Shown: piece after piece, positions 1 through 64,000 of the stretch
Layout: each line of letters begins with the position of its first letter
Numbering within the stretch: the first letter of the stretch is position 1
Source: Bacteroidota bacterium
Lineage (GTDB): Bacteria > Bacteroidota > Rhodothermia > Balneolales > Balneolaceae
Direction of reading: 5' to 3'
DNA: 64,000 nucleotides
NCBI GenBank assembly: GCA_027621355.1
Contig: JAQCBZ010000003.1
Coordinates: 1 to 64,000 of the forward strand
Notes under the pieces: generated by a model
Seen by the model: only the letters and a program-made list of their open reading frames with translations
The model's database searches: none
What the model was told of the DNA's origin: nothing
Program-made: the position numbers and the translations under genes

Positions 1-158
1 AAACCATAGGCTTTGTCCAACACCTCTTGCATTTCAGCCGTAATCGTGCTGTTGGGTTTATTGGCTATCTCAAACCCATGACTTTCTAATGTGTCTACAA
101 TAGAAGCTGTAGATACATTGTATTCCGATGCGACTTTAAAGAGTTTCTTTTGGCTCAT
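1..158 (-). CDS. infB: Translation initiation factor IF-2, N-terminal fragment
   Basis: Only the first 52 codons lie in the window; the gene continues off the left edge. The reading starts with ATG at 158 (MSQKKLFKVASEYNVST) and matches the small IF2_N helical module at the amino end of bacterial IF-2 (pattern: hydrophobic-A-x-E-x-NVST, then a hydrophobic helix and a GF turn). IF-2 is the GTPase that places initiator tRNA on the 30S subunit. The GTPase domain is outside the window, so the call rests on this module and on the conserved rimP-nusA-infB order. It lies 27 bp after nusA and is presumably co-transcribed with it. Confidence 0.9.
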   Translation of the reverse strand, partial: MSQKKLFKVASEYNVSTASIVDTLESHGFEIANKPNSTITAEMQEVLDKAYG

Positions 159-185
159 GGAGCGGTATCAATCAACGATTAGGTA

Positions 186-1562
186 TTAGGCTTCGTCTGT
201 TTCAGCTGTGTTTTCTGCCTCAACTATTTCATCTGTTACAGTTGCTTCTTGAGTAGCTGCTGGTGCTACAGACTCTTCAGTTGAGTCTTCTGTTTTTGCA
301 GCCTCGTCCTCTTCTTCAAATTCAAAGGCAATCACGGATAGTATATTCTCAGCCAATTCTTTGGTTACGCGCGCATCCGTTCTCGCCACAATTTCGTCTG
401 CGTCTAAATCCATCACGGCACGGGCTGTATCTAGGCCAATTTGGCGAAGCTCTTCGATCACTTCAGACCCAAAATCTTCCACAAATTCCATGATATCAAT
501 ATCGTCGGTCTCTTCTTCGACTTCACGATACACATCAATTTCACACTCCGTTAATCTGGTTGCTAGACGAATATTGACACCATTCTTACCAATAGCTTTG
601 GATACCTCATCCGCGGGTACTAACACTTTTGCAAATGTCCCGTCCTCATTAAGCTCAACATTCAGGACATTGGCAGGCTGAAGGGCGCGTTTGATGAACT
701 CGATTTTATCTGAGGTATAATTAATCACATCTATATTCTCATTTTGAAGCTCGCGTACTACAGAATGAATACGTACACCTTTCATCCCCACACAAGCTCC
801 CACAGGATCAATTCGCTCATCGTGAGACAGCACAGCCACCTTTGAGCGGTTACCAGGCTCACGTGCAATTCTCATGATCTCTATTACCCCGTCAAAAACT
901 TCTGGGATCTCATTTTCAAATAATCGCTCCAGAAACATCGGTGATGTTCTCGAGATGACTACCGATGGAGTACCATTAAATCTCTTGACCTCTGTAACAA
1001 CAGCGCGAATGGAGTCACCCTTGCGGTAACGATCTTTGTCGATTTGCTCACTTTTGGGTAGATAAAGCTCCACACCATTGTGGTTCACAAGGATGTCAAA
1101 ATTGTGTCGCACTTGATAAACATCCCCTAAAATGATTTCACCGATACGATCTGAATACTCATCGAAAATGTTCTCCTTCTCAATCTCACGAATGCGTTGA
1201 GAGAGTTGTTGCTTCGCCATCGTTACAGCGCGACGACCAAAAGATTCAATGCTCACTTCCTGTGCATACTCATCGTAGAGTTCAAGATCTGGGTCTTGCT
1301 CCTTGGCGTCTTCTAGTGAAATTTCAGCCAAGGGGTCTGTTAATTCCTCCGCTGGGACAACTTCACGTACGTGAAGGATTTGAATTTCTCCACGATCAGG
1401 GTTTAAGATTACCGAAAAAGCTTCATCAGACTCATACTTTTTACGAATCATGGATCGAAACACATCCTCGAGTATTTCGAGAAGAGTCTCTCGATCCATG
1501 CCTTTTTCTTTGGCAATTTCGGTAAAGGACTGAACAATGATTTGGGATAAATCGGGTTGCAT
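186..1562 (-). CDS. nusA: Transcription termination/antitermination factor NusA
   Basis: NusA binds RNA polymerase and modulates pausing, termination and antitermination. The 458-residue protein has the usual order: RNAP-binding N-terminal domain (about 1-130), S1 domain (about 135-200), KH1 with a GMKG loop and KH2 with a GKNG loop. One helix-hairpin-helix-like segment follows (near residues 360-410), and the protein ends in a very acidic, low-complexity tail rich in Glu, Thr and Ala. I chose the ATG at 1562 over the in-frame GTG at 1571 because AGGTGA sits about 5 nt before the ATG, and the GTG lies inside that ribosome binding site. The rimP stop is at 1572, so the two genes are almost contiguous. 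Confidence 0.96.
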   Translation of the reverse strand: MQPDLSQIIVQSFTEIAKEKGMDRETLLEILEDVFRSMIRKKYESDEAFSVILNPDRGEIQILHVREVVPAEELTDPLAEISLEDAKEQDPDLELYDEYAQEVSIESFGRRAVTMAKQQLSQRIREIEKENIFDEYSDRIGEIILGDVYQVRHNFDILVNHNGVELYLPKSEQIDKDRYRKGDSIRAVVTEVKRFNGTPSVVISRTSPMFLERLFENEIPEVFDGVIEIMRIAREPGNRSKVAVLSHDERIDPVGACVGMKGVRIHSVVRELQNENIDVINYTSDKIEFIKRALQPANVLNVELNEDGTFAKVLVPADEVSKAIGKNGVNIRLATRLTECEIDVYREVEEETDDIDIMEFVEDFGSEVIEELRQIGLDTARAVMDLDADEIVARTDARVTKELAENILSVIAFEFEEEDEAAKTEDSTEESVAPAATQEATVTDEIVEAENTAETDEA

Positions 1563-1571
1563 ATGGGTCAC

Positions 1572-2048
1572 CTAAAACGAAGGGGTTACATAAACGTGTT
1601 GAATGATAGAATGCGGAATCAAAGGAAGCTCTTCTGATTTGTTGCCTTTGGTTACAGTGAGTTGTACGCCATCCTCTGAATAATTTTTAAGTACTCCTTG
1701 AACCTCAATAGGATCACCATCCGGTTGCTCGCTATCAAGGAGTTCAATTCTTACTTTACGGCCTTTATTCTTTAAAAATTGCCTTGGGTCGGATAAGGGT
1801 CTGTCTAAACCTGGGGACGTAACATTCAGGATATAAGCATCCTCAAGGGACTCATGAGCCTCCATCAATAGCGCGACTTCTTTGCTGATTTTGCTGCAAT
1901 CGTCCACATCCACACCCTTTTCCTCATGATCAATCACAATCCAACACTCTTTACGACCTTTGGGCACAAGATTCACATCCAAAAGGTAGTAGCCATAGGA
2001 TTCTACAACCGGTTGTGCTAGTTCTTTTATATTATGGGTGATCGACAT
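1572..2048 (-). CDS. rimP: Ribosome maturation factor RimP
   Basis: RimP assists maturation of the 30S subunit. The 158-residue protein begins MSITHNIKELAQPVVESYGY and contains the family pattern of an N-terminal alpha/beta domain with the TSPGLDRPL motif, followed by an SH3-like C-terminal barrel. A longer open frame reaches 2108, but its extra 20 residues are encoded across a terminator-like hairpin and do not resemble RimP, so the ATG at 2048 is preferred. It is the first gene of the rimP-nusA-infB operon, behind a candidate promoter at 2117-2147. Confidence 0.95.
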   Translation of the reverse strand: MSITHNIKELAQPVVESYGYYLLDVNLVPKGRKECWIVIDHEEKGVDVDDCSKISKEVALLMEAHESLEDAYILNVTSPGLDRPLSDPRQFLKNKGRKVRIELLDSEQPDGDPIEVQGVLKNYSEDGVQLTVTKGNKSEELPLIPHSIIQHVYVTPSF

Positions 2049-2079
2049 TGTACTTTTCGAAATGTACCTTACTGACAAT

Positions 2080-2106
2080 AAAAAAAGCGAGACCCTCGCC
2101 GGGCTC
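2080..2106 (-). terminator. Terminator-like hairpin in the rimP-nusA-infB leader
   Basis: On the minus strand a 5-bp GC-rich stem (GCGAG/CTCGC, 2099-2087, loop GGT) is followed directly by seven T residues (2086-2080), the form of an intrinsic terminator. An overlapping alternative stem pairs GAGCCC with GGG and CTC around one bulged base (2106-2089). The element lies between the candidate promoter and the rimP start, so it would act as an attenuator, not as the end of an upstream gene; the gene upstream, DUF192, runs the other way. Function is inferred from form and position only. Confidence 0.55.
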
Positions 2107-2116
2107 ACTTAGAATT

Positions 2117-2147
2117 AAAAGATAACCTATTTCCCTCTAATAACCAA
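2117..2147 (-). promoter_or_regulatory. Candidate promoter for rimP-nusA-infB
   Basis: TTG at 2147-2145, a 20-bp spacer and TATCTTTT at 2124-2117 match the Bacteroidota-type -33/-7 pattern. Several other gaps in this window show the same spacing. Transcription would start near 2112, giving a leader of about 64 nt that contains the hairpin at 2080-2106. Confidence 0.5.
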
Positions 2148-2150
2148 TCT

Positions 2151-2645
2151 ATGACTCGCTCAAACATACACTCTTGGCTTGTTTTATCTTCCGTTGTGCT
2201 CCTGCTTTGGGGCTGTCAAACCGAGACGGAATCCTCAACTTCCACAGCTAGAGAGCTTGTCATTGAAGACACCGTAGAGTTTATCCTCAAAGATGGCCAA
2301 TCCCTACCCCTAGAAGTGGCTCTGGCTGATGATAATGATGAACGCGCTGCTGGGCTTATGTACATTCGATCTATGGATGAGAATCAAGGAATGTTGTTTG
2401 TGTTTGAAGATGAGCAGCCTCGAAGCTTTTGGATGGCAAATACGCCTCTTGCATTGGATATGCTTTTTGTGAATGAATCCTATGAGATCGTAACGATTCA
2501 CCGCAATACTCAACCATTCTCGCAGCGTAATTTCACGTCAGAGATACCAGCTAAGTATGTTATTGAAGTAAACGGTGGCTACACCATTAGGCACGACATT
2601 CAAGAAGGGATGAGTGTTCGCATCCAGGCTTCTGCTTCTGAGTGA
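2151..2645 (+). CDS. DUF192 family lipoprotein
   Basis: This 164-residue protein has a lipoprotein signal: a hydrophobic stretch ending in LWGC, so Cys22 would be lipidated after signal peptidase II cleavage. The rest matches the DUF192 family (PF02643): an ERAAGLMYI segment, GMLFVFE, then SFWMANTPLALDMLFV and a C-terminal strand region. Family function is not established. The last 46 bp overlap the 3' end of convergent coaE. It starts about 100 bp from divergent rimP. I did not find a clear promoter for it. Confidence 0.85.
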   Translation: MTRSNIHSWLVLSSVVLLLWGCQTETESSTSTARELVIEDTVEFILKDGQSLPLEVALADDNDERAAGLMYIRSMDENQGMLFVFEDEQPRSFWMANTPLALDMLFVNESYEIVTIHRNTQPFSQRNFTSEIPAKYVIEVNGGYTIRHDIQEGMSVRIQASASE

Positions 2646-3196
2646 AGTTGGTCTAGCGTCCCTGAATTATCGATTATGGTGTCAGCATAGGTCGCCATTT
2701 GGTCTTGGGACATTTGAGCGCTCATTCTCCTTATTACATCATCTCGTGACCACCCACGGTTCTTCATCACGCGTTGAATTCGAGTCTCTGAATCTGCTGT
2801 AATCACGATAATGTGATCAAAACCCTCTGGTCTACCATGATTTAGGAGTAATGCTGCCTCTTTTACAAAAACCTCCACACCCATCTGCTTTGCATTAGTT
2901 ATGTCTTGCTGAGTTTCCTTTAACACAGCTGGATGAACCCATGACTCGACTTTTTTTCTGGCTAAATCATCATCAAAAATAATCCCTGCAAGAACATCGC
3001 GTTGAAGTTGCCCTTCTTCATCAAAAAGGGACTGACCAAAAGTCTCCACAAGCTGATTTTTGAGGGTGATGTCAGATTGCATGAGGGTAATGGCAACCTG
3101 GTCCGCATTGAAAATATGGGCACCCAGAGACTCTAATGATTCACAAAACTGAGTCTTACCACTTCCAATTCCACCTGTAACGCCTACAACGACCAT
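2600..3196 (-). CDS. coaE: Dephospho-CoA kinase
   Basis: CoaE phosphorylates dephospho-CoA at the 3'-hydroxyl, the last step of coenzyme A synthesis. The 198-residue protein opens with the P-loop GVTGGIGSGKT and has the family's DADQ-like segment (FNADQVA), a WVHP motif and a C-terminal NSGTLDQL region. ATG at 3196 lies 3 nt after the prfB stop, so the two genes are probably co-transcribed. The 3' end overlaps the convergent lipoprotein gene by 46 bp. Confidence 0.95.
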   Translation of the reverse strand: MVVVGVTGGIGSGKTQFCESLESLGAHIFNADQVAITLMQSDITLKNQLVETFGQSLFDEEGQLQRDVLAGIIFDDDLARKKVESWVHPAVLKETQQDITNAKQMGVEVFVKEAALLLNHGRPEGFDHIIVITADSETRIQRVMKNRGWSRDDVIRRMSAQMSQDQMATYADTIIDNSGTLDQLHSEAEAWMRTLIPS

Positions 3197-3199
3197 AAA

Positions 3200-4328
3200 T
3201 CAGGATTCTGTCTGGTTATTTGTGGAAAGTAAGAGTGATTTGATAAATGCATTCAGATCTCCATCCATAACCCCCTGTACGTCGGATGTCTCAGTATTTG
3301 TACGGTGATCTTTCACCATGTTATAGGGGTGAAATACGTAAGATCGAATCTGTGATCCCCATTCAATTTTCCCCTTATTGGACTCTAATTCTGCTTTAGC
3401 TCTCTCTTTAATCTGTTTTTCAAGCTCATAAACTCTTGATTTGAGAAGCACCAGAGCCTTTTCACGATTCTGCAACTGAGATCGCTCTTGCTGACACTCA
3501 GCGACTACACGCTCTTTTGTCCCATCACTAAGTGTCCCCACCCAAATCAACCGAACACCTGTCTCTACCTTGTTCACATTCTGACCTCCAGCACCGCTAG
3601 AATGAAAGCGCTGTAGTTCGATATCTGCATCGTTAAGCTCTAACTCAATGGTGTCATCAATAAGTGGAGACACAAAAACAGAACAAAAGGAGGTATGACG
3701 CTTAGCATTGCTATCAAATGGGGAAATGCGCACGAGCCTATGTACTCCACTTTCTGCTTTGAGATACCCATAAGCATTTTGGCCACTGATTTGTAGAGTG
3801 GCACTTTTAATCCCAGCCACATCCCCATACTGGTGCTCAATCACCTCCACGGTATACCCTTGCTTATCGCCCCAGCGCTGGTACATTCGGAACAACATCT
3901 GTGCCCAGTCCTGTGACTCTGTCCCGCCTGCCCCAGGGGTAAAGTTGACGATGGCATCACGATGATCATCCTCATCAGAAAGCATGTTCTTTAGCTCAAG
4001 ATCCTCTAATGAGCTCAAGTAGGACTCAATCTCCCTTGTTAAATCATCCTGTACATCCTCTCCTTCTGACAAAAACTCAAAGAAGAGTTCAATAGATTCC
4101 TTTTGGGCTGCTAGAGAGTCCCATGACGAGATCAAATCTTTCTCCCCATCCAAAGCTCTCATCACTTTTTTGGCCTCGATGGGGTCTTGCCAAAATTCAG
4201 GATCCTGTGTCCTTTCTTCTAATTCTACAATCCGAACCTTGCGACGATCGTAGTCAAAGATACCTCCTAAGGTCGTCCAACCTTTGAAAATGAGGTGTTA
4301 ATTTATCTAGATTATATTCCATAGTCAT
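3200..4328 (-). CDS. prfB: Peptide chain release factor 2, programmed +1 frameshift
   Basis: RF2 releases peptides at UGA and UAA stops. The gene is read in two frames: ATG at 4328 opens 24 codons ending ...RRYL, then an in-frame TGA at 4256-4254 within CTT TGA C. An AGGAGG precedes the site by one codon, the classic RF2 autoregulatory signal. After a +1 shift translation continues DYDRRKVRIVEL and gives about 375 residues, normal for RF2. The specificity tripeptide SPF (in VRISPF) and the catalytic GGQ (SGAGGQNVNKVET) are present. A second ATG at 4322 is also possible. The gene is intact, not a pseudogene; a caller that ignores the shift would start at an internal Met near 4165. Confidence 0.95.
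4256..4272 (-). promoter_or_regulatory. prfB frameshift signal: internal SD and slippery CUU-UGA
   Basis: On the minus strand AGGAGG, TAT, CTT and TGA C are contiguous. The internal Shine-Dalgarno-like AGGAGG, the slippery CTT codon and the weak TGA C stop context match the known RF2 frameshift cassette. Low RF2 lengthens the pause at UGA and favours the +1 shift, so RF2 regulates its own synthesis (established in E. coli, inferred here). Confidence 0.92.
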
Positions 4329-4350
4329 TGTTTATCAATGTATTACAGAT

Positions 4351-6150
4351 TTATGCAGCTGTAGAGTTAGCCATCTGTAGCTGCACTAACTTACGATAGA
4401 GTCCATCCTCTTGTTCAAGCAACGATTGATGAGTACCCTCTTCCATGATGCGTCCTTTGTGCATCACTAGAATGTGATCTGCTTGTTGAATAGTCGACAA
4501 ACGATGAGCAATGACAATGGACGTCCGGTCACGCATCATCTCTTCACAAGCTCTTGTAACCAGCGCTTCACTCTCTGAATCAATACTAGACGTTGCTTCA
4601 TCCAAGATAAGGATGGGTGGATCCACCACTTTGGCCCGTATAAAACAGATTAACTGGCGCTGTCCAAGGGATAATGAAGCCCCTCGCTCCGCAAGTTTTG
4701 TTTGATACCCATTGGGCAAGCTATCAATAAACTCATGCGCACCGATATCCACTGCGGTCTTTTTGACATCTTGCATCGATATTTTGGGGTCTCCCAGAGT
4801 GATATTTTCCTCAATGGTGCCACTAAATAGCGCATTATCCTGCAATACAAGTGAAAATCTTGACCTCAAATCCTCAAGGGCATACTCTTTGATGTTCACT
4901 CCATCTACCAAGATCTCCCCTTTTTCAATCTCATAGTAGCGTAAAATACAATTGATGAGCGTCGATTTTCCGGCTCCTGTAGCCCCTACAACGGCTAGTG
5001 TTTCACCTGGCGTTGCCTCAAAACTGACATCTTTGAGGATGAAATCACTCTCCTTGTTATAACGGAACCAAACCCCTCGGAATTCAATACGCCCTGTCGT
5101 TAAGGATGATGCAGATGATTGCAACCGTAGGACGTTAGCCGATGAGGTCGCTGGAGCAACAATCTCATTTTGTGTATCAAGAACTTCAAAAAGTCTTTGT
5201 GAACTGGCTAAAGCGCTTTGTAGGGCATTCCATTTTTCCGAAATGCCGCGAATAGGTTGGAAAAATTGCCTTACATACTGAATAAATGCCAATAGAACGC
5301 CAAACGTAACCCCACCAAGAAGTGCTCGACCTCCACCATACCACACAACAAGAGCCATGGCTACGGAAGCTAATACCTCTATCACTGGCCAGAAAATGGA
5401 GAAATAGAAAATAGTTTTGTTGTGGGCTTTGCGGTGTTCTTCGTTTATCGTTTCAAAATCGCGCTCTACATCTTTTTCGCGATTGAATAACTGAACGATG
5501 GTAATGCCCTGAATGTGTTCTTGAATAAAGGAATTGAGCCGTGCTACTTGATCTCTCACACCCAAAAAAGCAGCCTTCATCTTTCCATTAAACCAAAAGG
5601 TCGCATAAAAAAGGATCGGCAGGACAAGAATCGCGATGACCGTTAACTCCCAACTCATCGTGATCATGAAGTAGAGAATGAAGATGATTCGGAACATATC
5701 TCCAATTAAGTTCACAATCCCATCGGACAAGAGCGATGAAAGGGCCTCTATATCACTTGTTGTGCGTGTAATGAGTCGTCCAATCGGATTCTTATCGAAA
5801 AATTGTACATGAAGCGATTGGATTTTTTGAAACACCTCGATCCTGAGTTGGTGCAAGGACATCTGACCAAACCAGCGAGTGAGATAGGTATTAAATATCA
5901 GAATGAATAATTCAGCGCCTAGTGTTGCCAAAATGAGTAAGATCATCCGGCTCAATCCATCCACATCCCCTACGGCAATATGGTCATCCACAGCCAATTG
6001 TGTCAGCTTAGGGCGTAAAGATCCTAGATAAGAGGCCCCCAGTGTAAGCACCAATGCCAGTAAAACCCATTTTTGATAGGGTTTAATAAAGACATACAGC
6101 CTTTTTAAAAGCTGTTTGTTATCATATCTAGCATCTTTTGATTCTATCAA
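4351..6150 (-). CDS. ABC exporter half-transporter, catalytically competent subunit (BmrD/YheH-like)
   Basis: This 599-residue protein has six predicted membrane helices (about 25-310) and a C-terminal ABC domain: Walker A GATGAGKST near 388, signature LSLGQRQ near 490, Walker B ILILDEATSSID near 515 with the catalytic Glu, and the switch His in IAHRLST. The partner at 7461-9266 has Asp in place of that Glu. This asymmetry is typical of heterodimeric exporters such as BmrCD and TM287/288. The start is a TTG at 6150, the first usable codon after an in-frame stop. Substrate is unknown; drug or lipid export is typical of the family. Confidence 0.88.
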   Translation of the reverse strand: MIESKDARYDNKQLLKRLYVFIKPYQKWVLLALVLTLGASYLGSLRPKLTQLAVDDHIAVGDVDGLSRMILLILATLGAELFILIFNTYLTRWFGQMSLHQLRIEVFQKIQSLHVQFFDKNPIGRLITRTTSDIEALSSLLSDGIVNLIGDMFRIIFILYFMITMSWELTVIAILVLPILFYATFWFNGKMKAAFLGVRDQVARLNSFIQEHIQGITIVQLFNREKDVERDFETINEEHRKAHNKTIFYFSIFWPVIEVLASVAMALVVWYGGGRALLGGVTFGVLLAFIQYVRQFFQPIRGISEKWNALQSALASSQRLFEVLDTQNEIVAPATSSANVLRLQSSASSLTTGRIEFRGVWFRYNKESDFILKDVSFEATPGETLAVVGATGAGKSTLINCILRYYEIEKGEILVDGVNIKEYALEDLRSRFSLVLQDNALFSGTIEENITLGDPKISMQDVKKTAVDIGAHEFIDSLPNGYQTKLAERGASLSLGQRQLICFIRAKVVDPPILILDEATSSIDSESEALVTRACEEMMRDRTSIVIAHRLSTIQQADHILVMHKGRIMEEGTHQSLLEQEDGLYRKLVQLQMANSTAA

Positions 6151-6168
6151 AACAATTCAGCGCTTGGA

Positions 6169-7398
6169 TTAAAACCGATCATAATCATCATATCGAGGTC
6201 TTGGTGTAATGGGTTTATGCTCGCGAGATCCAGAGCTTTGGGATCGATCCATCGACCCACCACGATCTGAGCGTCCATCATCCCTTTTTGGTCCATCAAC
6301 CCCACCTCGCGATCGATAAGAGCCTCCATCGCGTCTCTGCCCTCGATCATCACCCATCCGTTTTTTCCTTGGCCTAAAACCACTTTTACCTTTATGGGGG
6401 CCTTTGGAATACGATTTTTTATCGTCCTTGTCGTTTAACTCCTTAAGAAGCACCTTTGCCTGAACAATCCCTTTTTCGTGTGCAGGATCGGTAAATATTG
6501 GGCGCAGCTCTGTCGCCAACCATGTTGGAAAGAATTTCTCGCGAGCCTCCTTGAGGAGAACAAATGGATTGGTATAGCGAGCAGAAAAATGGCCGATCAC
6601 AAGTAGCTTTGCTTGAGCTTCTGTCGCAACTCTGGCAGCGTCTGATGCTGTAGAGTGACCATTCATAGTCGCTTTGTCTTCCAAATTCTCACCAAATGTA
6701 GCTTCGTGGTACAGGATATTTGCGTTAGTTGCCAACTTCACTGCTTCTGGGCAGTACTCTGTATCTGTGACATATGCAAAAGAATCACCAGGTCGTGGAT
6801 GCCCCACGATATCGTCAGGCTTTACTTGGGTTCCATCTGCTAGTGTGATGGTTTCACCAGCCTTGAGTGTCTTGAATTGTTCGTCCTCTGTAATTCCTAG
6901 CTCAGAGGCTTTGTCGGCATCTACCTTGCCCGGTTTATCCTTCTCCTCAAATCGATAGCCAATGCAGAAGATGGAGTGCTTTAAAGGTCGCGCTTCCACC
7001 GTGTACTCCTCTTCATCAACGACTACAGCATGCTCAAAACCTTCGTCTAGCTCAATAAAATCTAGTACATATCCAACCTCCAGTTTAGAAAATTGTATAT
7101 GCCACTCAATGTATTCTTTGAGCCCTTTGGGGCCTACAAACCTAAGGGGTTTCTCTCTGCGTTGTAATTGAAATGTGGCTAATAGCCCCACCAGTCCCGA
7201 AATGTGATCAATATCTAGATGAGATATAAAAATAGTATCAATCTTTGATCGCTTTAGACCGGCCTGAAGAAGTCGCATTTGAGCGTTTTCGCCAGCATCG
7301 AATAGGAATATACTCCCCTCTCTCCATAAGGCTACGGAAGGAAGGTGTCTTGTAATGGTAGGGGTTGCCGAAGCAATGCCCAAGGGTACAACAATCAT
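6169..7398 (-). CDS. rnz: RNase Z-like metallo-beta-lactamase protein with basic RG-rich tail
   Basis: RNase Z trims tRNA 3' ends. The N-terminal 320 residues carry the family marks: ASATPTITR near residue 10, an acidic FDAGENAQ, YHEATFGE, GHSTASDAARVA and IGHFSARY. The metal motif that usually reads HLHGDH reads HLDIDH here (residues 60-65), with Asp62 in the place of the second His. Residues 324-409 form an unusual low-complexity tail rich in Arg, Gly, Lys, Asp and Ser with repeated RGG/RSR-type elements, perhaps RNA-binding. It sits between the two halves of an ABC exporter. Another phosphodiesterase role is possible given the altered motif. Confidence 0.82.
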   Translation of the reverse strand: MIVVPLGIASATPTITRHLPSVALWREGSIFLFDAGENAQMRLLQAGLKRSKIDTIFISHLDIDHISGLVGLLATFQLQRREKPLRFVGPKGLKEYIEWHIQFSKLEVGYVLDFIELDEGFEHAVVVDEEEYTVEARPLKHSIFCIGYRFEEKDKPGKVDADKASELGITEDEQFKTLKAGETITLADGTQVKPDDIVGHPRPGDSFAYVTDTEYCPEAVKLATNANILYHEATFGENLEDKATMNGHSTASDAARVATEAQAKLLVIGHFSARYTNPFVLLKEAREKFFPTWLATELRPIFTDPAHEKGIVQAKVLLKELNDKDDKKSYSKGPHKGKSGFRPRKKRMGDDRGQRRDGGSYRSRGGVDGPKRDDGRSDRGGSMDRSQSSGSREHKPITPRPRYDDYDRF

Positions 7399-7460
7399 GG
7401 CTTCTCCTGATTTTATAGAACATATTCGCGTTCAACGAAGGGATGTTCTTGTGGTCTTGT

Positions 7461-9266
7461 TTATGATATTTCGACTAAGTCTTCCTCAAGTTTTTGAGCT
7501 TCTGACATCTTGTAGTAGACCCCTTTTTGATCAAGCAGTTCTTGATGGGTCCCCTCCTCAACCAAACGACCTTTATCCAATACATAGATTCTGTCCGAGT
7601 TTTGTACAGACGAAATTCTATGCGATATGGTCAAGACCGTTTTGTCTTTGAGTTCTGATTGTAAAGTATGAAGAATTTGGTGTTCTGTCTTGGTATCAAC
7701 CGCACTTAGTGAATCATCGAGAATAATCATAGGTGGATTCTTGATAAGAGCTCTTGCAATCGCTGTTCGCTGTTTTTGACCTCCTGAGAGGGTAATTCCT
7801 CGCTCCCCAACCATGGTATCAAATTGCTTGTCAAATGATTGGATATTCTCTAATACCTCGGCTTGATCGGCAGCATGCTCTATTGATGAGAGTGAGGGTG
7901 ACGGCACACCAAATCCGATATTCTCTCCAATCGTGGTAGAAAACAGAAACGATTCTTGAGGGACATATCCGATCCACCGGCGAAGTTGATGCACGTTTAA
8001 CTCTTCAATAGGTATATCGTTGACCAGAATAGTTCCGCTCGTGGGTTCGAAGATGCCTGGAATGAGTTGTGCAATCGTCGATTTACCACTTCCAGTACGC
8101 CCTACAATCGCGCACTTAGATCCTGCAGGGATGGTTAATGAGATGGACTGTAAAGCAGGTGTATCAGCTTTTGGATAGGTAAAAGAGACATCTTTGAATT
8201 CAACAGACAATGTGGGTGGAATGGTAGGTTCAAGATCCGCGACATCCATAACCGGATCCGTTTCCTCAGGTTCACTCATGAATTGTTTGAGTCGCTCCCA
8301 AGAAGCCATCGATTTTTGGTAGAGATTCAGTGTATACCCTAGTGAAGCAACGGGCCACGTGAGATAAGCGACATAAATGACAAACTCTGCAATATTACCG
8401 ACCGTCACCATTCCATCCATCGCCATTTGCCCACCCTTCCAAACCACAAACATCACAGCCAAACCGATTAGAAAGTTTATTGACGGATGAAATATGGACT
8501 CTACGAGATCTAGTGAAAGTTTTCTTTTGCGGTAATCCTCACTTGAGACCGTAAATTTACCCGTTTCGTAGTCTTCTCTTTGAAAGGCTTTAATCAATCG
8601 AATGCTACTAAATGCTTCTTGCGCTCTTCCTGCCAAGACTGAATATTGCTCTTGAATGGCTGTCTGATACTTATGGATATACCGACTAATGCAGTAGACA
8701 CAAACTGCCATGATGGGTAATGGGATAAGAGACCAGCGAGTGAGCGTTGGATTAACCGAAATCATCATGGTGATGACAAAGGTTGCTCTGGTCACCGTAT
8801 TCACCGTATACATAAATACAGGACCATAATAATCTCGCACACGAGAGATATCCTCTGTTGCACGCACATAGGTGTCTCCAGATGGGGTCTTCGTAAAGTA
8901 ATCCTGCGATAATCGAACCAACTTCTCTACGAAGTGTGCCCTCATGTCAAATTCAATCTTCCTGGAGCTAATGATGATCGTTTGGCGGGTAGCAAACAAA
9001 AAGAACCCATAAAGCATCACACTACCTAGAAGCAAGCCTGCGTTGGTTGCAAGAATACGTCCTGCTTCGGAGTTAAATAAGACATCGACCATATTCGTCG
9101 GGAGATTGCCTTGCATTTGTTGCAATGCGCCAATCTCATCCATCATTTGACGAATGTATCTAGGAATCCAGATTAAAAATAAGTTTGCAAGCGTAAGGAA
9201 GAGAGTCCCAATGAGATAAGATGACCAGTAAGGTCTGTAATAACTATTTAGGGATTTTGCTTGCAA
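7461..9266 (-). CDS. ABC exporter half-transporter, degenerate-site subunit (BmrC/YheI-like)
   Basis: This 601-residue protein has an N-terminal six-helix membrane domain and an ABC domain with Walker A GRTGSGKST near 387, a canonical LSGGQKQR signature near 494 and a Walker B ending MIILDDSLSAVD. Asp replaces the catalytic Glu there. The LDDSLSAVD variant is characteristic of the YheI/BmrC side of heterodimeric exporters, so this is the partner of the 4351-6150 protein. It likely starts at TTG 9266, because no in-frame ATG precedes the conserved region. It lies 35 bp after the FAD oxidoreductase. Substrate unknown. Confidence 0.87.
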   Translation of the reverse strand: MQAKSLNSYYRPYWSSYLIGTLFLTLANLFLIWIPRYIRQMMDEIGALQQMQGNLPTNMVDVLFNSEAGRILATNAGLLLGSVMLYGFFLFATRQTIIISSRKIEFDMRAHFVEKLVRLSQDYFTKTPSGDTYVRATEDISRVRDYYGPVFMYTVNTVTRATFVITMMISVNPTLTRWSLIPLPIMAVCVYCISRYIHKYQTAIQEQYSVLAGRAQEAFSSIRLIKAFQREDYETGKFTVSSEDYRKRKLSLDLVESIFHPSINFLIGLAVMFVVWKGGQMAMDGMVTVGNIAEFVIYVAYLTWPVASLGYTLNLYQKSMASWERLKQFMSEPEETDPVMDVADLEPTIPPTLSVEFKDVSFTYPKADTPALQSISLTIPAGSKCAIVGRTGSGKSTIAQLIPGIFEPTSGTILVNDIPIEELNVHQLRRWIGYVPQESFLFSTTIGENIGFGVPSPSLSSIEHAADQAEVLENIQSFDKQFDTMVGERGITLSGGQKQRTAIARALIKNPPMIILDDSLSAVDTKTEHQILHTLQSELKDKTVLTISHRISSVQNSDRIYVLDKGRLVEEGTHQELLDQKGVYYKMSEAQKLEEDLVEIS

Positions 9267-9301
9267 CAGCCTGGGGTCAATGTGATGGTATAGATAAAAG
9301 T

Positions 9302-10393
9302 CTATGTATTGAATAACTCATTTTCTGCACATGCAATTCCAGAGAGGTAGGCATCCTCGACGGAACTCCCTTGGAAGTAGTCCCCTACGACTGCAAGTGG
9401 TGCTTCTTTCCGCCCATTCGTTAAATAGGGCACTTCAAGTGGGTTTTCACACTCAGCATAGCGCCAAGCGTGTGATTGAGACCACAACGGATGTTGAATC
9501 CAGTCTCCTAAAATATAGGACGCCTCTTTGAGTAATTGAGCTTGTAGTTGAGGCCATACAATCTCTCGGTTCAATGTGTTCACCGCTTTTTCAGCCGCCT
9601 TATGTGTTGAATGTAAAACAAAACGAATAGGTTCATCTTCACCTCTACCAACGGGATGACCATGCTTTAACGACTCATTAGAAATCAGTTGCAAGGTAGG
9701 TGAGTCAATGAATAATGTGGACCAAGGGGATGTTTTGCTAGAGTCTACAAGAGCCATGACCGTAAATGTTGGTAAGTATCTCACTACATCGATTTCACGA
9801 ATGATTTTGTATGTATCTACCTCATCATGACATGTGTTCAGAATACCGTATGCTTGTGGAGCGGGCGTTGCCACAATCACAGCATCTGCTTCGACCATAT
9901 TACTATCACGGAAATTGATTAACCAAGGTTTTTTCTTCCTCTGCCCATGTGCTTCACCACCATAAAATGTGAGGCCTGAAACATGTGCATTTGGATGAAC
10001 ATGAACCATTCTTGACATCTCTTTGCCAAGGCGATTCATTCCCTGAGTAGACGTAAACCACTGCTTAGGGGCGCGCTGTGAAGAGGACAAGGTCTCTAAA
10101 AAGGGGATTTTTTGATCTTCTGAGCCTAATCTATAGGCATGGTCACCCCAAGGCTTGACCAAGTCTTTTGTACTCCAGTGATCTACTTGCTCAGCAAAAG
10201 CCTCACTCTGCACAGAAAAGAATCCGATCCCATGATCAAAACGGTGTTCCGCTGATTCGTCGGAGTATCGAGTGGCCATGCGACCACCCACCCCACGACT
10301 TTTTTCAAAGACATGCACTTCATGCCCTTTTTTTGCTAATGCCTGTCCAGCAGAAAGACCTGCAATTCCGGCTCCAATAATCGCAATTTTCAT
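9302..10393 (-). CDS. FAD-dependent amine oxidase-like oxidoreductase
   Basis: The 363-residue protein begins with a Rossmann dinucleotide fold (IIGAGIAGLSAGQAL) followed by FEKSRGVGGRMATR, the amine-oxidase/renalase pattern for FAD binding. Near the end, VVGDYFQGSSVEDAYLSG matches the second FAD-contact motif. No signal peptide is visible, so it is probably cytoplasmic. Substrate cannot be deduced; relatives are annotated as NAD(P)/FAD-dependent oxidoreductases. A candidate promoter lies only 4 bp before the ATG, so the transcript may be leaderless. Confidence 0.85.
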   Translation of the reverse strand: MKIAIIGAGIAGLSAGQALAKKGHEVHVFEKSRGVGGRMATRYSDESAEHRFDHGIGFFSVQSEAFAEQVDHWSTKDLVKPWGDHAYRLGSEDQKIPFLETLSSSQRAPKQWFTSTQGMNRLGKEMSRMVHVHPNAHVSGLTFYGGEAHGQRKKKPWLINFRDSNMVEADAVIVATPAPQAYGILNTCHDEVDTYKIIREIDVVRYLPTFTVMALVDSSKTSPWSTLFIDSPTLQLISNESLKHGHPVGRGEDEPIRFVLHSTHKAAEKAVNTLNREIVWPQLQAQLLKEASYILGDWIQHPLWSQSHAWRYAECENPLEVPYLTNGRKEAPLAVVGDYFQGSSVEDAYLSGIACAENELFNT

Positions 10394-10397
10394 CGCC

Positions 10398-10428
10398 CAA
10401 ATGTAACACTGCTTCAGACGATAGTAAA
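10398..10428 (-). promoter_or_regulatory. Candidate promoter of the FAD oxidoreductase gene
   Basis: TACATTTG (10405-10398) is an exact TAnnTTTG -7 box. At the 20-bp spacing used elsewhere the upstream element reads TTT, not TTG. The box ends 4 bp before the ATG at 10393, so transcription would begin at or next to the start codon. Confidence 0.4.
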
Positions 10429-10431
10429 GAT

Positions 10432-11766
10432 TTAGTTTGTGGCGTCTCGATCCAAAAACTCCTGATTTAATTGAGTATGACGACTAACCATAGGGATGCG
10501 ATACCCACGAATGAACACATCTTTTATGGTAGAGGTCGTTTCGAAAGGATCGCCATCAACTAATATAAGATTCGCATGTTTTCCGATGTCAATCGAGCCC
10601 AATTTATCATCCACACCCCATAACTCTGCAGGATTGATGGTCACAGCTTTGAGCGCCTCCTCTACACCCATGCCATAAGTGGCAGCATACCCTGCATGAA
10701 AAGGAAGATTTCGAACATTCTCAGTATTGAATGTAGATAGAGAGACATGAACGCCAGCGTTAGCCATGAGCCCAGCGTTTTGATAGGGACGAGCATAGTG
10801 ATCTGAAGATCTAGACGGGGTCACAAGAGCCGTGGCAATTACGGGGATGTCTGCTTCCGCTAATTTATCAGCCACTCTCCACCCTTCCGAAACCCCAGAA
10901 AAAACAAATGAGAGGTCATCTTGTTGAGTTGCCCATTCTAAGGCAGCAAGGATATCCTTTTCGCGGTTAACACGAACAACCAAACGCGCTTCTTGGGTGA
11001 ATAAGTATCGCATCGCTTCCATTTTGGCATTCACATCTGGCTGTGCATCCAGCTCATCTGTTTCAATCGCTTGCCACATCGTATGATAGGCTCTGGCATC
11101 GTCAAAGAGTTCATTAATTTGATCAATGGCCTCATTATACTCCTTTGCAATCTCCTTCTCTGAGCGGCTATCCCACCAGCCACGTTTTCCTGAGGATGGC
11201 CAATTGATGTAGATTCCAGCTCTCTGGTCTATTGACATAGCTTCAGGAGTGTATCCATACAGATCAATCAATGACCCTGTACCCGATACCAATCCACTGA
11301 CAGGGGCAGCTACGACATTGGTCACTCCATCTACGCGTGTGACTGGAATACTCACAGATCCAGGATTAACGGCGGTTTGTGCAATCATTTCAGGATTCAC
11401 AGATCCAACTTCAGCCGCATCGACGGTGACAGTCACAGCGCCAATTTCATTAAGCCCTAATTGAGTTTCAGAGTCGATAAAGCCCGGATACAATCGGTGA
11501 CCTGATCCATCAATCCGGATGATATCGCCTGTTAAGTCGGGCTTCACATTGGACCCAACGTACTCAATCAGTCCATCCTTAACTACCACAACACCTCCTT
11601 GAATCACGTCGGAGGTTACAGGATAGATGTCAACATTCTCTATAATAAAGGTGCCATATTGTGGCTTCTCGGTGATTTGAGCTTCAACAGTTGCAAACCC
11701 GAGAAAAAGGGACATCACAACCACCCATCCACTCCGGCTAAAAAAGGTATAATTCTTCTGATTCAT
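10432..11766 (-). CDS. Secreted amidohydrolase-like protein, metal site degenerate
   Basis: This 444-residue protein has a signal peptide (cleavage after TVEAQ near residue 30) and the amidohydrolase-like fold: an N-terminal beta sandwich, YPGFIDS and a C-terminal segment LGSIDIGKHANLILVDGDPF. The metal-binding HxH of active enzymes is ExQ here (Glu100, Gln102), and the usual catalytic Asp region reads STFNTE, so it is probably not a normal metal hydrolase. Start ATG 11766 is chosen because GAGG precedes it by 9 nt and it gives a clean signal peptide; the longer frame begins at a TTG. It is the third of three tandem paralogues (13254-14693, 11790-13244, then this gene). Confidence 0.82.
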   Translation of the reverse strand: MNQKNYTFFSRSGWVVVMSLFLGFATVEAQITEKPQYGTFIIENVDIYPVTSDVIQGGVVVVKDGLIEYVGSNVKPDLTGDIIRIDGSGHRLYPGFIDSETQLGLNEIGAVTVTVDAAEVGSVNPEMIAQTAVNPGSVSIPVTRVDGVTNVVAAPVSGLVSGTGSLIDLYGYTPEAMSIDQRAGIYINWPSSGKRGWWDSRSEKEIAKEYNEAIDQINELFDDARAYHTMWQAIETDELDAQPDVNAKMEAMRYLFTQEARLVVRVNREKDILAALEWATQQDDLSFVFSGVSEGWRVADKLAEADIPVIATALVTPSRSSDHYARPYQNAGLMANAGVHVSLSTFNTENVRNLPFHAGYAATYGMGVEEALKAVTINPAELWGVDDKLGSIDIGKHANLILVDGDPFETTSTIKDVFIRGYRIPMVSRHTQLNQEFLDRDATN

Positions 11767-11789
11767 GGTCATTTTCCTCAAACGAGTGA

Positions 11790-13244
11790 TTAATGATTGT
11801 GGGTTTGTTCAGTTTGAAGGCCTGATTCAAAAAGAATAAAAGCATCCTCCATACAGGCATCATCTTGACGCCCTCGTACAGCTTCAGAGACTTCTGATTG
11901 AAGATCCTCAAATGACTGATCGTAGCTAATAGCTCTGTCTAGGCGCGCATCTGCGAAATCGGCTTCACGGTTAAAAAGAACTTGCCCATCGACAAGTGTC
12001 ATTTCATTCACAGCGTAGATACTCAGAGGATCTGCAGACCAAATACTAATATCACCATGTTTGCCAACCTCAAGCGATCCCACCATATCGTCTATACCTA
12101 GCTGTTTTGCAGGGTTAATGGTGATCATTGCCAACGCATCGTTTGCTGATATCCCACCATAACGAACAACCTTTGCCGCTTCATGATTCAAATGGCGAAT
12201 TAACTCATTGCTGTCAGAGTTAATGGACGTGTTTACTCCATTTTCGTGCAGAATGGCCGCATTATACGCTGTTGAATAGTACACCTCGAACTTATAGGCC
12301 CACCAATCAGAGAATACGGATGCATTGGCACCTGCTTCTGCAAGCTCTGGTGCAACTTTGAATGCTTCATTGGCGTGTTGGAATGTGTAATTCTCAACTC
12401 CATAATCTTTGAACACATTGACAAGCATGACAATCTCATCTGCTCGATAACTATGACAATGGACAAGGATATTTCCCTTTAGTATATCCGAAATCACTTC
12501 AAGTCGAAGATTCTTTGCAACAGGCACCGGAGGTGCGACCCGATTTGGTCGCCGTTCATGGGCTTCTTTCTGGTCTAGATAGGCTTGTCGCTGGCGATCA
12601 TATTCAATAGCATCATCAAAGATGTCACGAATGACACGCTCAACGCCCATCCTTGTTCTGGGTTGAACACCCGTACCTTGTCCATGCACTCGCGTTGGAT
12701 TCTCACCAAGAGCGAACTTGATGGTTTGAGGTGCTTCTTGAAACTGTAATCCAAACTGATCCGCTCCATATCGAAGCTTCAGTGTGGCGTTTCGGGCCCC
12801 AATGACATTTGCCGATCCATGCATAAGATTAATTGTAGTCACCCCACCTGCCAGTGCTTGGTACATGGCGACATCATTTGGATCAATCGATTCTTTAATC
12901 GTGATTTCAGCCGTCACGGGAGACGTCGCCTCATTCGTAGAGACTGTATTTAAATGGGAGTGTGCATCAATAATTCCAGGCATAACAACTTTGCCCGTGG
13001 CATCAATGACGGGAATGTTAGCTGGGGCGGATAGTTCTTGGCCAATCCCTTGGATAATACCATTTACTATGTACACGTCTGTGTTAGGCAAATCACCCTG
13101 AGTAATAGTTTTCACCAGCCCATTTTTTATCAGTACCGATTGAGGCCCTGCATAGGTAGTGGGTTGTGCCCATACATACGTGAAAGACAGCATCATAACA
13201 GCTGTCAGTAGTCCTTTAAGCGTGGTTGATTTTTGTATAGTCAT
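11790..13244 (-). CDS. Secreted amidohydrolase, intact metal site
   Basis: This 484-residue member of the amidohydrolase superfamily is exported through an N-terminal signal peptide (cleavage after VWAQ near residue 27). The metal motif is intact: MPGIIDAHSHLN with His95 and His97, later His residues in VHCHSYRADE and FQHANEA, and a catalytic Asp in SINSDSNE. The C-terminal VGSLEVGKHGDISIW closes the beta-sandwich domain. Relatives include imidazolonepropionase-like and dipeptidase-like enzymes; substrate not identifiable. It lies between two degenerate paralogues with gaps of 23 and 9 bp, so the three probably form one transcript. Confidence 0.88.
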   Translation of the reverse strand: MTIQKSTTLKGLLTAVMMLSFTYVWAQPTTYAGPQSVLIKNGLVKTITQGDLPNTDVYIVNGIIQGIGQELSAPANIPVIDATGKVVMPGIIDAHSHLNTVSTNEATSPVTAEITIKESIDPNDVAMYQALAGGVTTINLMHGSANVIGARNATLKLRYGADQFGLQFQEAPQTIKFALGENPTRVHGQGTGVQPRTRMGVERVIRDIFDDAIEYDRQRQAYLDQKEAHERRPNRVAPPVPVAKNLRLEVISDILKGNILVHCHSYRADEIVMLVNVFKDYGVENYTFQHANEAFKVAPELAEAGANASVFSDWWAYKFEVYYSTAYNAAILHENGVNTSINSDSNELIRHLNHEAAKVVRYGGISANDALAMITINPAKQLGIDDMVGSLEVGKHGDISIWSADPLSIYAVNEMTLVDGQVLFNREADFADARLDRAISYDQSFEDLQSEVSEAVRGRQDDACMEDAFILFESGLQTEQTHNH

Positions 13245-13253
13245 GTTTATTCC

Positions 13254-14693
13254 TTAGTCGTTATCAATCGTTATTACGTGACCATTGGACACCGTAAACA
13301 GCAATTTTGAATCCTCACTTAACCAATCTTGGCCATGCATTACAATCATATTTGCAAGGCTACCCTCTGCGAGTGTACCGAGTCGCTCAATTCCAAGAAT
13401 CATCGCGGTGTTGCTAGATAGAATATTGAGTAGCTCTGTTGACGTAACCCCTCCCTGCTCATGATAAAATCGAAGAGCCTCGTAGAAGTCCGTTACTTTG
13501 CCGTCAAATCCATATGCACCAATCATCAATCCAGCATCTAACATCGATCGAAGAGCGCCTTTTTTTGCATCCCAAGCAGATGCTTGCCGTGTTCTAAATG
13601 CTTTCTCTTCTTCTGAGAGTTCTTCTTCGGATGGCTCCTCGTTTTCTACTGTAGTCTCATCTTCCGTAGCTGTTTCATCTGTAGTCTCATCTTGGGCTTC
13701 ACTTTCTTCTTCAGCTGCCTCTTTTTCTTCTTTTTGAATCCAATCTGGGGCTTCTGGTTTGTCAAACTGAAAAAGCACTGGAGTCGCAGATTGGGTAAGC
13801 TTAGAGGCAATGGGTGTCAAATCTGCACTCGTAGCAAAGATCACAGAGAAATCAAACTCATCAGCAAGCAAAAGTACACGCTCAGCGTCTTCAGGGCTAT
13901 CTACAGATGCCATAAGAGGCTTTTCACCATTAAGTAATGGAAATAGTGATTCTAAGACTGCATCCCTTTGTGGAGCTTCCATTTGTTCTGCCCCTGAACC
14001 TTCAACATATCGAATGTGTTGTTGCAAAGCCTCAGCATCGTATAATAGTTGCTTGAAACGGGCCATGATGGCCATATCCGTGGACGGGTAGGCTCTTCCA
14101 CCTGCACCTTCAAATTGGAATACGTAACCAAGAGCAGACTCGTACAAAGGTGACTCGTATCCAGAAAACGCTTCTTGAGCTTGTGTGAAGAACATGCTGC
14201 TCTGACCTGGTAACATTCTTCCTTGATGAGAGCTATTTACCGCGCCAAATCCAGCTGACTGATGAGCTTTTATTGATGAATGGGATACATCGAACTCTGA
14301 TTCTGCAACTCTGTGGGGTTGGATTCCAGCGCGATCATAGGTTGGGTCAGAAGGTCTATCAGGATTACCATAGGAGGAAGGTGCCACAGCATCAGGCATA
14401 CCAGCATGATTTAGACCATCAATAAAGGCTGGGAGAATGAGTAGTGAGTCTCCTTCAACCAACGTTCTAGCACTACTTGGAAGTGTCTCATCAGTAGATA
14501 CACGTCGAATGACGCCATCTGCCCAGTGTATGGTTTGATTGGTTTTGACTGATCCATCAGATTGGATGACATTGACACCTTGTACTCCATAAGAAGGTAG
14601 GGTCGTTTGTGCAGTCGCTGTGAGTGAGCTTCCCATTAAAAGGGTAAGTCCTAGAATCCAGGATGTCCCACTCATTCTTTCATTACATTTCAT
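13254..14693 (-). CDS. Secreted amidohydrolase-like protein, degenerate, with acidic insert
   Basis: This 479-residue protein has a signal peptide (ends ATAQ near residue 29) and an amidohydrolase-like frame (LLILPAFIDGLNHAG). The first metal His is Leu94; only His96 of the HxH pair remains. The later catalytic region also lacks a clear His/Asp set. A strongly acidic low-complexity insert of about 45 residues rich in Glu, Thr and Asp (DNA about 13590-13740) lies before the final helices. The ATG at 14693 or at 14675 could be the start; the open frame extends to a TTG at 14741 with no supporting signal. It is first of the three tandem paralogues. Confidence 0.78.
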   Translation of the reverse strand: MKCNERMSGTSWILGLTLLMGSSLTATAQTTLPSYGVQGVNVIQSDGSVKTNQTIHWADGVIRRVSTDETLPSSARTLVEGDSLLILPAFIDGLNHAGMPDAVAPSSYGNPDRPSDPTYDRAGIQPHRVAESEFDVSHSSIKAHQSAGFGAVNSSHQGRMLPGQSSMFFTQAQEAFSGYESPLYESALGYVFQFEGAGGRAYPSTDMAIMARFKQLLYDAEALQQHIRYVEGSGAEQMEAPQRDAVLESLFPLLNGEKPLMASVDSPEDAERVLLLADEFDFSVIFATSADLTPIASKLTQSATPVLFQFDKPEAPDWIQKEEKEAAEEESEAQDETTDETATEDETTVENEEPSEEELSEEEKAFRTRQASAWDAKKGALRSMLDAGLMIGAYGFDGKVTDFYEALRFYHEQGGVTSTELLNILSSNTAMILGIERLGTLAEGSLANMIVMHGQDWLSEDSKLLFTVSNGHVITIDND

Positions 14694-14856
14694 TTTGTGT
14701 ACGTTCGAGGATGATGTTTCATTGAGAAATTCAAATAACAAACATTCAAATTCAAAACAAAGAACAAAGCATCTCTTCTGCTCAACAAAATGAAAATCAC
14801 TTTTTGTACGTTATGATTTACACACATACTGCTCACAGCAACTCTATTTATTGTTC

Positions 14857-16233
14857 ATGAAACAATTATCCCTACTACTTTTGTGTCTTTTGACCTCGAC
14901 GTCGCTCTTTGGACAAGAACGTGCTATGAAAGGCAAGGCCAATCCAAATGTGCTCAACTCGACTCAAGTAGCTTATTTTGAGGAGTTTATTCTAGCAAAA
15001 GAGACGTCGGAAGCTCAAGTAGGATTACTTCTTTCCATTCCTTTTGCACAACTCGACTTTCAGTGGTCCTCTGATAGAAACCTCTACATTGCAGATGCAG
15101 AGCTGATGTTTGGCCTTGTCGATGCGCAATCGATTCAATCAGGAGGTAATGAGAATCGTTGGTGGGACAATCAGAAAAAATCGGGTGAGGATATGTTAAA
15201 AGATACACCTATCGACACAACCCTCACCATTACACTCTCCACTGAAAGTTTAGCGACGATTCAAGATAGTGTACACACGCAGGGAATCGTTTGGACACTT
15301 CCAAACACATATCTGAGCAAATCCTATGCTGTTTCGGCGATGCTTTACTCTGGAGATAAACAACGCCCCTTGAGATCAACACCAAGCGCACTGTCTGATA
15401 AACAGTCGGTCGTCTACCCTGTTATTGAACAAGGGGAATTTTACTGTGCACAGTCTATAAGGCCCGCTCTTGCCTATAATACTGATGCAAGACTGCTTTG
15501 GTTGACAGCTTCACTAGGAAATACTGAAGAAAATCTCACCTCTGAAGCACAGTTTTTTACAGTATCAGACTATGCTTTATTAGATAGAGAAAAAGGGAAA
15601 CCTTCAGCATCATCCGCTCAAAGTTTGCTTCCAGCTTTAGAGGTAACATCTCAACCTATGTCGGTTATAGACCAAACGGCTTTTGCTTTGGGGCGACTTT
15701 GTGTCCCAAAGCAGGATGAATTAGTCTCTGATACATTTGATGGAAAGTCATTACCCAACGAAACACTTGCTATACGCATAGGAGATGACCGTTTTACATG
15801 GCAAAGCGTTTGGACGGATATGCCAAGAAGCCTTCGCAATATTGATATCGCTATACAAGCCCTAGAATTCATTGAAGAAGAAGACATCGTCAATCAAATG
15901 ATGAAAGGTTCTGCTTCAGACAAGAAAACATCATTTTTTGATTTTTGGACACCCAAAGACCCTACTGAAGGGACTCATTATAATGAACTCATGGTCGAGT
16001 TTTATCGACGTGTCGATCAAGCAGCACAGGAATTTAGTAGTCCTTCTCTTGAGCTGCTAGACTCAGATCAAGCGAAAGTCTTTATTCGATACGGAGAGCC
16101 AGATTCAAAGACACGCGAGTTTCCACCAGGAGGAAAGACTCAAGAAGTTTGGCGCTACGGACAAACGGAGTTTCTCTTTGAAGCATCTTCTGGGTTTGGT
16201 GACTTTGTGCTAGTATCGCCCAATTCACTATAA
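14857..16233 (+). CDS. GWxTD-family exported protein
   Basis: The 458-residue protein starts at ATG 14857 (MKQLSLLLLCLL) with a signal peptide ending near LFGQ. The C-terminal third matches the GWxTD domain family of Bacteroidota and relatives: FFDFWTPKDPT, EFYRRVDQAAQEF and KVFIRYGEPDSK, then EVWRY. The eponymous GWxTD itself is degenerate, reading LLDSDQ. Function is not established for the family. The TTG at 14851 is an in-frame alternative but has no advantage. The stop is followed at once by AGGAGG, which serves the mini-ORF ahead of pdxA. Confidence 0.8.
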   Translation: MKQLSLLLLCLLTSTSLFGQERAMKGKANPNVLNSTQVAYFEEFILAKETSEAQVGLLLSIPFAQLDFQWSSDRNLYIADAELMFGLVDAQSIQSGGNENRWWDNQKKSGEDMLKDTPIDTTLTITLSTESLATIQDSVHTQGIVWTLPNTYLSKSYAVSAMLYSGDKQRPLRSTPSALSDKQSVVYPVIEQGEFYCAQSIRPALAYNTDARLLWLTASLGNTEENLTSEAQFFTVSDYALLDREKGKPSASSAQSLLPALEVTSQPMSVIDQTAFALGRLCVPKQDELVSDTFDGKSLPNETLAIRIGDDRFTWQSVWTDMPRSLRNIDIAIQALEFIEEEDIVNQMMKGSASDKKTSFFDFWTPKDPTEGTHYNELMVEFYRRVDQAAQEFSSPSLELLDSDQAKVFIRYGEPDSKTREFPPGGKTQEVWRYGQTEFLFEASSGFGDFVLVSPNSL

Positions 16234-16245
16234 AGGAGGGCCAAG

Positions 16246-16275
16246 ATGATCAATGCCGATGAGGGTGTATTATGA
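16246..16275 (+). CDS. Possible 9-residue leader ORF overlapping pdxA start
   Basis: ATG at 16246 has a very strong ribosome binding site (AAAGGAGG, 6 nt upstream). It encodes MINADEGVL and stops at TGA 16273-16275, which overlaps the pdxA ATG at 16272 as ATGA. This would deliver terminating ribosomes to pdxA, whose own start has no comparable site. No homology is available at this length; chance is possible. Confidence 0.4.
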   Translation: MINADEGVL

Positions 16276-17333
16276 AGGAAGTGCCATGGATTGCCGTTAC
16301 TCTTGGAGATCCGCTGGGTGTTGGACCAGAAGTAACTCTCAAGGCCCTGAAGGCTGTTATTGAGCAATCGACCTCTGGTGACGCATCGTTCAAAACACCT
16401 GTTGTCATCTATGGCTTGAAGGCTCATTTTGAGCATTATCCTGCAGTGAAGTCCCTCGCTGACACACTCTTTCGTGAGCATTCTATTCAAACCATTCATT
16501 CAGTTGATGAAGTGTTACATCCTGGCGAAGGCGGTTCGAACATAACCTTTTTAGAAGTACCGCAGGCAGCAAGAGCTCCTAATCCTTATAGATTAGCCGG
16601 GATCGCGGCAAAAGCATCCTTAAAAAAAGCGGTGGATGATGTGATAACGTATCCAAATGGATCCCTTATCACAGCACCTATCTCAAAAGAACGATTGGGG
16701 GCTGTAGGATTTGACTATGGAGGGCATACGGAGTATTTGGCTAACAGATTTGAAGTCGATGAGGTCCGGATGATTATGGAAAGTGAGGCTATGAACGTAA
16801 TGTTGCAAACTCTTCACATTCCTTTGGAAGAAGTCAGCCAGGCCTGCAACGCTGACACGTTTACAACAACGTTAAAGCTTTTAGAGAATGACACGCTTGG
16901 GTCATTCTCTGAAGACTCGCATCTCAAAGTCGCTATGTTAGCGCTCAATCCACATGCTGGGGATGGTGGACACATATCATCCTTCGAAAAGGATATTATG
17001 TCTCCGTGGATTAAGGATGCACAAAAAACGAGTTCCGTCGTTCAGATTGAAGGCCCTTTTGCCGCGGATGGTTTTTTTGCGCAGCAACGGATGAACCAAT
17101 ACGATATCATCTGGGCAATGTATCACGATCAAGGGCTCATCCCCTTCAAAATGAATTCAGCTGCAACAGGTGGTATTAATCGGACAGTTGGGCTTCCAAT
17201 TCTTCGAGTTTCACCAGATCACGGCACGGCAGATGATATAGCGGGGCAAGACAAAGCAAATCCTAAGTCAATGATTCGTGCATTTGAGCGATGTCTTTTA
17301 TGGACAATAAATCACAATGGAAGTCAACAGTGA
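16272..17333 (+). CDS. pdxA: 4-hydroxythreonine-4-phosphate dehydrogenase
   Basis: PdxA oxidises 4-phosphohydroxy-L-threonine in the DXP-dependent pathway to pyridoxal phosphate. The 353-residue length is typical. Motifs include AVTLGDPLGVGPEV at the start, TAPISKE, GGHTEYLA with a metal-binding His, LNPHAGDGG and the substrate loop MYHDQGLIPFK. The C-terminus carries RVSPDHGTADDIAGQ. ATG 16272 is followed by the conserved strand at once. The start overlaps the stop of a 9-codon mini-ORF, which suggests translational coupling. Confidence 0.96.
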   Translation: MKEVPWIAVTLGDPLGVGPEVTLKALKAVIEQSTSGDASFKTPVVIYGLKAHFEHYPAVKSLADTLFREHSIQTIHSVDEVLHPGEGGSNITFLEVPQAARAPNPYRLAGIAAKASLKKAVDDVITYPNGSLITAPISKERLGAVGFDYGGHTEYLANRFEVDEVRMIMESEAMNVMLQTLHIPLEEVSQACNADTFTTTLKLLENDTLGSFSEDSHLKVAMLALNPHAGDGGHISSFEKDIMSPWIKDAQKTSSVVQIEGPFAADGFFAQQRMNQYDIIWAMYHDQGLIPFKMNSAATGGINRTVGLPILRVSPDHGTADDIAGQDKANPKSMIRAFERCLLWTINHNGSQQ

Positions 17334-17379
17334 TTCTCGTTTAGAGAATGAGTAATTTCCATGGTTAAATGGAAGATAA

Positions 17380-17403
17380 ATGAATAGAAAAATCAACCGT
17401 TGA
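17380..17403 (+). CDS. Possible 7-residue leader ORF overlapping ftsE start
   Basis: ATG at 17380 follows GGAAG by about 4 nt and encodes MNRKINR. Its TGA stop (17401-17403) overlaps the TTG start of ftsE (17400-17402) as TTGA. The arrangement copies the one ahead of pdxA, but the ribosome binding site is weaker and the ORF very short, so chance cannot be excluded. Confidence 0.25.
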   Translation: MNRKINR

Positions 17404-18098
17404 ATCCTGTTCTAGAGCTCGATCAAGTTTCGCTATCATACCAAGGCAAGCCCGTCTTGGCTGATTGTTCCATGTCACTTCAGACTGGAGATTTTTGTTA
17501 TCTGCTAGGACCCACGGGGTCAGGAAAGAGTTCGATTTTAAAACTATTTTATCGAGCCGTCAAACCCACGAAAGGCGACGTTAAGCTACATGGAGAGACC
17601 ATTCAAACTCTGCCAAATCGCAAAACTCCCTACATTAGACGACAGATAGGTGTGGTATTTCAAGACTTCCAGTTACTTCAAGACCGAAACGTCTTTGAAA
17701 ACATCGCATTTGCCTTGCGGGTAACGGACACGCCATCTTCTAAAATAGAAGATCGTGTAAAGCACCTACTTGATCTTGTCGGACTCTCTCACAAAAAAAA
17801 GGAATCCGTCCATGTTTTATCTGGTGGGGAACAACAAAGAATCTCTATTGCCAGAGCCCTGGCCAATGCTCCAGATGTCTTACTCGCGGATGAACCTACG
17901 GGGAATTTAGATCCAGGTGCGTCGACGACGATCATGGAGTTGCTTCATCAAATTAATCGGGAGCAAAACGTAACCACTTTAATGGTCACCCATGATCACT
18001 CTTTGGTGAAGCGATACCCTGGAAAGAGACTTGAGCTAAAAGATGGGACGCTTTATGACCCAAGTATCACACCAACCCAACGTTTATCAAGTATATAA
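17400..18098 (+). CDS. ftsE: Cell division ATP-binding protein FtsE
   Basis: FtsE is the ATPase of the FtsEX complex, which activates cell-wall hydrolases at the septum. The 232-residue protein has Walker A GPTGSGKSS, a Q-loop FQDFQLL, signature LSGGEQQR and Walker B VLLADEPTGNLDP, and FQDFQLLQDRNVFENIAFAL is FtsE-like. The start is a TTG at 17400 overlapping the stop of a 7-codon ORF. No ftsX or other permease lies beside it. A lipoprotein-release or related export ATPase is the alternative, but sequence features favour FtsE. Confidence 0.85.
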   Translation: MNPVLELDQVSLSYQGKPVLADCSMSLQTGDFCYLLGPTGSGKSSILKLFYRAVKPTKGDVKLHGETIQTLPNRKTPYIRRQIGVVFQDFQLLQDRNVFENIAFALRVTDTPSSKIEDRVKHLLDLVGLSHKKKESVHVLSGGEQQRISIARALANAPDVLLADEPTGNLDPGASTTIMELLHQINREQNVTTLMVTHDHSLVKRYPGKRLELKDGTLYDPSITPTQRLSSI

Positions 18099-18164
18099 CC
18101 GTGCTTTTGTTTAAAAGCGTATAAAGGCTCAAACAGTTAGTAACACTCAATACATCCAAACATT

Positions 18165-18557
18165 ATGTCACAAATTTTCCCAGGTCTTCGTTTTTTTAGT
18201 CGAAAGTTGATCAAACCGCAAGATCTAAATGCTCACGGGACATTATTTGGTGGGGCCGTTTTGGCATGGATTGATGAAGAAGCAGCGATATACTGCATCT
18301 GTCAACTCAACAAGAAGAATATTGTGACTAAATATATGTCCGAAATCAATTTTGTGAGTTCGGCGAAGGTTGGAGATGTCATTGAAATTGGGATGGAAAC
18401 CATTGGATTTGGACGCAGTTCAATCAAGGTGCGATGCGAAGTTCGTCACAAATTCACGAAGCAAACCATCATCAAAATAGATGAGATCGTCTTTGTTCAT
18501 GTCGATGAGAATGGTAAATCAACTCCTCATGGTGTAACGGAGCCAGTGAATGACTAA
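18165..18557 (+). CDS. Hotdog-fold acyl-CoA thioesterase
   Basis: The 130-residue protein matches YciA/BFIT-type acyl-CoA thioesterases: an N-terminal strand, then PQDLNAHGTLFGGAVLAWIDEEAA with the Asn-x-x-Gly and the catalytic Asp of the central helix, followed by INFVSSAKVGDVIE and KVRCEV. These enzymes hydrolyse acyl-CoA to free acid and CoA in the cytoplasm. Chain-length preference cannot be read. The gene overlaps galE by 8 bp, so the pair is translated from one message. Confidence 0.9.
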   Translation: MSQIFPGLRFFSRKLIKPQDLNAHGTLFGGAVLAWIDEEAAIYCICQLNKKNIVTKYMSEINFVSSAKVGDVIEIGMETIGFGRSSIKVRCEVRHKFTKQTIIKIDEIVFVHVDENGKSTPHGVTEPVND

Positions 18558-19587
18558 AAAGGAATCAATCCTAGTTACGGGAGGTGCTGGCTATATTGGC
18601 AGCCATACGGTTTTAGAGTTAATTCAACAAGGATATAACCCTATTGTGGTGGATAACCTGAGTAACAGTTCACTAGAGTCCATCAGGCGTATTGAAGAGT
18701 TAACTTATGCCACCATTCCATTTTATGAACTTGATGTGGCTGATCCAGAGTCACTTCACCCCATTTTTGAAGAACAACCCATAGAGGGAGTGATTCACTT
18801 CGCTGCATTCAAGGCAGTTGGAGAGTCAGTCGAAAAACCATTAGCATACTACCAGAATAACCTAGGAGGGTTATTCTCCCTACTACAAGTCATGGACCAA
18901 CATGACGTTTCTCAATTTGTGTTTAGTTCATCATGTACGGTCTATGGAGATGCTGAAACTGTTCCCATTCCAGAAACAGCACCTGTTAGTGCTGTAAATC
19001 CTTATGGGCAAACCAAACTCATGAGTGAGATCATTCTTCGAGATGTTGCCCAGAGTCGATTAGGATGGTCCATTACGAATCTGCGATATTTTAATCCGGT
19101 GGGTGCCCACCCTTCAGGTCGTATAGGAGAAGATCCTTCTGGCATACCCAACAATTTAATGCCTTACATCACCCAAGTTGCTGTGGGAACAAGACCCTTT
19201 CTTCGAGTCTTTGGAGATACCTATCCAACACATGATGGAACGGGCGTGAGAGATTACATTCACGTCGTAGATCTTGCCAAGGGGCATATTGCAGCCTTAG
19301 AGTACCAAAAAACCAAACCAGGCGTACACACATTCAACCTTGGGACAGGTAAAGGATCTAGTGTATTAGATGTTGTAAATGCCTTCGAGCGAGCGACAGG
19401 CAAACCTATACCCTACGAAATTGTTGAGGCTAGACCAGGCGATGTTGCTGAAGCATATGCTGACACCTCAAAAGCGTCTACAATCTTGCAATGGTCAGCT
19501 GAATTTGGCCTTGATGAGATGTGTCGAGATGCATGGAATTGGCAATCTAAAAACCCACATGGTTATGACGACGACAGGACAGTATAA
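18550..19587 (+). CDS. galE: UDP-glucose 4-epimerase
   Basis: GalE interconverts UDP-glucose and UDP-galactose using tightly bound NAD. The 345-residue protein has the extended SDR pattern: VTGGAGYIGSHTV at the N-terminus, a Ser in FSSSCTVYG and the catalytic Tyr-Lys in YGQTK, then RYFNPVGAHPSGRIGE and DGTGVRDYIHVVDLA, all characteristic of GalE. It overlaps the thioesterase by 8 bp and the HD phosphohydrolase by about 29 bp. It likely feeds surface polysaccharide synthesis. Confidence 0.95.
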   Translation: MTKKESILVTGGAGYIGSHTVLELIQQGYNPIVVDNLSNSSLESIRRIEELTYATIPFYELDVADPESLHPIFEEQPIEGVIHFAAFKAVGESVEKPLAYYQNNLGGLFSLLQVMDQHDVSQFVFSSSCTVYGDAETVPIPETAPVSAVNPYGQTKLMSEIILRDVAQSRLGWSITNLRYFNPVGAHPSGRIGEDPSGIPNNLMPYITQVAVGTRPFLRVFGDTYPTHDGTGVRDYIHVVDLAKGHIAALEYQKTKPGVHTFNLGTGKGSSVLDVVNAFERATGKPIPYEIVEARPGDVAEAYADTSKASTILQWSAEFGLDEMCRDAWNWQSKNPHGYDDDRTV

Positions 19588-20842
19588 ACTGTTTAATGAT
19601 CCTGTACATGGGTTTATCCATATCCCAAAGGGAATTCTTGTCGATTTAATTGACCATCCCTACGTTCAGCGACTACGTAGAATACGACAGCTGGGGCTTG
19701 GCTACTTAGTCTATCCGACCGCAGAACATAGCCGTTTTTCTCACGCTCTTGGGGCCATGGAGTTATGCCAACGAGTCCTTCAAAATATCCGTCAAAAGGG
19801 AACCGATATTAGCGATGAAGAGGTTGAAAGTACACTCATTGCAATCTTACTCCACGACGTAGGTCACGGCCCCCTTTCACACACATTAGAGCACTCATTA
19901 ATTGATCATTTTGATCACGAAATGATGAGTACCAAAATCATGGCGGCTCTAAACGATCATTTTGATGGACGTCTTACAACAGCGATTGCCATTTTTGAAA
20001 ATACCTACCCTAGAACCTTTCTACACCAATTGATTTCATCACAATTGGATATGGATCGACTCGATTACTTGAGACGTGATTCATTTTTCACAGGGGTTTC
20101 GGAGGGAGCCATTGGTGTGCCTCGTATTATTGAAACCCTTCGCGTTCACAACGAACAGCTGGTCTTGGAGAAGAAAGGGATATACAGCGTAGAGAACTTC
20201 ATTTTATCTCGGCGATTTATGTACCTACAAGTGTATCTACATAAGACGGTTCTCGCAGCCGATGCCCACATACGCGGGATTCTTCGACGCGTAAAAGAAC
20301 TCTATGAGCTAGGTCAACCACCCTCTGTCCCCTCTCCTGGCCTCTCGTACTTTTTGAGTCATGCTACCGCTGCTGAGAAAGGAATTAGTGACGAGATGAT
20401 GGCGCAATACACCTCCATGGATGACCATGATCTCTATGCGTGCCTCAAAGCATGGCAGCATAGTGACGATGCTCTTCTTCGTGTTTTGTCTCAGCGCTTT
20501 TTAACTCGAAAACTACTTCGCACGACATTCCTCGATCATCCAGCAAGCGATACGATGATGGACGCTTTGGAGTCACCCACCAGTTCGATACTTAAAGAGT
20601 GGGGCATCCCTAACGATACAGTAGACGTAGCACCCCCATCCTATGTGCTTCATAGAGACATGTCGACCACAGAGGCCTATCATCATCGGGGTCAAGATAT
20701 TATGGTTTTGCAAGAAAACGGTGAGATTGAAGAGTTTTCTAAGGCCTCGGATGCACAACATATCGCTGCCCTCTCACAGCCAATACGAAGACCCTATGTA
20801 GTTCATCCAAAAGAGATTCAGATCGACGACTTTCTATCATAA
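19559..20842 (+). CDS. HD-domain phosphohydrolase (dGTPase/SAMHD1-like)
   Basis: This 427-residue protein begins MVMTTTGQYKLFNDPVHG and has the metal-binding HD pattern: RFSHALG (first His), LLHDVGHGPLSH (His-Asp) and LDMDRLDYLRRDSF (last Asp), as in SAMHD1-type dNTPases and related HD phosphohydrolases. Substrate unconfirmed. A longer open frame begins at 19379, but its first 60 residues lie inside galE and lack family similarity. ATG 19559 (or 19565) overlaps the galE stop by about 29 bp. Its end overlaps convergent folA by 25 bp. Confidence 0.88.
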   Translation: MVMTTTGQYKLFNDPVHGFIHIPKGILVDLIDHPYVQRLRRIRQLGLGYLVYPTAEHSRFSHALGAMELCQRVLQNIRQKGTDISDEEVESTLIAILLHDVGHGPLSHTLEHSLIDHFDHEMMSTKIMAALNDHFDGRLTTAIAIFENTYPRTFLHQLISSQLDMDRLDYLRRDSFFTGVSEGAIGVPRIIETLRVHNEQLVLEKKGIYSVENFILSRRFMYLQVYLHKTVLAADAHIRGILRRVKELYELGQPPSVPSPGLSYFLSHATAAEKGISDEMMAQYTSMDDHDLYACLKAWQHSDDALLRVLSQRFLTRKLLRTTFLDHPASDTMMDALESPTSSILKEWGIPNDTVDVAPPSYVLHRDMSTTEAYHHRGQDIMVLQENGEIEEFSKASDAQHIAALSQPIRRPYVVHPKEIQIDDFLS

Positions 20843-21318
20843 ACTTTGTAGATCACCTCGTTCCCCGGCGTTATAGAGGTGCATTCCCAGACAGTATTAA
20901 TCTCATCGCGATATTCTGGGAAGGTGGTATCCCCCTCATAAGGTTCAAGGACCTCCGTGATATAGAGTCGATCTGCAATCGTGAGACCCTCCTCATAGAT
21001 CCGTCGTCCCCCTATCAGGAATAGATCCGTGGATTGCTCCTTAGCGTAGGCTTTTGCAGCATGGAGAGCTTCCTCAAGTGTGGCATAAACGTCGGTTTGA
21101 GTCTCTTGCGAGGATAAGGTCGAACTAACGACAATATTCTTTCGGCCAGGCAATGGCTTCCCACCAATATCCGAAAAGACGTTTCTACCCATAATGATGG
21201 GAGCTCCCATGGTCGTTTTCTTAAAAAATGCTAGGTCTTCTTTGATTCGCCAAGGCAAACCACCTTTGTGACCTATGACCAAATTCGGATCATGTGCAAC
21301 AATTAGGCACACTCTCAT
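20818..21318 (-). CDS. folA: Dihydrofolate reductase
   Basis: The 166-residue enzyme reduces dihydrofolate to tetrahydrofolate. It shows IVAHDPNLVIGHKGGLPWRIKEDLAFFK (in pieces: NADPH/substrate segment with Trp and Asp/Glu), PIIMGRNVF and FLIGGRRIYEEGL. It overlaps thyA by 4 bp (ATGA), so the two are coupled: ThyA produces dihydrofolate that FolA recycles. The 3' end overlaps the convergent HD gene. Confidence 0.95.
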   Translation of the reverse strand: MRVCLIVAHDPNLVIGHKGGLPWRIKEDLAFFKKTTMGAPIIMGRNVFSDIGGKPLPGRKNIVVSSTLSSQETQTDVYATLEEALHAAKAYAKEQSTDLFLIGGRRIYEEGLTIADRLYITEVLEPYEGDTTFPEYRDEINTVWECTSITPGNEVIYKVYDRKSSI

Positions 21319-22169
21319 ACAGCAACCTCAAATCGAATCACTGGATCTGGATCATACCCATCAAGGGTGAAATCATCGAAGTTGAGTTGATCTACAGGCT
21401 TTTGAGCAATGGTGAGAGAGGGTAAGGGCTTAGGTGTCCTTGTCAGTTGTTCTTTTAATCCGTCAATGTGGTTGACATAGATGTGTGCATCAACAATCGT
21501 ATGGGCAAACGTGCCAGGTTCCAGGCCTGTTTCTTGGGCGATTGCCATGGTTAATGCAGCGTAGCAGGCCAAATTAAATGGAATGCCCAAGGCAATATCT
21601 CCAGAGCGCTGCGTAAGATGGCAATGAAGTTTACCCCCAGACACATTAAAAATGTACATGATATGACAGGGAGGTAGGGCCATTTCGTGCATGAGTCCGG
21701 GATGCCAGGTATTTACAACCATCCTACGACTATTTGGATTGCTTTTGATCATTTCAATGACACGCTGAACTTGATCCACTTCGTCATAACGCCAAGAGAC
21801 CTCATCGCGAGATTCACCTTGAGGAATATATGCTTGGTCTGAACTGCCCACCTTTAAACTAGGGTATCGTCGCCAAAGTACAGGGTATATAGGTCCTACA
21901 TAACCGTTTTCTTGTGCCCACGCATCCCAAATATGAACGTCTTGGTCGTCTCGCAACCATCGCACATGATCATCTCCCCGTAGATACCATAGTAGCTCAT
22001 AAATCACAGAGCGAAAAAACACTTTCTTTGTGGTTAACAACGGAAAGCCCTCTGATAGATCTACACGATAAAACTCCGCAAAATTCGAAATGGTATCGGT
22101 CCCTGTGCGATTCTCTTTTAGAACTCCATTGTCGAGAACTCGCTGAACGAGATCATGGTATACTTGCAT
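21315..22169 (-). CDS. thyA: Thymidylate synthase
   Basis: ThyA methylates dUMP to dTMP using methylenetetrahydrofolate. The 284-residue protein carries the catalytic Cys in ALPPCHIMYIF, RRMVVNTWHP upstream, LTQRSGDIALGIPFNLACYA after it and the C-terminal AHIYVNHIDGL. ATG 22169 begins MQVYHDLVQRVLDNG, the normal start. It is the first gene of the thyA-folA pair and is followed by folA with an ATGA overlap. Length is within the ThyA range. Confidence 0.97.
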   Translation of the reverse strand: MQVYHDLVQRVLDNGVLKENRTGTDTISNFAEFYRVDLSEGFPLLTTKKVFFRSVIYELLWYLRGDDHVRWLRDDQDVHIWDAWAQENGYVGPIYPVLWRRYPSLKVGSSDQAYIPQGESRDEVSWRYDEVDQVQRVIEMIKSNPNSRRMVVNTWHPGLMHEMALPPCHIMYIFNVSGGKLHCHLTQRSGDIALGIPFNLACYAALTMAIAQETGLEPGTFAHTIVDAHIYVNHIDGLKEQLTRTPKPLPSLTIAQKPVDQLNFDDFTLDGYDPDPVIRFEVAV

Positions 22170-22205
22170 ATGAACTAATTCTTGATCGTTTACTGTGATG
22201 AATCG

Positions 22206-23585
22206 TTAAGAAATGAGCCCTCTGAGAAGGAACATAGCGATGGAAAAATAGATAATGATGCCGGTTACATCTACAAGTGTTGCCACAAACGGAGCTGATG
22301 TTACGGCAGGATCTAAACCCACCTTTGACATAATAAAAGGGAGCATTGACCCAGAAAGGTTCCCAAAAAGAATCACTCCAAATAGGCTACATCCAACGGT
22401 CAGTGCTTGCATAAAAGAAAGGCCTATCTCTCCTGGCTGAAGCTCGATCCAAGCATAAGTGATACCAAACCCCATCAAGCCAACCATGACGCCCAATATA
22501 GCCCCTGAAAGTAATTCTCTGGTGAATACACGCTTCCAGTCGATCAATGTGATATCATCTGTTGAGAGTGCGCGAATAATCAAGGTGGCGGCTTGAGATC
22601 CAGAATTCCCCCCACTTGAGATGATCATAGGAATAAAAAAAGCGAGCATAGCCGCGGCAGCCAACATAGAATTGTATGCGGCCATCGCTGTCACCGTGAG
22701 CATTTGCCCCAAAAAAAGAATAAGAAGCCATCCAATACGTTTGCGGACCATCATGAAGATGGACGTCTCGGAGTAAACTCGTTCCAGTGCATTCATACCC
22801 GCCATTAATTGCATATCCTCGGTCGTCTCCTCTTCCGCAACATCTATAATATCATCAACGGTTACGATTCCTACGAGAATACCGTCAGAATCAACCACTG
22901 GAAGAGCAATTCGATCATACTTGCTAAACATCCTTACAGCCTCCTCTTGATCTTCAAACGCACTCAAGGCAGTGAATTGATGGTCCATCAATTCTTCGAT
23001 CACTTGAGTTGGATTTGAGAGAATGAATTGATTAATCCGAAGATCATCGATTAATCGTTCCTGCTCATCTACGACATAGATCACATTCACGGTTTCTGCA
23101 GAGTGACCATATTGACGAATGTGTTCTAAGCTTCGCTCTACAGTCCAATCTTTTTTAATGCGGACATAATTGGTGGTCATCAAACGACCCACACTCTCTT
23201 CAGGGTAGCCCAACAGTTTTTTCACCTCAACCTGATCCTCTAAGGACATACTGTTGAGGACACGTTGTGTTAGATGGCCTGGTAGCTCCTCTAGCAAGGC
23301 AACTCGATCATCAGGCTCAAGATTACTCATCACATCAGCCATTTGCCTTTTGGAGAACACTTCGAGCAACTCCTGACCATACGTGCTTGGCAGATAGGCA
23401 AAGACTTCAGAGGCTTGTGTTTTTTTGATTAATCGAAACACAACAACTGCAGTTGATGGGTCAATATCCTCGAGTAATTCGGCTAAATCAACGGAAGGGA
23501 CATCGGACAGCGCCTCTTTGAGTGAAACCCAGTCCTTCTGGTCGATAAGTTCCGCGAATTCAGGTTTTAAAAGGTGAGCAATCAT
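22206..23585 (-). CDS. mgtE: Magnesium transporter MgtE
   Basis: MgtE is a Mg2+-gated Mg2+ channel. The 459-residue protein has the MgtE N domain (helical repeats, about 1-130), two CBS domains (about 135-255), a connecting helix with GMNALE and five C-terminal membrane helices with the family motif GGNSGSQAATLI. ATG 23585 is preceded by a near-perfect palindrome at 23595-23612 rather than a good SD. No M-box riboswitch is visible in the 38-bp gap. Confidence 0.95.
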   Translation of the reverse strand: MIAHLLKPEFAELIDQKDWVSLKEALSDVPSVDLAELLEDIDPSTAVVVFRLIKKTQASEVFAYLPSTYGQELLEVFSKRQMADVMSNLEPDDRVALLEELPGHLTQRVLNSMSLEDQVEVKKLLGYPEESVGRLMTTNYVRIKKDWTVERSLEHIRQYGHSAETVNVIYVVDEQERLIDDLRINQFILSNPTQVIEELMDHQFTALSAFEDQEEAVRMFSKYDRIALPVVDSDGILVGIVTVDDIIDVAEEETTEDMQLMAGMNALERVYSETSIFMMVRKRIGWLLILFLGQMLTVTAMAAYNSMLAAAAMLAFFIPMIISSGGNSGSQAATLIIRALSTDDITLIDWKRVFTRELLSGAILGVMVGLMGFGITYAWIELQPGEIGLSFMQALTVGCSLFGVILFGNLSGSMLPFIMSKVGLDPAVTSAPFVATLVDVTGIIIYFSIAMFLLRGLIS

Positions 23586-23594
23586 GGAGGTCTG

Positions 23595-23612
23595 GCAACA
23601 AAGATTTGTTGC
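23595..23612. repeat. Perfect inverted repeat between rnc and mgtE
   Basis: GCAACAAA and TTTGTTGC flank a 2-bp centre, an 8-bp perfect palindrome ending about 9 bp before the mgtE start codon. No T-run follows on the minus strand, so it does not look like a normal terminator. It could be an operator or an RNA hairpin near the mgtE start. Confidence 0.55.
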
Positions 23613-23623
23613 AAGATACTAAA

Positions 23624-24415
23624 TCAAACAGACTGATTTAGATGTTGAAGAGCAACCTTTGCAGCATGTTGTTCCGCTTGTTTTAGCCGACTTCCCTTGC
23701 CTTCGCCCAACAAATTATGATTCACAGTCACAGAGACAGTAAATGTCTTTTTATGACCTGGGCCCTGCTCTTTGAGTATTTCGTAGACCGGTTGCTCCCA
23801 CTTCTTGGCTTGGCAATATTCAAGCAACATCGATTTATAATTATCAATCTTTGTAGAAACCTCGTCAAAGTGTATTTCTTCATCGAGAAGTGAGGTAATG
23901 ATGGCTTTGACCCGATCATATCCATACGTCAAATACAATCCTCCAATTAGAGATTCAAACAAATCAGCTAAGACACTTCTAGACTCTCGAACGGAAGCAT
24001 CTTGAGTGCGCTCACCAAATTGGATGGCCTCGATCAACTGAATCGATTCAGCAAGGGTAGCTAACGTCTCTTTTTTTACAAGTTTTGATCGAAATTTGGT
24101 CAGAAATCCTTCGTTTTCCTTAGGATAACGTTCAAATAGAAGATCTGCTACCACTAGATCTAGCACCGCATCCCCTAGAAACTCATAGCGCTCATAGGTG
24201 TCGTAGGATTCAACATTTGATGACTCTTTGGTGGATCGGTGACGAAGGACTTTTTCAAAGAGTGATTCAGGCTGAAGAGATACCCCGAGTCTTTTCTCTA
24301 GAGCTCTCCACTGGGATTTTGACTCTGAGGTGATAGTAGCTACACGATCAGTCGAAAGATGATGAGTAGTTTTGGACGTTGGGGCTTTCTTAAAGAGTCT
24401 TGACCATAGCCCCAT
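23624..24415 (-). CDS. rnc: Ribonuclease III
   Basis: RNase III cuts double-stranded RNA in rRNA and mRNA maturation. The 263-residue protein has an N-terminal extension of about 30 residues, then the RNase III signature ERYEFLGDAVLDLVV with the catalytic acidic residues, a helical ARDVLADLFESLIGG-type segment (SVLADLFESLIGG) and a C-terminal double-stranded RNA binding domain starting near YKSMLLEYCQ. Start ATG 24415 is 3 nt from the fabF stop. The fabF-rnc adjacency is a common bacterial arrangement. Confidence 0.96.
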   Translation of the reverse strand: MGLWSRLFKKAPTSKTTHHLSTDRVATITSESKSQWRALEKRLGVSLQPESLFEKVLRHRSTKESSNVESYDTYERYEFLGDAVLDLVVADLLFERYPKENEGFLTKFRSKLVKKETLATLAESIQLIEAIQFGERTQDASVRESRSVLADLFESLIGGLYLTYGYDRVKAIITSLLDEEIHFDEVSTKIDNYKSMLLEYCQAKKWEQPVYEILKEQGPGHKKTFTVSVTVNHNLLGEGKGSRLKQAEQHAAKVALQHLNQSV

Positions 24416-24417
24416 GG

Positions 24418-25662
24418 TTAAGGCTGGTATTTTTTGAAAATCAGAGCCGTATTGTGACCTCCAAATCCAAATGCATTATTCATTGCATACTGAACTTCTT
24501 TCACCACGGACTCATTAAATGTATAATTCAGGTCACATTCAGGATCAGGTTCACTGAAATTAATAGTCGGTGGTATGACATCATGGTACGTCGTTAAAAG
24601 TGCGGCAATCGATTCTATTGCACCCGCAGCTCCCAAAGTGTGACCCGTCATGGACTTGGTTGAGTTACAATGGATTGAGTACGCATGATCTCCAAAGACC
24701 GATTTGATCGATTTTGTTTCTGCTGCATCCCCTAGTTTTGTGGATGTACCATGCATATTAATATGATCGATCTTGGTAGGAGATATACCCGCCATCTCGC
24801 AGGCATTAGCCATCGCTAGCTTGACACCGTTGCCATCAGGATCGGGTGCCGAAACGTGATATGCATCCGCAGAAAATCCATAACCCACAATTTCGGCATA
24901 GATTCTTGCACCACGCGCTACAGCATGCTCAAGTGTCTCGAGAACCAGGATACCAGCTCCCTCGCCTAGGACAAATCCATCTCTTGTTGCATCAAAAGGC
25001 CTTGAAGCCGTTTCAGGAGAATCGTTGCGTGTAGAAAGTGCCTTCATTGCGTTGAATCCACCGATTCCGATAGGAACGACGGATGCATCCGCTCCACCTG
25101 CTACAGCAATATCTGATGTGCCAAAACGAACGGAATCGTAAGCCAGACCAATGTTATGAGACCCAGTTGCACAGGCTGATACAGCACAGAAATTAGGCCC
25201 TTTGAAACCGTATCGTATGGACACTTGCCCTGCCGCTATATCAGGGATCATCATAGGTACAAAAAAGGGTGAAATCCCTCGAGGCCCATGTTCATGCAAT
25301 CCAATGCAGTTTTCGTAATAGGTCTTCATTCCGCCAATGCCGGTCCCAATGATAACGGCTACGCGGTCCTTATTAATAGAATCAAGATCAAGTGATGCAT
25401 CATCAATCGCCTTGTCTGAGGCTACAATCGCATACTGAGTCGTGGGATCTAAGCGTCTAGCCTCTTTGCGATCAAAGTAATCCTCAGCAGCATAACCATC
25501 GATGAGGCCTGCTATTTTGGTTGCAAAGTCTGATGTGTCAAAACGATCATTCGTCTTGACGCCACTTTTACCCTCTACGAGACCGTTCCAAAACTCTGCA
25601 GCACTATTACCTACTGGAGTTAAGGCACCAAGGCCTGTAATAACTACACGCCGCTGGGTCAT
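24418..25662 (-). CDS. fabF: 3-oxoacyl-ACP synthase II
   Basis: FabF condenses malonyl-ACP with a growing acyl-ACP chain. At 414 residues it has the catalytic Cys in VSACATGSHNIG, the first His in NMHGTSTKLGD and the second in KSMTGHTLGAAGAIES, the Cys-His-His triad of KASII. The N-terminus RVVITGLGALTPVGNS is canonical. It follows acpP by 32 bp in the fatty acid cluster. Confidence 0.97.
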   Translation of the reverse strand: MTQRRVVITGLGALTPVGNSAAEFWNGLVEGKSGVKTNDRFDTSDFATKIAGLIDGYAAEDYFDRKEARRLDPTTQYAIVASDKAIDDASLDLDSINKDRVAVIIGTGIGGMKTYYENCIGLHEHGPRGISPFFVPMMIPDIAAGQVSIRYGFKGPNFCAVSACATGSHNIGLAYDSVRFGTSDIAVAGGADASVVPIGIGGFNAMKALSTRNDSPETASRPFDATRDGFVLGEGAGILVLETLEHAVARGARIYAEIVGYGFSADAYHVSAPDPDGNGVKLAMANACEMAGISPTKIDHINMHGTSTKLGDAAETKSIKSVFGDHAYSIHCNSTKSMTGHTLGAAGAIESIAALLTTYHDVIPPTINFSEPDPECDLNYTFNESVVKEVQYAMNNAFGFGGHNTALIFKKYQP

Positions 25663-25694
25663 CCTATCCTATCAATTAAAGATGTGTAAACAGC

Positions 25695-25931
25695 TTAGGC
25701 TGTCTTTTCCTGCAAATAGCTAATAACATCACCAACTGTGGCAATTTTTTCAGAATCTTCGTCTGGAATGCTGATATCAAATTCTTTCTCAAATTCCATG
25801 ATTAACTCTACTGTATCAAGAGAATCGGCTCCAAGATCATTGGTGAAATTTGCTTCAGCTGTTACTTCTGATTCGTCTACACCTAATTTATCAACAATGA
25901 TGCTAGTTACTTTTGATTGTACGTCAGACAT
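25695..25931 (-). CDS. acpP: Acyl carrier protein
   Basis: This 78-residue acidic protein carries the growing acyl chain on a phosphopantetheine arm. The attachment Ser lies in [12 protein letters not shown] start at ATG 25931 (MSDVQSKV); the open frame continues upstream to a TTG at 25958, but the added residues do not fit ACP. Between fabG and fabF, as usual. The 87-bp gap upstream is the largest inside the cluster and may hold a separate promoter, but I see no clear match. Confidence 0.97.
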
Positions 25932-26018
25932 GAGAGAGTGGTTTAATTTGTTGGTCAAAGTGAAAAGATAAAAGGTTTCTTTATGATAAAATAATCTTGG
26001 TTGTCCTTGATAGATTCA

Positions 26019-26768
26019 TCACATCGCCATCCCACCATCCACACGGATCACTTCACCGGTGATGTATGAGCTTTGATTTGATGCAAGAAAAGAGACCAAA
26101 TTAGCAACGTCTTCTGCTGAGCCAGGCTCCCCCATTGGGATAGATGCTTTGATTGCGCTTAAGGTCTTCTCATCTAAAGATTCGGTCATATCGGTCGTAA
26201 TATATCCTGGTGCGATCACATTGGCTCGAATACCACGGCTTGCAAATTCTTTGGCGAAGCTTTTGGTGAAACCAATCATCCCCGCTTTGGACGCCGCATA
26301 ATTACTTTGCCCTGCATTACCCATTAAACCGATGATCGACCCTACGTTGATAACCGAGCCGCTTCGTTGTCTCATCATGGTTTTAGCAACCGCTTTACTA
26401 CCATTAAATACACTCTTGAGATTCGTTGTAAGCACTTGATCCCAATCATCTTCACTCATTCGAAGGATTAATTGGTCTCGTGTAATTCCAGCATTATTCA
26501 CAAGCACATCAATCTTCCCCCATGCCTCAACAACAGACTCTACCATTGCTTCTGCCTCTTCTAGTTTGGACGCATCGGATTGAAGTGCCATTGCCTTACT
26601 TCCCATTGACTCAATCTCTGCAACAACCTCTTGCGCAGGTCCTTTTGAAGATGCATATGTAATGGCTACATGGGCTCCTTGCTTTGCAAGATGAATCGCA
26701 ATGGCTCTACCAATACCCCGACTTCCACCTGTTACTATACATACAAAATCAGCTAATGGTTTACTCAT
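26019..26768 (-). CDS. fabG: 3-oxoacyl-ACP reductase
   Basis: FabG reduces 3-oxoacyl-ACP with NADPH. The 249-residue SDR has TGGSRGIGRAIA, NNAG, the catalytic Ser (in VINVGSIIG) and Tyr-Lys (YAASKAG), and ends with the IRVDGGMAM typical of FabG. The true start is ATG 26768, overlapping the fabD stop as ATGA; an upstream in-frame extension to 26891 lies inside fabD and has no support. Confidence 0.97.
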   Translation of the reverse strand: MSKPLADFVCIVTGGSRGIGRAIAIHLAKQGAHVAITYASSKGPAQEVVAEIESMGSKAMALQSDASKLEEAEAMVESVVEAWGKIDVLVNNAGITRDQLILRMSEDDWDQVLTTNLKSVFNGSKAVAKTMMRQRSGSVINVGSIIGLMGNAGQSNYAASKAGMIGFTKSFAKEFASRGIRANVIAPGYITTDMTESLDEKTLSAIKASIPMGEPGSAEDVANLVSFLASNQSSYITGEVIRVDGGMAM

Positions 26769-27652
26769 AATGCGTCGATTGTTGTTTCTGGATATGATCG
26801 TTTCCACATTTTCTGAAGGACAACACCTGGGCCACATTCTGTAATGGAATCCACACCAAGGCCATGCATAGCTTCCATGGTCTGTGTCCACCGAACGGAC
26901 CCCGTTAATTGGGATAGAAGATTGGCTTTTAACTCCTCTGGATCTCGACTTGCTGTTGCTGTTACATTGCTAAACACATCCATGTTGGCAGGCCTGAACA
27001 CCACCTCATCCATTGCCGTTGCAAGTTCAACCTCAGCAGATTGCATGAGTGGTGAATGAAACGCACCACCAACGGTCAACTCTTTGACCATTTTTGCACC
27101 TTCAGTTTGTAGAAGCTCCATCGCTTCATGAACAGCTGAGATGTGACCAGACAAGACAATCTGTCCTGTTGAATTATAATTCGCAGGCACAACATGATGG
27201 TTATCTCGAGAAATACGCATGCAAATCGATTCCACAATCTCATCATCAAGTCCTAAAACAGCTGCCATCGTACCTGGTTGATTTTCACCGGCTTGCTGCA
27301 TGAGTTCTCCACGTTTTTTTACGAGGTAGAGCGCCTCTTCAAATGACAAAACATCTGCTACAACCAGAGATCCATATTCACCAAGGCTATGACCCGCTGT
27401 GACGCTAAAGAACCCATGATCAGGTTGATGTTCTCGCCACAATGCCATTGAGTGGACAAAAATTGCCGGCTGCGTCCATTTAGTCTGAGTCAAGACATCC
27501 ATGGGTCCTTCCAACATTACAGGAAGTAATTGCCCATCAAAGATTTCATCGGCTTGTCTTAGTAGATCCGCGCCCGCTCCATTTAATTCCAGGAGTTCTT
27601 GCCCCATGCCCACTTTTTGAGATCCTTGGCCAGGAAATAAAACAGCTTTCAC
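26765..27652 (-). CDS. fabD: Malonyl-CoA:ACP transacylase
   Basis: FabD moves malonyl groups from CoA to ACP. The 295-residue protein has LFPGQGSQ, the catalytic Ser in AGHSLGEYG and GAFHSPLMQ with the catalytic His. The start is a GTG at 27652: GGGAGGAG precedes it by about 7 nt and it shares one base with the fabH stop (TAGTG). The longer frame to 27679 would begin inside fabH before this ribosome binding site. It overlaps fabG by 4 bp. Confidence 0.95.
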   Translation of the reverse strand: MKAVLFPGQGSQKVGMGQELLELNGAGADLLRQADEIFDGQLLPVMLEGPMDVLTQTKWTQPAIFVHSMALWREHQPDHGFFSVTAGHSLGEYGSLVVADVLSFEEALYLVKKRGELMQQAGENQPGTMAAVLGLDDEIVESICMRISRDNHHVVPANYNSTGQIVLSGHISAVHEAMELLQTEGAKMVKELTVGGAFHSPLMQSAEVELATAMDEVVFRPANMDVFSNVTATASRDPEELKANLLSQLTGSVRWTQTMEAMHGLGVDSITECGPGVVLQKMWKRSYPETTIDAL

Positions 27653-28656
27653 TACTTCGCTCCTCCCCACGTTAACCACGTGGCACCCCAGGTTAGTCCC
27701 CCTCCAAATGCGGTCAAAATCAACTCATCACCCTTTTGAAGCTGATCTTTCCAGTCATAGAGGCATAATGGGATGGTCGCAGCGGTCGTATTGCCATACT
27801 TGTCAATATTCATCATCACTTGATCCATCGAAACACCCATACGATTCGCAGTTGCTTCTATGATTCTAGAGTTTGCCTGATGAGGCACAAGCCATGCTAT
27901 GTCTTCAGCAGAAAGTTTATTTTTTTTCATAATCTCCTCTGCTACTCCTGCCATGCCTTCTGTAGCACGCTTGAAGATGGCACGACCATCTTGACGGATA
28001 AAGTGTTTGCGTTGCTCAACACTCTCCTTTGAGGCTGGCTCTCGACTTCCACCTGCCTCTTGTACCAGATAGAGATCTTCATCACCGTCGGTGTAGTGGA
28101 TAAAATCACGGAACCCATGATCTTCTTCAGTGGCTTGCAGGACTACAGCCCCTGCCCCATCACCAAAAAGGATGCACGTATTACGGTCTGTGTAGTCTAC
28201 AATCGAGCTCATTTTGTCGGTACCAATGACCAAGATTGTGTCAACTCTTCCAGACTCAATCATCATAGCAGCCGTTGAGAGTGTGTATAGAAACCCTGAA
28301 CAAGCAGCCGATACGTCAAAACCGAAGGCTCCCTTAGCACCCAACGATTTCTGAATTAAGGCAGAAGTGGCAGGAAACATATAATCTGGTGTTACTGTAG
28401 CAACCAGAATCGCATCTACGTCAGATGCATCAACACTAGCACTATTTAGTGCTTCTATTGCTGCTTGAGTTCCCATATGAGCTGCAGCCTTGTCGGGATC
28501 CTTCTCAATTCTGCGCTCGCTGATGCCAGTTCTAGTGCGTATCCACTCATCATTGGTCTCAACGAGTTTCTCAAGATCGGCATTCGTGAGGATGTGTTCG
28601 GGAATGTAATGACCAATGCCAGTAATGGTGGCCTTTCGTTGATTAGAACGAGCCAT
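27652..28656 (-). CDS. fabH: 3-oxoacyl-ACP synthase III
   Basis: FabH starts fatty acid synthesis by condensing acetyl-CoA (or a branched acyl-CoA) with malonyl-ACP. The 334-residue protein has the catalytic Cys in VSAACSGFLY, His in PHQANSRII and an Asn in the late segment around YGNTTAATIP. The N-terminus carries ITGIGHYIPE. It is separated by 5 bp from plsX and tightly coupled to fabD. Confidence 0.97.
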   Translation of the reverse strand: MARSNQRKATITGIGHYIPEHILTNADLEKLVETNDEWIRTRTGISERRIEKDPDKAAAHMGTQAAIEALNSASVDASDVDAILVATVTPDYMFPATSALIQKSLGAKGAFGFDVSAACSGFLYTLSTAAMMIESGRVDTILVIGTDKMSSIVDYTDRNTCILFGDGAGAVVLQATEEDHGFRDFIHYTDGDEDLYLVQEAGGSREPASKESVEQRKHFIRQDGRAIFKRATEGMAGVAEEIMKKNKLSAEDIAWLVPHQANSRIIEATANRMGVSMDQVMMNIDKYGNTTAATIPLCLYDWKDQLQKGDELILTAFGGGLTWGATWLTWGGAK

Positions 28657-28661
28657 AAGGG

Positions 28662-29657
28662 TTAGTTAAGTGAGGTGAGAATACGTTGATTCAGCTCTAC
28701 TTCTACGCAATGCATTGCATTACTAATCATGTTAAAGATGGCCTTTGGTGTACTTCCACCGTGACCAACCATACTAATTCCATCTACTCCAAGAAATGGC
28801 ATTCCTCCAACATTCTCATAATTGAAGGGTTGCATGGCTTCCTTGAAGACCTCTGCAACCAAGGCTTGTTGTGCTGGATCAAGGTTTTTTTCTTTCATTG
28901 TTTTGCCAAGTAATAGAGAAAGAACGTCTGGGATGGATTCACCAAATTTTAACAGAAGATTCCCCACGAGTCCATTACATAGAAAAACATCCGCTTTTCC
29001 TGTGAGTATATCACGCCCCTCTATGTTGCCTGTGAACTCAGACAAACCCTGAAGCGCATTATAGGCCTCAATGAGCATCTCTGTCCCCTTTTCTGCTTCT
29101 TCACCTACATTTAGAAGTCCAACTTTGGGATGTTCAATACCCATCAGGTGTTCCGCATAAATCCGTCCCATTTTGGCAAATTGGACATAATGCTCTGCAC
29201 GAAGTTCAAGATTTGCCCCTGCATCAAGCAGAAGCCTAAAGCCTTTAATCGTGGGGTAAACGGTCCCAATGGTAGGTCTCGCAACCCCTTCGAGCTTCCC
29301 AAGGATAAACATTGAGGCAGCCAGCAAGGCACCCGTGTTACCGGCACTTACAAACGCTTGAGCATGTCCCTTTTTTACGAGCCCATTGCCAAGTGCGATG
29401 GATGAATGTGGTTTTGTCTTTAGTGCAGCAGATGGCGCATCTTCCATACCTACAATTTCAGGTGCGTCATGAATCACACATCGAGAGAGGTCTAATCCTT
29501 GTGATTGAGCTTCTTCTCGAATGAGGCTTTCAGGGCCCAAGAGATGTAGAATTAGATGCGAGTGCGCCGCTAATGCAAGCTTTGCTCCTGCTATTGGGTT
29601 TTCTGGGAAGTGATCCCCACCAACAACATCTACGGCAACATGAAGTGACGTAGCCAT
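28662..29657 (-). CDS. plsX: Phosphate acyltransferase PlsX
   Basis: PlsX converts acyl-ACP to acyl-phosphate, the donor for phospholipid synthesis. The 331-residue protein has DVVGGDHFPEN at the start (commonly DxMGGDxAP), FVSAGNTGALLA and LLNVGEEAEKGT, and ends with a helical C-terminus. It is placed between rpmF and fabH, the usual order. Confidence 0.96.
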   Translation of the reverse strand: MATSLHVAVDVVGGDHFPENPIAGAKLALAAHSHLILHLLGPESLIREEAQSQGLDLSRCVIHDAPEIVGMEDAPSAALKTKPHSSIALGNGLVKKGHAQAFVSAGNTGALLAASMFILGKLEGVARPTIGTVYPTIKGFRLLLDAGANLELRAEHYVQFAKMGRIYAEHLMGIEHPKVGLLNVGEEAEKGTEMLIEAYNALQGLSEFTGNIEGRDILTGKADVFLCNGLVGNLLLKFGESIPDVLSLLLGKTMKEKNLDPAQQALVAEVFKEAMQPFNYENVGGMPFLGVDGISMVGHGGSTPKAIFNMISNAMHCVEVELNQRILTSLN

Positions 29658-29666
29658 CAGAGTCCG

Positions 29667-29855
29667 TTAGGCTTGTGTCGCGCCAATATTTAGGACTTTA
29701 CGCCCTCTGTACATGCCACAAGACATGCATACGTGATGGTACCTGTGCTTGCTTCCACAGTTTGGACAGGTAACCAATGTAATTTCCTCGATTCCATGAT
29801 GGGATCTTCGGAGATTTCGACGAGCTTTGGACGTTTTTCGTTTTGGATGTGCCAT
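29667..29855 (-). CDS. rpmF: 50S ribosomal protein L32
   Basis: This 62-residue basic protein has MAHPKRKTSKAR at its start and two Cys pairs (CPNCG and CMSCG) for a zinc ribbon, as in the zinc-binding form of L32. It precedes plsX by 9 bp and follows yceD by 7 bp, the widely conserved yceD-rpmF-plsX order. Confidence 0.97.
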   Translation of the reverse strand: MAHPKRKTSKARRNLRRSHHGIEEITLVTCPNCGSKHRYHHVCMSCGMYRGRKVLNIGATQA

Positions 29856-29862
29856 TGTTATG

Positions 29863-30372
29863 TCACTTAAGATGTTTTAATGCCTGCCAGCGAGGATCCA
29901 CAGATGTTTCCAACTCTGTATCACCAAACGTTTGTGTTGAAAATGGTTTAATCTGTCCGTTTTCATCGATAAAATCTGGGTGAAGAGGGCGTATCGGCAA
30001 TTCCAAAACAATGGAATCTCTGACCTCAGCATCTAGATTAACGGGATCATCAGGATTCGGAAAAGGCTTCTTCCCACCCGAGTAATCTATCTCTTCATGT
30101 GTAAACTCCGAAGAGTACGTCACATGATAGGATGACTCAACTGACGTTTCAAACCATTTCAAAGAACGTTGACATTGGCGTTTCACCACTGCATTGACTG
30201 AAAATGACACATCCACAAACCACTGAGTCTTATGGAAATGAAACTCTACACTCGCTTCAAGTAACGCATTCTCACCAAGATCAAGCTCACCTGGACCCAG
30301 AGAAACCTCTTTAGAGGATTTCCCATCAGGTAGATCTTGGATCATGAAAGAGAGTTTGCCGTTTCCAGCCAT
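29863..30372 (-). CDS. YceD/DUF177 family protein
   Basis: The 169-residue protein matches the YceD family: a strand-rich N-terminal half, a CQRSL segment after VVKRQ and an acidic C-terminal half ending in the helix DPRWQALKHLK. YceD proteins are linked to 23S rRNA or L32-related ribosome metabolism in some bacteria; here the link is mainly positional, next to rpmF. A promoter candidate ends 6 bp before ATG 30372, so the message may be leaderless; a later Met at 30345 is the alternative start. Confidence 0.85.
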   Translation of the reverse strand: MAGNGKLSFMIQDLPDGKSSKEVSLGPGELDLGENALLEASVEFHFHKTQWFVDVSFSVNAVVKRQCQRSLKWFETSVESSYHVTYSSEFTHEEIDYSGGKKPFPNPDDPVNLDAEVRDSIVLELPIRPLHPDFIDENGQIKPFSTQTFGDTELETSVDPRWQALKHLK

Positions 30373-30378
30373 AGCCTA

Positions 30379-30409
30379 TAAAGTTACGAAAACACCTTGG
30401 CTAGAACAA
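30379..30409 (-). promoter_or_regulatory. Candidate promoter for the yceD-rpmF-plsX-fab operon
   Basis: TTG (30409-30407), a 20-bp spacer and TAACTTTA (30386-30379) fit in the 37-bp gap between the dNK stop and yceD. The box ends 6 bp before the ATG, so the transcript would have almost no leader. Confidence 0.5.
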
Positions 30410-31042
30410 TCAATCTTCAAATAAGCCGTGAAGTCGTTTATCAATCAATGAAACAACCATACCTAGATCTTCATCATTACCCACAAAGTCCAAGTCATCG
30501 GTATCGATAATGAGTTTTTGATGTGGATATCGCTGCACCCAATCCTCATAGTACTCATTTAAACGCTCTAAATAATCAATACGGATGGTGTTTTCGTAAT
30601 CCCTTCCCCTCTTTTGAATCTGTTTGACAAGGGTTGGGACTTGTGCTCTTAGATATATCAAGAGCGTTGGTGGGGTGATAAATGGCTCCATGGACTGGAA
30701 TAACTTAGAATAGTTCTGAAAGTCTCTATCCGACATCAACCCCATGTCATTCAAGTTTTTAGCGAATATTTCAACATCCTCATAAATGGTGCGATCCTGA
30801 ATGATCCCTGAATTCTTGGAGAGCATTTCTTGATGATGATCAAATCGTTTGGACAAAAAATAGATCTGCAGATTGAAGGACCATCTGCGCATATCCTCAT
30901 AAAAATCTGACAAGTAGGGATTTCCATCGACGTTTTCAAAGAAAGCCTGCCATTTGTAATGGCTTGAAAGAAACTCGGTTAGAGTCGTCTTACCAGCTCC
31001 AATGTTACCCGCGATTGCAATAAATGAATGTTTTTTAGCCAA
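30410..31042 (-). CDS. Deoxynucleoside kinase
   Basis: The 210-residue protein matches bacterial deoxyadenosine/deoxyguanosine-type kinases: P-loop AIAGNIGAGKTTL, a Glu in FFENVDGNPYL, the DRTIYED segment with catalytic Asp-Arg, and the lid-like RGRDYE. It phosphorylates salvaged deoxynucleosides in the cytoplasm. The start is a TTG at 31042; no in-frame ATG occurs before the P-loop. It sits 24 bp after pgi. Confidence 0.9.
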   Translation of the reverse strand: MAKKHSFIAIAGNIGAGKTTLTEFLSSHYKWQAFFENVDGNPYLSDFYEDMRRWSFNLQIYFLSKRFDHHQEMLSKNSGIIQDRTIYEDVEIFAKNLNDMGLMSDRDFQNYSKLFQSMEPFITPPTLLIYLRAQVPTLVKQIQKRGRDYENTIRIDYLERLNEYYEDWVQRYPHQKLIIDTDDLDFVGNDEDLGMVVSLIDKRLHGLFED

Positions 31043-31066
31043 AAAACTCTGCCTGATCGTTGCGAA

Positions 31067-32356
31067 TTATCCTCGTAAGATAGTAAGCATTTCTTTTTTA
31101 TAAGCCTCAACACCAGGTTGATTGTACGCATGGATACCCATCAGGTCGCCCATCACTGCCGTTGCAATCATGTAGAAAGCAAAAAATGCACCTATTGAAG
31201 CCTCTGTAGAGTCCTGAAGTTTTACCTCAATCACTGGGATTCCATCTTCGTAATGAGCCTTGATGGTGCCCTTTTTGGCACTTTCATTAACCCATGATAA
31301 TGGTTTGTGGGCTAGATCTTCGAATCCATCCTCTTGATCATCACTAGGGATCTCAAGTTCGGCCGGTCGATTCTCTAATGATATGATTGTCTCAAAGAGG
31401 ATTCTTGGCCCATCCTGAACCCACTGCCCCAAAGAGTGCAAGTCTCGGGAATAAAAAGCACTTGTGGGAAAAAGACCCATTGAGTCTTTTCCTTCGGATT
31501 CACCCTGAAGTTGCTGGACCCAATCAATAAGCCCCTTGCATTCTTGATCAAACGTTGATAGACACTCAATAGAGTACCCTTTATCCATAAACCATTTTCG
31601 AAAGGACGCCAAGGTGAGCACATCCACTGGGTCTTGTTGGATCCGTTTGACTTGCTCCCAAGCACCCCCCATTAGTTGTTGAATATCAAGTCCGGCAACC
31701 GCAATGGGTAATAGTCCTACGGGTGATAATACCGAAAATCTTCCCCCAACATCGTCAGGTACTTCAAATGTGTCATAGCCCGCTACTTGAGCAAGGGTTC
31801 TTAGGGACCCAGAATTTGAGGATGTGATTGCCACAATACGATCTTTAGCCTCATCAGCATGGTGCTTTTTGAGCCATGCCCTAAGAATCCGAAAAGTAAC
31901 CCCCGTCTCTACTGTAGATCCTGACTTCGAAATCACGATGATTGACACCCTTTTTTGGGTCCCATCGTGCTTTGGTGCCTCTAATTCCGTCATTAAGTCC
32001 TTGAGCTCAGAGGCCCCAAGATGTGTCCCTACAAATCGCACTTCAGGAGCATGCTGCTTTGCTTCATAGCGCAACGACGCAGTCATTGTAGCGGCTGCCC
32101 CCAAATAACTCCCTCCAATCCCAATGCATAGAACAAAATCGGAAATCGACTGTAATTGGGCCGCCTTACGTTCAATACTCGCAAGTTCGTCTATGTTTGA
32201 GTCTAATTGCAATATATCAAGCCAGCCTAACCACTCACTACCTTGCACATTCTTATCAAAAAGATTTTGAAGGCTTTGTTGCGCTTGAGTGAGATCTACA
32301 TGTTGCTTATCCATCCCTAGAATGGATGATGGAGCATGAACGTCAACCTTAATCAT
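31067..32356 (-). CDS. pgi: Glucose-6-phosphate isomerase
   Basis: PGI interconverts glucose-6-phosphate and fructose-6-phosphate. The 429-residue length is that of the shorter Bacillus-type enzymes. Sugar-phosphate motifs are clear: CIGIGGSYLGA, VISKSGSTVET and FSVLSPVGLLPIA. The C-terminus ends in a helix (HAYNQPGVEAYKKEML) typical of PGI. It overlaps pfkA by 4 bp, so both steps of upper glycolysis are coupled. Confidence 0.96.
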   Translation of the reverse strand: MIKVDVHAPSSILGMDKQHVDLTQAQQSLQNLFDKNVQGSEWLGWLDILQLDSNIDELASIERKAAQLQSISDFVLCIGIGGSYLGAAATMTASLRYEAKQHAPEVRFVGTHLGASELKDLMTELEAPKHDGTQKRVSIIVISKSGSTVETGVTFRILRAWLKKHHADEAKDRIVAITSSNSGSLRTLAQVAGYDTFEVPDDVGGRFSVLSPVGLLPIAVAGLDIQQLMGGAWEQVKRIQQDPVDVLTLASFRKWFMDKGYSIECLSTFDQECKGLIDWVQQLQGESEGKDSMGLFPTSAFYSRDLHSLGQWVQDGPRILFETIISLENRPAELEIPSDDQEDGFEDLAHKPLSWVNESAKKGTIKAHYEDGIPVIEVKLQDSTEASIGAFFAFYMIATAVMGDLMGIHAYNQPGVEAYKKEMLTILRG

Positions 32357-33321
32357 CTCAAAATTTTCGCTAATTCTACGAGCTCGTAATTGATGTCTTT
32401 CTTTTTGGCAACAGCGCTCTTCAATGGCGTTAATTGGGTTCGTTTATTCACAATACCCACCATCACACTAGTATGTCCGTCCACGATGGCTTTGACCGCT
32501 TCCGAGCCTAATCGACTTGCTAAAACCCGATCTCGAGCTGTTGGAGAGCCACCTCGCTGAATATGTCCTAAAATGGTCACTCTCATTTCATACTGATTAA
32601 AATCATCTTTGAGCTTTTCGGCTAGTTTAAGCGCGCCACCTGTCTCATCCCCTTCCGCGACAATAACGAGACTACTCCGTTTTTGCTCACGCAGAATACC
32701 TTTTAAGGAAGCCCTAATTTCATCCACATCTAGAAGGGATTCTGGCAGTAGAATCAATTCTGCACCAATAGAAATGCCCGTCTCCAAGGCAATAAAGCCA
32801 GCGTCACGCCCCATCACCTCTACCAAAAACAAGCGATCATGTGCATCTGCTGTGTCTCTGATCTTATCAATGGCTTGCATCGCTGTGTTAAGTGCCGAAT
32901 CATACCCTATGGTGTCGTCTGTACCCGCCAAGTCATTATCTATCGTAGCAGGAACACCCACAACGGGAACACCAAACTCTGTAGCAAAAATGGATGCGCC
33001 TGTAAACGTCCCATCTCCTCCAATAGCAATGAGGCCATCCAATCCCTTTTTTTGCATGTGGTGATACGCCTTCTCTCGCCCTTCCTTAGTGCGAAACTCT
33101 TCAGAACGTGCCGATTTTAAAATAGTACCACCTCGTTGTATGATATTGGATGCAGAACTGGTGGTAAAATCGACAAAGTCACCCTCTATAAGTCCTTGGT
33201 ATCCATATGAGACGCCAACAACATCCACATCAAGTGAGGTGGCAGTGCGGATAACGGCCCGGACAGCAGCATTCATCCCAGGGGCATCTCCACCACTTGT
33301 GAGAACCGCAATTTTTTTCAT
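32353..33321 (-). CDS. pfkA: ATP-dependent 6-phosphofructokinase
   Basis: PfkA phosphorylates fructose-6-phosphate. At 322 residues it has TSGGDAPGMNAAVRA, IGGDGTFTGA (Gly after GGDG favours ATP rather than PPi), PATIDNDL, the catalytic TIGYDSAL and EVMGRDAGF, and GHIQRGGSP. It is first of the pfkA-pgi-dNK run, behind a candidate promoter at 33362-33392. Confidence 0.97.
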   Translation of the reverse strand: MKKIAVLTSGGDAPGMNAAVRAVIRTATSLDVDVVGVSYGYQGLIEGDFVDFTTSSASNIIQRGGTILKSARSEEFRTKEGREKAYHHMQKKGLDGLIAIGGDGTFTGASIFATEFGVPVVGVPATIDNDLAGTDDTIGYDSALNTAMQAIDKIRDTADAHDRLFLVEVMGRDAGFIALETGISIGAELILLPESLLDVDEIRASLKGILREQKRSSLVIVAEGDETGGALKLAEKLKDDFNQYEMRVTILGHIQRGGSPTARDRVLASRLGSEAVKAIVDGHTSVMVGIVNKRTQLTPLKSAVAKKKDINYELVELAKILR

Positions 33322-33361
33322 GAAAGCAGAAGAGTTAGTCTGTATAAAATGATAAGTTCAT

Positions 33362-33392
33362 AACATAGCACCTCAAAAGAACGGGTGCAACA
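33362..33392 (-). promoter_or_regulatory. Candidate promoter for pfkA-pgi
   Basis: TTG (33392-33390), a 20-bp spacer and TATGTTAT (33369-33362) lie in the divergent gap between pfkA and the polyprenyl synthase. The predicted leader is about 36 nt. Confidence 0.42.
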
Positions 33393-33443
33393 GTTTCCCC
33401 ATTTCTTAATTCCTTTCGTTCCAACGTTAAGCGTCTCCTTCGT

Positions 33444-34466
33444 TTGTCCTTATCCAGATCTCTTTCAAAATCAGATTTAAAGCAGCGACTTCAACCTATT
33501 GAAGCCGATTTACACGCTTTTCGGTCCGTCTTTAAACAGACGATCGCTACAGATGTCCCTTTGCTAAATCAAGTGATCGGGTATATGCATCGCCAAAAGG
33601 GGAAAGAGATCCGCCCAGCACTTGTCTTTATGACAGCGCGTTTGTTCGGTCCAACAACGCATGCGACCCATGTAGCTGCAACGATGATTGAATTGTTGCA
33701 TACAGCAACACTCATACATGATGATGTGGTAGATGAGGCTGATTTACGACGAAATTTTACAACCATTCATCGTATTTGGAATAATAAGGTGGGGGTGTTA
33801 ATGGGGGATTATTTGCTCTCCAAAGGCTTAAGCATTGCGCTCAAAGAAGATCAATTAGCGCTACTAAAAATCACATCACATGCCGTGGAGAGAATGAGTG
33901 AAGGAGAGCTACGGCAACTCAAAACGACCAAGCTTCAAACGATGACTCAGGAGCGATATTATCAGATTATTGAGGAAAAAACAGCCAGTTTGTTAGCGGC
34001 ATGCATGGAATCAGGGGCTGTGAGTGTTTTAAAGTCACCCTCAGAGGAAGCGCTGAGTGCAATCCATGACGCTGGAATTCAAATTGGCCTCGCCTTTCAA
34101 ATCAAAGATGATTTGCTTGATTATCAAGACAAGGGAATTGGGAAAACAAAGCAACATGATATAGAAGAGAGAAAAGTGACCCTCCCCTTACTTAAAGCCA
34201 CGGCCAATGCCTCTCCGGCAGAAGTTAAACAAGTCATGAGACGCTTTAAGCGCCGCCGTAAGTCAAAGAATGATATTCAGTGGATTCTTCGATTCGTGGA
34301 GGAGCATCAGGGAATGAAGGAGTCTGAAGAGGCCATGATTCAACACGTTGAACGGGCTATGACAACTTTAAGCACCCACCCCGATAGACGAAAAGATGGT
34401 GATGCGGCTGAGACACTGAAACAGTTTGGGCAACTCATAGACTTTGTCATCTACCGATCGGTGTAG
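33444..34466 (+). CDS. Polyprenyl diphosphate synthase (trans-isoprenyl type)
   Basis: The 340-residue protein elongates an allylic diphosphate with isopentenyl diphosphate. It has both aspartate-rich motifs: first LIHDDVVDEADLRR, second QIKDDLLDYQD, and GKEIRPALV upstream. Chain length (octa- or heptaprenyl for quinones is most common) cannot be read from sequence alone. The start is a TTG at 33444, with no in-frame ATG before the conserved N-terminus. Divergent from pfkA. Confidence 0.9.
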   Translation: MSLSRSLSKSDLKQRLQPIEADLHAFRSVFKQTIATDVPLLNQVIGYMHRQKGKEIRPALVFMTARLFGPTTHATHVAATMIELLHTATLIHDDVVDEADLRRNFTTIHRIWNNKVGVLMGDYLLSKGLSIALKEDQLALLKITSHAVERMSEGELRQLKTTKLQTMTQERYYQIIEEKTASLLAACMESGAVSVLKSPSEEALSAIHDAGIQIGLAFQIKDDLLDYQDKGIGKTKQHDIEERKVTLPLLKATANASPAEVKQVMRRFKRRRKSKNDIQWILRFVEEHQGMKESEEAMIQHVERAMTTLSTHPDRRKDGDAAETLKQFGQLIDFVIYRSV

Positions 34467-34500
34467 GACGTGTGAGTAAAGTTGCTCTCCCATTTATACG

Positions 34501-35352
34501 ATGTCCAAAGCTACCAAGTCCATAGCTCCATTATCTAAAGGGTCCATGTCTAAAGCTTCCATAACAGAGACAATAACACATGATGGCTTTCTAGTTGTTT
34601 CGGATCTTCACGTGGGCACCATAGATCAAGCACAAGATCATTGGCCAGCTAGACTGGAGAGCCTAGCTTCGTATGCGTTTCATCATCAACTACATCTCGT
34701 TATTGCAGGCGATTTATTTGATTGGTGGATGGATTATCCTAATGCTCGACCTACCTCCTACTTTCCATTTCTGGAACAATGGCGGTCATATACAGAAAAG
34801 GGATTGCAAATTACTCTTATCCCTGGTAATCATGACTACTGGATTGACGACTCCAAAAGCCTTGCTGGAATAGACATAAAAAGAGAATCCTTGACGTTGG
34901 AGACGCCTTTTGGTTCCATTTTTGTATTTCATGGAGACGGGTTTGATCACCCTACAAAAAACTTACCTAAACCTTGGCTCCACCAATGGCTTCAGCATCC
35001 TTGGTTCGTTTCATTCTACCAAGCCATTCTTCCACCAAAAATGGGGTGGAAACTCATGGCTAGTATTTCGTCTTGGAAACGCTCTCCACACACCTCAATA
35101 GATCGGTTGAATCAATGGGCTCAAACCAATATTCCCACTATGGATGCCATAATTGCCGTTTGTGGACATGATCATGAACAACGCATCACGAAGGTGGGTG
35201 AAAAATGGTATGTTAATTTAGGGTTGTTCTTGGAAGATCAAGTCGCTCTTCAGTACAAGAATCAGACCCTTTCACTCGTTAGGATAGAAACTTCAACACA
35301 AACGTCTTGGCCAAACCTAAAAATCTTTCACACCGAAACTTCATCTGTATAG
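34501..35352 (+). CDS. LpxH-like metallophosphoesterase (UDP-2,3-diacylglucosamine diphosphatase)
   Basis: The 283-residue protein has the calcineurin-like metal set SDLHVG, AGDLFDWW, PGNHDYW, HGDGFDH and CGHDHEQ. AGDLFDWW and the order of motifs resemble LpxH/YbbF-type hydrolases of lipid A synthesis in the cytoplasm, so this assignment is likely but not certain. The start could be ATG 34501 or ATG 34543; the N-terminal stretch between is Ser/Lys rich. Between polyprenyl synthase and PBP1A on the same strand. Confidence 0.78.
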   Translation: MSKATKSIAPLSKGSMSKASITETITHDGFLVVSDLHVGTIDQAQDHWPARLESLASYAFHHQLHLVIAGDLFDWWMDYPNARPTSYFPFLEQWRSYTEKGLQITLIPGNHDYWIDDSKSLAGIDIKRESLTLETPFGSIFVFHGDGFDHPTKNLPKPWLHQWLQHPWFVSFYQAILPPKMGWKLMASISSWKRSPHTSIDRLNQWAQTNIPTMDAIIAVCGHDHEQRITKVGEKWYVNLGLFLEDQVALQYKNQTLSLVRIETSTQTSWPNLKIFHTETSSV

Positions 35353-35373
35353 AAGCGATAGGTCTACTCGATC

Positions 35374-37641
35374 ATGAGTGAATCCATTGATAGAAAACGT
35401 TTTTTGAGTGATCCAGAGTATCGTGATCAGGTGCGCCAATCAACCAAGAAGCAGTCGGTTGGTGCCCCTTCCATATTGATCGGTTTGGTCATGGCCTCGT
35501 TATTGACTTTAGCGATGTTTTTCTGGCTTGGACAAGAACTGCCTTCCATTGAAGAGCTAGAAAATCCAAAAACAGCCGTCGCCTCTGAGGTGAAAAGTCG
35601 GGATGGTGTAGTTCTAGACCGCTATTTTACCGAAAACCGTACGTGGGTTCCTATAGAGGAGATCTCTCCCAACATCTTGGATGCCCTAGTTGCAACGGAA
35701 GACAAGCGGTTCTACACTCACTGGGGGATTGACATCCAGCGGTTGTTAAGCCTTCCATACTACTGGGCTCAAGGCAAAATTCAAGGTGCGTCCACTATTA
35801 CCCAGCAGCTTGCTCGAAATCTCTATAAAAAAATCGGAACGGAATTTTCCGTCATCCGAAAATTAAAGGAGATGATTACAGCCATTCAGATTGAGCGAAA
35901 CTACACGAAAGAAGAAATTCTTGAGATGTACCTGAATACGGTTGAGTTTGCAAATAGTGCTTATGGAATTGAGGCTGCATCAAGGATTCACTTCAATAAG
36001 CCAGCGCGTGACATTACTGTTACGGAGGCCGCAACACTCATTGGTCAACTCAAAGCTATCTATGCGTATAACCCGCGGATCTTCCCAGAAAGATCACAAT
36101 CTAGAAGAAATATCGTCTTGCAGTTGATGCAGACGAATGAAATGTTGGATGAGTCCACAGCAAATCAACTTATGGCTGAGCCCATCGTTTTAGACTATCG
36201 CCCCCCTTCAAAAGCCGGCAGAGAGAGTCGCTACTTTGGGGAGTACATTAGAATGCAAGTCCAAGATTGGCTCGATGAACAAGGCTTAGATCTTTACAGC
36301 GATGGACTCACCATTTACACAACCATAGATTCACGATTGCAACGACATGCTGAGTTGGCAGTCACACAAAAGGCTGATTCGCTACAAAGAATCTTCGAAA
36401 ATGAATGGACATCCCCCGGGGGGGAATACATGGACTTACTCTGGGAAGAGTATCCACAATTTTTACCCAGCTTTCTAAGAGAAACCAATGAGTATAAAAA
36501 CGGCTTTCAACGCTTCACTACAGACCAAGAGTCGGTCGTATTTGATTCATTAAGAGCCGATTCAGCATTCATTGCGAAGGTAAAAAGAGAACGTACGCAG
36601 CTTCAAACAAGTTTTGTTGCGATTGATCCCTCTAATGGGAACATCATGGCATGGGTTGGTGGAAGGGATTTTGGATCCAAGCAGTTTGATCATGTGTACC
36701 AAAGTAAGCGACAAACAGGGTCTACATTTAAACCTTTCGTCTATACCGTGGCCATTGATGCGGGCTATCAACCCTACCATCGTTTATCGAAGTTTCCGAC
36801 TAGCTTTATTGATCGAACAGGTCAATTATGGGATCCAAGGGATCCTTCCATTGAAGAAGGACCCGAAATGGTTACTCTCAGAAAAGGCCTTGCTAGGTCG
36901 CTCAACAACGTGACTGTTCGACTACTTCCAGAGATTGCTGGCGCACCTGGAACCAATCAACTACGTGATTTGGAACCAGCCGCACAAAAAATCAAAGAGC
37001 TCGCGAGTGCTATGGGTATCGATATGAGTACCACCCCTGCTTATCCCTCTATTGCGCTGGGAACCGCAGAAACATCGTTGTTAGAAGTTGTCAGTGCGTA
37101 TACTACGTTCGCAAACAAAGGGGTTCATATTGAACCCGTCGCTGTGACCCGAATTGAGGATGCCCAAGGCAATATTCTACGAGAGTTTTTCCCTGAATAT
37201 CGTGATGAGGTCATCTCACCAGAGACAGCATACATCATGATTGATATGCTTCGTGGTGTGATTCGAGGAGGTGATGGTTTCTTTGGCACAGGTGTTAGAT
37301 TGCAGAATGTATACAATGTTCGGCAAGATATTGCTGGGAAAACGGGAACTACACAAAATTCTGCGGATAACTGGTTTGTAGGCATGACACCCCACTTAGT
37401 TATGGGCGCTTGGGTCGGGGGTGAAGACAGGCGTATTCGCTTTCCGGAGAACACCTTTATTGGTCAAGGAGCTAGAGCCGCTTTACCTATAGTTGGCACA
37501 TTTATACAAAATGTCACCGAAGACCCTGAAGCTCCATGGAGTACAGAGCCATTTGAGCCTCCTGTTGGCTTTGTGATGCCTCAAGAGCCTGAATCAAGCA
37601 AACAATCAGAAAGAAGATTGGAGCTAAGAAGTCGTTGGTAA
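35374..37641 (+). CDS. Penicillin-binding protein 1A (bifunctional)
   Basis: This 755-residue class A PBP polymerises and cross-links peptidoglycan. After a short cytoplasmic segment and one membrane helix (about 33-52) lies the GT51 glycosyltransferase domain with ATEDKRFYTHWGI and GASTITQQLARN. The transpeptidase domain has STFK (in TGSTFKPF), SLNN and KTGTT. The C-terminus is charged. It starts 21 bp after the LpxH-like gene. Convergent with the metalloprotease, without overlap. Confidence 0.95.
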   Translation: MSESIDRKRFLSDPEYRDQVRQSTKKQSVGAPSILIGLVMASLLTLAMFFWLGQELPSIEELENPKTAVASEVKSRDGVVLDRYFTENRTWVPIEEISPNILDALVATEDKRFYTHWGIDIQRLLSLPYYWAQGKIQGASTITQQLARNLYKKIGTEFSVIRKLKEMITAIQIERNYTKEEILEMYLNTVEFANSAYGIEAASRIHFNKPARDITVTEAATLIGQLKAIYAYNPRIFPERSQSRRNIVLQLMQTNEMLDESTANQLMAEPIVLDYRPPSKAGRESRYFGEYIRMQVQDWLDEQGLDLYSDGLTIYTTIDSRLQRHAELAVTQKADSLQRIFENEWTSPGGEYMDLLWEEYPQFLPSFLRETNEYKNGFQRFTTDQESVVFDSLRADSAFIAKVKRERTQLQTSFVAIDPSNGNIMAWVGGRDFGSKQFDHVYQSKRQTGSTFKPFVYTVAIDAGYQPYHRLSKFPTSFIDRTGQLWDPRDPSIEEGPEMVTLRKGLARSLNNVTVRLLPEIAGAPGTNQLRDLEPAAQKIKELASAMGIDMSTTPAYPSIALGTAETSLLEVVSAYTTFANKGVHIEPVAVTRIEDAQGNILREFFPEYRDEVISPETAYIMIDMLRGVIRGGDGFFGTGVRLQNVYNVRQDIAGKTGTTQNSADNWFVGMTPHLVMGAWVGGEDRRIRFPENTFIGQGARAALPIVGTFIQNVTEDPEAPWSTEPFEPPVGFVMPQEPESSKQSERRLELRSRW

Positions 37642-37678
37642 TTTACCTTGACTCACCATGATACAATCTGATGAATTT

Positions 37679-40087
37679 TTAATAACCACACATCATCAAA
37701 TCACTTCCTATAGGAGAGCCCGGTGGTGCAGACAAAGATGAGGGTATCTCAAAATCAGAAGGATTTTCAAAATAGGAGTCGATCATTAAGCTGGCTTGCT
37801 TAGCCATTGGGTCCTTACGTTCTTCAAGAGTATCTAAGAGTCGTTCAAGTTGTGCTAATACTTTTGCTTTCGTTAGAGGATTGGCCTGAGAGGAGGTATG
37901 TAGTTCGATCATATGAGAGACCACGACGAAGTTCACAACTTCCGCAATTGCGCCCTGGTAACCAGTTTTGGCTGATTGCTCCCAGGTAGACCCTAGTAAC
38001 GTCTCTATGACCTCCTCAAGACCAAGGGTGTTTTCCCTTGCATTAAATTCTACAAGTCTGTTTGCACGTTGTGGATGCAAGAGTAATCCAATGGCTGCAT
38101 CTGCAGCTGTCTGAGCCATACTTAGGGCATCCAATGATGGTCCCGTATTTCCTCTAAATAGTTCTCGAGATGTGGGTATTCCAGCAGGTCTTGGAGGTAT
38201 GAGATCCAATATCGATTCTGGCAAGGCAAGTACATTTGGATCAACAGCTTTTATCATCTCTTTTAGTGCCTTGCGTTGAAGATCATCATCTAGAATACTT
38301 GGACTTAGTTGATTATCACCACGGACATTATAACTATACTGATATCCACCAATTAGCTTTACCGTTGCCTCAAGTTGGTATCGATGGAATAAGTAGATCG
38401 GCACAAGCACATCTTCTAAATAGGTCATTGGTGTCCCCATAGGAATGACCGCCTCCCCAAAATTTCGAAGTGCAATATCCCGAACTTCAAGAATATGTGA
38501 CAATTGTGATGTTGGGTCATCACCATACTCCCAAAGATGAGCATATGGATGCGCTCCACCTGCGGGTCTTGCGTCATTATCTGAGATATATAGCAAACCT
38601 TGAGTGGCTGTATTTTCTAAAATCTTACGAAGCTCATAGGATTCATCGATCCCCTCTGGAAACTCTTGATAGCCATACAGTATAGTACGTTTATCCCACT
38701 CACCAATACCCTCATCATATGCGTTCTCAAGGCTTAATTGACCATTAATAATGTCAACTTTGGGATGAGGATAATCCATCACAGAGGCACGATTATTAAC
38801 ACTGGAGGCAAAGTTATGGTAGATCCCCAGGGTATGACCAATTTCATGTGCAGATAGCTGACGTATTCTACTTAGTGCCATTTCCATCATTCGAGGGTCC
38901 TGTTCATAACCTTCATCAAAAGGTGCAAGCAACCCTGATGCGATCATGTAATCCTGTCTTACGCGCAAGGATCCAAGAAGTACATTTCCTTTAATAATTT
39001 CACCTGTTCGAGGGTCAACCACTGAACCACCATAGGACCAGCCACGAGTCGATCTATGAACCCAATTGATCACATTGTAGCGTATATCAAGAGGGTGAGC
39101 ATCGTCTGGTAAGACTTTTACTTGAAACGCGTCAATATATCCAGCAGCTTCAAATGCTTGATTCCACCAACGAGCACCTTCAAGCAATGCAGTTCGAACG
39201 GGTTCTGGTGTTCCGTTATCTAAGTAATAAACAATAGGCTCAATTGGCTCACTCATTTCGGCATTAGGGTCCTTTTTTTCCAGGCGATGGCGATTGATGT
39301 ATTGAATCATCATCGGTTTGTCGATCGGCGAGGCATAATCCATAAATGATGTGGGATAATACCCAGCGCGAGGATCGAATACTCTTGGGGTGTACCCATC
39401 ATCAGGTAATTCTACAAATGAATGATGTTGACGAACAGTAATGGATGTAGGAGATGGAACCACTGAGCGAACTTGAGGTCCAGGATTTTTTCCCGCAAAC
39501 GTCAAAATTGTTTCAAACTCAGAGTTTTTAGGAAAATTAAATATCCCCTCTTCATAGAGTGTTGAGCGGTCTTTATCCAATGTAAATGCACCCTCTCCTC
39601 TAGAGGATAGGCGCTCAGTTACACCATGAGCATCTCTCAGGAAAAAAGGAGTCACGTCGATTAAGTAAGCCCCATCCTCTTCAGCCATTATAGGAAAGGC
39701 ATATAGAACAGATGAAGCAAACGCTTCTTCAACCGACTTCTTTTCTAGTGCATTCTGGGATCGTGCGATGTAACTAAGATTCGGTTGGATTAAAAAAAGT
39801 TTTGGTCCCCGTTTTTCAAAAAAGACAATGCGTTCTCCACCCTGTTGACTGCGATCAAGTCCAATATCATTAGATCCTACACCGGCAGCTAGATAATTTA
39901 CGTAGAGAAATTGCTCGTTAAGTTTGTCAACCTTGAGCAGCAGTTGAGTCTGGTCATTATCGAAGTAATAATCAAAATACCCCTCTGTGAGAGTAATGGA
40001 AGAGGTCTTATCGGAAATTGTAGGGAGTTGAGCTTGAGCTTGAATGCCCCCTAAAGTCAGAGCTATGAGTAGTGAAAATGCTTTCAT
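37679..40087 (-). CDS. Secreted zinc metalloprotease, DUF5117/DUF4953 type
   Basis: The 802-residue protein has a signal peptide (ends QAQAQ near residue 20), a long N-terminal region of the DUF5117 type, and a metzincin-like site at about residue 414: AHEIGHTLGIYHN, with HExxHxxGxxH, followed by the Met-turn-like ASVMDYPHP. Exported and probably acting on proteins in the periplasm or outside the cell. Substrate unknown. It ends 38 bp from convergent PBP1A and is divergent from nuoA. Confidence 0.87.
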   Translation of the reverse strand: MKAFSLLIALTLGGIQAQAQLPTISDKTSSITLTEGYFDYYFDNDQTQLLLKVDKLNEQFLYVNYLAAGVGSNDIGLDRSQQGGERIVFFEKRGPKLFLIQPNLSYIARSQNALEKKSVEEAFASSVLYAFPIMAEEDGAYLIDVTPFFLRDAHGVTERLSSRGEGAFTLDKDRSTLYEEGIFNFPKNSEFETILTFAGKNPGPQVRSVVPSPTSITVRQHHSFVELPDDGYTPRVFDPRAGYYPTSFMDYASPIDKPMMIQYINRHRLEKKDPNAEMSEPIEPIVYYLDNGTPEPVRTALLEGARWWNQAFEAAGYIDAFQVKVLPDDAHPLDIRYNVINWVHRSTRGWSYGGSVVDPRTGEIIKGNVLLGSLRVRQDYMIASGLLAPFDEGYEQDPRMMEMALSRIRQLSAHEIGHTLGIYHNFASSVNNRASVMDYPHPKVDIINGQLSLENAYDEGIGEWDKRTILYGYQEFPEGIDESYELRKILENTATQGLLYISDNDARPAGGAHPYAHLWEYGDDPTSQLSHILEVRDIALRNFGEAVIPMGTPMTYLEDVLVPIYLFHRYQLEATVKLIGGYQYSYNVRGDNQLSPSILDDDLQRKALKEMIKAVDPNVLALPESILDLIPPRPAGIPTSRELFRGNTGPSLDALSMAQTAADAAIGLLLHPQRANRLVEFNARENTLGLEEVIETLLGSTWEQSAKTGYQGAIAEVVNFVVVSHMIELHTSSQANPLTKAKVLAQLERLLDTLEERKDPMAKQASLMIDSYFENPSDFEIPSSLSAPPGSPIGSDLMMCGY

Positions 40088-40185
40088 AAAAAATTTCGAG
40101 AGTTAACTTGCGCATTGAATTCTTTAATAAACACATTTTCAATGATTTATGTTGTGTTATAAGCACCCTTGCTTGCCGCTTTTCG

Positions 40186-40216
40186 TTGACTTTAGAGGCA
40201 AAGCAAGCTACCTTTC
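40186..40216 (+). promoter_or_regulatory. Candidate promoter of the nuo operon
   Basis: TTG (40186-40188), a 20-bp spacer and TACCTTTC (40209-40216) lie in the gap between divergent metalloprotease and nuoA. The predicted leader is about 34 nt. Confidence 0.5.
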
Positions 40217-40253
40217 ACAGCTATATTCAATGACTGCAACGTAGTCCTCTTTC

Positions 40254-40640
40254 ATGCTTGAGACGTACCTTCCTGTTGTCCTTCTTGCTGCGATATCACT
40301 AACCATCGCACTCATTTTCATGACGCTCTCACGCGTGATGGGGCCTTACAGACCCAATAAAGTGAAGTTAACTCCGTACGAAAGTGGTATGGATCCTATT
40401 GGCGAGGCAAAAGAACGCTATTCCATTTCCTACTATCTCGTGGCGATGGAGTTTATTGTTTTTGACCTTGAGGTGATGTTTCTCTATCCCTGGGTTGTAC
40501 GATACTTGGACCTTGGATTCGCAACGTTTGTTGCAGTCATTGTGTTTATAACTGTACTCTTCCTTGGACTGCTATACACCTTAAAAAAAGGGACACTAGA
40601 CTTTAGTAGTCAAACAAAAGTTAAACCTCTATGGGATTAG
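40254..40640 (+). CDS. nuoA: NADH-quinone oxidoreductase subunit A
   Basis: The 128-residue membrane subunit of complex I has three hydrophobic helices and the family loop [39 protein letters not shown] (in parts: [19 protein letters not shown]), with conserved acidic residues. It starts the nuoA-H run and overlaps nuoB by 10 bp. Confidence 0.96.
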
Positions 40641-41113
40641 AAAGCGCTTTAGGCGAAGGATTTATCACAACTCGTGTCGATGATCTCGTGGGCTGGGCAC
40701 GTGCAAATTCGACATGGCCAATGCCTATGGGATTAGCCTGTTGTGCGATTGAAATGATGGCATTTGCGGGTCCACGGTATGATGCTTCGCGATTTGGCTC
40801 AGAGGTTATGCGCTTCTCCCCACGTCAGAGTGATTTACTGATTGTCGCTGGATGGTGTTCATACAAGATGTCCCATGCTGTGCGAAGAATATGGGATCAA
40901 ATGCCAGATCCAAAATGGTGTATTGCCATGGGTGCGTGTGCCTCTACCGGTGGTATGCATCGTTGCTATGGCGTTGTGCAGGGGATTGACAATTTCTTAC
41001 CTGTTGACGCCTACATCTCAGGATGCCCACCACGGCCTGATGCCCTCTTGAATGCGTTGATGACAATTCAAGAAAAGGTCAAAACAGAACATTCTGTCTT
41101 GCTTGATGCTTAA
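40631..41113 (+). CDS. nuoB: NADH-quinone oxidoreductase subunit B
   Basis: NuoB carries cluster N2, the final iron-sulfur centre before quinone. The 160-residue protein has the adjacent Cys pair in GLACCAIEM, a third in MGACASTGG and the last in [11 protein letters not shown], the four ligands of N2. It overlaps nuoA by 10 bp and shares one base with nuoC. Confidence 0.97.
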
Positions 41114-41643
41114 TGAGCAACCAAAAGTTACATAACGACGTTTACAGCGATATACTAGCGTTTGTAGAATATGAGCGCGGGGTTACTCACCCCATATCTG
41201 TCTACAGATCAACCTCCGATCTTACCTTGGTCGTCCCTAGGGATCTTTTGATTGAAACCCTGACCAAGCTCAAAGAAGAACACCACTTTATCTACCTGGT
41301 AGACATCGTGGGAACGGATCGTTTTGTGGAGGGAGACCGCTTTGAGATACTGTATAACCTCATTGATCTCAAACAGGGTCGCAGACTGGTTGTCAAAACA
41401 TTGGCTAATGAAGATACACCTATTGTACCATCTGCATCCGCTATCTGGACCAATGCCTCATGGCATGAGCGAGAGATTTTTGATATGTATGGAGTCCATT
41501 TTACCGAACACCCCGATCTACGAAGAGTCTATCTTCCTGAAGACTTTGAATACTATCCCTTAAGGAAAGAATTTCCATTGCTTGGAATACCTGGGTCGAT
41601 TGATTTACCTACGTCCACACCTGATCAGGAGGCCTCCTCATGA
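41113..41643 (+). CDS. nuoC: NADH-quinone oxidoreductase subunit C
   Basis: The 176-residue protein of the peripheral arm has the NuoC signature WHEREIFDMYGV HFTEHPDLRRVYLPEDF in separated pieces (EREIFDMYGV; HPDLRRVYLPEDF; YPLRKEFPL). It overlaps nuoD by 4 bp (ATGA). NuoC and NuoD are separate genes here, not fused. Confidence 0.96.
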   Translation: MSNQKLHNDVYSDILAFVEYERGVTHPISVYRSTSDLTLVVPRDLLIETLTKLKEEHHFIYLVDIVGTDRFVEGDRFEILYNLIDLKQGRRLVVKTLANEDTPIVPSASAIWTNASWHEREIFDMYGVHFTEHPDLRRVYLPEDFEYYPLRKEFPLLGIPGSIDLPTSTPDQEASS

Positions 41644-42929
41644 TGGAATTAGAACAAAAATCGGCCTCACCTACCTTCTTCAAGAAGCATCAAGAATCCT
41701 TCTACAAGTCATTAGAGGATAAGCATACGACCTTAGAATTTGAGGATAGCGACGATCCGCTTAATTCTCGGATGGTACTAAATATGGGACCCTCACACCC
41801 TGCAACACATGGTGTTTTGAGGCTACTCTTACAATTGAATGGAGAAACCATTGAAAAGGCGAAGCTTGACTTAGGCTATCTACACCGCGGTGTTGAAAAG
41901 ATTGCGGAGAATAAAACGTACCAAGAATTCATGCCATATACCGATCGCATGGATTATCTATCGCCCTACAGTAATAATGTAGCGCTATGCTTGGCTGTTG
42001 AAAAGTTAGCCGATGTTGAGGTGCCTGAACGCGCCCAATATATTCGAATGATTGGTGCTGAACTGGCTCGTATCTCTGCCCATTTGTTGTGGCTTGGAAC
42101 GATGGTTATGGATTCTGGCGCCATCTCTTTCTTTATCTGGACATTCCGAGAGCGCGAAAAGATCTATGATATCATGGATCAATTGGCTGGTCACCGATTT
42201 ACGGTCTCACACGCTCGTATTGGAGGGGTTGCCAATGACATTACAGATGATGCCATGGCACTGATTAAGGAGTTTGTACAAACCTTTCCAAAGGAATTGA
42301 AAGGGTTTCACAGCATGCTAGATCGTAATCGCATCTTTGTGGATCGCAATGTTGATGTTGGGGTGGTCTCTACTGAAAAAGCCATCGATTTAGGGGCAAC
42401 AGGACCGATTCTACGAGGCTCTGGATATGCTTACGATATCCGTCGTTTTGAGCCTTATCTCAAATATGACGAAATGGATTTCGAAATCCCGACAAGGCTC
42501 GAGGGTGACAATTTGGCCAGATATTATGTGCGTATGGAAGAGATGCACGAAAGCATACGTATCCTTCGACAATGTTTAGACCGATTACCCAAGGGGCCTA
42601 TCCGTGCAAACGACGCAAAGCAGGCATATCCCTCAAAAGATGAGGTCTACTACTCTATGGAGGGTATGATTCACGACTTTATGATGACCGATACAGGGAT
42701 TTGTCCTCCAGAAGGCGCTGAAGTGTATCATGCTGTTGAGGCACCCAAAGGAGAGCTTGGGTATTTCATTCAAAGTGATGGAACGGGGCATCCGTGGAGA
42801 CTCAAAGTGAACGCGCCTTCCTTTAGAAATCTTCAAGTCCTAGAGCATTCCCTTGAGGGGGCATCGATTTCAGATACCGTTCTTATTATTGGAAGCATCG
42901 ATCCCGTAATGGGGGAAGCAGATAAATAA
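41640..42929 (+). CDS. nuoD: NADH-quinone oxidoreductase subunit D
   Basis: NuoD helps form the quinone pocket. The 429-residue protein has an N-terminal extension of about 35 residues, then NMGPSHPATHGVLRL with the quinone-site His, GYLHRGVEK, RIGGVANDI and RGSGYAYDIR. The C-terminus ends with SIDPVMGEADK, typical of NuoD. It starts with tandem ATG codons overlapping nuoC. Confidence 0.97.
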   Translation: MMELEQKSASPTFFKKHQESFYKSLEDKHTTLEFEDSDDPLNSRMVLNMGPSHPATHGVLRLLLQLNGETIEKAKLDLGYLHRGVEKIAENKTYQEFMPYTDRMDYLSPYSNNVALCLAVEKLADVEVPERAQYIRMIGAELARISAHLLWLGTMVMDSGAISFFIWTFREREKIYDIMDQLAGHRFTVSHARIGGVANDITDDAMALIKEFVQTFPKELKGFHSMLDRNRIFVDRNVDVGVVSTEKAIDLGATGPILRGSGYAYDIRRFEPYLKYDEMDFEIPTRLEGDNLARYYVRMEEMHESIRILRQCLDRLPKGPIRANDAKQAYPSKDEVYYSMEGMIHDFMMTDTGICPPEGAEVYHAVEAPKGELGYFIQSDGTGHPWRLKVNAPSFRNLQVLEHSLEGASISDTVLIIGSIDPVMGEADK

Positions 42930-42931
42930 TT

Positions 42932-43546
42932 ATGTCACAAAAGTCATCAGATAACGGAGCATCATTGAGCCAAAATGGCACGAGTGCCTATAAGTTCACA
43001 AAAGAGCAGCTAGCAGAGATTGAGGTGTTAAAAACTAAGTACCCTGAAGTTCAAGCGGTGACTCTCCCTGTGTTATGGATGGCTCAAGATACGTTTGGTC
43101 ATGTTGACCCTGAGGTGCAACGTCTTGTTGCTCAGACCCTAGATCTTCCAGAATCTCACGTTCACGGAGTAGCGGAGTTTTACACGCAGTACTTCAAGGA
43201 ACCCAAAGGCAAGCATGTTTTAGATGTTTGCACATGCCTTAGCTGTCACCTATGTGGCGGGATGGATATACTAGGGTACTTAGAGAATAAATTGGGGATT
43301 AAAGCGGGAGAAACCACACCTGACGGACAGTTTACGCTACAAGAAGCAGAGTGTCTAGGGGCTTGTGGCTATGCACCAATGATGCAAATTACCAATGATG
43401 TTTATGTGAACCATCTCACCCCTGAAAAGGTCGACCGTGTGTTGGATCAATTAGCCTCTGGACAAACACCAGACTTTGAGTCCATACCGATGCCACTTGT
43501 GTCAACGACATCAAATAACAAAGCGGCTGGAGGTTCTGATGAGTGA
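42932..43546 (+). CDS. nuoE: NADH-quinone oxidoreductase subunit E
   Basis: NuoE holds the [2Fe-2S] cluster N1a. The 204-residue protein has the four Cys ligands in VCTCLSCHLCGG and ECLGACGYAPM, plus a Ser/Asn-rich C-terminal tail. It overlaps nuoF by 8 bp. Confidence 0.95.
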   Translation: MSQKSSDNGASLSQNGTSAYKFTKEQLAEIEVLKTKYPEVQAVTLPVLWMAQDTFGHVDPEVQRLVAQTLDLPESHVHGVAEFYTQYFKEPKGKHVLDVCTCLSCHLCGGMDILGYLENKLGIKAGETTPDGQFTLQEAECLGACGYAPMMQITNDVYVNHLTPEKVDRVLDQLASGQTPDFESIPMPLVSTTSNNKAAGGSDE

Positions 43547-44828
43547 TTGGAGAACCTACGAACCTGTCTTGATTCCGAATATTGCGGGTCTCAATCGTCT
43601 CGAAACGTACAGGAAGCATGGTGGATACGACGCTTTGCATGCCGTGTTACATGACCAGAATACATGGCCTGATCCTGCTTCAGTTGTTCAAGAAGTGAAA
43701 GAGGCTAACATTCGTGGTCGTGGTGGAGCTGGGTTTAATGCCGGGCTAAAATGGTCTTTCATGCCCCCTGCAGACGGCAGGCCTAGATATCTTGCATGCA
43801 ATGGGGATGAATCTGAACCAGGCACGTTTAAGGATCGTAAAATCTTTGAGTACAATCCTTTTTTGTTTATTGAGGGGGCGACGATTGCTGCCTACGCGAT
43901 GTCCATTACGACGATTTATGTCTATATCCGTGGTGAATATCGCTCTTGGATTCACAAAATGGAAAAAGCTGTTTCAGATGCCTATGACGCTGGGCTTCTT
44001 GGTCAAAACATACTGGGAAGCGACTTTAGTGTGGATCTTGTGTTGCATAGTGGTGCTGGAGCGTACATTTGTGGTGAGGAAACGTCACTCCTTGAGTCCT
44101 TAGAGGGAAAAAGGGGGTATCCACGTGTAAAACCCCCCTTTCCTTCTCAGAGAGGTTTATGGGGGCGTCCAACAACCATCAATAATATCGAGACCCTTTC
44201 CAATGTGCCTGGGGTGATTCGAAATGGAGCAGATTGGTTTAAGAGCATTGGCGTAGACTCACATCCCGGTCCCATTTTGTATGGCATCTCGGGTCACGTA
44301 AATCGCCCTGGAGTTTATGAGCTACCCTCAGGCATGCCCGTCATGACATTGATCGAAGAGGTTGCCCAAGGAATGCGTAATGGGAAAAAACTCAAGGCGA
44401 TTATTCCTGGGGGCTCATCCACCCCTATTCTTCCTGCCAAGGATCTAGAGGATCTCACGATGGATGCCGATGCCCTACGCGGTGCAGGATCCATGATGGG
44501 GACTGCTGGTATGGTTGTGATGGATGAGGACACCGATATTGTGGAGACTCTATGGAGAATCAGCAAGTTTTATCATCATGAATCTTGTGGACAATGCACT
44601 CCTTGTCGTGAGGGTACTGGATGGCTCGAAAAAATCCTCGAAAAAGTGGTTACAGGGCAAGGGACAACCCGTGATCTCGATTTACTGCTAGATATTACAT
44701 CACAAATGGAAGGTCGTACCATTTGTGCCTTGGCAGACGCCGCCGCATGGCCTGTACGATATACGATTAGTCGCTTTAGAGATGAATTTGAAGCTCGATG
44801 TAAACCGAGTCTTATCCCTGTTGGATAA
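43539..44828 (+). CDS. nuoF: NADH-quinone oxidoreductase subunit F
   Basis: NuoF binds NADH, FMN and the [4Fe-4S] cluster N3. The 429-residue protein has GRGGAGFNAGLKW and ACNGDESEPGTFKDR for FMN/NADH, GAGAYICGEETSL, and the Cys set ESCGQCTPCREG with a later Cys in RTICALADA. The start is ATG 43539 with GGAGG 5 nt upstream; a longer frame begins inside nuoE at 43476. Confidence 0.97.
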   Translation: MSDWRTYEPVLIPNIAGLNRLETYRKHGGYDALHAVLHDQNTWPDPASVVQEVKEANIRGRGGAGFNAGLKWSFMPPADGRPRYLACNGDESEPGTFKDRKIFEYNPFLFIEGATIAAYAMSITTIYVYIRGEYRSWIHKMEKAVSDAYDAGLLGQNILGSDFSVDLVLHSGAGAYICGEETSLLESLEGKRGYPRVKPPFPSQRGLWGRPTTINNIETLSNVPGVIRNGADWFKSIGVDSHPGPILYGISGHVNRPGVYELPSGMPVMTLIEEVAQGMRNGKKLKAIIPGGSSTPILPAKDLEDLTMDADALRGAGSMMGTAGMVVMDEDTDIVETLWRISKFYHHESCGQCTPCREGTGWLEKILEKVVTGQGTTRDLDLLLDITSQMEGRTICALADAAAWPVRYTISRFRDEFEARCKPSLIPVG

Positions 44829-44849
44829 CGCAAAACCTGTAGAGTACCC

Positions 44850-46592
44850 ATGGCAGAAATCGTAATTGACGGAATAACATACAGCTTTGACGGCAAGCCA
44901 AAGTTGCTCGATTTTATTCTATCAAAGGATAAAGATGTCCCCTTTTTCTGTTATCACCCTTCCATGAGCGCCCCCGCTAATTGCCGTATGTGTATGGTAA
45001 AGGTTGGGCAGTACGTCAAGAACAGAGAAACAGGTGACTATGAGCTTGATGACCAAGGGGAGCGTCAAATCCGATGGTTTCCAAAGCTGCAAACGTCATG
45101 CAACATGGACATGATGGACGATATGATTGTTCATACTCATGAGACAGATGACCTCGTAAAAAGGGCACACAAGGATACCCTAGAGATGATCCTTATCAAC
45201 CATCCACTGGACTGCCCTATTTGCGATCAAGCGGGTGAGTGCCCCCTGCAGATCCAAACCTACAAGTATGGACCTGAGGGATCACGGTTCGAGGTCAAAA
45301 AGCAACACAAGCCTAAACATGTACAACTCGGCCCCCGTGTGACACTAGATGCCGAGCGATGCATTAATTGTACACGCTGCACGCGGTTTACCGATGAAAT
45401 TAGTCAGTCACATCAGCTTACCATCACGCGAAGAGGCGACAAGAACCATCCTACCACAGCTCCAGGAACAGAGTTCGATGATCCATACTCGATGAATACG
45501 ATTGATTTATGTCCTGTGGGTGCACTTACATCGACCGATTTCCGCTTCAAGGCACGAGTATGGGAAATGAATCAAACACCTGGTCTTGACATCACCAACG
45601 GGAAAGGTGTCAATGTAGACTTATGGACACGTGATAATGTTGTGCTTCGCATTACCCCAAGACATAATCCACATGTGAATGAGTACTGGATGACAGACAA
45701 GGGTCGAGACGCTATTCACCTCTATAATGAAGAAAGACTCTCCACCCCTGCGATAAGACTGCATCCTAAGGACATTAGCCTGGTCATGAGCTCATGGGAT
45801 AATGCATACCAAACGACTCAGGAGATTGTTGAGTCCACCGATCCAAAACAAATTTTAGTGTTGGGAAGTCCTTACGCATCTGTGGAAGAGAATGGGGCAT
45901 GGATGCAATTTTCTGAAGCGATACTCAAGCAGCTCCCTTCCTACACAACTCACATTGAAAAAGGGTCTGGGGATGGTTTCCTCCTTGTGGACGATCAAGC
46001 GCCCAACACCCATGGATGTGAGCTATTGGGCCTAAAAAAACGAACTAAAGCAGCGTTCAAGAAAGCTGTTGCAGAAGCAAAAGTGATCCTCTCTCTACAT
46101 GACGATTACATCGAAAGAGGGTGGCTCAGCGAAGAAGAGATTAAGGGGAAAACATGGATCTACTTTGGAACGAATCATACGCAGATGGCCAAAGCAGCCA
46201 CGTTGACGATTCCAATTACCTGTGCGGTGGAACACACCGCTAGTTATATCAATGTAGATCAAAGAATTCAACGCACCTATCCTGCCAAAGAGACGAAATA
46301 CACGAACCGTCGACTAGATTTAGAAATGAGTGAGGGGAGGCTTGATCGGTTTGGAACCAAATTTGATCACTGGGTGAATGAAGACCACAAAGTAGACTGT
46401 AAGCCACTTTGGGAAATTGTTGGTGATTTATCTTTGTTGTGGGGCCATACTCTCTCCTATCGCCATGGACGTGATGTTTTGGATGCACTAGGTTCAAAAA
46501 TCCCAGCACTTGAGGGTGTGACCTACCAAGCTATGGATGATCAGCGAGGCCTCTTACTGACTTTATCAGAAACACAGGAGGCCTCATCGTGA
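44850..46592 (+). CDS. nuoG: NADH-quinone oxidoreductase subunit G
   Basis: NuoG is a chain of iron-sulfur clusters. The 580-residue protein has the [2Fe-2S] ligands (FFCYH, NCRMCMV, TSCNMD), HPLDCPICDQAGECPLQ with the His/Cys [4Fe-4S] site, and CINCTRC...DLCPVGAL for a second [4Fe-4S]. No further Cys cluster that would bind N7 is visible, and the molybdopterin-like C-terminal domain is shorter than in NuoG of enteric bacteria. It overlaps nuoH by 4 bp. Confidence 0.95.
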   Translation: MAEIVIDGITYSFDGKPKLLDFILSKDKDVPFFCYHPSMSAPANCRMCMVKVGQYVKNRETGDYELDDQGERQIRWFPKLQTSCNMDMMDDMIVHTHETDDLVKRAHKDTLEMILINHPLDCPICDQAGECPLQIQTYKYGPEGSRFEVKKQHKPKHVQLGPRVTLDAERCINCTRCTRFTDEISQSHQLTITRRGDKNHPTTAPGTEFDDPYSMNTIDLCPVGALTSTDFRFKARVWEMNQTPGLDITNGKGVNVDLWTRDNVVLRITPRHNPHVNEYWMTDKGRDAIHLYNEERLSTPAIRLHPKDISLVMSSWDNAYQTTQEIVESTDPKQILVLGSPYASVEENGAWMQFSEAILKQLPSYTTHIEKGSGDGFLLVDDQAPNTHGCELLGLKKRTKAAFKKAVAEAKVILSLHDDYIERGWLSEEEIKGKTWIYFGTNHTQMAKAATLTIPITCAVEHTASYINVDQRIQRTYPAKETKYTNRRLDLEMSEGRLDRFGTKFDHWVNEDHKVDCKPLWEIVGDLSLLWGHTLSYRHGRDVLDALGSKIPALEGVTYQAMDDQRGLLLTLSETQEASS

Positions 46593-47584
46593 CCCCATAT
46601 ATCGTTTTAGGGGTATCTGTAGCTCTACTCGTTTCCTCAGCAGCCATTGCGGTTTATGCTGAGAGACGTATTGCTGGAGCGATTCAAAATCGATACGGTC
46701 CAAATCGTGTAGGGCCTTTAGGCTTGTTTCAGCCAGTGGCAGATGTCATTAAGCTGATTCTAAAAGAAGATATCACTCCATCGGCTGGGTACCGTTTTTT
46801 ACATACGATTGCACCCATTATTCCAGTGGCCACAGCCATTATGACAGTTGCAGTCATACCGTTTGGAGATGGATTGTATGTCTCCAACATGAACGCCTCT
46901 GTGCTCTATTTGTTGGCTATTGCTTCGCTGGGTGTGTATGGTATCACCATTGCGGGATGGGCTTCAAATTCCAAGTACTCCCTTTTGGGTGGCTTACGTG
47001 CGTCTGCACAGATGATTAGTTACGAACTACCCTTGGGAATGGCCGTAGCCTCATGTCTTTTGTTTGCAGGGTCCTTGAATGTACTGGATGTGGCTGCATC
47101 CCAAGAAACTTGGTGGAATATCATCCGAAATCCTCTTGGCGGCATCATTTTCATCATCTCTGCATTTGCCGAGTCAAAACGTACGCCGTTTGATCTCGTG
47201 GAGGCTGAACAAGAGCTCGTCGGTGGATTCCACACAGAATACTCTTCCATGAAATTTGGGATGTTCTTCCTGGCGGAGTATATGCATGTTGTCATTAACT
47301 CAATGCTCATCACAACCTTTTTCTTTGGCAGTTACCATCTTCCATTTGCCGCCTTATGGCTACCTGAGTTATCAGAACCCCTCAAAATGGCCCTGGATGT
47401 ATCCGTTTTCCTCGCCAAGACAAGCTTTTTTGTATTCTTTTTCATCTGGGTACGATGGACAATAGGTCGATTTACGTTCAAGCAAGTGATGGATCTGGGG
47501 TGGTCACGACTCTTACCTCTAAGCATTCTCAATTTTGTCATTATAGCCTCTGTCCTCTACTTCCTAGAACATGCCCTCTCGTAA
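46589..47584 (+). CDS. nuoH: NADH-quinone oxidoreductase subunit H
   Basis: NuoH is the membrane subunit at the quinone channel. The 331-residue protein starts with GTG at 46589 overlapping the nuoG stop. It has about eight membrane helices, YAERRIAGAIQNRYGPNRVGP in parts (ERRIAGAIQNRYGPNRVG), SKRTPFDLVEAEQELVGGFHTEYS in parts (RTPFDLVEAE; GGFHTEYS). It overlaps the next gene by 14 bp; nuoI does not follow. Confidence 0.96.
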   Translation: MTPYIVLGVSVALLVSSAAIAVYAERRIAGAIQNRYGPNRVGPLGLFQPVADVIKLILKEDITPSAGYRFLHTIAPIIPVATAIMTVAVIPFGDGLYVSNMNASVLYLLAIASLGVYGITIAGWASNSKYSLLGGLRASAQMISYELPLGMAVASCLLFAGSLNVLDVAASQETWWNIIRNPLGGIIFIISAFAESKRTPFDLVEAEQELVGGFHTEYSSMKFGMFFLAEYMHVVINSMLITTFFFGSYHLPFAALWLPELSEPLKMALDVSVFLAKTSFFVFFFIWVRWTIGRFTFKQVMDLGWSRLLPLSILNFVIIASVLYFLEHALS

Positions 47585-48386
47585 GCCTCTGAGCATTCTG
47601 TTTATTGGTGACATTGTCTCCCAACCTGGGCTAGAGATTCTACAAACTCTATTGCCTGCGTTGTTAAAGAAGCATCAGCCAGATTTTGTAATTGCCAACG
47701 GTGAGAATTTACATGAAGGTCGAGGTCTTAATGATGAACTTGCAGACGCTTGTTTTGATTTAGGGATCCACGTCCTTACCGGCGGTAATCACTCCTTTGA
47801 CAAACACCTTATTTTCAAGCGGCTAAAAACAGAAAAGAGAATTCTTCGTCCATTTAATTATCCCAAGGGGAATCCAGGAATCGGATTTGGCGTATACCAA
47901 ATTCCAGGGCGTGATCAGAACATTGGGGTCTTAAATCTAATTGGCCGGACATATATGCAGCCAGTGAATGATCCTTTTGAGTCGGCAGATTACGCTATTT
48001 CAAGAATGAAAGACGAAGTTGATATCCTCTTTGTGGATATGCACTCTGAGGCAACAGCCGAAAAAATGGCCATGGGTTGGCACTTGGATGGACGAGTATC
48101 GGTGGTTGTTGGAACGCACACCCATATTCCCACCTCTGATGCGCGTATCCTGCCCAAAGGGACAGGCTATATCACAGATGTGGGTATGACAGGGTCGTTT
48201 CAGTCTGTCCTAGGTCTGGATATTGAGACAGCAAAACGACGACTCACCATGCTAACACCTCAACGGTACAAAACTGCAGAAGGCGATCCTAGAATTTGTG
48301 GGGTTCTGGCTACATTGAAGGATGATGGGACCTGCGCTCGAATGGAGCAAATCCTTTTACCAGAGTTTGTATCAGAACGCTCATGA
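47571..48386 (+). CDS. YmdB-like metallophosphoesterase (TIGR00282)
   Basis: The 271-residue protein fits the YmdB/TIGR00282 family: LFIGDIVSQPG, NGENLHEGRG, LTGGNHSFDK, FVDMHSEATAEK, GTHTHIPTSD and TDVGMTGS. YmdB of Bacillus subtilis acts on 2',3'-cAMP and affects biofilm and motility; that role is only family knowledge here. It overlaps nuoH by 14 bp and lolD by 4 bp and appears to be transcribed with the complex I genes. Confidence 0.9.
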   Translation: MPSRKPLSILFIGDIVSQPGLEILQTLLPALLKKHQPDFVIANGENLHEGRGLNDELADACFDLGIHVLTGGNHSFDKHLIFKRLKTEKRILRPFNYPKGNPGIGFGVYQIPGRDQNIGVLNLIGRTYMQPVNDPFESADYAISRMKDEVDILFVDMHSEATAEKMAMGWHLDGRVSVVVGTHTHIPTSDARILPKGTGYITDVGMTGSFQSVLGLDIETAKRRLTMLTPQRYKTAEGDPRICGVLATLKDDGTCARMEQILLPEFVSERS

Positions 48387-49063
48387 CAACTTCACCCATG
48401 TTACGTGCCAAGGATGTCAGCAAATCGTACAAAAACGATGAAGGACAGTCTATCGACGTGCTGAAGCACTGTTCCTTAGAAGTACATCAAGGACAAATTG
48501 TTGCCATAATGGGATCGAGTGGGTCTGGCAAAAGTACACTCTTGCATCTTCTTGGAGGGATTGATTCACCTGATTCTGGCACGATTCATTGGTCTGAGAC
48601 CCAAATTTCAGCCATCTCTTCAAATGAGCTAGATGCACTTCGTAACCGAATGATGGGGTTTGTCTTTCAGTTTCATCATCTTCTGGCCGATTTTACCCTT
48701 CAGGATAATGTGAGTTTACCTCTCATCATAGGTGGCTATGATCAAAAAAAAGCGCGCCATCAAGCCAGTGAATTCCTTCAAGATCTTGGTTTGGGGCACC
48801 GTTTGACACATTTCCCCAAACAGTGTTCTGGGGGTGAGCAACAACGAGCGGCGATTGCAAGAGCCTTTGTACATCAGCCAAGCATCATCTTGGCCGATGA
48901 GCCTACAGGGAATTTAGATGAAGCGACATCTAATGAAGTCATGGACGTGCTTATTACACGATCACGACAGAGTCAAACGACGTGTGTATTGGTCACACAT
49001 GATGCTGAGATCGCCAAACTATGTGATCATATCTATGAGCTTCACGAAGGTGTTTTGCGCTAA
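48383..49063 (+). CDS. lolD: Lipoprotein-releasing system ATPase LolD-like
   Basis: The 226-residue ABC ATPase has Walker A MGSSGSGKST, Q-loop FVFQFHHLLADFTLQDN (FQFHHLL is typical of LolD), signature CSGGEQQRAAIARA and Walker B IILADEPTGNLD. LolD powers detachment of lipoproteins from the inner membrane with LolC/E. No lolC or lolE lies next to it. The macrolide-export ATPase MacB is the alternative, but the sequence near the Q-loop favours LolD. Confidence 0.82.
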   Translation: MTTSPMLRAKDVSKSYKNDEGQSIDVLKHCSLEVHQGQIVAIMGSSGSGKSTLLHLLGGIDSPDSGTIHWSETQISAISSNELDALRNRMMGFVFQFHHLLADFTLQDNVSLPLIIGGYDQKKARHQASEFLQDLGLGHRLTHFPKQCSGGEQQRAAIARAFVHQPSIILADEPTGNLDEATSNEVMDVLITRSRQSQTTCVLVTHDAEIAKLCDHIYELHEGVLR

Positions 49064-49066
49064 GGT

Positions 49067-49097
49067 TTGATTCCAATAGCGAAGGAGCGTAACTTTC
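49067..49097 (+). promoter_or_regulatory. Candidate promoter for TPR protein and asparaginase
   Basis: TTG (49067-49069), a 20-bp spacer and TAACTTTC (49090-49097) lie just past the lolD stop. The predicted leader is about 26 nt. Confidence 0.48.
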
Positions 49098-49127
49098 TGA
49101 ATTAACCAATTCATTGCTTTTCATTAT

Positions 49128-49811
49128 ATGAGCACGTTTCCAAATCCTGCAGAACAGGAAGAACAAGTTGATCCGTCCGTACGAGTCCTTCAATGGTTGA
49201 CGGACAACTCCAAAATATTAATCATTAGTGCCGCGATTGTTATTACAGGCATCGCAGGTCTTGTAGGATGGAATCTATACTCTGAGAACCGTGAGCGAGA
49301 AGCGCAGATTTTACTGGCTACCGCAGAAGGATACCTATCTATGGGTCTTTATGATGCAGCCTTGAATGGTGTTGAATCCGATTTCACCCTGGGCTTTGTT
49401 CAGGTGCAATCTGGATACAGTGGCACCAAAGCCGCGAACCTTGCCTCTTACTATGCGTCTATCGCGTACTACGAGTTGGGACAAACGGACCTAGCGCTAC
49501 AATCCATCCAATCCTACAAACCTGTTAAAGGGATTCTCGGCGTTGGACCGATCGCGTTCCATGCTAAGTTATTGGAAGAAAATGGATCCTATCTAGCAGC
49601 AGGTGATCGATATATGGATGCAGCAACCTGGAGCGATAATGAAGGGACGACATCAGATTTCATGCTTCAAGCTGCCTATAGTTATCAACAGGCTGGCGAC
49701 TACGACACAGCTTTAGAGGTTGTGGGGCAACTGATTGATGATTATCCACAGAGCCTTTCTGTCTCACAAGCCAAATCTCTACAAGGAAAACTTCTTGTTC
49801 TGAATTCGTGA
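49128..49811 (+). CDS. TPR membrane protein, YfgM-like
   Basis: The 227-residue protein has one membrane helix (about 30-50) followed by a periplasmic region of TPR-like repeats (YDAALNGVE, LASYYASIAYYELGQTDLALQSI, AYSYQQAGDYDTALEVVGQLIDDYPQSL in parts). The form matches YfgM/tetratricopeptide_21 proteins, which assist periplasmic chaperones and SecYEG; function is inferred. It overlaps the asparaginase gene by 4 bp (GTGA). Confidence 0.8.
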   Translation: MSTFPNPAEQEEQVDPSVRVLQWLTDNSKILIISAAIVITGIAGLVGWNLYSENREREAQILLATAEGYLSMGLYDAALNGVESDFTLGFVQVQSGYSGTKAANLASYYASIAYYELGQTDLALQSIQSYKPVKGILGVGPIAFHAKLLEENGSYLAAGDRYMDAATWSDNEGTTSDFMLQAAYSYQQAGDYDTALEVVGQLIDDYPQSLSVSQAKSLQGKLLVLNS

Positions 49812-50848
49812 AACACATTCATCTCATCCAGACGGGTGGCACCATTGCCATGGATGTCAAGGATGGGAAAATGCTTTGGGATGACGACCGCTTCAAAGCC
49901 TCCTTTGATAAAGCGTTTCCAGAGTTAGAGGATATTGCTCACATTACTCACGAGTCTCTCTTTCGAGAGGATTCATCGGACCTGCATCCAACGAATTGGA
50001 CAGAATTGGCTCGTGCGATACGATCTGCTGCGGCTACCTGTGATGGGGTTGTTGTGCTTCATGGTACTGACACGATGGCATTTACTGCCTCTGCCCTCTC
50101 ATACACGCTTAGTGACCTATCCATACCCATCATATTAACTGGGAGCCAGGTGCCTTTGAGTGTGCTTCGTAGCGATGCCAGGCGCAATCTAATGAATGCC
50201 GTCGAGCTTGCTACCTATCCTATTGCCGAGGTCATGATTGCCTTCAATGATTGCCTATATCGAGGGAATCGCACCACTAAGCTTAGCATTAATGAGTTTA
50301 ATGCATTTTCATCCCCAAATGAGGCTCTTCTAGCCAAAATAGGTATGTCGATTCAGTTCCAACAAGAGTATAAAGGCCTTCACAACTCACAAAAAGAACC
50401 TGCGAAACGACCCTTTCAGGATCCATCCACACGTTTCGGTCTTAATTTTTTACCTGAATCGCTCTTCATTTTCCCACTATTCCCTGGTTGGAAGCCCCAA
50501 CTAAACCTATCAGAAGAGCTTGATCATAATAAAACAAAGCAGGTGGTGATTCTTGAGGCTTATGGTAGTGGGAATGTACCCACAAAGGGCCCAACCTCGG
50601 TATTGCCCTTTGTGGAACGGCTACATACAAAAGGACACCATGTCATCGTGCGGTCACAAGCGCTTTACGACACAGTGCAACTAAGCGCGTACGAAAGTGG
50701 TCGTCAACTAGAAACTCTTGGCGTTGTTTCTGCTGGAGATATGACCTACGAATCTACGATTACCAAAGCCATGCTCTGCGTGGCGCACACCTCTTCCCAA
50801 GAGGAATTCAAAAGTCTTTTTGAGACTCCATATTGTGGGGATCGATAA
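49808..50848 (+). CDS. ansA: L-asparaginase, type I
   Basis: The 346-residue enzyme hydrolyses asparagine to aspartate. The first catalytic Thr lies in QTGGTIAMD and the second in VVLHGTDTMAFTASAL, with GSQVPLSVLRSDARRN after it. No signal peptide, so it is cytoplasmic type I-like. It starts at GTG 49808 overlapping the TPR stop and ends just before the terminator at 50878-50904. Confidence 0.93.
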   Translation: MKHIHLIQTGGTIAMDVKDGKMLWDDDRFKASFDKAFPELEDIAHITHESLFREDSSDLHPTNWTELARAIRSAAATCDGVVVLHGTDTMAFTASALSYTLSDLSIPIILTGSQVPLSVLRSDARRNLMNAVELATYPIAEVMIAFNDCLYRGNRTTKLSINEFNAFSSPNEALLAKIGMSIQFQQEYKGLHNSQKEPAKRPFQDPSTRFGLNFLPESLFIFPLFPGWKPQLNLSEELDHNKTKQVVILEAYGSGNVPTKGPTSVLPFVERLHTKGHHVIVRSQALYDTVQLSAYESGRQLETLGVVSAGDMTYESTITKAMLCVAHTSSQEEFKSLFETPYCGDR

Positions 50849-50877
50849 AACAGGAGTGCTTAGATGTACGCTAGAAA

Positions 50878-50904
50878 CGCAGTCGTTACGACTGTGCCTT
50901 TTTT
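50878..50904 (+). terminator. Intrinsic terminator after asparaginase, overlapping hupB-like stop
   Basis: An 8-bp stem (CGCAGTCG/CGACTGTG, one G-U pair) with a 3-nt loop is followed by CC and six T residues on the plus strand. The loop is the TAA stop of the convergent HU gene (TTA on plus, 50886-50888), so the terminator is partly inside that gene. On the minus strand the T-run is poor. Confidence 0.75.
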
Positions 50905-51170
50905 ACACTCTCTTTTACTTCTTTTGAAAACTTAAACGTCGGCACGTTCTGTGCGGGTAAGTGAACCTCAACATTCGTTTTTGGATTACGTGCCTTTCTT
51001 GCTGCACGCTCAACCACTTTAAATACACCAAAACCACGGAGTTCGATGGTTTCCCCACGCTCCATAGATTCAGATACTGTTTGTAAAAAACCGTTTACAA
51101 CCTCTTCGGTGTCTTTTTTTGTTAGCCCCAGTGAGGAGGATATTACATCTACGATGTCTGCTTTTGTCAT
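50886..51170 (-). CDS. DNA-binding protein HU/IHF family
   Basis: The 94-residue protein has the HU fold: MTKADIVDVISS with the helical arm, GRE-type turn FGVFKVVERAARKARNP with the Pro of the DNA-contacting arm (ARNPKT), and a basic C-terminal end. HU or IHF subunit identity cannot be told from this alone. AAGGAGA precedes the ATG. Chromosome compaction is the expected role. Confidence 0.93.
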   Translation of the reverse strand: MTKADIVDVISSSLGLTKKDTEEVVNGFLQTVSESMERGETIELRGFGVFKVVERAARKARNPKTNVEVHLPAQNVPTFKFSKEVKESVKKAQS

Positions 51171-51281
51171 AATGAACGTCTCCTTAGTGATGATACTGAT
51201 CAGTTATCCACGCAAGTTCGTAAATCTTTTATTACATTGGTAATACTTTTTTAACACAGGCTCTCAGAACCTTTATCGCAC

Positions 51282-52919
51282 ATGGACGCTCTCGAATCGG
51301 TTGTTGACTTTCTAAACAACCTTGTATGGAATACGCCCTCTGCTATCCCCGTCATGATCATAGCGCTATTGAGCTATGGTCTATTTATTACGATTCGGCT
51401 GGGATTTATCCAGCTAAGACAATTTGGTCATGGACTTAAGGTTGTTCGTGGGGCATATGATAACCCTGACGAAACGGGGGATGTAAACCACTTTCAGGCG
51501 CTATCCACTGCACTATCAGCAACCGTTGGCATCGGGAATATTGCCGGAGTCGCTATTGCCATCCATTATGGTGGACCTGGTGCACTTTTTTGGATGTGGA
51601 TTACCGCGTTCCTAGGTATGGCTGTAAAATACTCTGAGTGCCTTCTTGCTGTAAAATATCGTGTCCAAAATGCAGACGGAAGTGTCTCAGGTGGACCCAT
51701 GTACTACATTGAGAAAGGTCTTGGGGCTAACTGGAAATGGCTTGCAGTCTCTTTTGCCTTCCTAGCCGTCATTTGTTCCTTCTTAACAGGAAACGCCGTT
51801 CAGGCTAACACGGTCGCCGACACCTTGCAATCGACATTTTTGATCCCTAAATATGCAACTGGGATTATTACGGCTTCCATAGTGGGTATTGTCATTATTG
51901 GTGGGATCAAACGTATTGGCCGAGTCACAGCCCGCCTGACGCCTCTCATGGGTCTCATCTACATCGCAGGAGCCCTCTTGATCCTTATTTTTAATGCAGA
52001 TCAAATCCTTCCAGGTCTTTGGTTGATCGTCTCTAGCGCATTTAATCCGACAACAGGGGCCTATGGGGTTGGTTCTGGAGCTTTTATGCTCACGATGGTT
52101 TGGGGGATTAAACGTGGTCTCTTCTCAAACGAAGCGGGACAAGGATCTGCACCTATTGCTCACGGTGCTGCAAAGACCGAAGAGCCTGTACGTGAAGGGG
52201 TTGTTGCATTGTTAGAACCCTTTATTGATACCCTTGTCATCTGTACAATGACAGGACTTGTGATCATCACCACAGGGGTATGGGATCAAAAGCACCCGAG
52301 TTCATTCACACCCATCAATGCTGAAGTACAATATGTTGTGGATGACACGATGGACCCAGAAGCAACCACTCTCATTGTAGAAGATGGTGTAGTGACGAAT
52401 GGCACGGTTTTTTTTAACGATGTAGCGATCGAGCCCATTTATGTAGACGACGCGAATACCGAAACATTCACAGGCTTCATTACGGTAGGTGAAGGGATTT
52501 CGTTCTCAACTATGGACGGAGAGGATGTAGGGCGTTTGCATGGCGCAGTTATAGAAAACGGTGCACCCTTGACGGCACTTGCATTTGAAGCAGGCCTCCC
52601 TTTTGAAGGAGGGCGTTATATTGTCACGATTTGCGTGCTGATGTTTGCCATTTCCACCTCTATCAGTTGGAGTTATTATGGGGATAGGGCCATTCAATAT
52701 ATTGCAGGGGATCGATCTATTCTGCCATACAAGATTGTGTACATCGGTATGCATTTTGTGGGTGCTGTGCTTACACTTGAAGTCATATGGGCAATTGGTG
52801 ACATCGCATTAGGACTTATGACATTCCCCAATTTAATTGCGTTGTTTGCTCTCTCGGGTGTGGTCTACAAATCGACGAAAGAGTATTTTGATCGTATGGC
52901 GAAGTCCTCTGACTCCTAA
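51282..52919 (+). CDS. Sodium:alanine symporter (AGCS family) with hydrophilic insert
   Basis: This 545-residue membrane protein matches the AGCS family: TVGIGNIAGVA, GPGALFWMW, GGPMYYIEKGLG and GLFSNEAGQGSAPIAH, all AGCS signatures. About 95 residues (332-430) between TTGVWDQ and LTALAFEAGL form a hydrophilic, strand-rich segment that the standard AGCS fold lacks. It takes up alanine or glycine with Na+ by family. It is followed 12 bp later by upp. Confidence 0.9.
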   Translation: MDALESVVDFLNNLVWNTPSAIPVMIIALLSYGLFITIRLGFIQLRQFGHGLKVVRGAYDNPDETGDVNHFQALSTALSATVGIGNIAGVAIAIHYGGPGALFWMWITAFLGMAVKYSECLLAVKYRVQNADGSVSGGPMYYIEKGLGANWKWLAVSFAFLAVICSFLTGNAVQANTVADTLQSTFLIPKYATGIITASIVGIVIIGGIKRIGRVTARLTPLMGLIYIAGALLILIFNADQILPGLWLIVSSAFNPTTGAYGVGSGAFMLTMVWGIKRGLFSNEAGQGSAPIAHGAAKTEEPVREGVVALLEPFIDTLVICTMTGLVIITTGVWDQKHPSSFTPINAEVQYVVDDTMDPEATTLIVEDGVVTNGTVFFNDVAIEPIYVDDANTETFTGFITVGEGISFSTMDGEDVGRLHGAVIENGAPLTALAFEAGLPFEGGRYIVTICVLMFAISTSISWSYYGDRAIQYIAGDRSILPYKIVYIGMHFVGAVLTLEVIWAIGDIALGLMTFPNLIALFALSGVVYKSTKEYFDRMAKSSDS

Positions 52920-52931
52920 AGACCTTCATAG

Positions 52932-53546
52932 ATGAACGTCCTGGATCACGCACTCGTCCGCCATGATTTATGCGCGCTACGTGCAAGTTCTTCACCGATT
53001 GAAAACTACAGAGCTGCTAGCAACAGAATCTCCACGCTGCTTATTGCAGAAGCCCTTAGAGGGTTATCTACGACAAAAGTTTCTGTACAAACTCCCCTTA
53101 CTCAAACCGATGGACAACGAATACTCGAAGATGTCATTGCTGTGGCTGTACTTCGTGCAGGATTATCCATGATTGAACCATTCATTCAATTATTTCCAGA
53201 AGTTAAAGTGGCTCATTTGGGTTACGAACGAGATGAACAAAGCCATCAAGCTCGTCATTATTATGAAAAAATACCTCCTTTAACGACGTCGTCGAATGTG
53301 TTTATATGCGATCCGATGCTTGCGACTGGAGGAACCGTTTGTCAATGTATTGACTCCTTCAAAGCAAAAGGGGCACACAAGATTCATGTTTTGAGTATCA
53401 TTGGTGCACCAGAAGGAGTCGCTCGGATCAAAAATGAGCACCCTGAAGTTCATATTACCCTCGCGGCTCTAGATTCACATCTTAATGAGCAAGCCTACAT
53501 TGTTCCTGGCTTAGGGGATGCAGGTGACCGTACCTACGGGACCTAA
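52932..53546 (+). CDS. upp: Uracil phosphoribosyltransferase
   Basis: Upp makes UMP from uracil and PRPP. The 204-residue protein has the PRPP loop CDPMLATGGT, the flexible-loop segment GYERDEQSHQARHYYEKIP in parts (YERDEQ; YYEKIP), and a C-terminal VPGLGDAGDRTYGT with GDAGDR for uracil binding. It is slightly shorter than the common 209 residues. The gene is 12 bp after the symporter. Confidence 0.95.
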   Translation: MNVLDHALVRHDLCALRASSSPIENYRAASNRISTLLIAEALRGLSTTKVSVQTPLTQTDGQRILEDVIAVAVLRAGLSMIEPFIQLFPEVKVAHLGYERDEQSHQARHYYEKIPPLTTSSNVFICDPMLATGGTVCQCIDSFKAKGAHKIHVLSIIGAPEGVARIKNEHPEVHITLAALDSHLNEQAYIVPGLGDAGDRTYGT

Positions 53547-53550
53547 ACGG

Positions 53551-53613
53551 ATGAAATCTAGATGCACGAAACCCACTTTCAAACCCAATTACAGCGGATA
53601 CAACATTAGATGA
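53551..53613 (+). CDS. Possible 20-residue ORF overlapping HAD start
   Basis: ATG 53551 opens a 20-codon basic ORF (starting MKSRCTKPTF) whose TGA stop overlaps the ATG of the HAD gene (ATGA). It has no clear ribosome binding site. A second overlapping ORF (53562-53609) ends in a TAG that abuts the same ATG. It may be chance. Confidence 0.22.
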   Translation: MKSRCTKPTFKPNYSGYNIR

Positions 53614-54467
53614 TTGAATACTTTGTATCCGATGTGGATGGCTGTTTAGCCACACCTTTTCAGGAGCCCGATTGGGAGGCCCTGAACCAGCTTAGAGCCT
53701 ACCACCAACGAGCACGCCTTGAAAGACAGACTAAGGGACATTCAGCCTATCCCCTACTGTCCATTTGCACAGGCCGTCCTTTAGCCTACACCGAAGCGTT
53801 AACTCAGTGGTTGGGGATTCGAACACCTTTTGTTTTTGAAAGTGCCTTGCTCTTTGATCTTGAATCGTATCAAGTTACTGGAGCTGCTACTCATCAAGGC
53901 GCGTGGATACAAACCGATATCTCAAGTGTTCACTCGATCGACCCGACAGACGATTATGAGCTTGATAACTTTTCGTCTCTTTCACAGCACCCAGGAGTTC
54001 GAGATATACATCAGGTAAAGGAGTGGTTTCTCCAAGATGTGGTGCCGAAATATCCTGAGATGTCGATTGAGTTTGCAAAGATTCTAGATGCTGGGCTTGT
54101 GTGTCATAATCCTGAGCTAGTCGACATTGTAGAAAAAGAAACCGAGCAGTACCTAAAGCAGCAAAACTTAAACCACCTTGAAGTTCACACAACCGATGTC
54201 TCCATCAACGTACTACTCGGTGGAAATAACAAAGGACTTGGCTTACGTCTTTTGGCAAATGCATTTCAAACACCGTTGTCACAGATTGCATACATAGGTG
54301 ATAGCAGTGGTGACATCCCTGCACTTGATTTGGTAGGTCGCCCCTTCACCCCTGCAAATGCACGAACGATCGTCAGACAACAAGAGGGCTACCACCACCT
54401 TACCTCACAGACCACGGCGTCTGTGCTAGAGGCATATGAACTTTGTGTAAAGGATAACATGGGGTAA
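53610..54467 (+). CDS. HAD superfamily IIB phosphatase
   Basis: The 285-residue protein has the HAD motifs: DVDGCLATP at the N-terminus (nucleophile Asp8 and Asp10), CTGRPL (motif II), a Lys in NNKGLGL (motif III) and IGDSSGDIPAL (motif IV), with a type IIB cap of about 100 residues. Sugar phosphatases (mannosyl-3-phosphoglycerate or sucrose type) share this form; substrate unknown. It lies 63 bp after upp. Confidence 0.83.
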   Translation: MIEYFVSDVDGCLATPFQEPDWEALNQLRAYHQRARLERQTKGHSAYPLLSICTGRPLAYTEALTQWLGIRTPFVFESALLFDLESYQVTGAATHQGAWIQTDISSVHSIDPTDDYELDNFSSLSQHPGVRDIHQVKEWFLQDVVPKYPEMSIEFAKILDAGLVCHNPELVDIVEKETEQYLKQQNLNHLEVHTTDVSINVLLGGNNKGLGLRLLANAFQTPLSQIAYIGDSSGDIPALDLVGRPFTPANARTIVRQQEGYHHLTSQTTASVLEAYELCVKDNMG

Positions 54468-54531
54468 CGCTAGGTTAACATTCAGAAGATACATTTGACA
54501 TTATTTAGCCTACATGTGTCAAATCCCTGCT

Positions 54532-56445
54532 ATGAAAGTCTCCCCTCTTCTTTTCCTTCCTTTTCTTTTTACAGTTCAAACGGTTGCTCAAACGACAGAG
54601 TCTCACGAGGAGCATGAGCATTTTGTCAAGTTCAGAACACAAGTTGATACCGTCACGCCGTACTTCAAAGTTTCTAAAGGTACGACGTCCAAAAATCCAT
54701 GGAATCATCTTGATTTTTATAATCAAGCAGAAAATTTTCAGTTTGCTATCGTAACAGATCGCACGGGTGGAGAGCGTCCTGGTATTTTCTCTGTGGGTAT
54801 AGAAAAACTGAATCTACTGAAGCCTGAATTTGTCATGAGTGTGGGCGATCTCATTGAAGGGTATACCGAAGATGTCGACCAACTCAATCGAGAATGGGAT
54901 GAGTTTATTGGGTTTATTGATCAGCTAGAATCTCCATTCTTCTATGTGCCTGGGAATCACGATATCACAAATGAAGTGATGGAAGAGATATGGAATGAGC
55001 GATTCGGTCGTACTTACTATCACTTCCTATACAACGATGTCCTTTTTCTTGCGCTTAATAGCGAAGAGGCTATTCAAGGTTCTGGTGGTGGTGGAATTGA
55101 AGACGAGCAGTATGAATACATCAAAAAAGTCCTTGAAATGCATCCAGATGTTCGTTGGACAATGGTCTTTGCCCACCAACCAATGTGGATCTATGAAAAC
55201 CCCCGTCGCTGGTGGGATGTTGAGGCCCTTCTAGCGGATCGTAATCACACCGTTTTTGCTGGGCACTACCACGACTATGTGAAACGTGAGCGTAATAATG
55301 CAAACTACTACACGCTTGCCACTACAGGAGGTGGAAGCCGAATGCGAGGACCTTTATTTGGGGAGTTTGATCACATTGTGTGGGTTACAATGACCGATAA
55401 TGGTCCAGTTGTTGCAAACCTTCTCCTAGATGGAATCCTTGATGATGATATTCGCACAGAAGACCTCGCAAATATGGTCAATATGGTCTCTTCTGAGGTT
55501 GCCATGACCATTCAACCTGGTTTTGATCCGAATGTGACCAAGCAAGAATACACAGCCAAAATTCAGAATTACAGTAACTCACCCATGAAGGCAGACCTTC
55601 ATATTATGGACGCGACAGGAACCACGATCACGCAGACAATTCCGCTTGATTTAGGACCCAATTCTGTTGTGATGCAAGACATCTCTGTCGATCATGCAGG
55701 TCCCATTCAAGTCAAAGCAGCATACCGATATGCGTTTGATGGCTATCCAGATCTAGAAACAGAGCAAACCGTCACACTTAAGCCCCAGTTTTTTCATACC
55801 CTCGCAGAAACAAATCGTCGCGTCAAAGTGGATGGAGATTTGTCAGAGTGGGGTCAACTGCGATACTCCAATGCTTATGCACTCGACATGAAGTCGCAGA
55901 CACCTGTAGATCCGGCAGATGGCTTCCGTTTTGATGTCTCTATGAAAGGTGGAAAACTGGTTGTAGCCGTAGAGGTTACGGATGATGAGTATTATGTCCC
56001 AGGCGGCAATCCACTCAATCAAGATGGTATTGGAGTGATTGTGGATGCAAATCCTTTGGACCGTAGTTCTCAAAATAATTTGGATCAAGAAAAAGTCTTC
56101 GAAGACTGGTTCCCATTGCTCATCACCCCATCAGATGACCAAGTCAATGAACTTGCTTACCAGTCCATCATCGGCAAATACATGTCAGGAGCATTGAAAC
56201 GAACCGCAACAGGGTATACAGCTGAGTTTGAAATGCCTCTAAAAGCCATCATGCGTCGAATGACCGAAGGAGACGGCACCTTTAGACTCAACGTATTAAT
56301 GAATGACTTTGACAGCAATGGAGACTCTCATGTTACGCTTGGATGGAAACCATCGTGGGATCAACCAACAAGTGCACTTGGCTCTGGAACCTTTGCCTTT
56401 GATCCAGAAGACGCTATTGAAGACATCACGACTCAAGAAGAATAA
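54532..56445 (+). CDS. Secreted metallophosphoesterase with CBM9-like C-terminal domain
   Basis: The protein (637 residues from ATG 54532; ATG 54514 is in frame) has a signal peptide ending TVAQ. A calcineurin-like domain follows: VTDRTGG near 76, SVGDLIEG, YVPGNHDIT, FAHQPMW and FAGHYHDY. The usual DxH at motif I is DRT (Asp76-Arg77-Thr78). The C-terminal part (about 430-630) resembles the CBM9-like domain (VDGDLSEWGQL, YVPGGNPLNQDG, NVLMNDFDSNGDSHVTLGW in parts). The next gene is a TonB receptor on the same strand, so uptake and phosphate release may be linked. Confidence 0.8.
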   Translation: MKVSPLLFLPFLFTVQTVAQTTESHEEHEHFVKFRTQVDTVTPYFKVSKGTTSKNPWNHLDFYNQAENFQFAIVTDRTGGERPGIFSVGIEKLNLLKPEFVMSVGDLIEGYTEDVDQLNREWDEFIGFIDQLESPFFYVPGNHDITNEVMEEIWNERFGRTYYHFLYNDVLFLALNSEEAIQGSGGGGIEDEQYEYIKKVLEMHPDVRWTMVFAHQPMWIYENPRRWWDVEALLADRNHTVFAGHYHDYVKRERNNANYYTLATTGGGSRMRGPLFGEFDHIVWVTMTDNGPVVANLLLDGILDDDIRTEDLANMVNMVSSEVAMTIQPGFDPNVTKQEYTAKIQNYSNSPMKADLHIMDATGTTITQTIPLDLGPNSVVMQDISVDHAGPIQVKAAYRYAFDGYPDLETEQTVTLKPQFFHTLAETNRRVKVDGDLSEWGQLRYSNAYALDMKSQTPVDPADGFRFDVSMKGGKLVVAVEVTDDEYYVPGGNPLNQDGIGVIVDANPLDRSSQNNLDQEKVFEDWFPLLITPSDDQVNELAYQSIIGKYMSGALKRTATGYTAEFEMPLKAIMRRMTEGDGTFRLNVLMNDFDSNGDSHVTLGWKPSWDQPTSALGSGTFAFDPEDAIEDITTQEE

Positions 56446-56523
56446 AACAGTCACAAAAACCTGTTTAGGATGGAGAACTAAACTCACAACAACACACTCA
56501 CTAATTACCCTATTTCACGTACT

Positions 56524-59070
56524 ATGAAAACCCTCCTCTCTCTCGCTCTCTATTTTGTTCTAGCCACCACTGCCTTTGCCCAAAGTGTTTCACTCTCTGG
56601 TCGCATTCTTTCCGAGTCTGACGAATCGCTCATTGGTGCAACCGTTCTTCTAGAAACTCCCTCAGGGGAATTTGTCGCTGGAGCATCGGCTGACCAAAAC
56701 GGTCTATTCCGTCTATCCGTGAATCCTGGAACGTATCAATTAACGGTTTCCTATGTTGGATATGAAACCTATGATGAGTCTATTCGCCTGGATGCGGACC
56801 AAACGGTCACCATTATCTTGGAAGAAAATGACCTCGTATTGCGCGAAGTGGTTGTGACAACACAAAAGCGTGCTCAAAGCAATATCGATGTCCCTGTTGC
56901 GGTAAGTAATGTCTCTGCTGAGTTCATCAGTGAGGCCAATCTCGAATCCTTTGCCTCCCTTTCAGACTACGTGCCAGGAGTCCAAGTCCAAGAGCAGGTA
57001 GTTATTCTACCAAGCTATGTAATTCGTGGGATTACGTCTGATGATGGCAGTCTAGCGGTGGAAAATCGAGTTTCTGTTTTTCAGGATAATATCTCCATCT
57101 CCAAAGCGATTAGTGCTTACGTAGAGTTCTTCGATATTGATCGTGTAGAGGTTGTCAAAGGACCTCATGGCACCCTATTTGGTCGTGCAGCACAAATTGG
57201 AGCCATCCAAATTGTGACCAAGAAACCAACCGCTCGTACGGGTGGAAATGTTACACTTGGTTTAGGGAATTACGGACAAGAATATGTCCAGGCTACCTTT
57301 AATGCTCCCCTTATTGAAGACAAACTATTTGGTCGCGCCTCTATTGTCTACAATCAACGTGATGGCTATGTAGAAAACCTTGCAGGAGGTGATTTACAGG
57401 GTAAAAACACCTTTGCCGCGAGATTGAGCTACCGTTATATCCCAACAGACAAGGTCGTTGCAGATCTCATTCTTAATTATCAAAAAGATGACACACCTGG
57501 GACATCATTTAAGAGTGGCGTTCATGCTCCCACAGGTGGTACATTAGACGCAAGTGACCCAGCGGCCATGGAGTCTGGAGAGGATCTGCGAGCTTTCCGT
57601 GATGTGTTTGGACTTACGCTTAATGTGACAGCTGATTTAACTGAAAACGTGTCTTTAACCTCAAATACTGGATTTCGTCAACTCACAGGAGGCGAAGTAT
57701 TTGACGCGGACGGAACACTGGCCAAATTACTATTGATTGGTGGCTCTTCAGAATATTCGCAGTTCTCTCAGGAATTACGCTTCAATTACACAACCAACCG
57801 CGTAAGCATCGCGGCAGGTGCAAGCTATTTTACCGATCAAGGCGAGTCTAGCTACACACTATTTACAGATGATCGAAGCTTCTTTGCCTTGAGTGCAGGT
57901 CTAGGGGTAGTCACAGGTGGACAACCTAATTATAGCTTTTGTTTTCCATCGCCTGAGCAATGTGCTCTACTCGGACCCGCGGGCCCTGTTGTCAATCCAG
58001 TAACGGGTGCATTCATCTTCATGAACTCAGCTGTTGAGGAAAACTTCACCGACGGCGCTGATAACTCTTCGTTTGATCTTTTCGCAGACATTGAAATTGA
58101 TCTTACTGATTATCTCTCTTTAGGTGCGGGGTATCGTCAAACGTGGGAGTCATTACAAACGATGTACTATCGTCCCCTACCACAAGCGAAAGATGCCTCT
58201 GTGCTAAGTCCTACGGGTCGCCTTATCACTCCAGTTCCGACAGCCGATCGTCTCTACGCCTCAGATGATTTTAATGCCTCATTGTATCGTGCGACACTCA
58301 AAATCAAGCCTAGTGATGCGTTTAGCCTCTATGGAACTGTTTCGACAGGTCGCCGTCCTTACATTATCCAATTTAATGGACAAGCCGTCGCGGAAACGTT
58401 GGACGATGAAAATGTTTTGAGTTATGAAGCAGGGCTTAAAGCCTTTGCATTGGACAGCCGTTTAGAGTTCAATGCAAGTGTTTTTGCTTATGAATGGACC
58501 AATTTCATTACGGATCTACCCGATGGTCTCCTTTTTGAAGTGACGGATGCAGGAGCTGCTTCTGCAGTTGGGTTTGAAACCGAGCTTCGTGCACTGATTG
58601 CTCCCTTTATGTCGGTCTATGGTAATTATGCCTACATGGATGCAACATTTGATGACGAAGATAGTGATGGACAACCACAGGCCTATGCAGGTAATACTTT
58701 TCGTTTGACACCTGAGCACTCTGGAGCCGTAGGGCTACGATTCTTTGCTGACTTTGAAAAGGCTCAGTTTGTGCTAAATCCAAACGTCACATTTAAGTCT
58801 CAGCACTATTTTGATGACAACAATGCAAGAATGTTTATGAATGAGCTTGGTCAAACGTTTGCACTTGAGGAAGACGGTTATAATCTTGCCAATCTTACGG
58901 CAGCTTTAACGCTCAAGGAATCAGGGGTGACCTTTTCCTTCTTTGCCAATAATTTATTTGATGAGACCTATCTGATTGATGCAGGGAACACTGGTGGGTC
59001 AGTCGGCCTACCTACGCTCGTAGCAGGCCCAAGACGATTTGTTGGGACAAAAGTGACCTTTGAGTTTTAG
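56524..59070 (+). CDS. TonB-dependent outer-membrane receptor
   Basis: The 848-residue protein has a signal peptide (ends AFAQ), a carboxypeptidase-regulatory-like domain (LSGRILSESDESLIGATVLL, SYVGYETYDESI in parts), a plug domain with VVTTQKR, VVKGPHGTLFGRAAQIGAIQIVT in parts, and a 22-strand type beta barrel ending with an aromatic residue (TKVTFEF). Form and the AQSNIDVPVAVS opening resemble siderophore/other-metabolite receptors. Substrate unknown. The stop codon lies in the loop of the tmRNA terminator hairpin. Confidence 0.92.
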   Translation: MKTLLSLALYFVLATTAFAQSVSLSGRILSESDESLIGATVLLETPSGEFVAGASADQNGLFRLSVNPGTYQLTVSYVGYETYDESIRLDADQTVTIILEENDLVLREVVVTTQKRAQSNIDVPVAVSNVSAEFISEANLESFASLSDYVPGVQVQEQVVILPSYVIRGITSDDGSLAVENRVSVFQDNISISKAISAYVEFFDIDRVEVVKGPHGTLFGRAAQIGAIQIVTKKPTARTGGNVTLGLGNYGQEYVQATFNAPLIEDKLFGRASIVYNQRDGYVENLAGGDLQGKNTFAARLSYRYIPTDKVVADLILNYQKDDTPGTSFKSGVHAPTGGTLDASDPAAMESGEDLRAFRDVFGLTLNVTADLTENVSLTSNTGFRQLTGGEVFDADGTLAKLLLIGGSSEYSQFSQELRFNYTTNRVSIAAGASYFTDQGESSYTLFTDDRSFFALSAGLGVVTGGQPNYSFCFPSPEQCALLGPAGPVVNPVTGAFIFMNSAVEENFTDGADNSSFDLFADIEIDLTDYLSLGAGYRQTWESLQTMYYRPLPQAKDASVLSPTGRLITPVPTADRLYASDDFNASLYRATLKIKPSDAFSLYGTVSTGRRPYIIQFNGQAVAETLDDENVLSYEAGLKAFALDSRLEFNASVFAYEWTNFITDLPDGLLFEVTDAGAASAVGFETELRALIAPFMSVYGNYAYMDATFDDEDSDGQPQAYAGNTFRLTPEHSGAVGLRFFADFEKAQFVLNPNVTFKSQHYFDDNNARMFMNELGQTFALEEDGYNLANLTAALTLKESGVTFSFFANNLFDETYLIDAGNTGGSVGLPTLVAGPRRFVGTKVTFEF

Positions 59071-59076
59071 TCACTT
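59051..59076 (-). terminator. Candidate tmRNA terminator inside the TonB gene end
   Basis: AAGTGAC (59051-59057) and GTCACTT (59070-59076) form a 7-bp stem with a 12-nt loop. On the minus strand the stem is followed by TTTTG. It lies 10 nt after the mature tmRNA end, so it could end the tmRNA transcript. The loop holds the receptor's TAG stop on the other strand. Confidence 0.5.
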
Positions 59077-59085
59077 CAATGAATG

Positions 59086-59447
59086 TGGAGGTGCGGGGAG
59101 TCGAACCCCGGTCCGAAACCGTAAACCACCAAGCGTCTACATGTGTAGTTAACGTATTGAATCTTACAAGTGGGAGTGCCCGTCAACAGGCTTCCACTTG
59201 CCAGTCTTGAAAGGATTCGCCTCCGACGTCAAGACACCGTCATTGGCTAGACTATGTAGAGTTGACATCCAAGTCGCGACCCATAGACAAGTCAGCGAGT
59301 GGACGGCAAAGCGCGTTTAGGCAGCTAAGCTGTAGTTGTAATCGTTGCCAATTACTGTTTCCATAATGGTTGATTTACGAGAACCATTGGACAGTCTCGA
59401 CATGCAACTTGAGATTTGACGAGCTCCGTCGAATCCGTGACACCCCC
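59086..59447 (-). ncRNA. ssrA: tmRNA (transfer-messenger RNA)
   Basis: tmRNA rescues stalled ribosomes and tags proteins for degradation. The 5' end GGGGGUG (59447) pairs with CACCUCC at the 3' end, including the G3-U70 alanine identity pair. The T-arm reads CGGGG-UUCGACU-CCCCG, and the 5' region has GGAUUCGACGG. The tag frame (59349-59317) encodes GNDYNYSLAA then TAA. The discriminator A (59086) is followed by CAT, so CCA is not encoded and would be added. Length 362 nt is normal. Confidence 0.97.
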
Positions 59448-59490
59448 AGTACGTAAAGAACAAGCTTAAATATAACGCTTTTTAAGCTCC

Positions 59491-60498
59491 TTAATTGTTT
59501 ACATCGGTATCATCTTCTGATGATGAACCCTCGTTACCAGCAATGCGGGATCTCATATCTGTATCCGCTTGTACATTACGAAGGTTATAGTAATCCATTA
59601 CCCCTAAATTGCCTGTCCGAAACGCTTCTGCAATCGCCTTAGGGACTTCTGCCTCATTTTCAACGACTTTAGCACGCATCTCCTCAATTCGAGCTTTGTT
59701 TTCTTGCTCTAGAGCCACAGCCATGGCACGTCTCTCTTCCGCCTTGGCACGAGCAACTTTAAGGTCAGCTTCGGCTTGTTCTGTTTGAAGCTTGGCTCCA
59801 ATGTTGTCTCCAACATCAATATCAGCAATATCAATCGAGAGAATCTCAAAGGCCGTACCACTATCTAAACCTTTTTCTAGGACCGTTTTGGAGATATTAT
59901 CTGGATTCTCTAGTACATCTTTGTGTGTTTCTGCTGAACCAACCGTTGTTACAATCCCCTCACCAACACGGGCCAAAATTGTCTCTTCGGTTGCCCCCCC
60001 TACTAAACGGTCTAGGTTGGCACGAACAGTTACCCTTGCGGTAACTTTTACAATAATCCCATCACTTGCCACAGCTGAGATCTTGGGAGTATTGATTACT
60101 TTTGGATTTACAGAGATTTGAACAGCTTCAAATACATCTCGACCTGCAAGATCAATAGCCGCAGCACGTTCAAAGGTAAGTCCTAAATTCGCCTTGTCCG
60201 CAGAAATCAGAGCTTGAATCACTTTAAATACTGACCCTCCTGCCAGAAAATGAGCCTCTAAACGTCCAATATCAAGATCAAGTCCAGCTTTACTGGCTGT
60301 AATTTGTGCTTTCACAATGGGTCCTGGAGGAACCTTGCGAAGTCTCATTCCGACAAGGTCACCGAATATATTCACCTTAACTCCAGAGAAGAACGCTGTT
60401 ACCCAGAGCCCTAGGGGAATATAGTAGAAGAATAGTATGAGGACGACGAGAACGGCGACCAAAAAGATTATAGCAGAAGGCAATCCGAAGAAATCCAT
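59491..60498 (-). CDS. floA: Flotillin-like protein FloA
   Basis: The 335-residue protein begins with a hydrophobic membrane anchor (about 6-40), a SPFH/flotillin-like core and a coiled coil rich in Glu, Ala and Lys (about 235-290). [24 protein letters not shown] in parts fits FloA (YqfA). FloA organises membrane microdomains. It follows nfeD, the standard partner, with a 79-bp gap. The tmRNA lies after it on the same strand. Confidence 0.94.
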
Positions 60499-60577
60499 AG
60501 AGTTATTTTGAGTTAGTGTAGGGGCTTCCTACGTGATAAATAGAGTATTGAGTGTTCATCTTTACAGCGAATAAAAA

Positions 60578-62011
60578 CTACCCTTTTCTTTCGACAAGTA
60601 CCCGATGTCCGTTGACTTGTTTAACGACAACGGTCTCCCCCGATTCGATAAAATCACCCAGCGTTTGAACATCTAACCGACGACCGCTAAAGTCCGCAAC
60701 ACCTGACGGCCTCAATGGGCTTTTGGCCACACCTTCTTGACCCAACAGGAGTTTGTATTCTGCTTCATCAGAGGATGCGTCCGTCTCAGTGAGCTTGTCT
60801 TTTAATACCAGCAAGCCAAACGCCCGACGTTCTGGCATTGCCCGTGCAAACATCGCAATGGCCCCAAAGGATGCAGACAGGGTAATCGCCATGGTCCATA
60901 CAGCGCGCGTCACTTCCGTTTGCTCTGGAAAACTAAACCCAACATTACCAATGAGTGACGCACCTAACGAAAAAACAACCAACAAAAGGCCAATAATACC
61001 GGGTACTCCAAATCCAGGGATTACAAAGATCTCAACAATGAGTAAAATCACCCCTAAAGCAAACAAGAGGATTTCCCAAGCCTCAGCCAAACCCATGATG
61101 TAGAGCGGGGCAAAGAACATAGCTGCCCCGACAACGGCGGCAGCTCCACCAAATCCAAAGCCAGGTGTTTGAAACTCAAAGTAAAGACCTGACATCATCA
61201 TCAGCATTAAAATCCCACTCACCACTGGATTGGCAATAAATCGAAGTGTGGCTTCTTCCCATGACTCCGATGTCTCCACAATCGCCTCTTCTGCGATCGA
61301 AAGCTTCGCTAACATCCCGGTTTTATTATCAACAACATCATCTGCAACCCCAAATTCAAGCGCTTCTGAGGCGCTAAGGGTTAGAAGTTTCCCTTCCTCA
61401 ATAATCCCTTCAACTTCAATTGATTCATCCACCATGGCCTCTGCAATTCGAGGATCTCGACCGTTTGCTTCTGCAGTCGATCGCATTAAACCTCGAAAAT
61501 AGCTCTGCATTTTTTCGGAAGCCTTTTCACCAGATTGCCCTTCCACCACTGTTGCTGCACCAATAGAGGCTCCTTCTGCCATCACGATTTCATCGCAAGC
61601 ATATGAAATCAGAGCACCTGCAGAGGCTGCATTCTTGTTAATGAACGCAATAGTGCGAATCTCAGCATCTAAGATAGATTGGCGGATTTTGTCGGCGGCA
61701 TCAACCAGTCCCCCAAACGTATCAAGCTCAAATACGATTACATCATCTCCCCTTTCTTCTGCCTGAGCAAGTGCGCGATCAATATAGTGTACAAGACCAT
61801 TATCAATCATCCCTTCAACCAATACCCATGTTGCTTTCGAGGGAATCCCTTGATCATCTCCATTTGAAGAGATCGTATCGTCTGGAGCTCTTTGCGATTC
61901 TTGAGTTGTCAATTCATCGACAGCAAATTCATCCCCAGAATTCTCTTGGGCAAGGGACGGTTGAATCGACATCACCAAAAAACCTGCTATCAGCGCAATG
62001 ATTTTAGACAT
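60578..62011 (-). CDS. NfeD family protein with ClpP-class serine protease domain
   Basis: The 477-residue protein starts at ATG 62011 with a signal peptide (SIQPSLAQ) and has a SppA/ClpP-like domain: VEGMIDNG, FELDTFGG, and the catalytic Ser in NAASAGALISYA, then the GASIGAAT segment. Several membrane helices follow (about 280-400) and an OB-like C-terminus (QTLGDFIESGETVVV). NfeD pairs with FloA. A longer frame to 62083 starts inside the upstream gap with no support. Confidence 0.93.
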   Translation of the reverse strand: MSKIIALIAGFLVMSIQPSLAQENSGDEFAVDELTTQESQRAPDDTISSNGDDQGIPSKATWVLVEGMIDNGLVHYIDRALAQAEERGDDVIVFELDTFGGLVDAADKIRQSILDAEIRTIAFINKNAASAGALISYACDEIVMAEGASIGAATVVEGQSGEKASEKMQSYFRGLMRSTAEANGRDPRIAEAMVDESIEVEGIIEEGKLLTLSASEALEFGVADDVVDNKTGMLAKLSIAEEAIVETSESWEEATLRFIANPVVSGILMLMMMSGLYFEFQTPGFGFGGAAAVVGAAMFFAPLYIMGLAEAWEILLFALGVILLIVEIFVIPGFGVPGIIGLLLVVFSLGASLIGNVGFSFPEQTEVTRAVWTMAITLSASFGAIAMFARAMPERRAFGLLVLKDKLTETDASSDEAEYKLLLGQEGVAKSPLRPSGVADFSGRRLDVQTLGDFIESGETVVVKQVNGHRVLVERKG

Positions 62012-62042
62012 TTCAATGTTATGAGTTCGTGTTGAGGCGAGG

Positions 62043-62058
62043 CTAGTTTCAAGACTAG
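62043..62058. repeat. Inverted repeat in the nfeD-TonB gap
   Basis: CTAGT and ACTAG flank a 6-bp centre (TTCAAG) in the 134-bp divergent gap. It is a possible regulator site. No function is shown by the sequence, and short palindromes occur by chance. Confidence 0.25.
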
Positions 62059-62145
62059 TACCAGGGGTAAATGATAAATGCATCCAAACCCACTCTTTCT
62101 ACGTATAAACGTACACAAAAAGTTTCATTCTGACTGCTCATTCTT

Positions 62146-64000
62146 ATGAATTATATCCTTCGTTACGTCACTGACCCTATCCTTAGTCCTTGGCGAACAG
62201 GTTTCTATTTAAGCGTCATCTTGTGGAGTTTATTGCTGGGATGGTCGGAGGCATGGGCTCAGCAATCATCGAATCGAGCTGAGGAGCAGCAAACGACCCT
62301 TCAGGGTTATGTTCGTGATGCCGAAACAGGTGAAACGCTTCTTTTGGCTACTGTTTTTATCAAAGGAACGACCAAAGGGGTTACCACGAATGGTTCTGGG
62401 TATTACTCCTTAACCACACAGATGACTGGAGTTCAAATCCTTCAAGCACGTTTCATTGGCTATAATACGGTCGAAAAAGAAGTTAATCTAGATAGCGAAA
62501 CTACCATTCGCCTAGATTTTGATCTACCTCCTGAGAATCTAACCCTTGAGGAAGTGGTCGTTGAATCTCAGCGTGACAAAGAGGCTCTCAAGAATATTGG
62601 TGTAGCTCAACTCAAAACAGAACAAATCAAAAAGCTTCCCGCTGTATTTGAGCCCGATGTGTTCCGAAGCGTGCAGCTTCTTCCTGGAGTCAAAGCAGCG
62701 TCTGATTATTCTAGTGGTCTTTATATCCGTGGAGGTGGCCCAGATCAGACACTCATCTTGTTGGACGAAACCACCGTTTATAATCCATCGCACTTCTTTG
62801 GGTTCTTTTCGACATTTAATCCCGATGCTGTCAAAGATATTCGTCTTTTCAAAGGTGGATACCCAGCTGAATACGGGGGGCGTCTTGGATCTGTGCTAAG
62901 TGTCTACAACAAAGATGGCAATCGAAATCAACGCGCAGGAGGGCTTAGCATTGGACTTCTCGCATCCAGAGCCTATATCGAAGGGCCCGTGGGTGATGGC
63001 TCGTACATGTTTGCGGTACGTCGTTCGACATTGGAGCCGCTGCTTGCTGCCCTGCGACAAAGCGTAGATGCCATTCCCTCCACCTTTTATTTTTATGACA
63101 TCAACGGAAAAGTTACTCAAAGCGTGTCTGAGAATGACCAGTTGTCGGTAGCCTTCTACTCGGGTACGGATGTGGTTGCCCTCCCCTTTGCCGACGATGC
63201 GGATATTCGACTCAATTATGGAAACCGTACACTAAGCTCTTCATGGAAGCGAATTCTCCCCAAAAATTGGTTCGCAACACTCACCTTTACAGGGTCGACG
63301 TACCAAAATAAACCTACCTTCACCATCGCTGGAACCCCCTTTAGCCAACGCAATGAAATCTCAGATGTTTCCATCAAGTTTGATGCAGAGCATCAGCCAA
63401 GCCCAACCCATGATTTTAAGATGGGACTTTGGACTGGCAACATGATTCTCAAACTTCGAAATCGCTTTGATGGTGAAGAAACGTTTCGCAATCGCATCCA
63501 AGCCAATTATGCATCGGTTTATTTTCAGGATGAGTGGAGGCCAAATGACCGGTGGGTGGCGCGAGCTGGGATTCGGGTAAACGCATTCTCGGAAGGAGAC
63601 TATATTGAACCAGAACCACGCTTAAGTCTAGAGTTTCGTCCCACTCCAACCATTCGATTACAGGCCGCGTATGGTCGTTACTCTCAGTTCTTGACCCTCA
63701 TCTCAAATGAAGCGTTTTCGGGCTTTGACACTTGGCTTACCGTCGATGATGGTGTCCCTCCTGCCTATGGAGATCAATGGATACTGGGGGTAAAAACCGA
63801 ACCTTTTCAAGGATATGGCTTTGATGTAGAGCTGTATGCAAGGACCATGAACAATTTATTCGAACTGGATCCCTTTTTGCCGGATGCAGCGGGATTAGAT
63901 TATGAGGATCTCTTTCGATTTGGTGAGGGGTTTGCGTACGGAATTGAGGTCTTTTTGGAACGACAAGCGGGCCGTTTAACGGGCTTTGTCGGCTACACGT
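62146..64000 (+). CDS. TonB-dependent receptor, partial at right edge
   Basis: An open frame of 618 codons starts at ATG 62146 and runs off the right edge, so the C-terminus is missing. The N-terminus has a signal peptide (ends EAWAQ near residue 40), a carboxypeptidase-regulatory-like domain (LQGYVRDAETGETLLLATVFI in parts) and a plug with LLPGVKAASDYSSGLYIRGG in parts, LLDETTVYNPSHFFGFFSTFNPD in parts and FKGGYPAEYGGRLGSVLSV in parts, typical of Bacteroidota SusC-unrelated receptors. Then barrel strands follow. Divergent from nfeD; substrate unknown. Confidence 0.93.
   Translation, partial: MNYILRYVTDPILSPWRTGFYLSVILWSLLLGWSEAWAQQSSNRAEEQQTTLQGYVRDAETGETLLLATVFIKGTTKGVTTNGSGYYSLTTQMTGVQILQARFIGYNTVEKEVNLDSETTIRLDFDLPPENLTLEEVVVESQRDKEALKNIGVAQLKTEQIKKLPAVFEPDVFRSVQLLPGVKAASDYSSGLYIRGGGPDQTLILLDETTVYNPSHFFGFFSTFNPDAVKDIRLFKGGYPAEYGGRLGSVLSVYNKDGNRNQRAGGLSIGLLASRAYIEGPVGDGSYMFAVRRSTLEPLLAALRQSVDAIPSTFYFYDINGKVTQSVSENDQLSVAFYSGTDVVALPFADDADIRLNYGNRTLSSSWKRILPKNWFATLTFTGSTYQNKPTFTIAGTPFSQRNEISDVSIKFDAEHQPSPTHDFKMGLWTGNMILKLRNRFDGEETFRNRIQANYASVYFQDEWRPNDRWVARAGIRVNAFSEGDYIEPEPRLSLEFRPTPTIRLQAAYGRYSQFLTLISNEAFSGFDTWLTVDDGVPPAYGDQWILGVKTEPFQGYGFDVELYARTMNNLFELDPFLPDAAGLDYEDLFRFGEGFAYGIEVFLERQAGRLTGFVGYT

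Follow-up and report, generated by a model that had tools for sequence, protein, structure and literature searches.

Collapsin response mediator proteins are dead relatives of dihydropyrimidinase, of the amidohydrolase fold, that lack metal ligands and assemble with their paralogues. The entry 3OOQ is what we take to be TM0814 (a locus name), an amidohydrolase of Thermotoga maritima. In the ATCase-pseudo-dihydroorotase of Pseudomonas aeruginosa, according to an excerpt of the published account (PMC7053772), an inactive chain of the amidohydrolase superfamily is needed for the activity of its partner in a hetero-oligomer. Here we describe three adjacent genes, A, B and C, in the window, that is, the whole stretch of 64,000 nucleotides that was analyzed. 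A search of the open-licence literature, a body that leaves most subscription journals outside its scope, returned nothing on the trio or on 3OOQ.

Layout, export and fold of the trio

Genes A, B and C lie head to tail with intergenic gaps of 9 and 8 bp (Table 1). A preliminary description had presented them as tandem exported amidohydrolases a few bases apart, and this was borne out: all three are minus-strand open reading frames with signal peptides, and each product exceeds the gathering score of Pfam PF01979. Translation of gene A probably starts at the ATG at 14693, where the preliminary description had placed the end of the trio. The signal peptides end at an A/Q junction (TATA/QTT in A, YVWA/QPT in B and TVEA/QIT in C), which matches the Bacteroidetes Q-rule pattern as given in an excerpt of PMC5837995. 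By a crude pattern search this signature is present in 115 of 121 A, 116 of 122 B and 128 of 156 C proteins, and in 41 of 43 fused A-B proteins, compared with 136 of 709 flanking open reading frames. Promoter and terminator scans gave no signal above shuffle level.

Table 1. Positions of the trio genes and of the residues at the metal site within the window
Feature	Position	Strand	Description	Basis
Gene A	13254..14741	minus	Exported amidohydrolase-fold pseudoenzyme, first of the trio; 495 aa from TTG	
Gene B	11790..13244	minus	Exported metal-dependent amidohydrolase, 484 aa, predicted catalytic subunit	
Gene C	10432..11781	minus	Exported amidohydrolase-fold pseudoenzyme, third of the trio; 449 aa	
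B HxH	12954..12962	minus	His95-Ser-His97 (DAHSH, residues 93-97)	Sequence, conserved in relatives
B Glu181	12702..12704	minus	Proposed metal ligand	Invariant in B; also in aligned 3OOQ; role by analogy
B His264	12453..12455	minus	Proposed metal ligand	Conserved in relatives
B His290	12375..12377	minus	Proposed metal ligand	Conserved in relatives
B Asp344	12213..12215	minus	Proposed catalytic or ligand Asp	Conserved in relatives
A LxH	14406..14414	minus	Leu-Asn-His (residues 110-112; DGLNH) replacing HxH	Sequence and alignment
C ExQ	11461..11469	minus	Glu-Thr-Gln (residues 105-107; DSETQ) replacing HxH	Sequence and alignment

The best sequence match of both B (E 1.1e-54) and C (E 3.8e-34) is T. 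maritima 3OOQ, aligned over nearly the full length, and A matches it weakly by sequence, in its C-terminal part. An AlphaFold2 model of the window A protein, built on an alignment of 65 A proteins (64 of 105 complete relatives plus the window protein), gave a complete domain with a pLDDT of 89.3 and a pTM of 0.85. The solved structure closest to this model is again 3OOQ (Z 41.3, rmsd 2.4 over 358 residues, 18% identity; Foldseek E 5.3e-23), the next entry having a Z of 23.5. Since 3OOQ is nearest to A by fold and to B and C by sequence, the trio is of one lineage; A, B and C belong to the amidohydrolase superfamily fold and to the TM0814-like lineage.

Two features of A vary between relatives. 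The window A protein carries an acidic low-complexity insert (about residues 336-378, approximately 13605-13733) that is shorter or absent in many relatives. In many lineages A is about 560 aa long and bears at its C terminus an additional, beta-rich domain of about 100 residues, missing from the window A (long examples are L094:3790-5475 and L099:3823-5511); the same beta domain sits between the halves of A-B fusions.

Matches of A, B and C to NCBIfam equivalogs (hutI, nagA, dihydroorotase, hydantoinase and others) all fell far below the curated cut-offs. We rejected an assignment of function from family models, as the sub-threshold matches, for relatives of C as for the trio, were to many unlike enzymes. 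The trio does not belong to the pseudo-dihydroorotase/ATCase family: the dihydroorotase models likewise scored it far below cut-off, and no ATCase partner was found among the adjacent genes of the window, which by Pfam encode an FAD oxidoreductase, an ABC transporter and a GWxTD protein. The GWxTD-domain protein (PF20094; 14851-16233) is divergent from the adjoining gene A, and the same cluster occurs at 18 of 121 loci. Neighboring genes were also considered as a guide to function and set aside, as flanking-gene clusters are shared only within lineages, the largest reaching 23 of 121 loci. At one Algoriphagus locus (L099:8278-11582), C is followed by genes for an NlpC/P60 protein and an M28 peptidase, both absent from the window; the peptidase is GCPII-like by its PA and TFR-dimer domains. 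These Algoriphagus neighbors are a weak hint at peptide substrates, and from the superfamily we would guess at an amide or peptide-like bond as the target.

The metal site of B and its counterparts in A and C

Numbered by B, all six of H95, H97, E181, H264, H290 and D344 are present in each of 97 non-redundant B proteins. In the B halves of 43 natural A-B fusions, D344 is present in 42, the remaining one reading X at this position, and the other five ligands are found in all 43. By their likeness to superfamily members we propose these six residues as putative metal ligands. The catalytic set of HxH, Glu or Lys, His, His and Asp is complete in B and incomplete in A and C: aligned to B, both window proteins have lost the equivalents of E181, H264, H290 and D344. 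The preliminary description had recognized that the middle gene alone keeps HxH (His95, His97), other His residues and the Asp, and that the outer two read ExQ and LxH with no clear catalytic Asp. These assignments stand, with H264, H290 and D344 present in B, ETQ in C, LNH in A and D344 lost from both; E181 is a further site of B that it had left unnamed.

The loss extends well beyond the window. At most two of seven scored positions are matched in any A (n = 107), fused A half (n = 43) or C (n = 136), and none at all in 73 of the 107 A proteins, 31 of the 43 fused A halves and 89 of the 136 C proteins. These counts follow removal of near-duplicates, which reduced A from 123 to 107, B from 124 to 97 and C from 158 to 136 and retained 43 of each fused half, and they exclude fragments below the score cut-offs. 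Every non-redundant relative examined repeats the loss pattern of the window, which is therefore more than chance. The naming of A and C as amidohydrolases by Pfam is misleading, given that the sites are gone across the families examined.

Distribution, gene order and ancestry

Profiles of the three proteins were run against 148 genomes that sample the phylum evenly. The 86 genomes with A are the same as those with B, and 85 of them also have C. The initial tally was 94 genomes, from which eight with matches only of the second-pair type (see below) were left out (G058, G086, G117, G121, G129, G166, G167 and G174). In the 86th genome, G064, a run of N covers the end of B and beyond, where an adjacent C would lie; this genome is therefore uninformative about C, and we rejected it as an exception lacking C, the sequence there being unreadable. 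Degenerate copies standing alone, which the preliminary description had named as a finding that would count against its view, were looked for in the same 148 genomes, and neither A nor C was seen without B. Co-occurrence of the dead and active chains is thus obligate in the sampled genomes.

A adjoins B in 86 of 86 genomes and is often fused to it. C adjoins B in 75 genomes and lies elsewhere in 10, where the dead chain is retained despite having left the operon; in G096 and G111 the unlinked C and B share one large contig. Among the best 80 of 560 confirmed B-profile loci in named genomes, 72 have the order A-B-C, one more has it with broken frames, and the other seven run into a contig edge. 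Fragments below 80 bits, such as a partial A in L105, were ignored in this count of gene order, and counts from the two locus collections were never summed, as they overlap in source genomes. The genera among these best 80 include Balneola, Gracilimonas, Fodinibius, Algoriphagus, Fulvivirga, Echinicola and Christiangramia, and all names are of Bacteroidota type bar a few given as "bacterium" and one metagenome-assembled genome labeled Sulfuricurvum (L142), which we suspect to be mis-binned. On one Saprospiraceae contig (L098:384-4857), A and C as assembled are each split into two frames and B is intact.

We collected 43 A-B fusions of about 1000 aa each, and no fusion of C to A-B was seen. A tree of 79 domains places each of A, B and C in a single clade, and in all three the fused types are sister to the unfused (SH-aLRT 98-100, FB 89). 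The three clades are old and distinct. Because the split between fused and unfused types is repeated in each of them, the trio predates the split and has been passed down together. Averaged over pairs from 124 loci, identity is lowest in A (0.31), intermediate in C (0.43) and highest in B (0.54), making A the fastest-evolving chain. The trio is a real, old and widespread arrangement.

A second, related tandem pair of amidohydrolases was observed at seven fetched loci (L204-L210) and also occurs in genomes without the trio. The first chain of this pair has the HxH and later His residues in seven of seven loci, and the second chain has lost H97, H264 and H290 in seven of seven. For the degenerate chain of this pair (P2) together with A and C, the tree of 79 domains, being unrooted, allows one early loss of the site as well as independent losses.

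A proposed hetero-oligomer, its alternatives and known systems

We consider it likely, with a probability of about 0.7, that A, B and C encode one exported hetero-oligomer in which catalysis falls to B, and A and C serve as pseudoenzyme subunits. A and C would have arisen by ancient duplications of the same TM0814-like enzyme and would fill the positions that identical chains take in a homo-oligomer, giving an exported (periplasmic) hetero-oligomeric metalloamidohydrolase. B would be the sole catalytic chain, holding the metal and doing the chemistry. A would pack against B in a fixed manner, sometimes as one polypeptide, and C would bind the A-B unit and stabilize, complete or gate the assembly. 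The fold, the loss of the site, the co-occurrence, the gene order, the natural fusions and the old, distinct clades are observed; the physical A-B-C complex, its stoichiometry, the role of C, the location past the export step and a periplasmic amide or peptide-like substrate are all parts that we infer.

An AlphaFold2 model of one of the natural fusions, L061 (1001 residues), built on an alignment of 42 of the 43 fused proteins (one with N being omitted), has a pLDDT of 87.8 and a pTM of 0.85. Such a pTM would be unlikely were the halves not placed relative to each other, and this single value suggests that the two domains of about 450 residues each hold a defined relative placement. The view of the preliminary description that pseudoenzyme partners or subunits were plausible draws support from the 43 fusions, the L061 model and the constant co-occurrence. 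Co-occurrence and fusion show functional linkage rather than a stable complex. The association of C is the weakest point, as no C joined to A-B was seen and 10 genomes have C unlinked. The fast divergence of A also counts against the proposal.

An alternative that we think unlikely, if worth serious attention, is that A and C are separate exported proteins that have acquired new functions, in binding or as non-metal enzymes, and act in the pathway of B with no stable complex. C has a near-invariant polar set of its own (E112, D121, E124, R149, Y232, Y333, R357, N358 and K401) that could point to a separate function, and both its unlinked position in 10 of 86 genomes and the extra C-terminal beta domain on A in many lineages would suit such independence. 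The natural A-B fusions, with their confident packed prediction, argue in the other direction for A, as does the conservation within A itself. B has dozens of near-invariant polar columns; A has few, most of them structural by their look (Q45 where the signal peptide is cleaved, D108, Y218, R288 and others). Gly, Pro and structural residues make up most of the conserved columns of A, and no candidate for a catalytic set is among them.

It is very improbable that A and C are themselves catalytic through a hidden or alternative metal site. Single residues of the old site do occur, with His at H97 in 20 of 107 A proteins and Asp at D344 in 29 of 136 C proteins, yet no A or C exceeds the two of seven positions given above. 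A hidden site in the degenerate copies, the other finding that the first reading of this DNA had named as counting against its view, was sought in the conserved alignment columns and was found in neither: no column in A has His or Cys in at least 50% of proteins, and the two His columns in C (54% and 64%) both lie away from the ligand positions.

We give equally little weight to the idea that A or C helps B to fold, to load metal or to be exported and stands outside the mature enzyme. Export alongside B and constant presence with B are what such a helper would display, but the covalent fusion leaves A on the mature B, so that this explanation is possible for C only. That A and C are paralogues in decay, mere historical remnants in the operon, is scarcely credible: A does evolve fastest of the trio, but the chains form old separate clades, both dead chains are kept as open frames with signal peptides in all readable B genomes over deep time, and even a relocated C is retained.

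If the hetero-oligomer that we favor is real, it would be an undescribed three-part exported enzyme in a large part of Bacteroidota. With the A-B pair in 86 of 148 sampled genomes, expressing B by itself would then give a false picture of a common exported enzyme. Ready constructs for asking why pseudoenzymes are kept are at hand in the natural fusions and in lineages whose C is unlinked. More tentatively, and with the odds somewhat against it, we speculate that across this large part of Bacteroidota a single amidohydrolase is active only when complexed with two dead paralogues, A being a fixed partner, often fused to B, and C an exchangeable gate or sensor, and that the pairing of live and dead chains, seen also in the second pair, is a general design of the lineage.

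Among known systems, 3OOQ resembles B in having the HxH, Glu, His, His and Asp as aligned with it; it differs from the trio in being a single type of chain with an intact site, whereas the trio consists of three exported paralogues, two of them degenerate. Collapsin response mediator proteins are animal proteins of the dihydropyrimidinase family, for which B, at 58 bits, lies well under the cut-off of 393. As far as the excerpted account describes it, the P. aeruginosa ATCase-pseudo-dihydroorotase has in common with the putative trio complex the association of a dead amidohydrolase-fold chain with an active partner. That partner is an ATCase, of another fold and cytoplasmic, whereas in the trio the active and dead chains are paralogous, the dead chains are of two kinds and all are exported.
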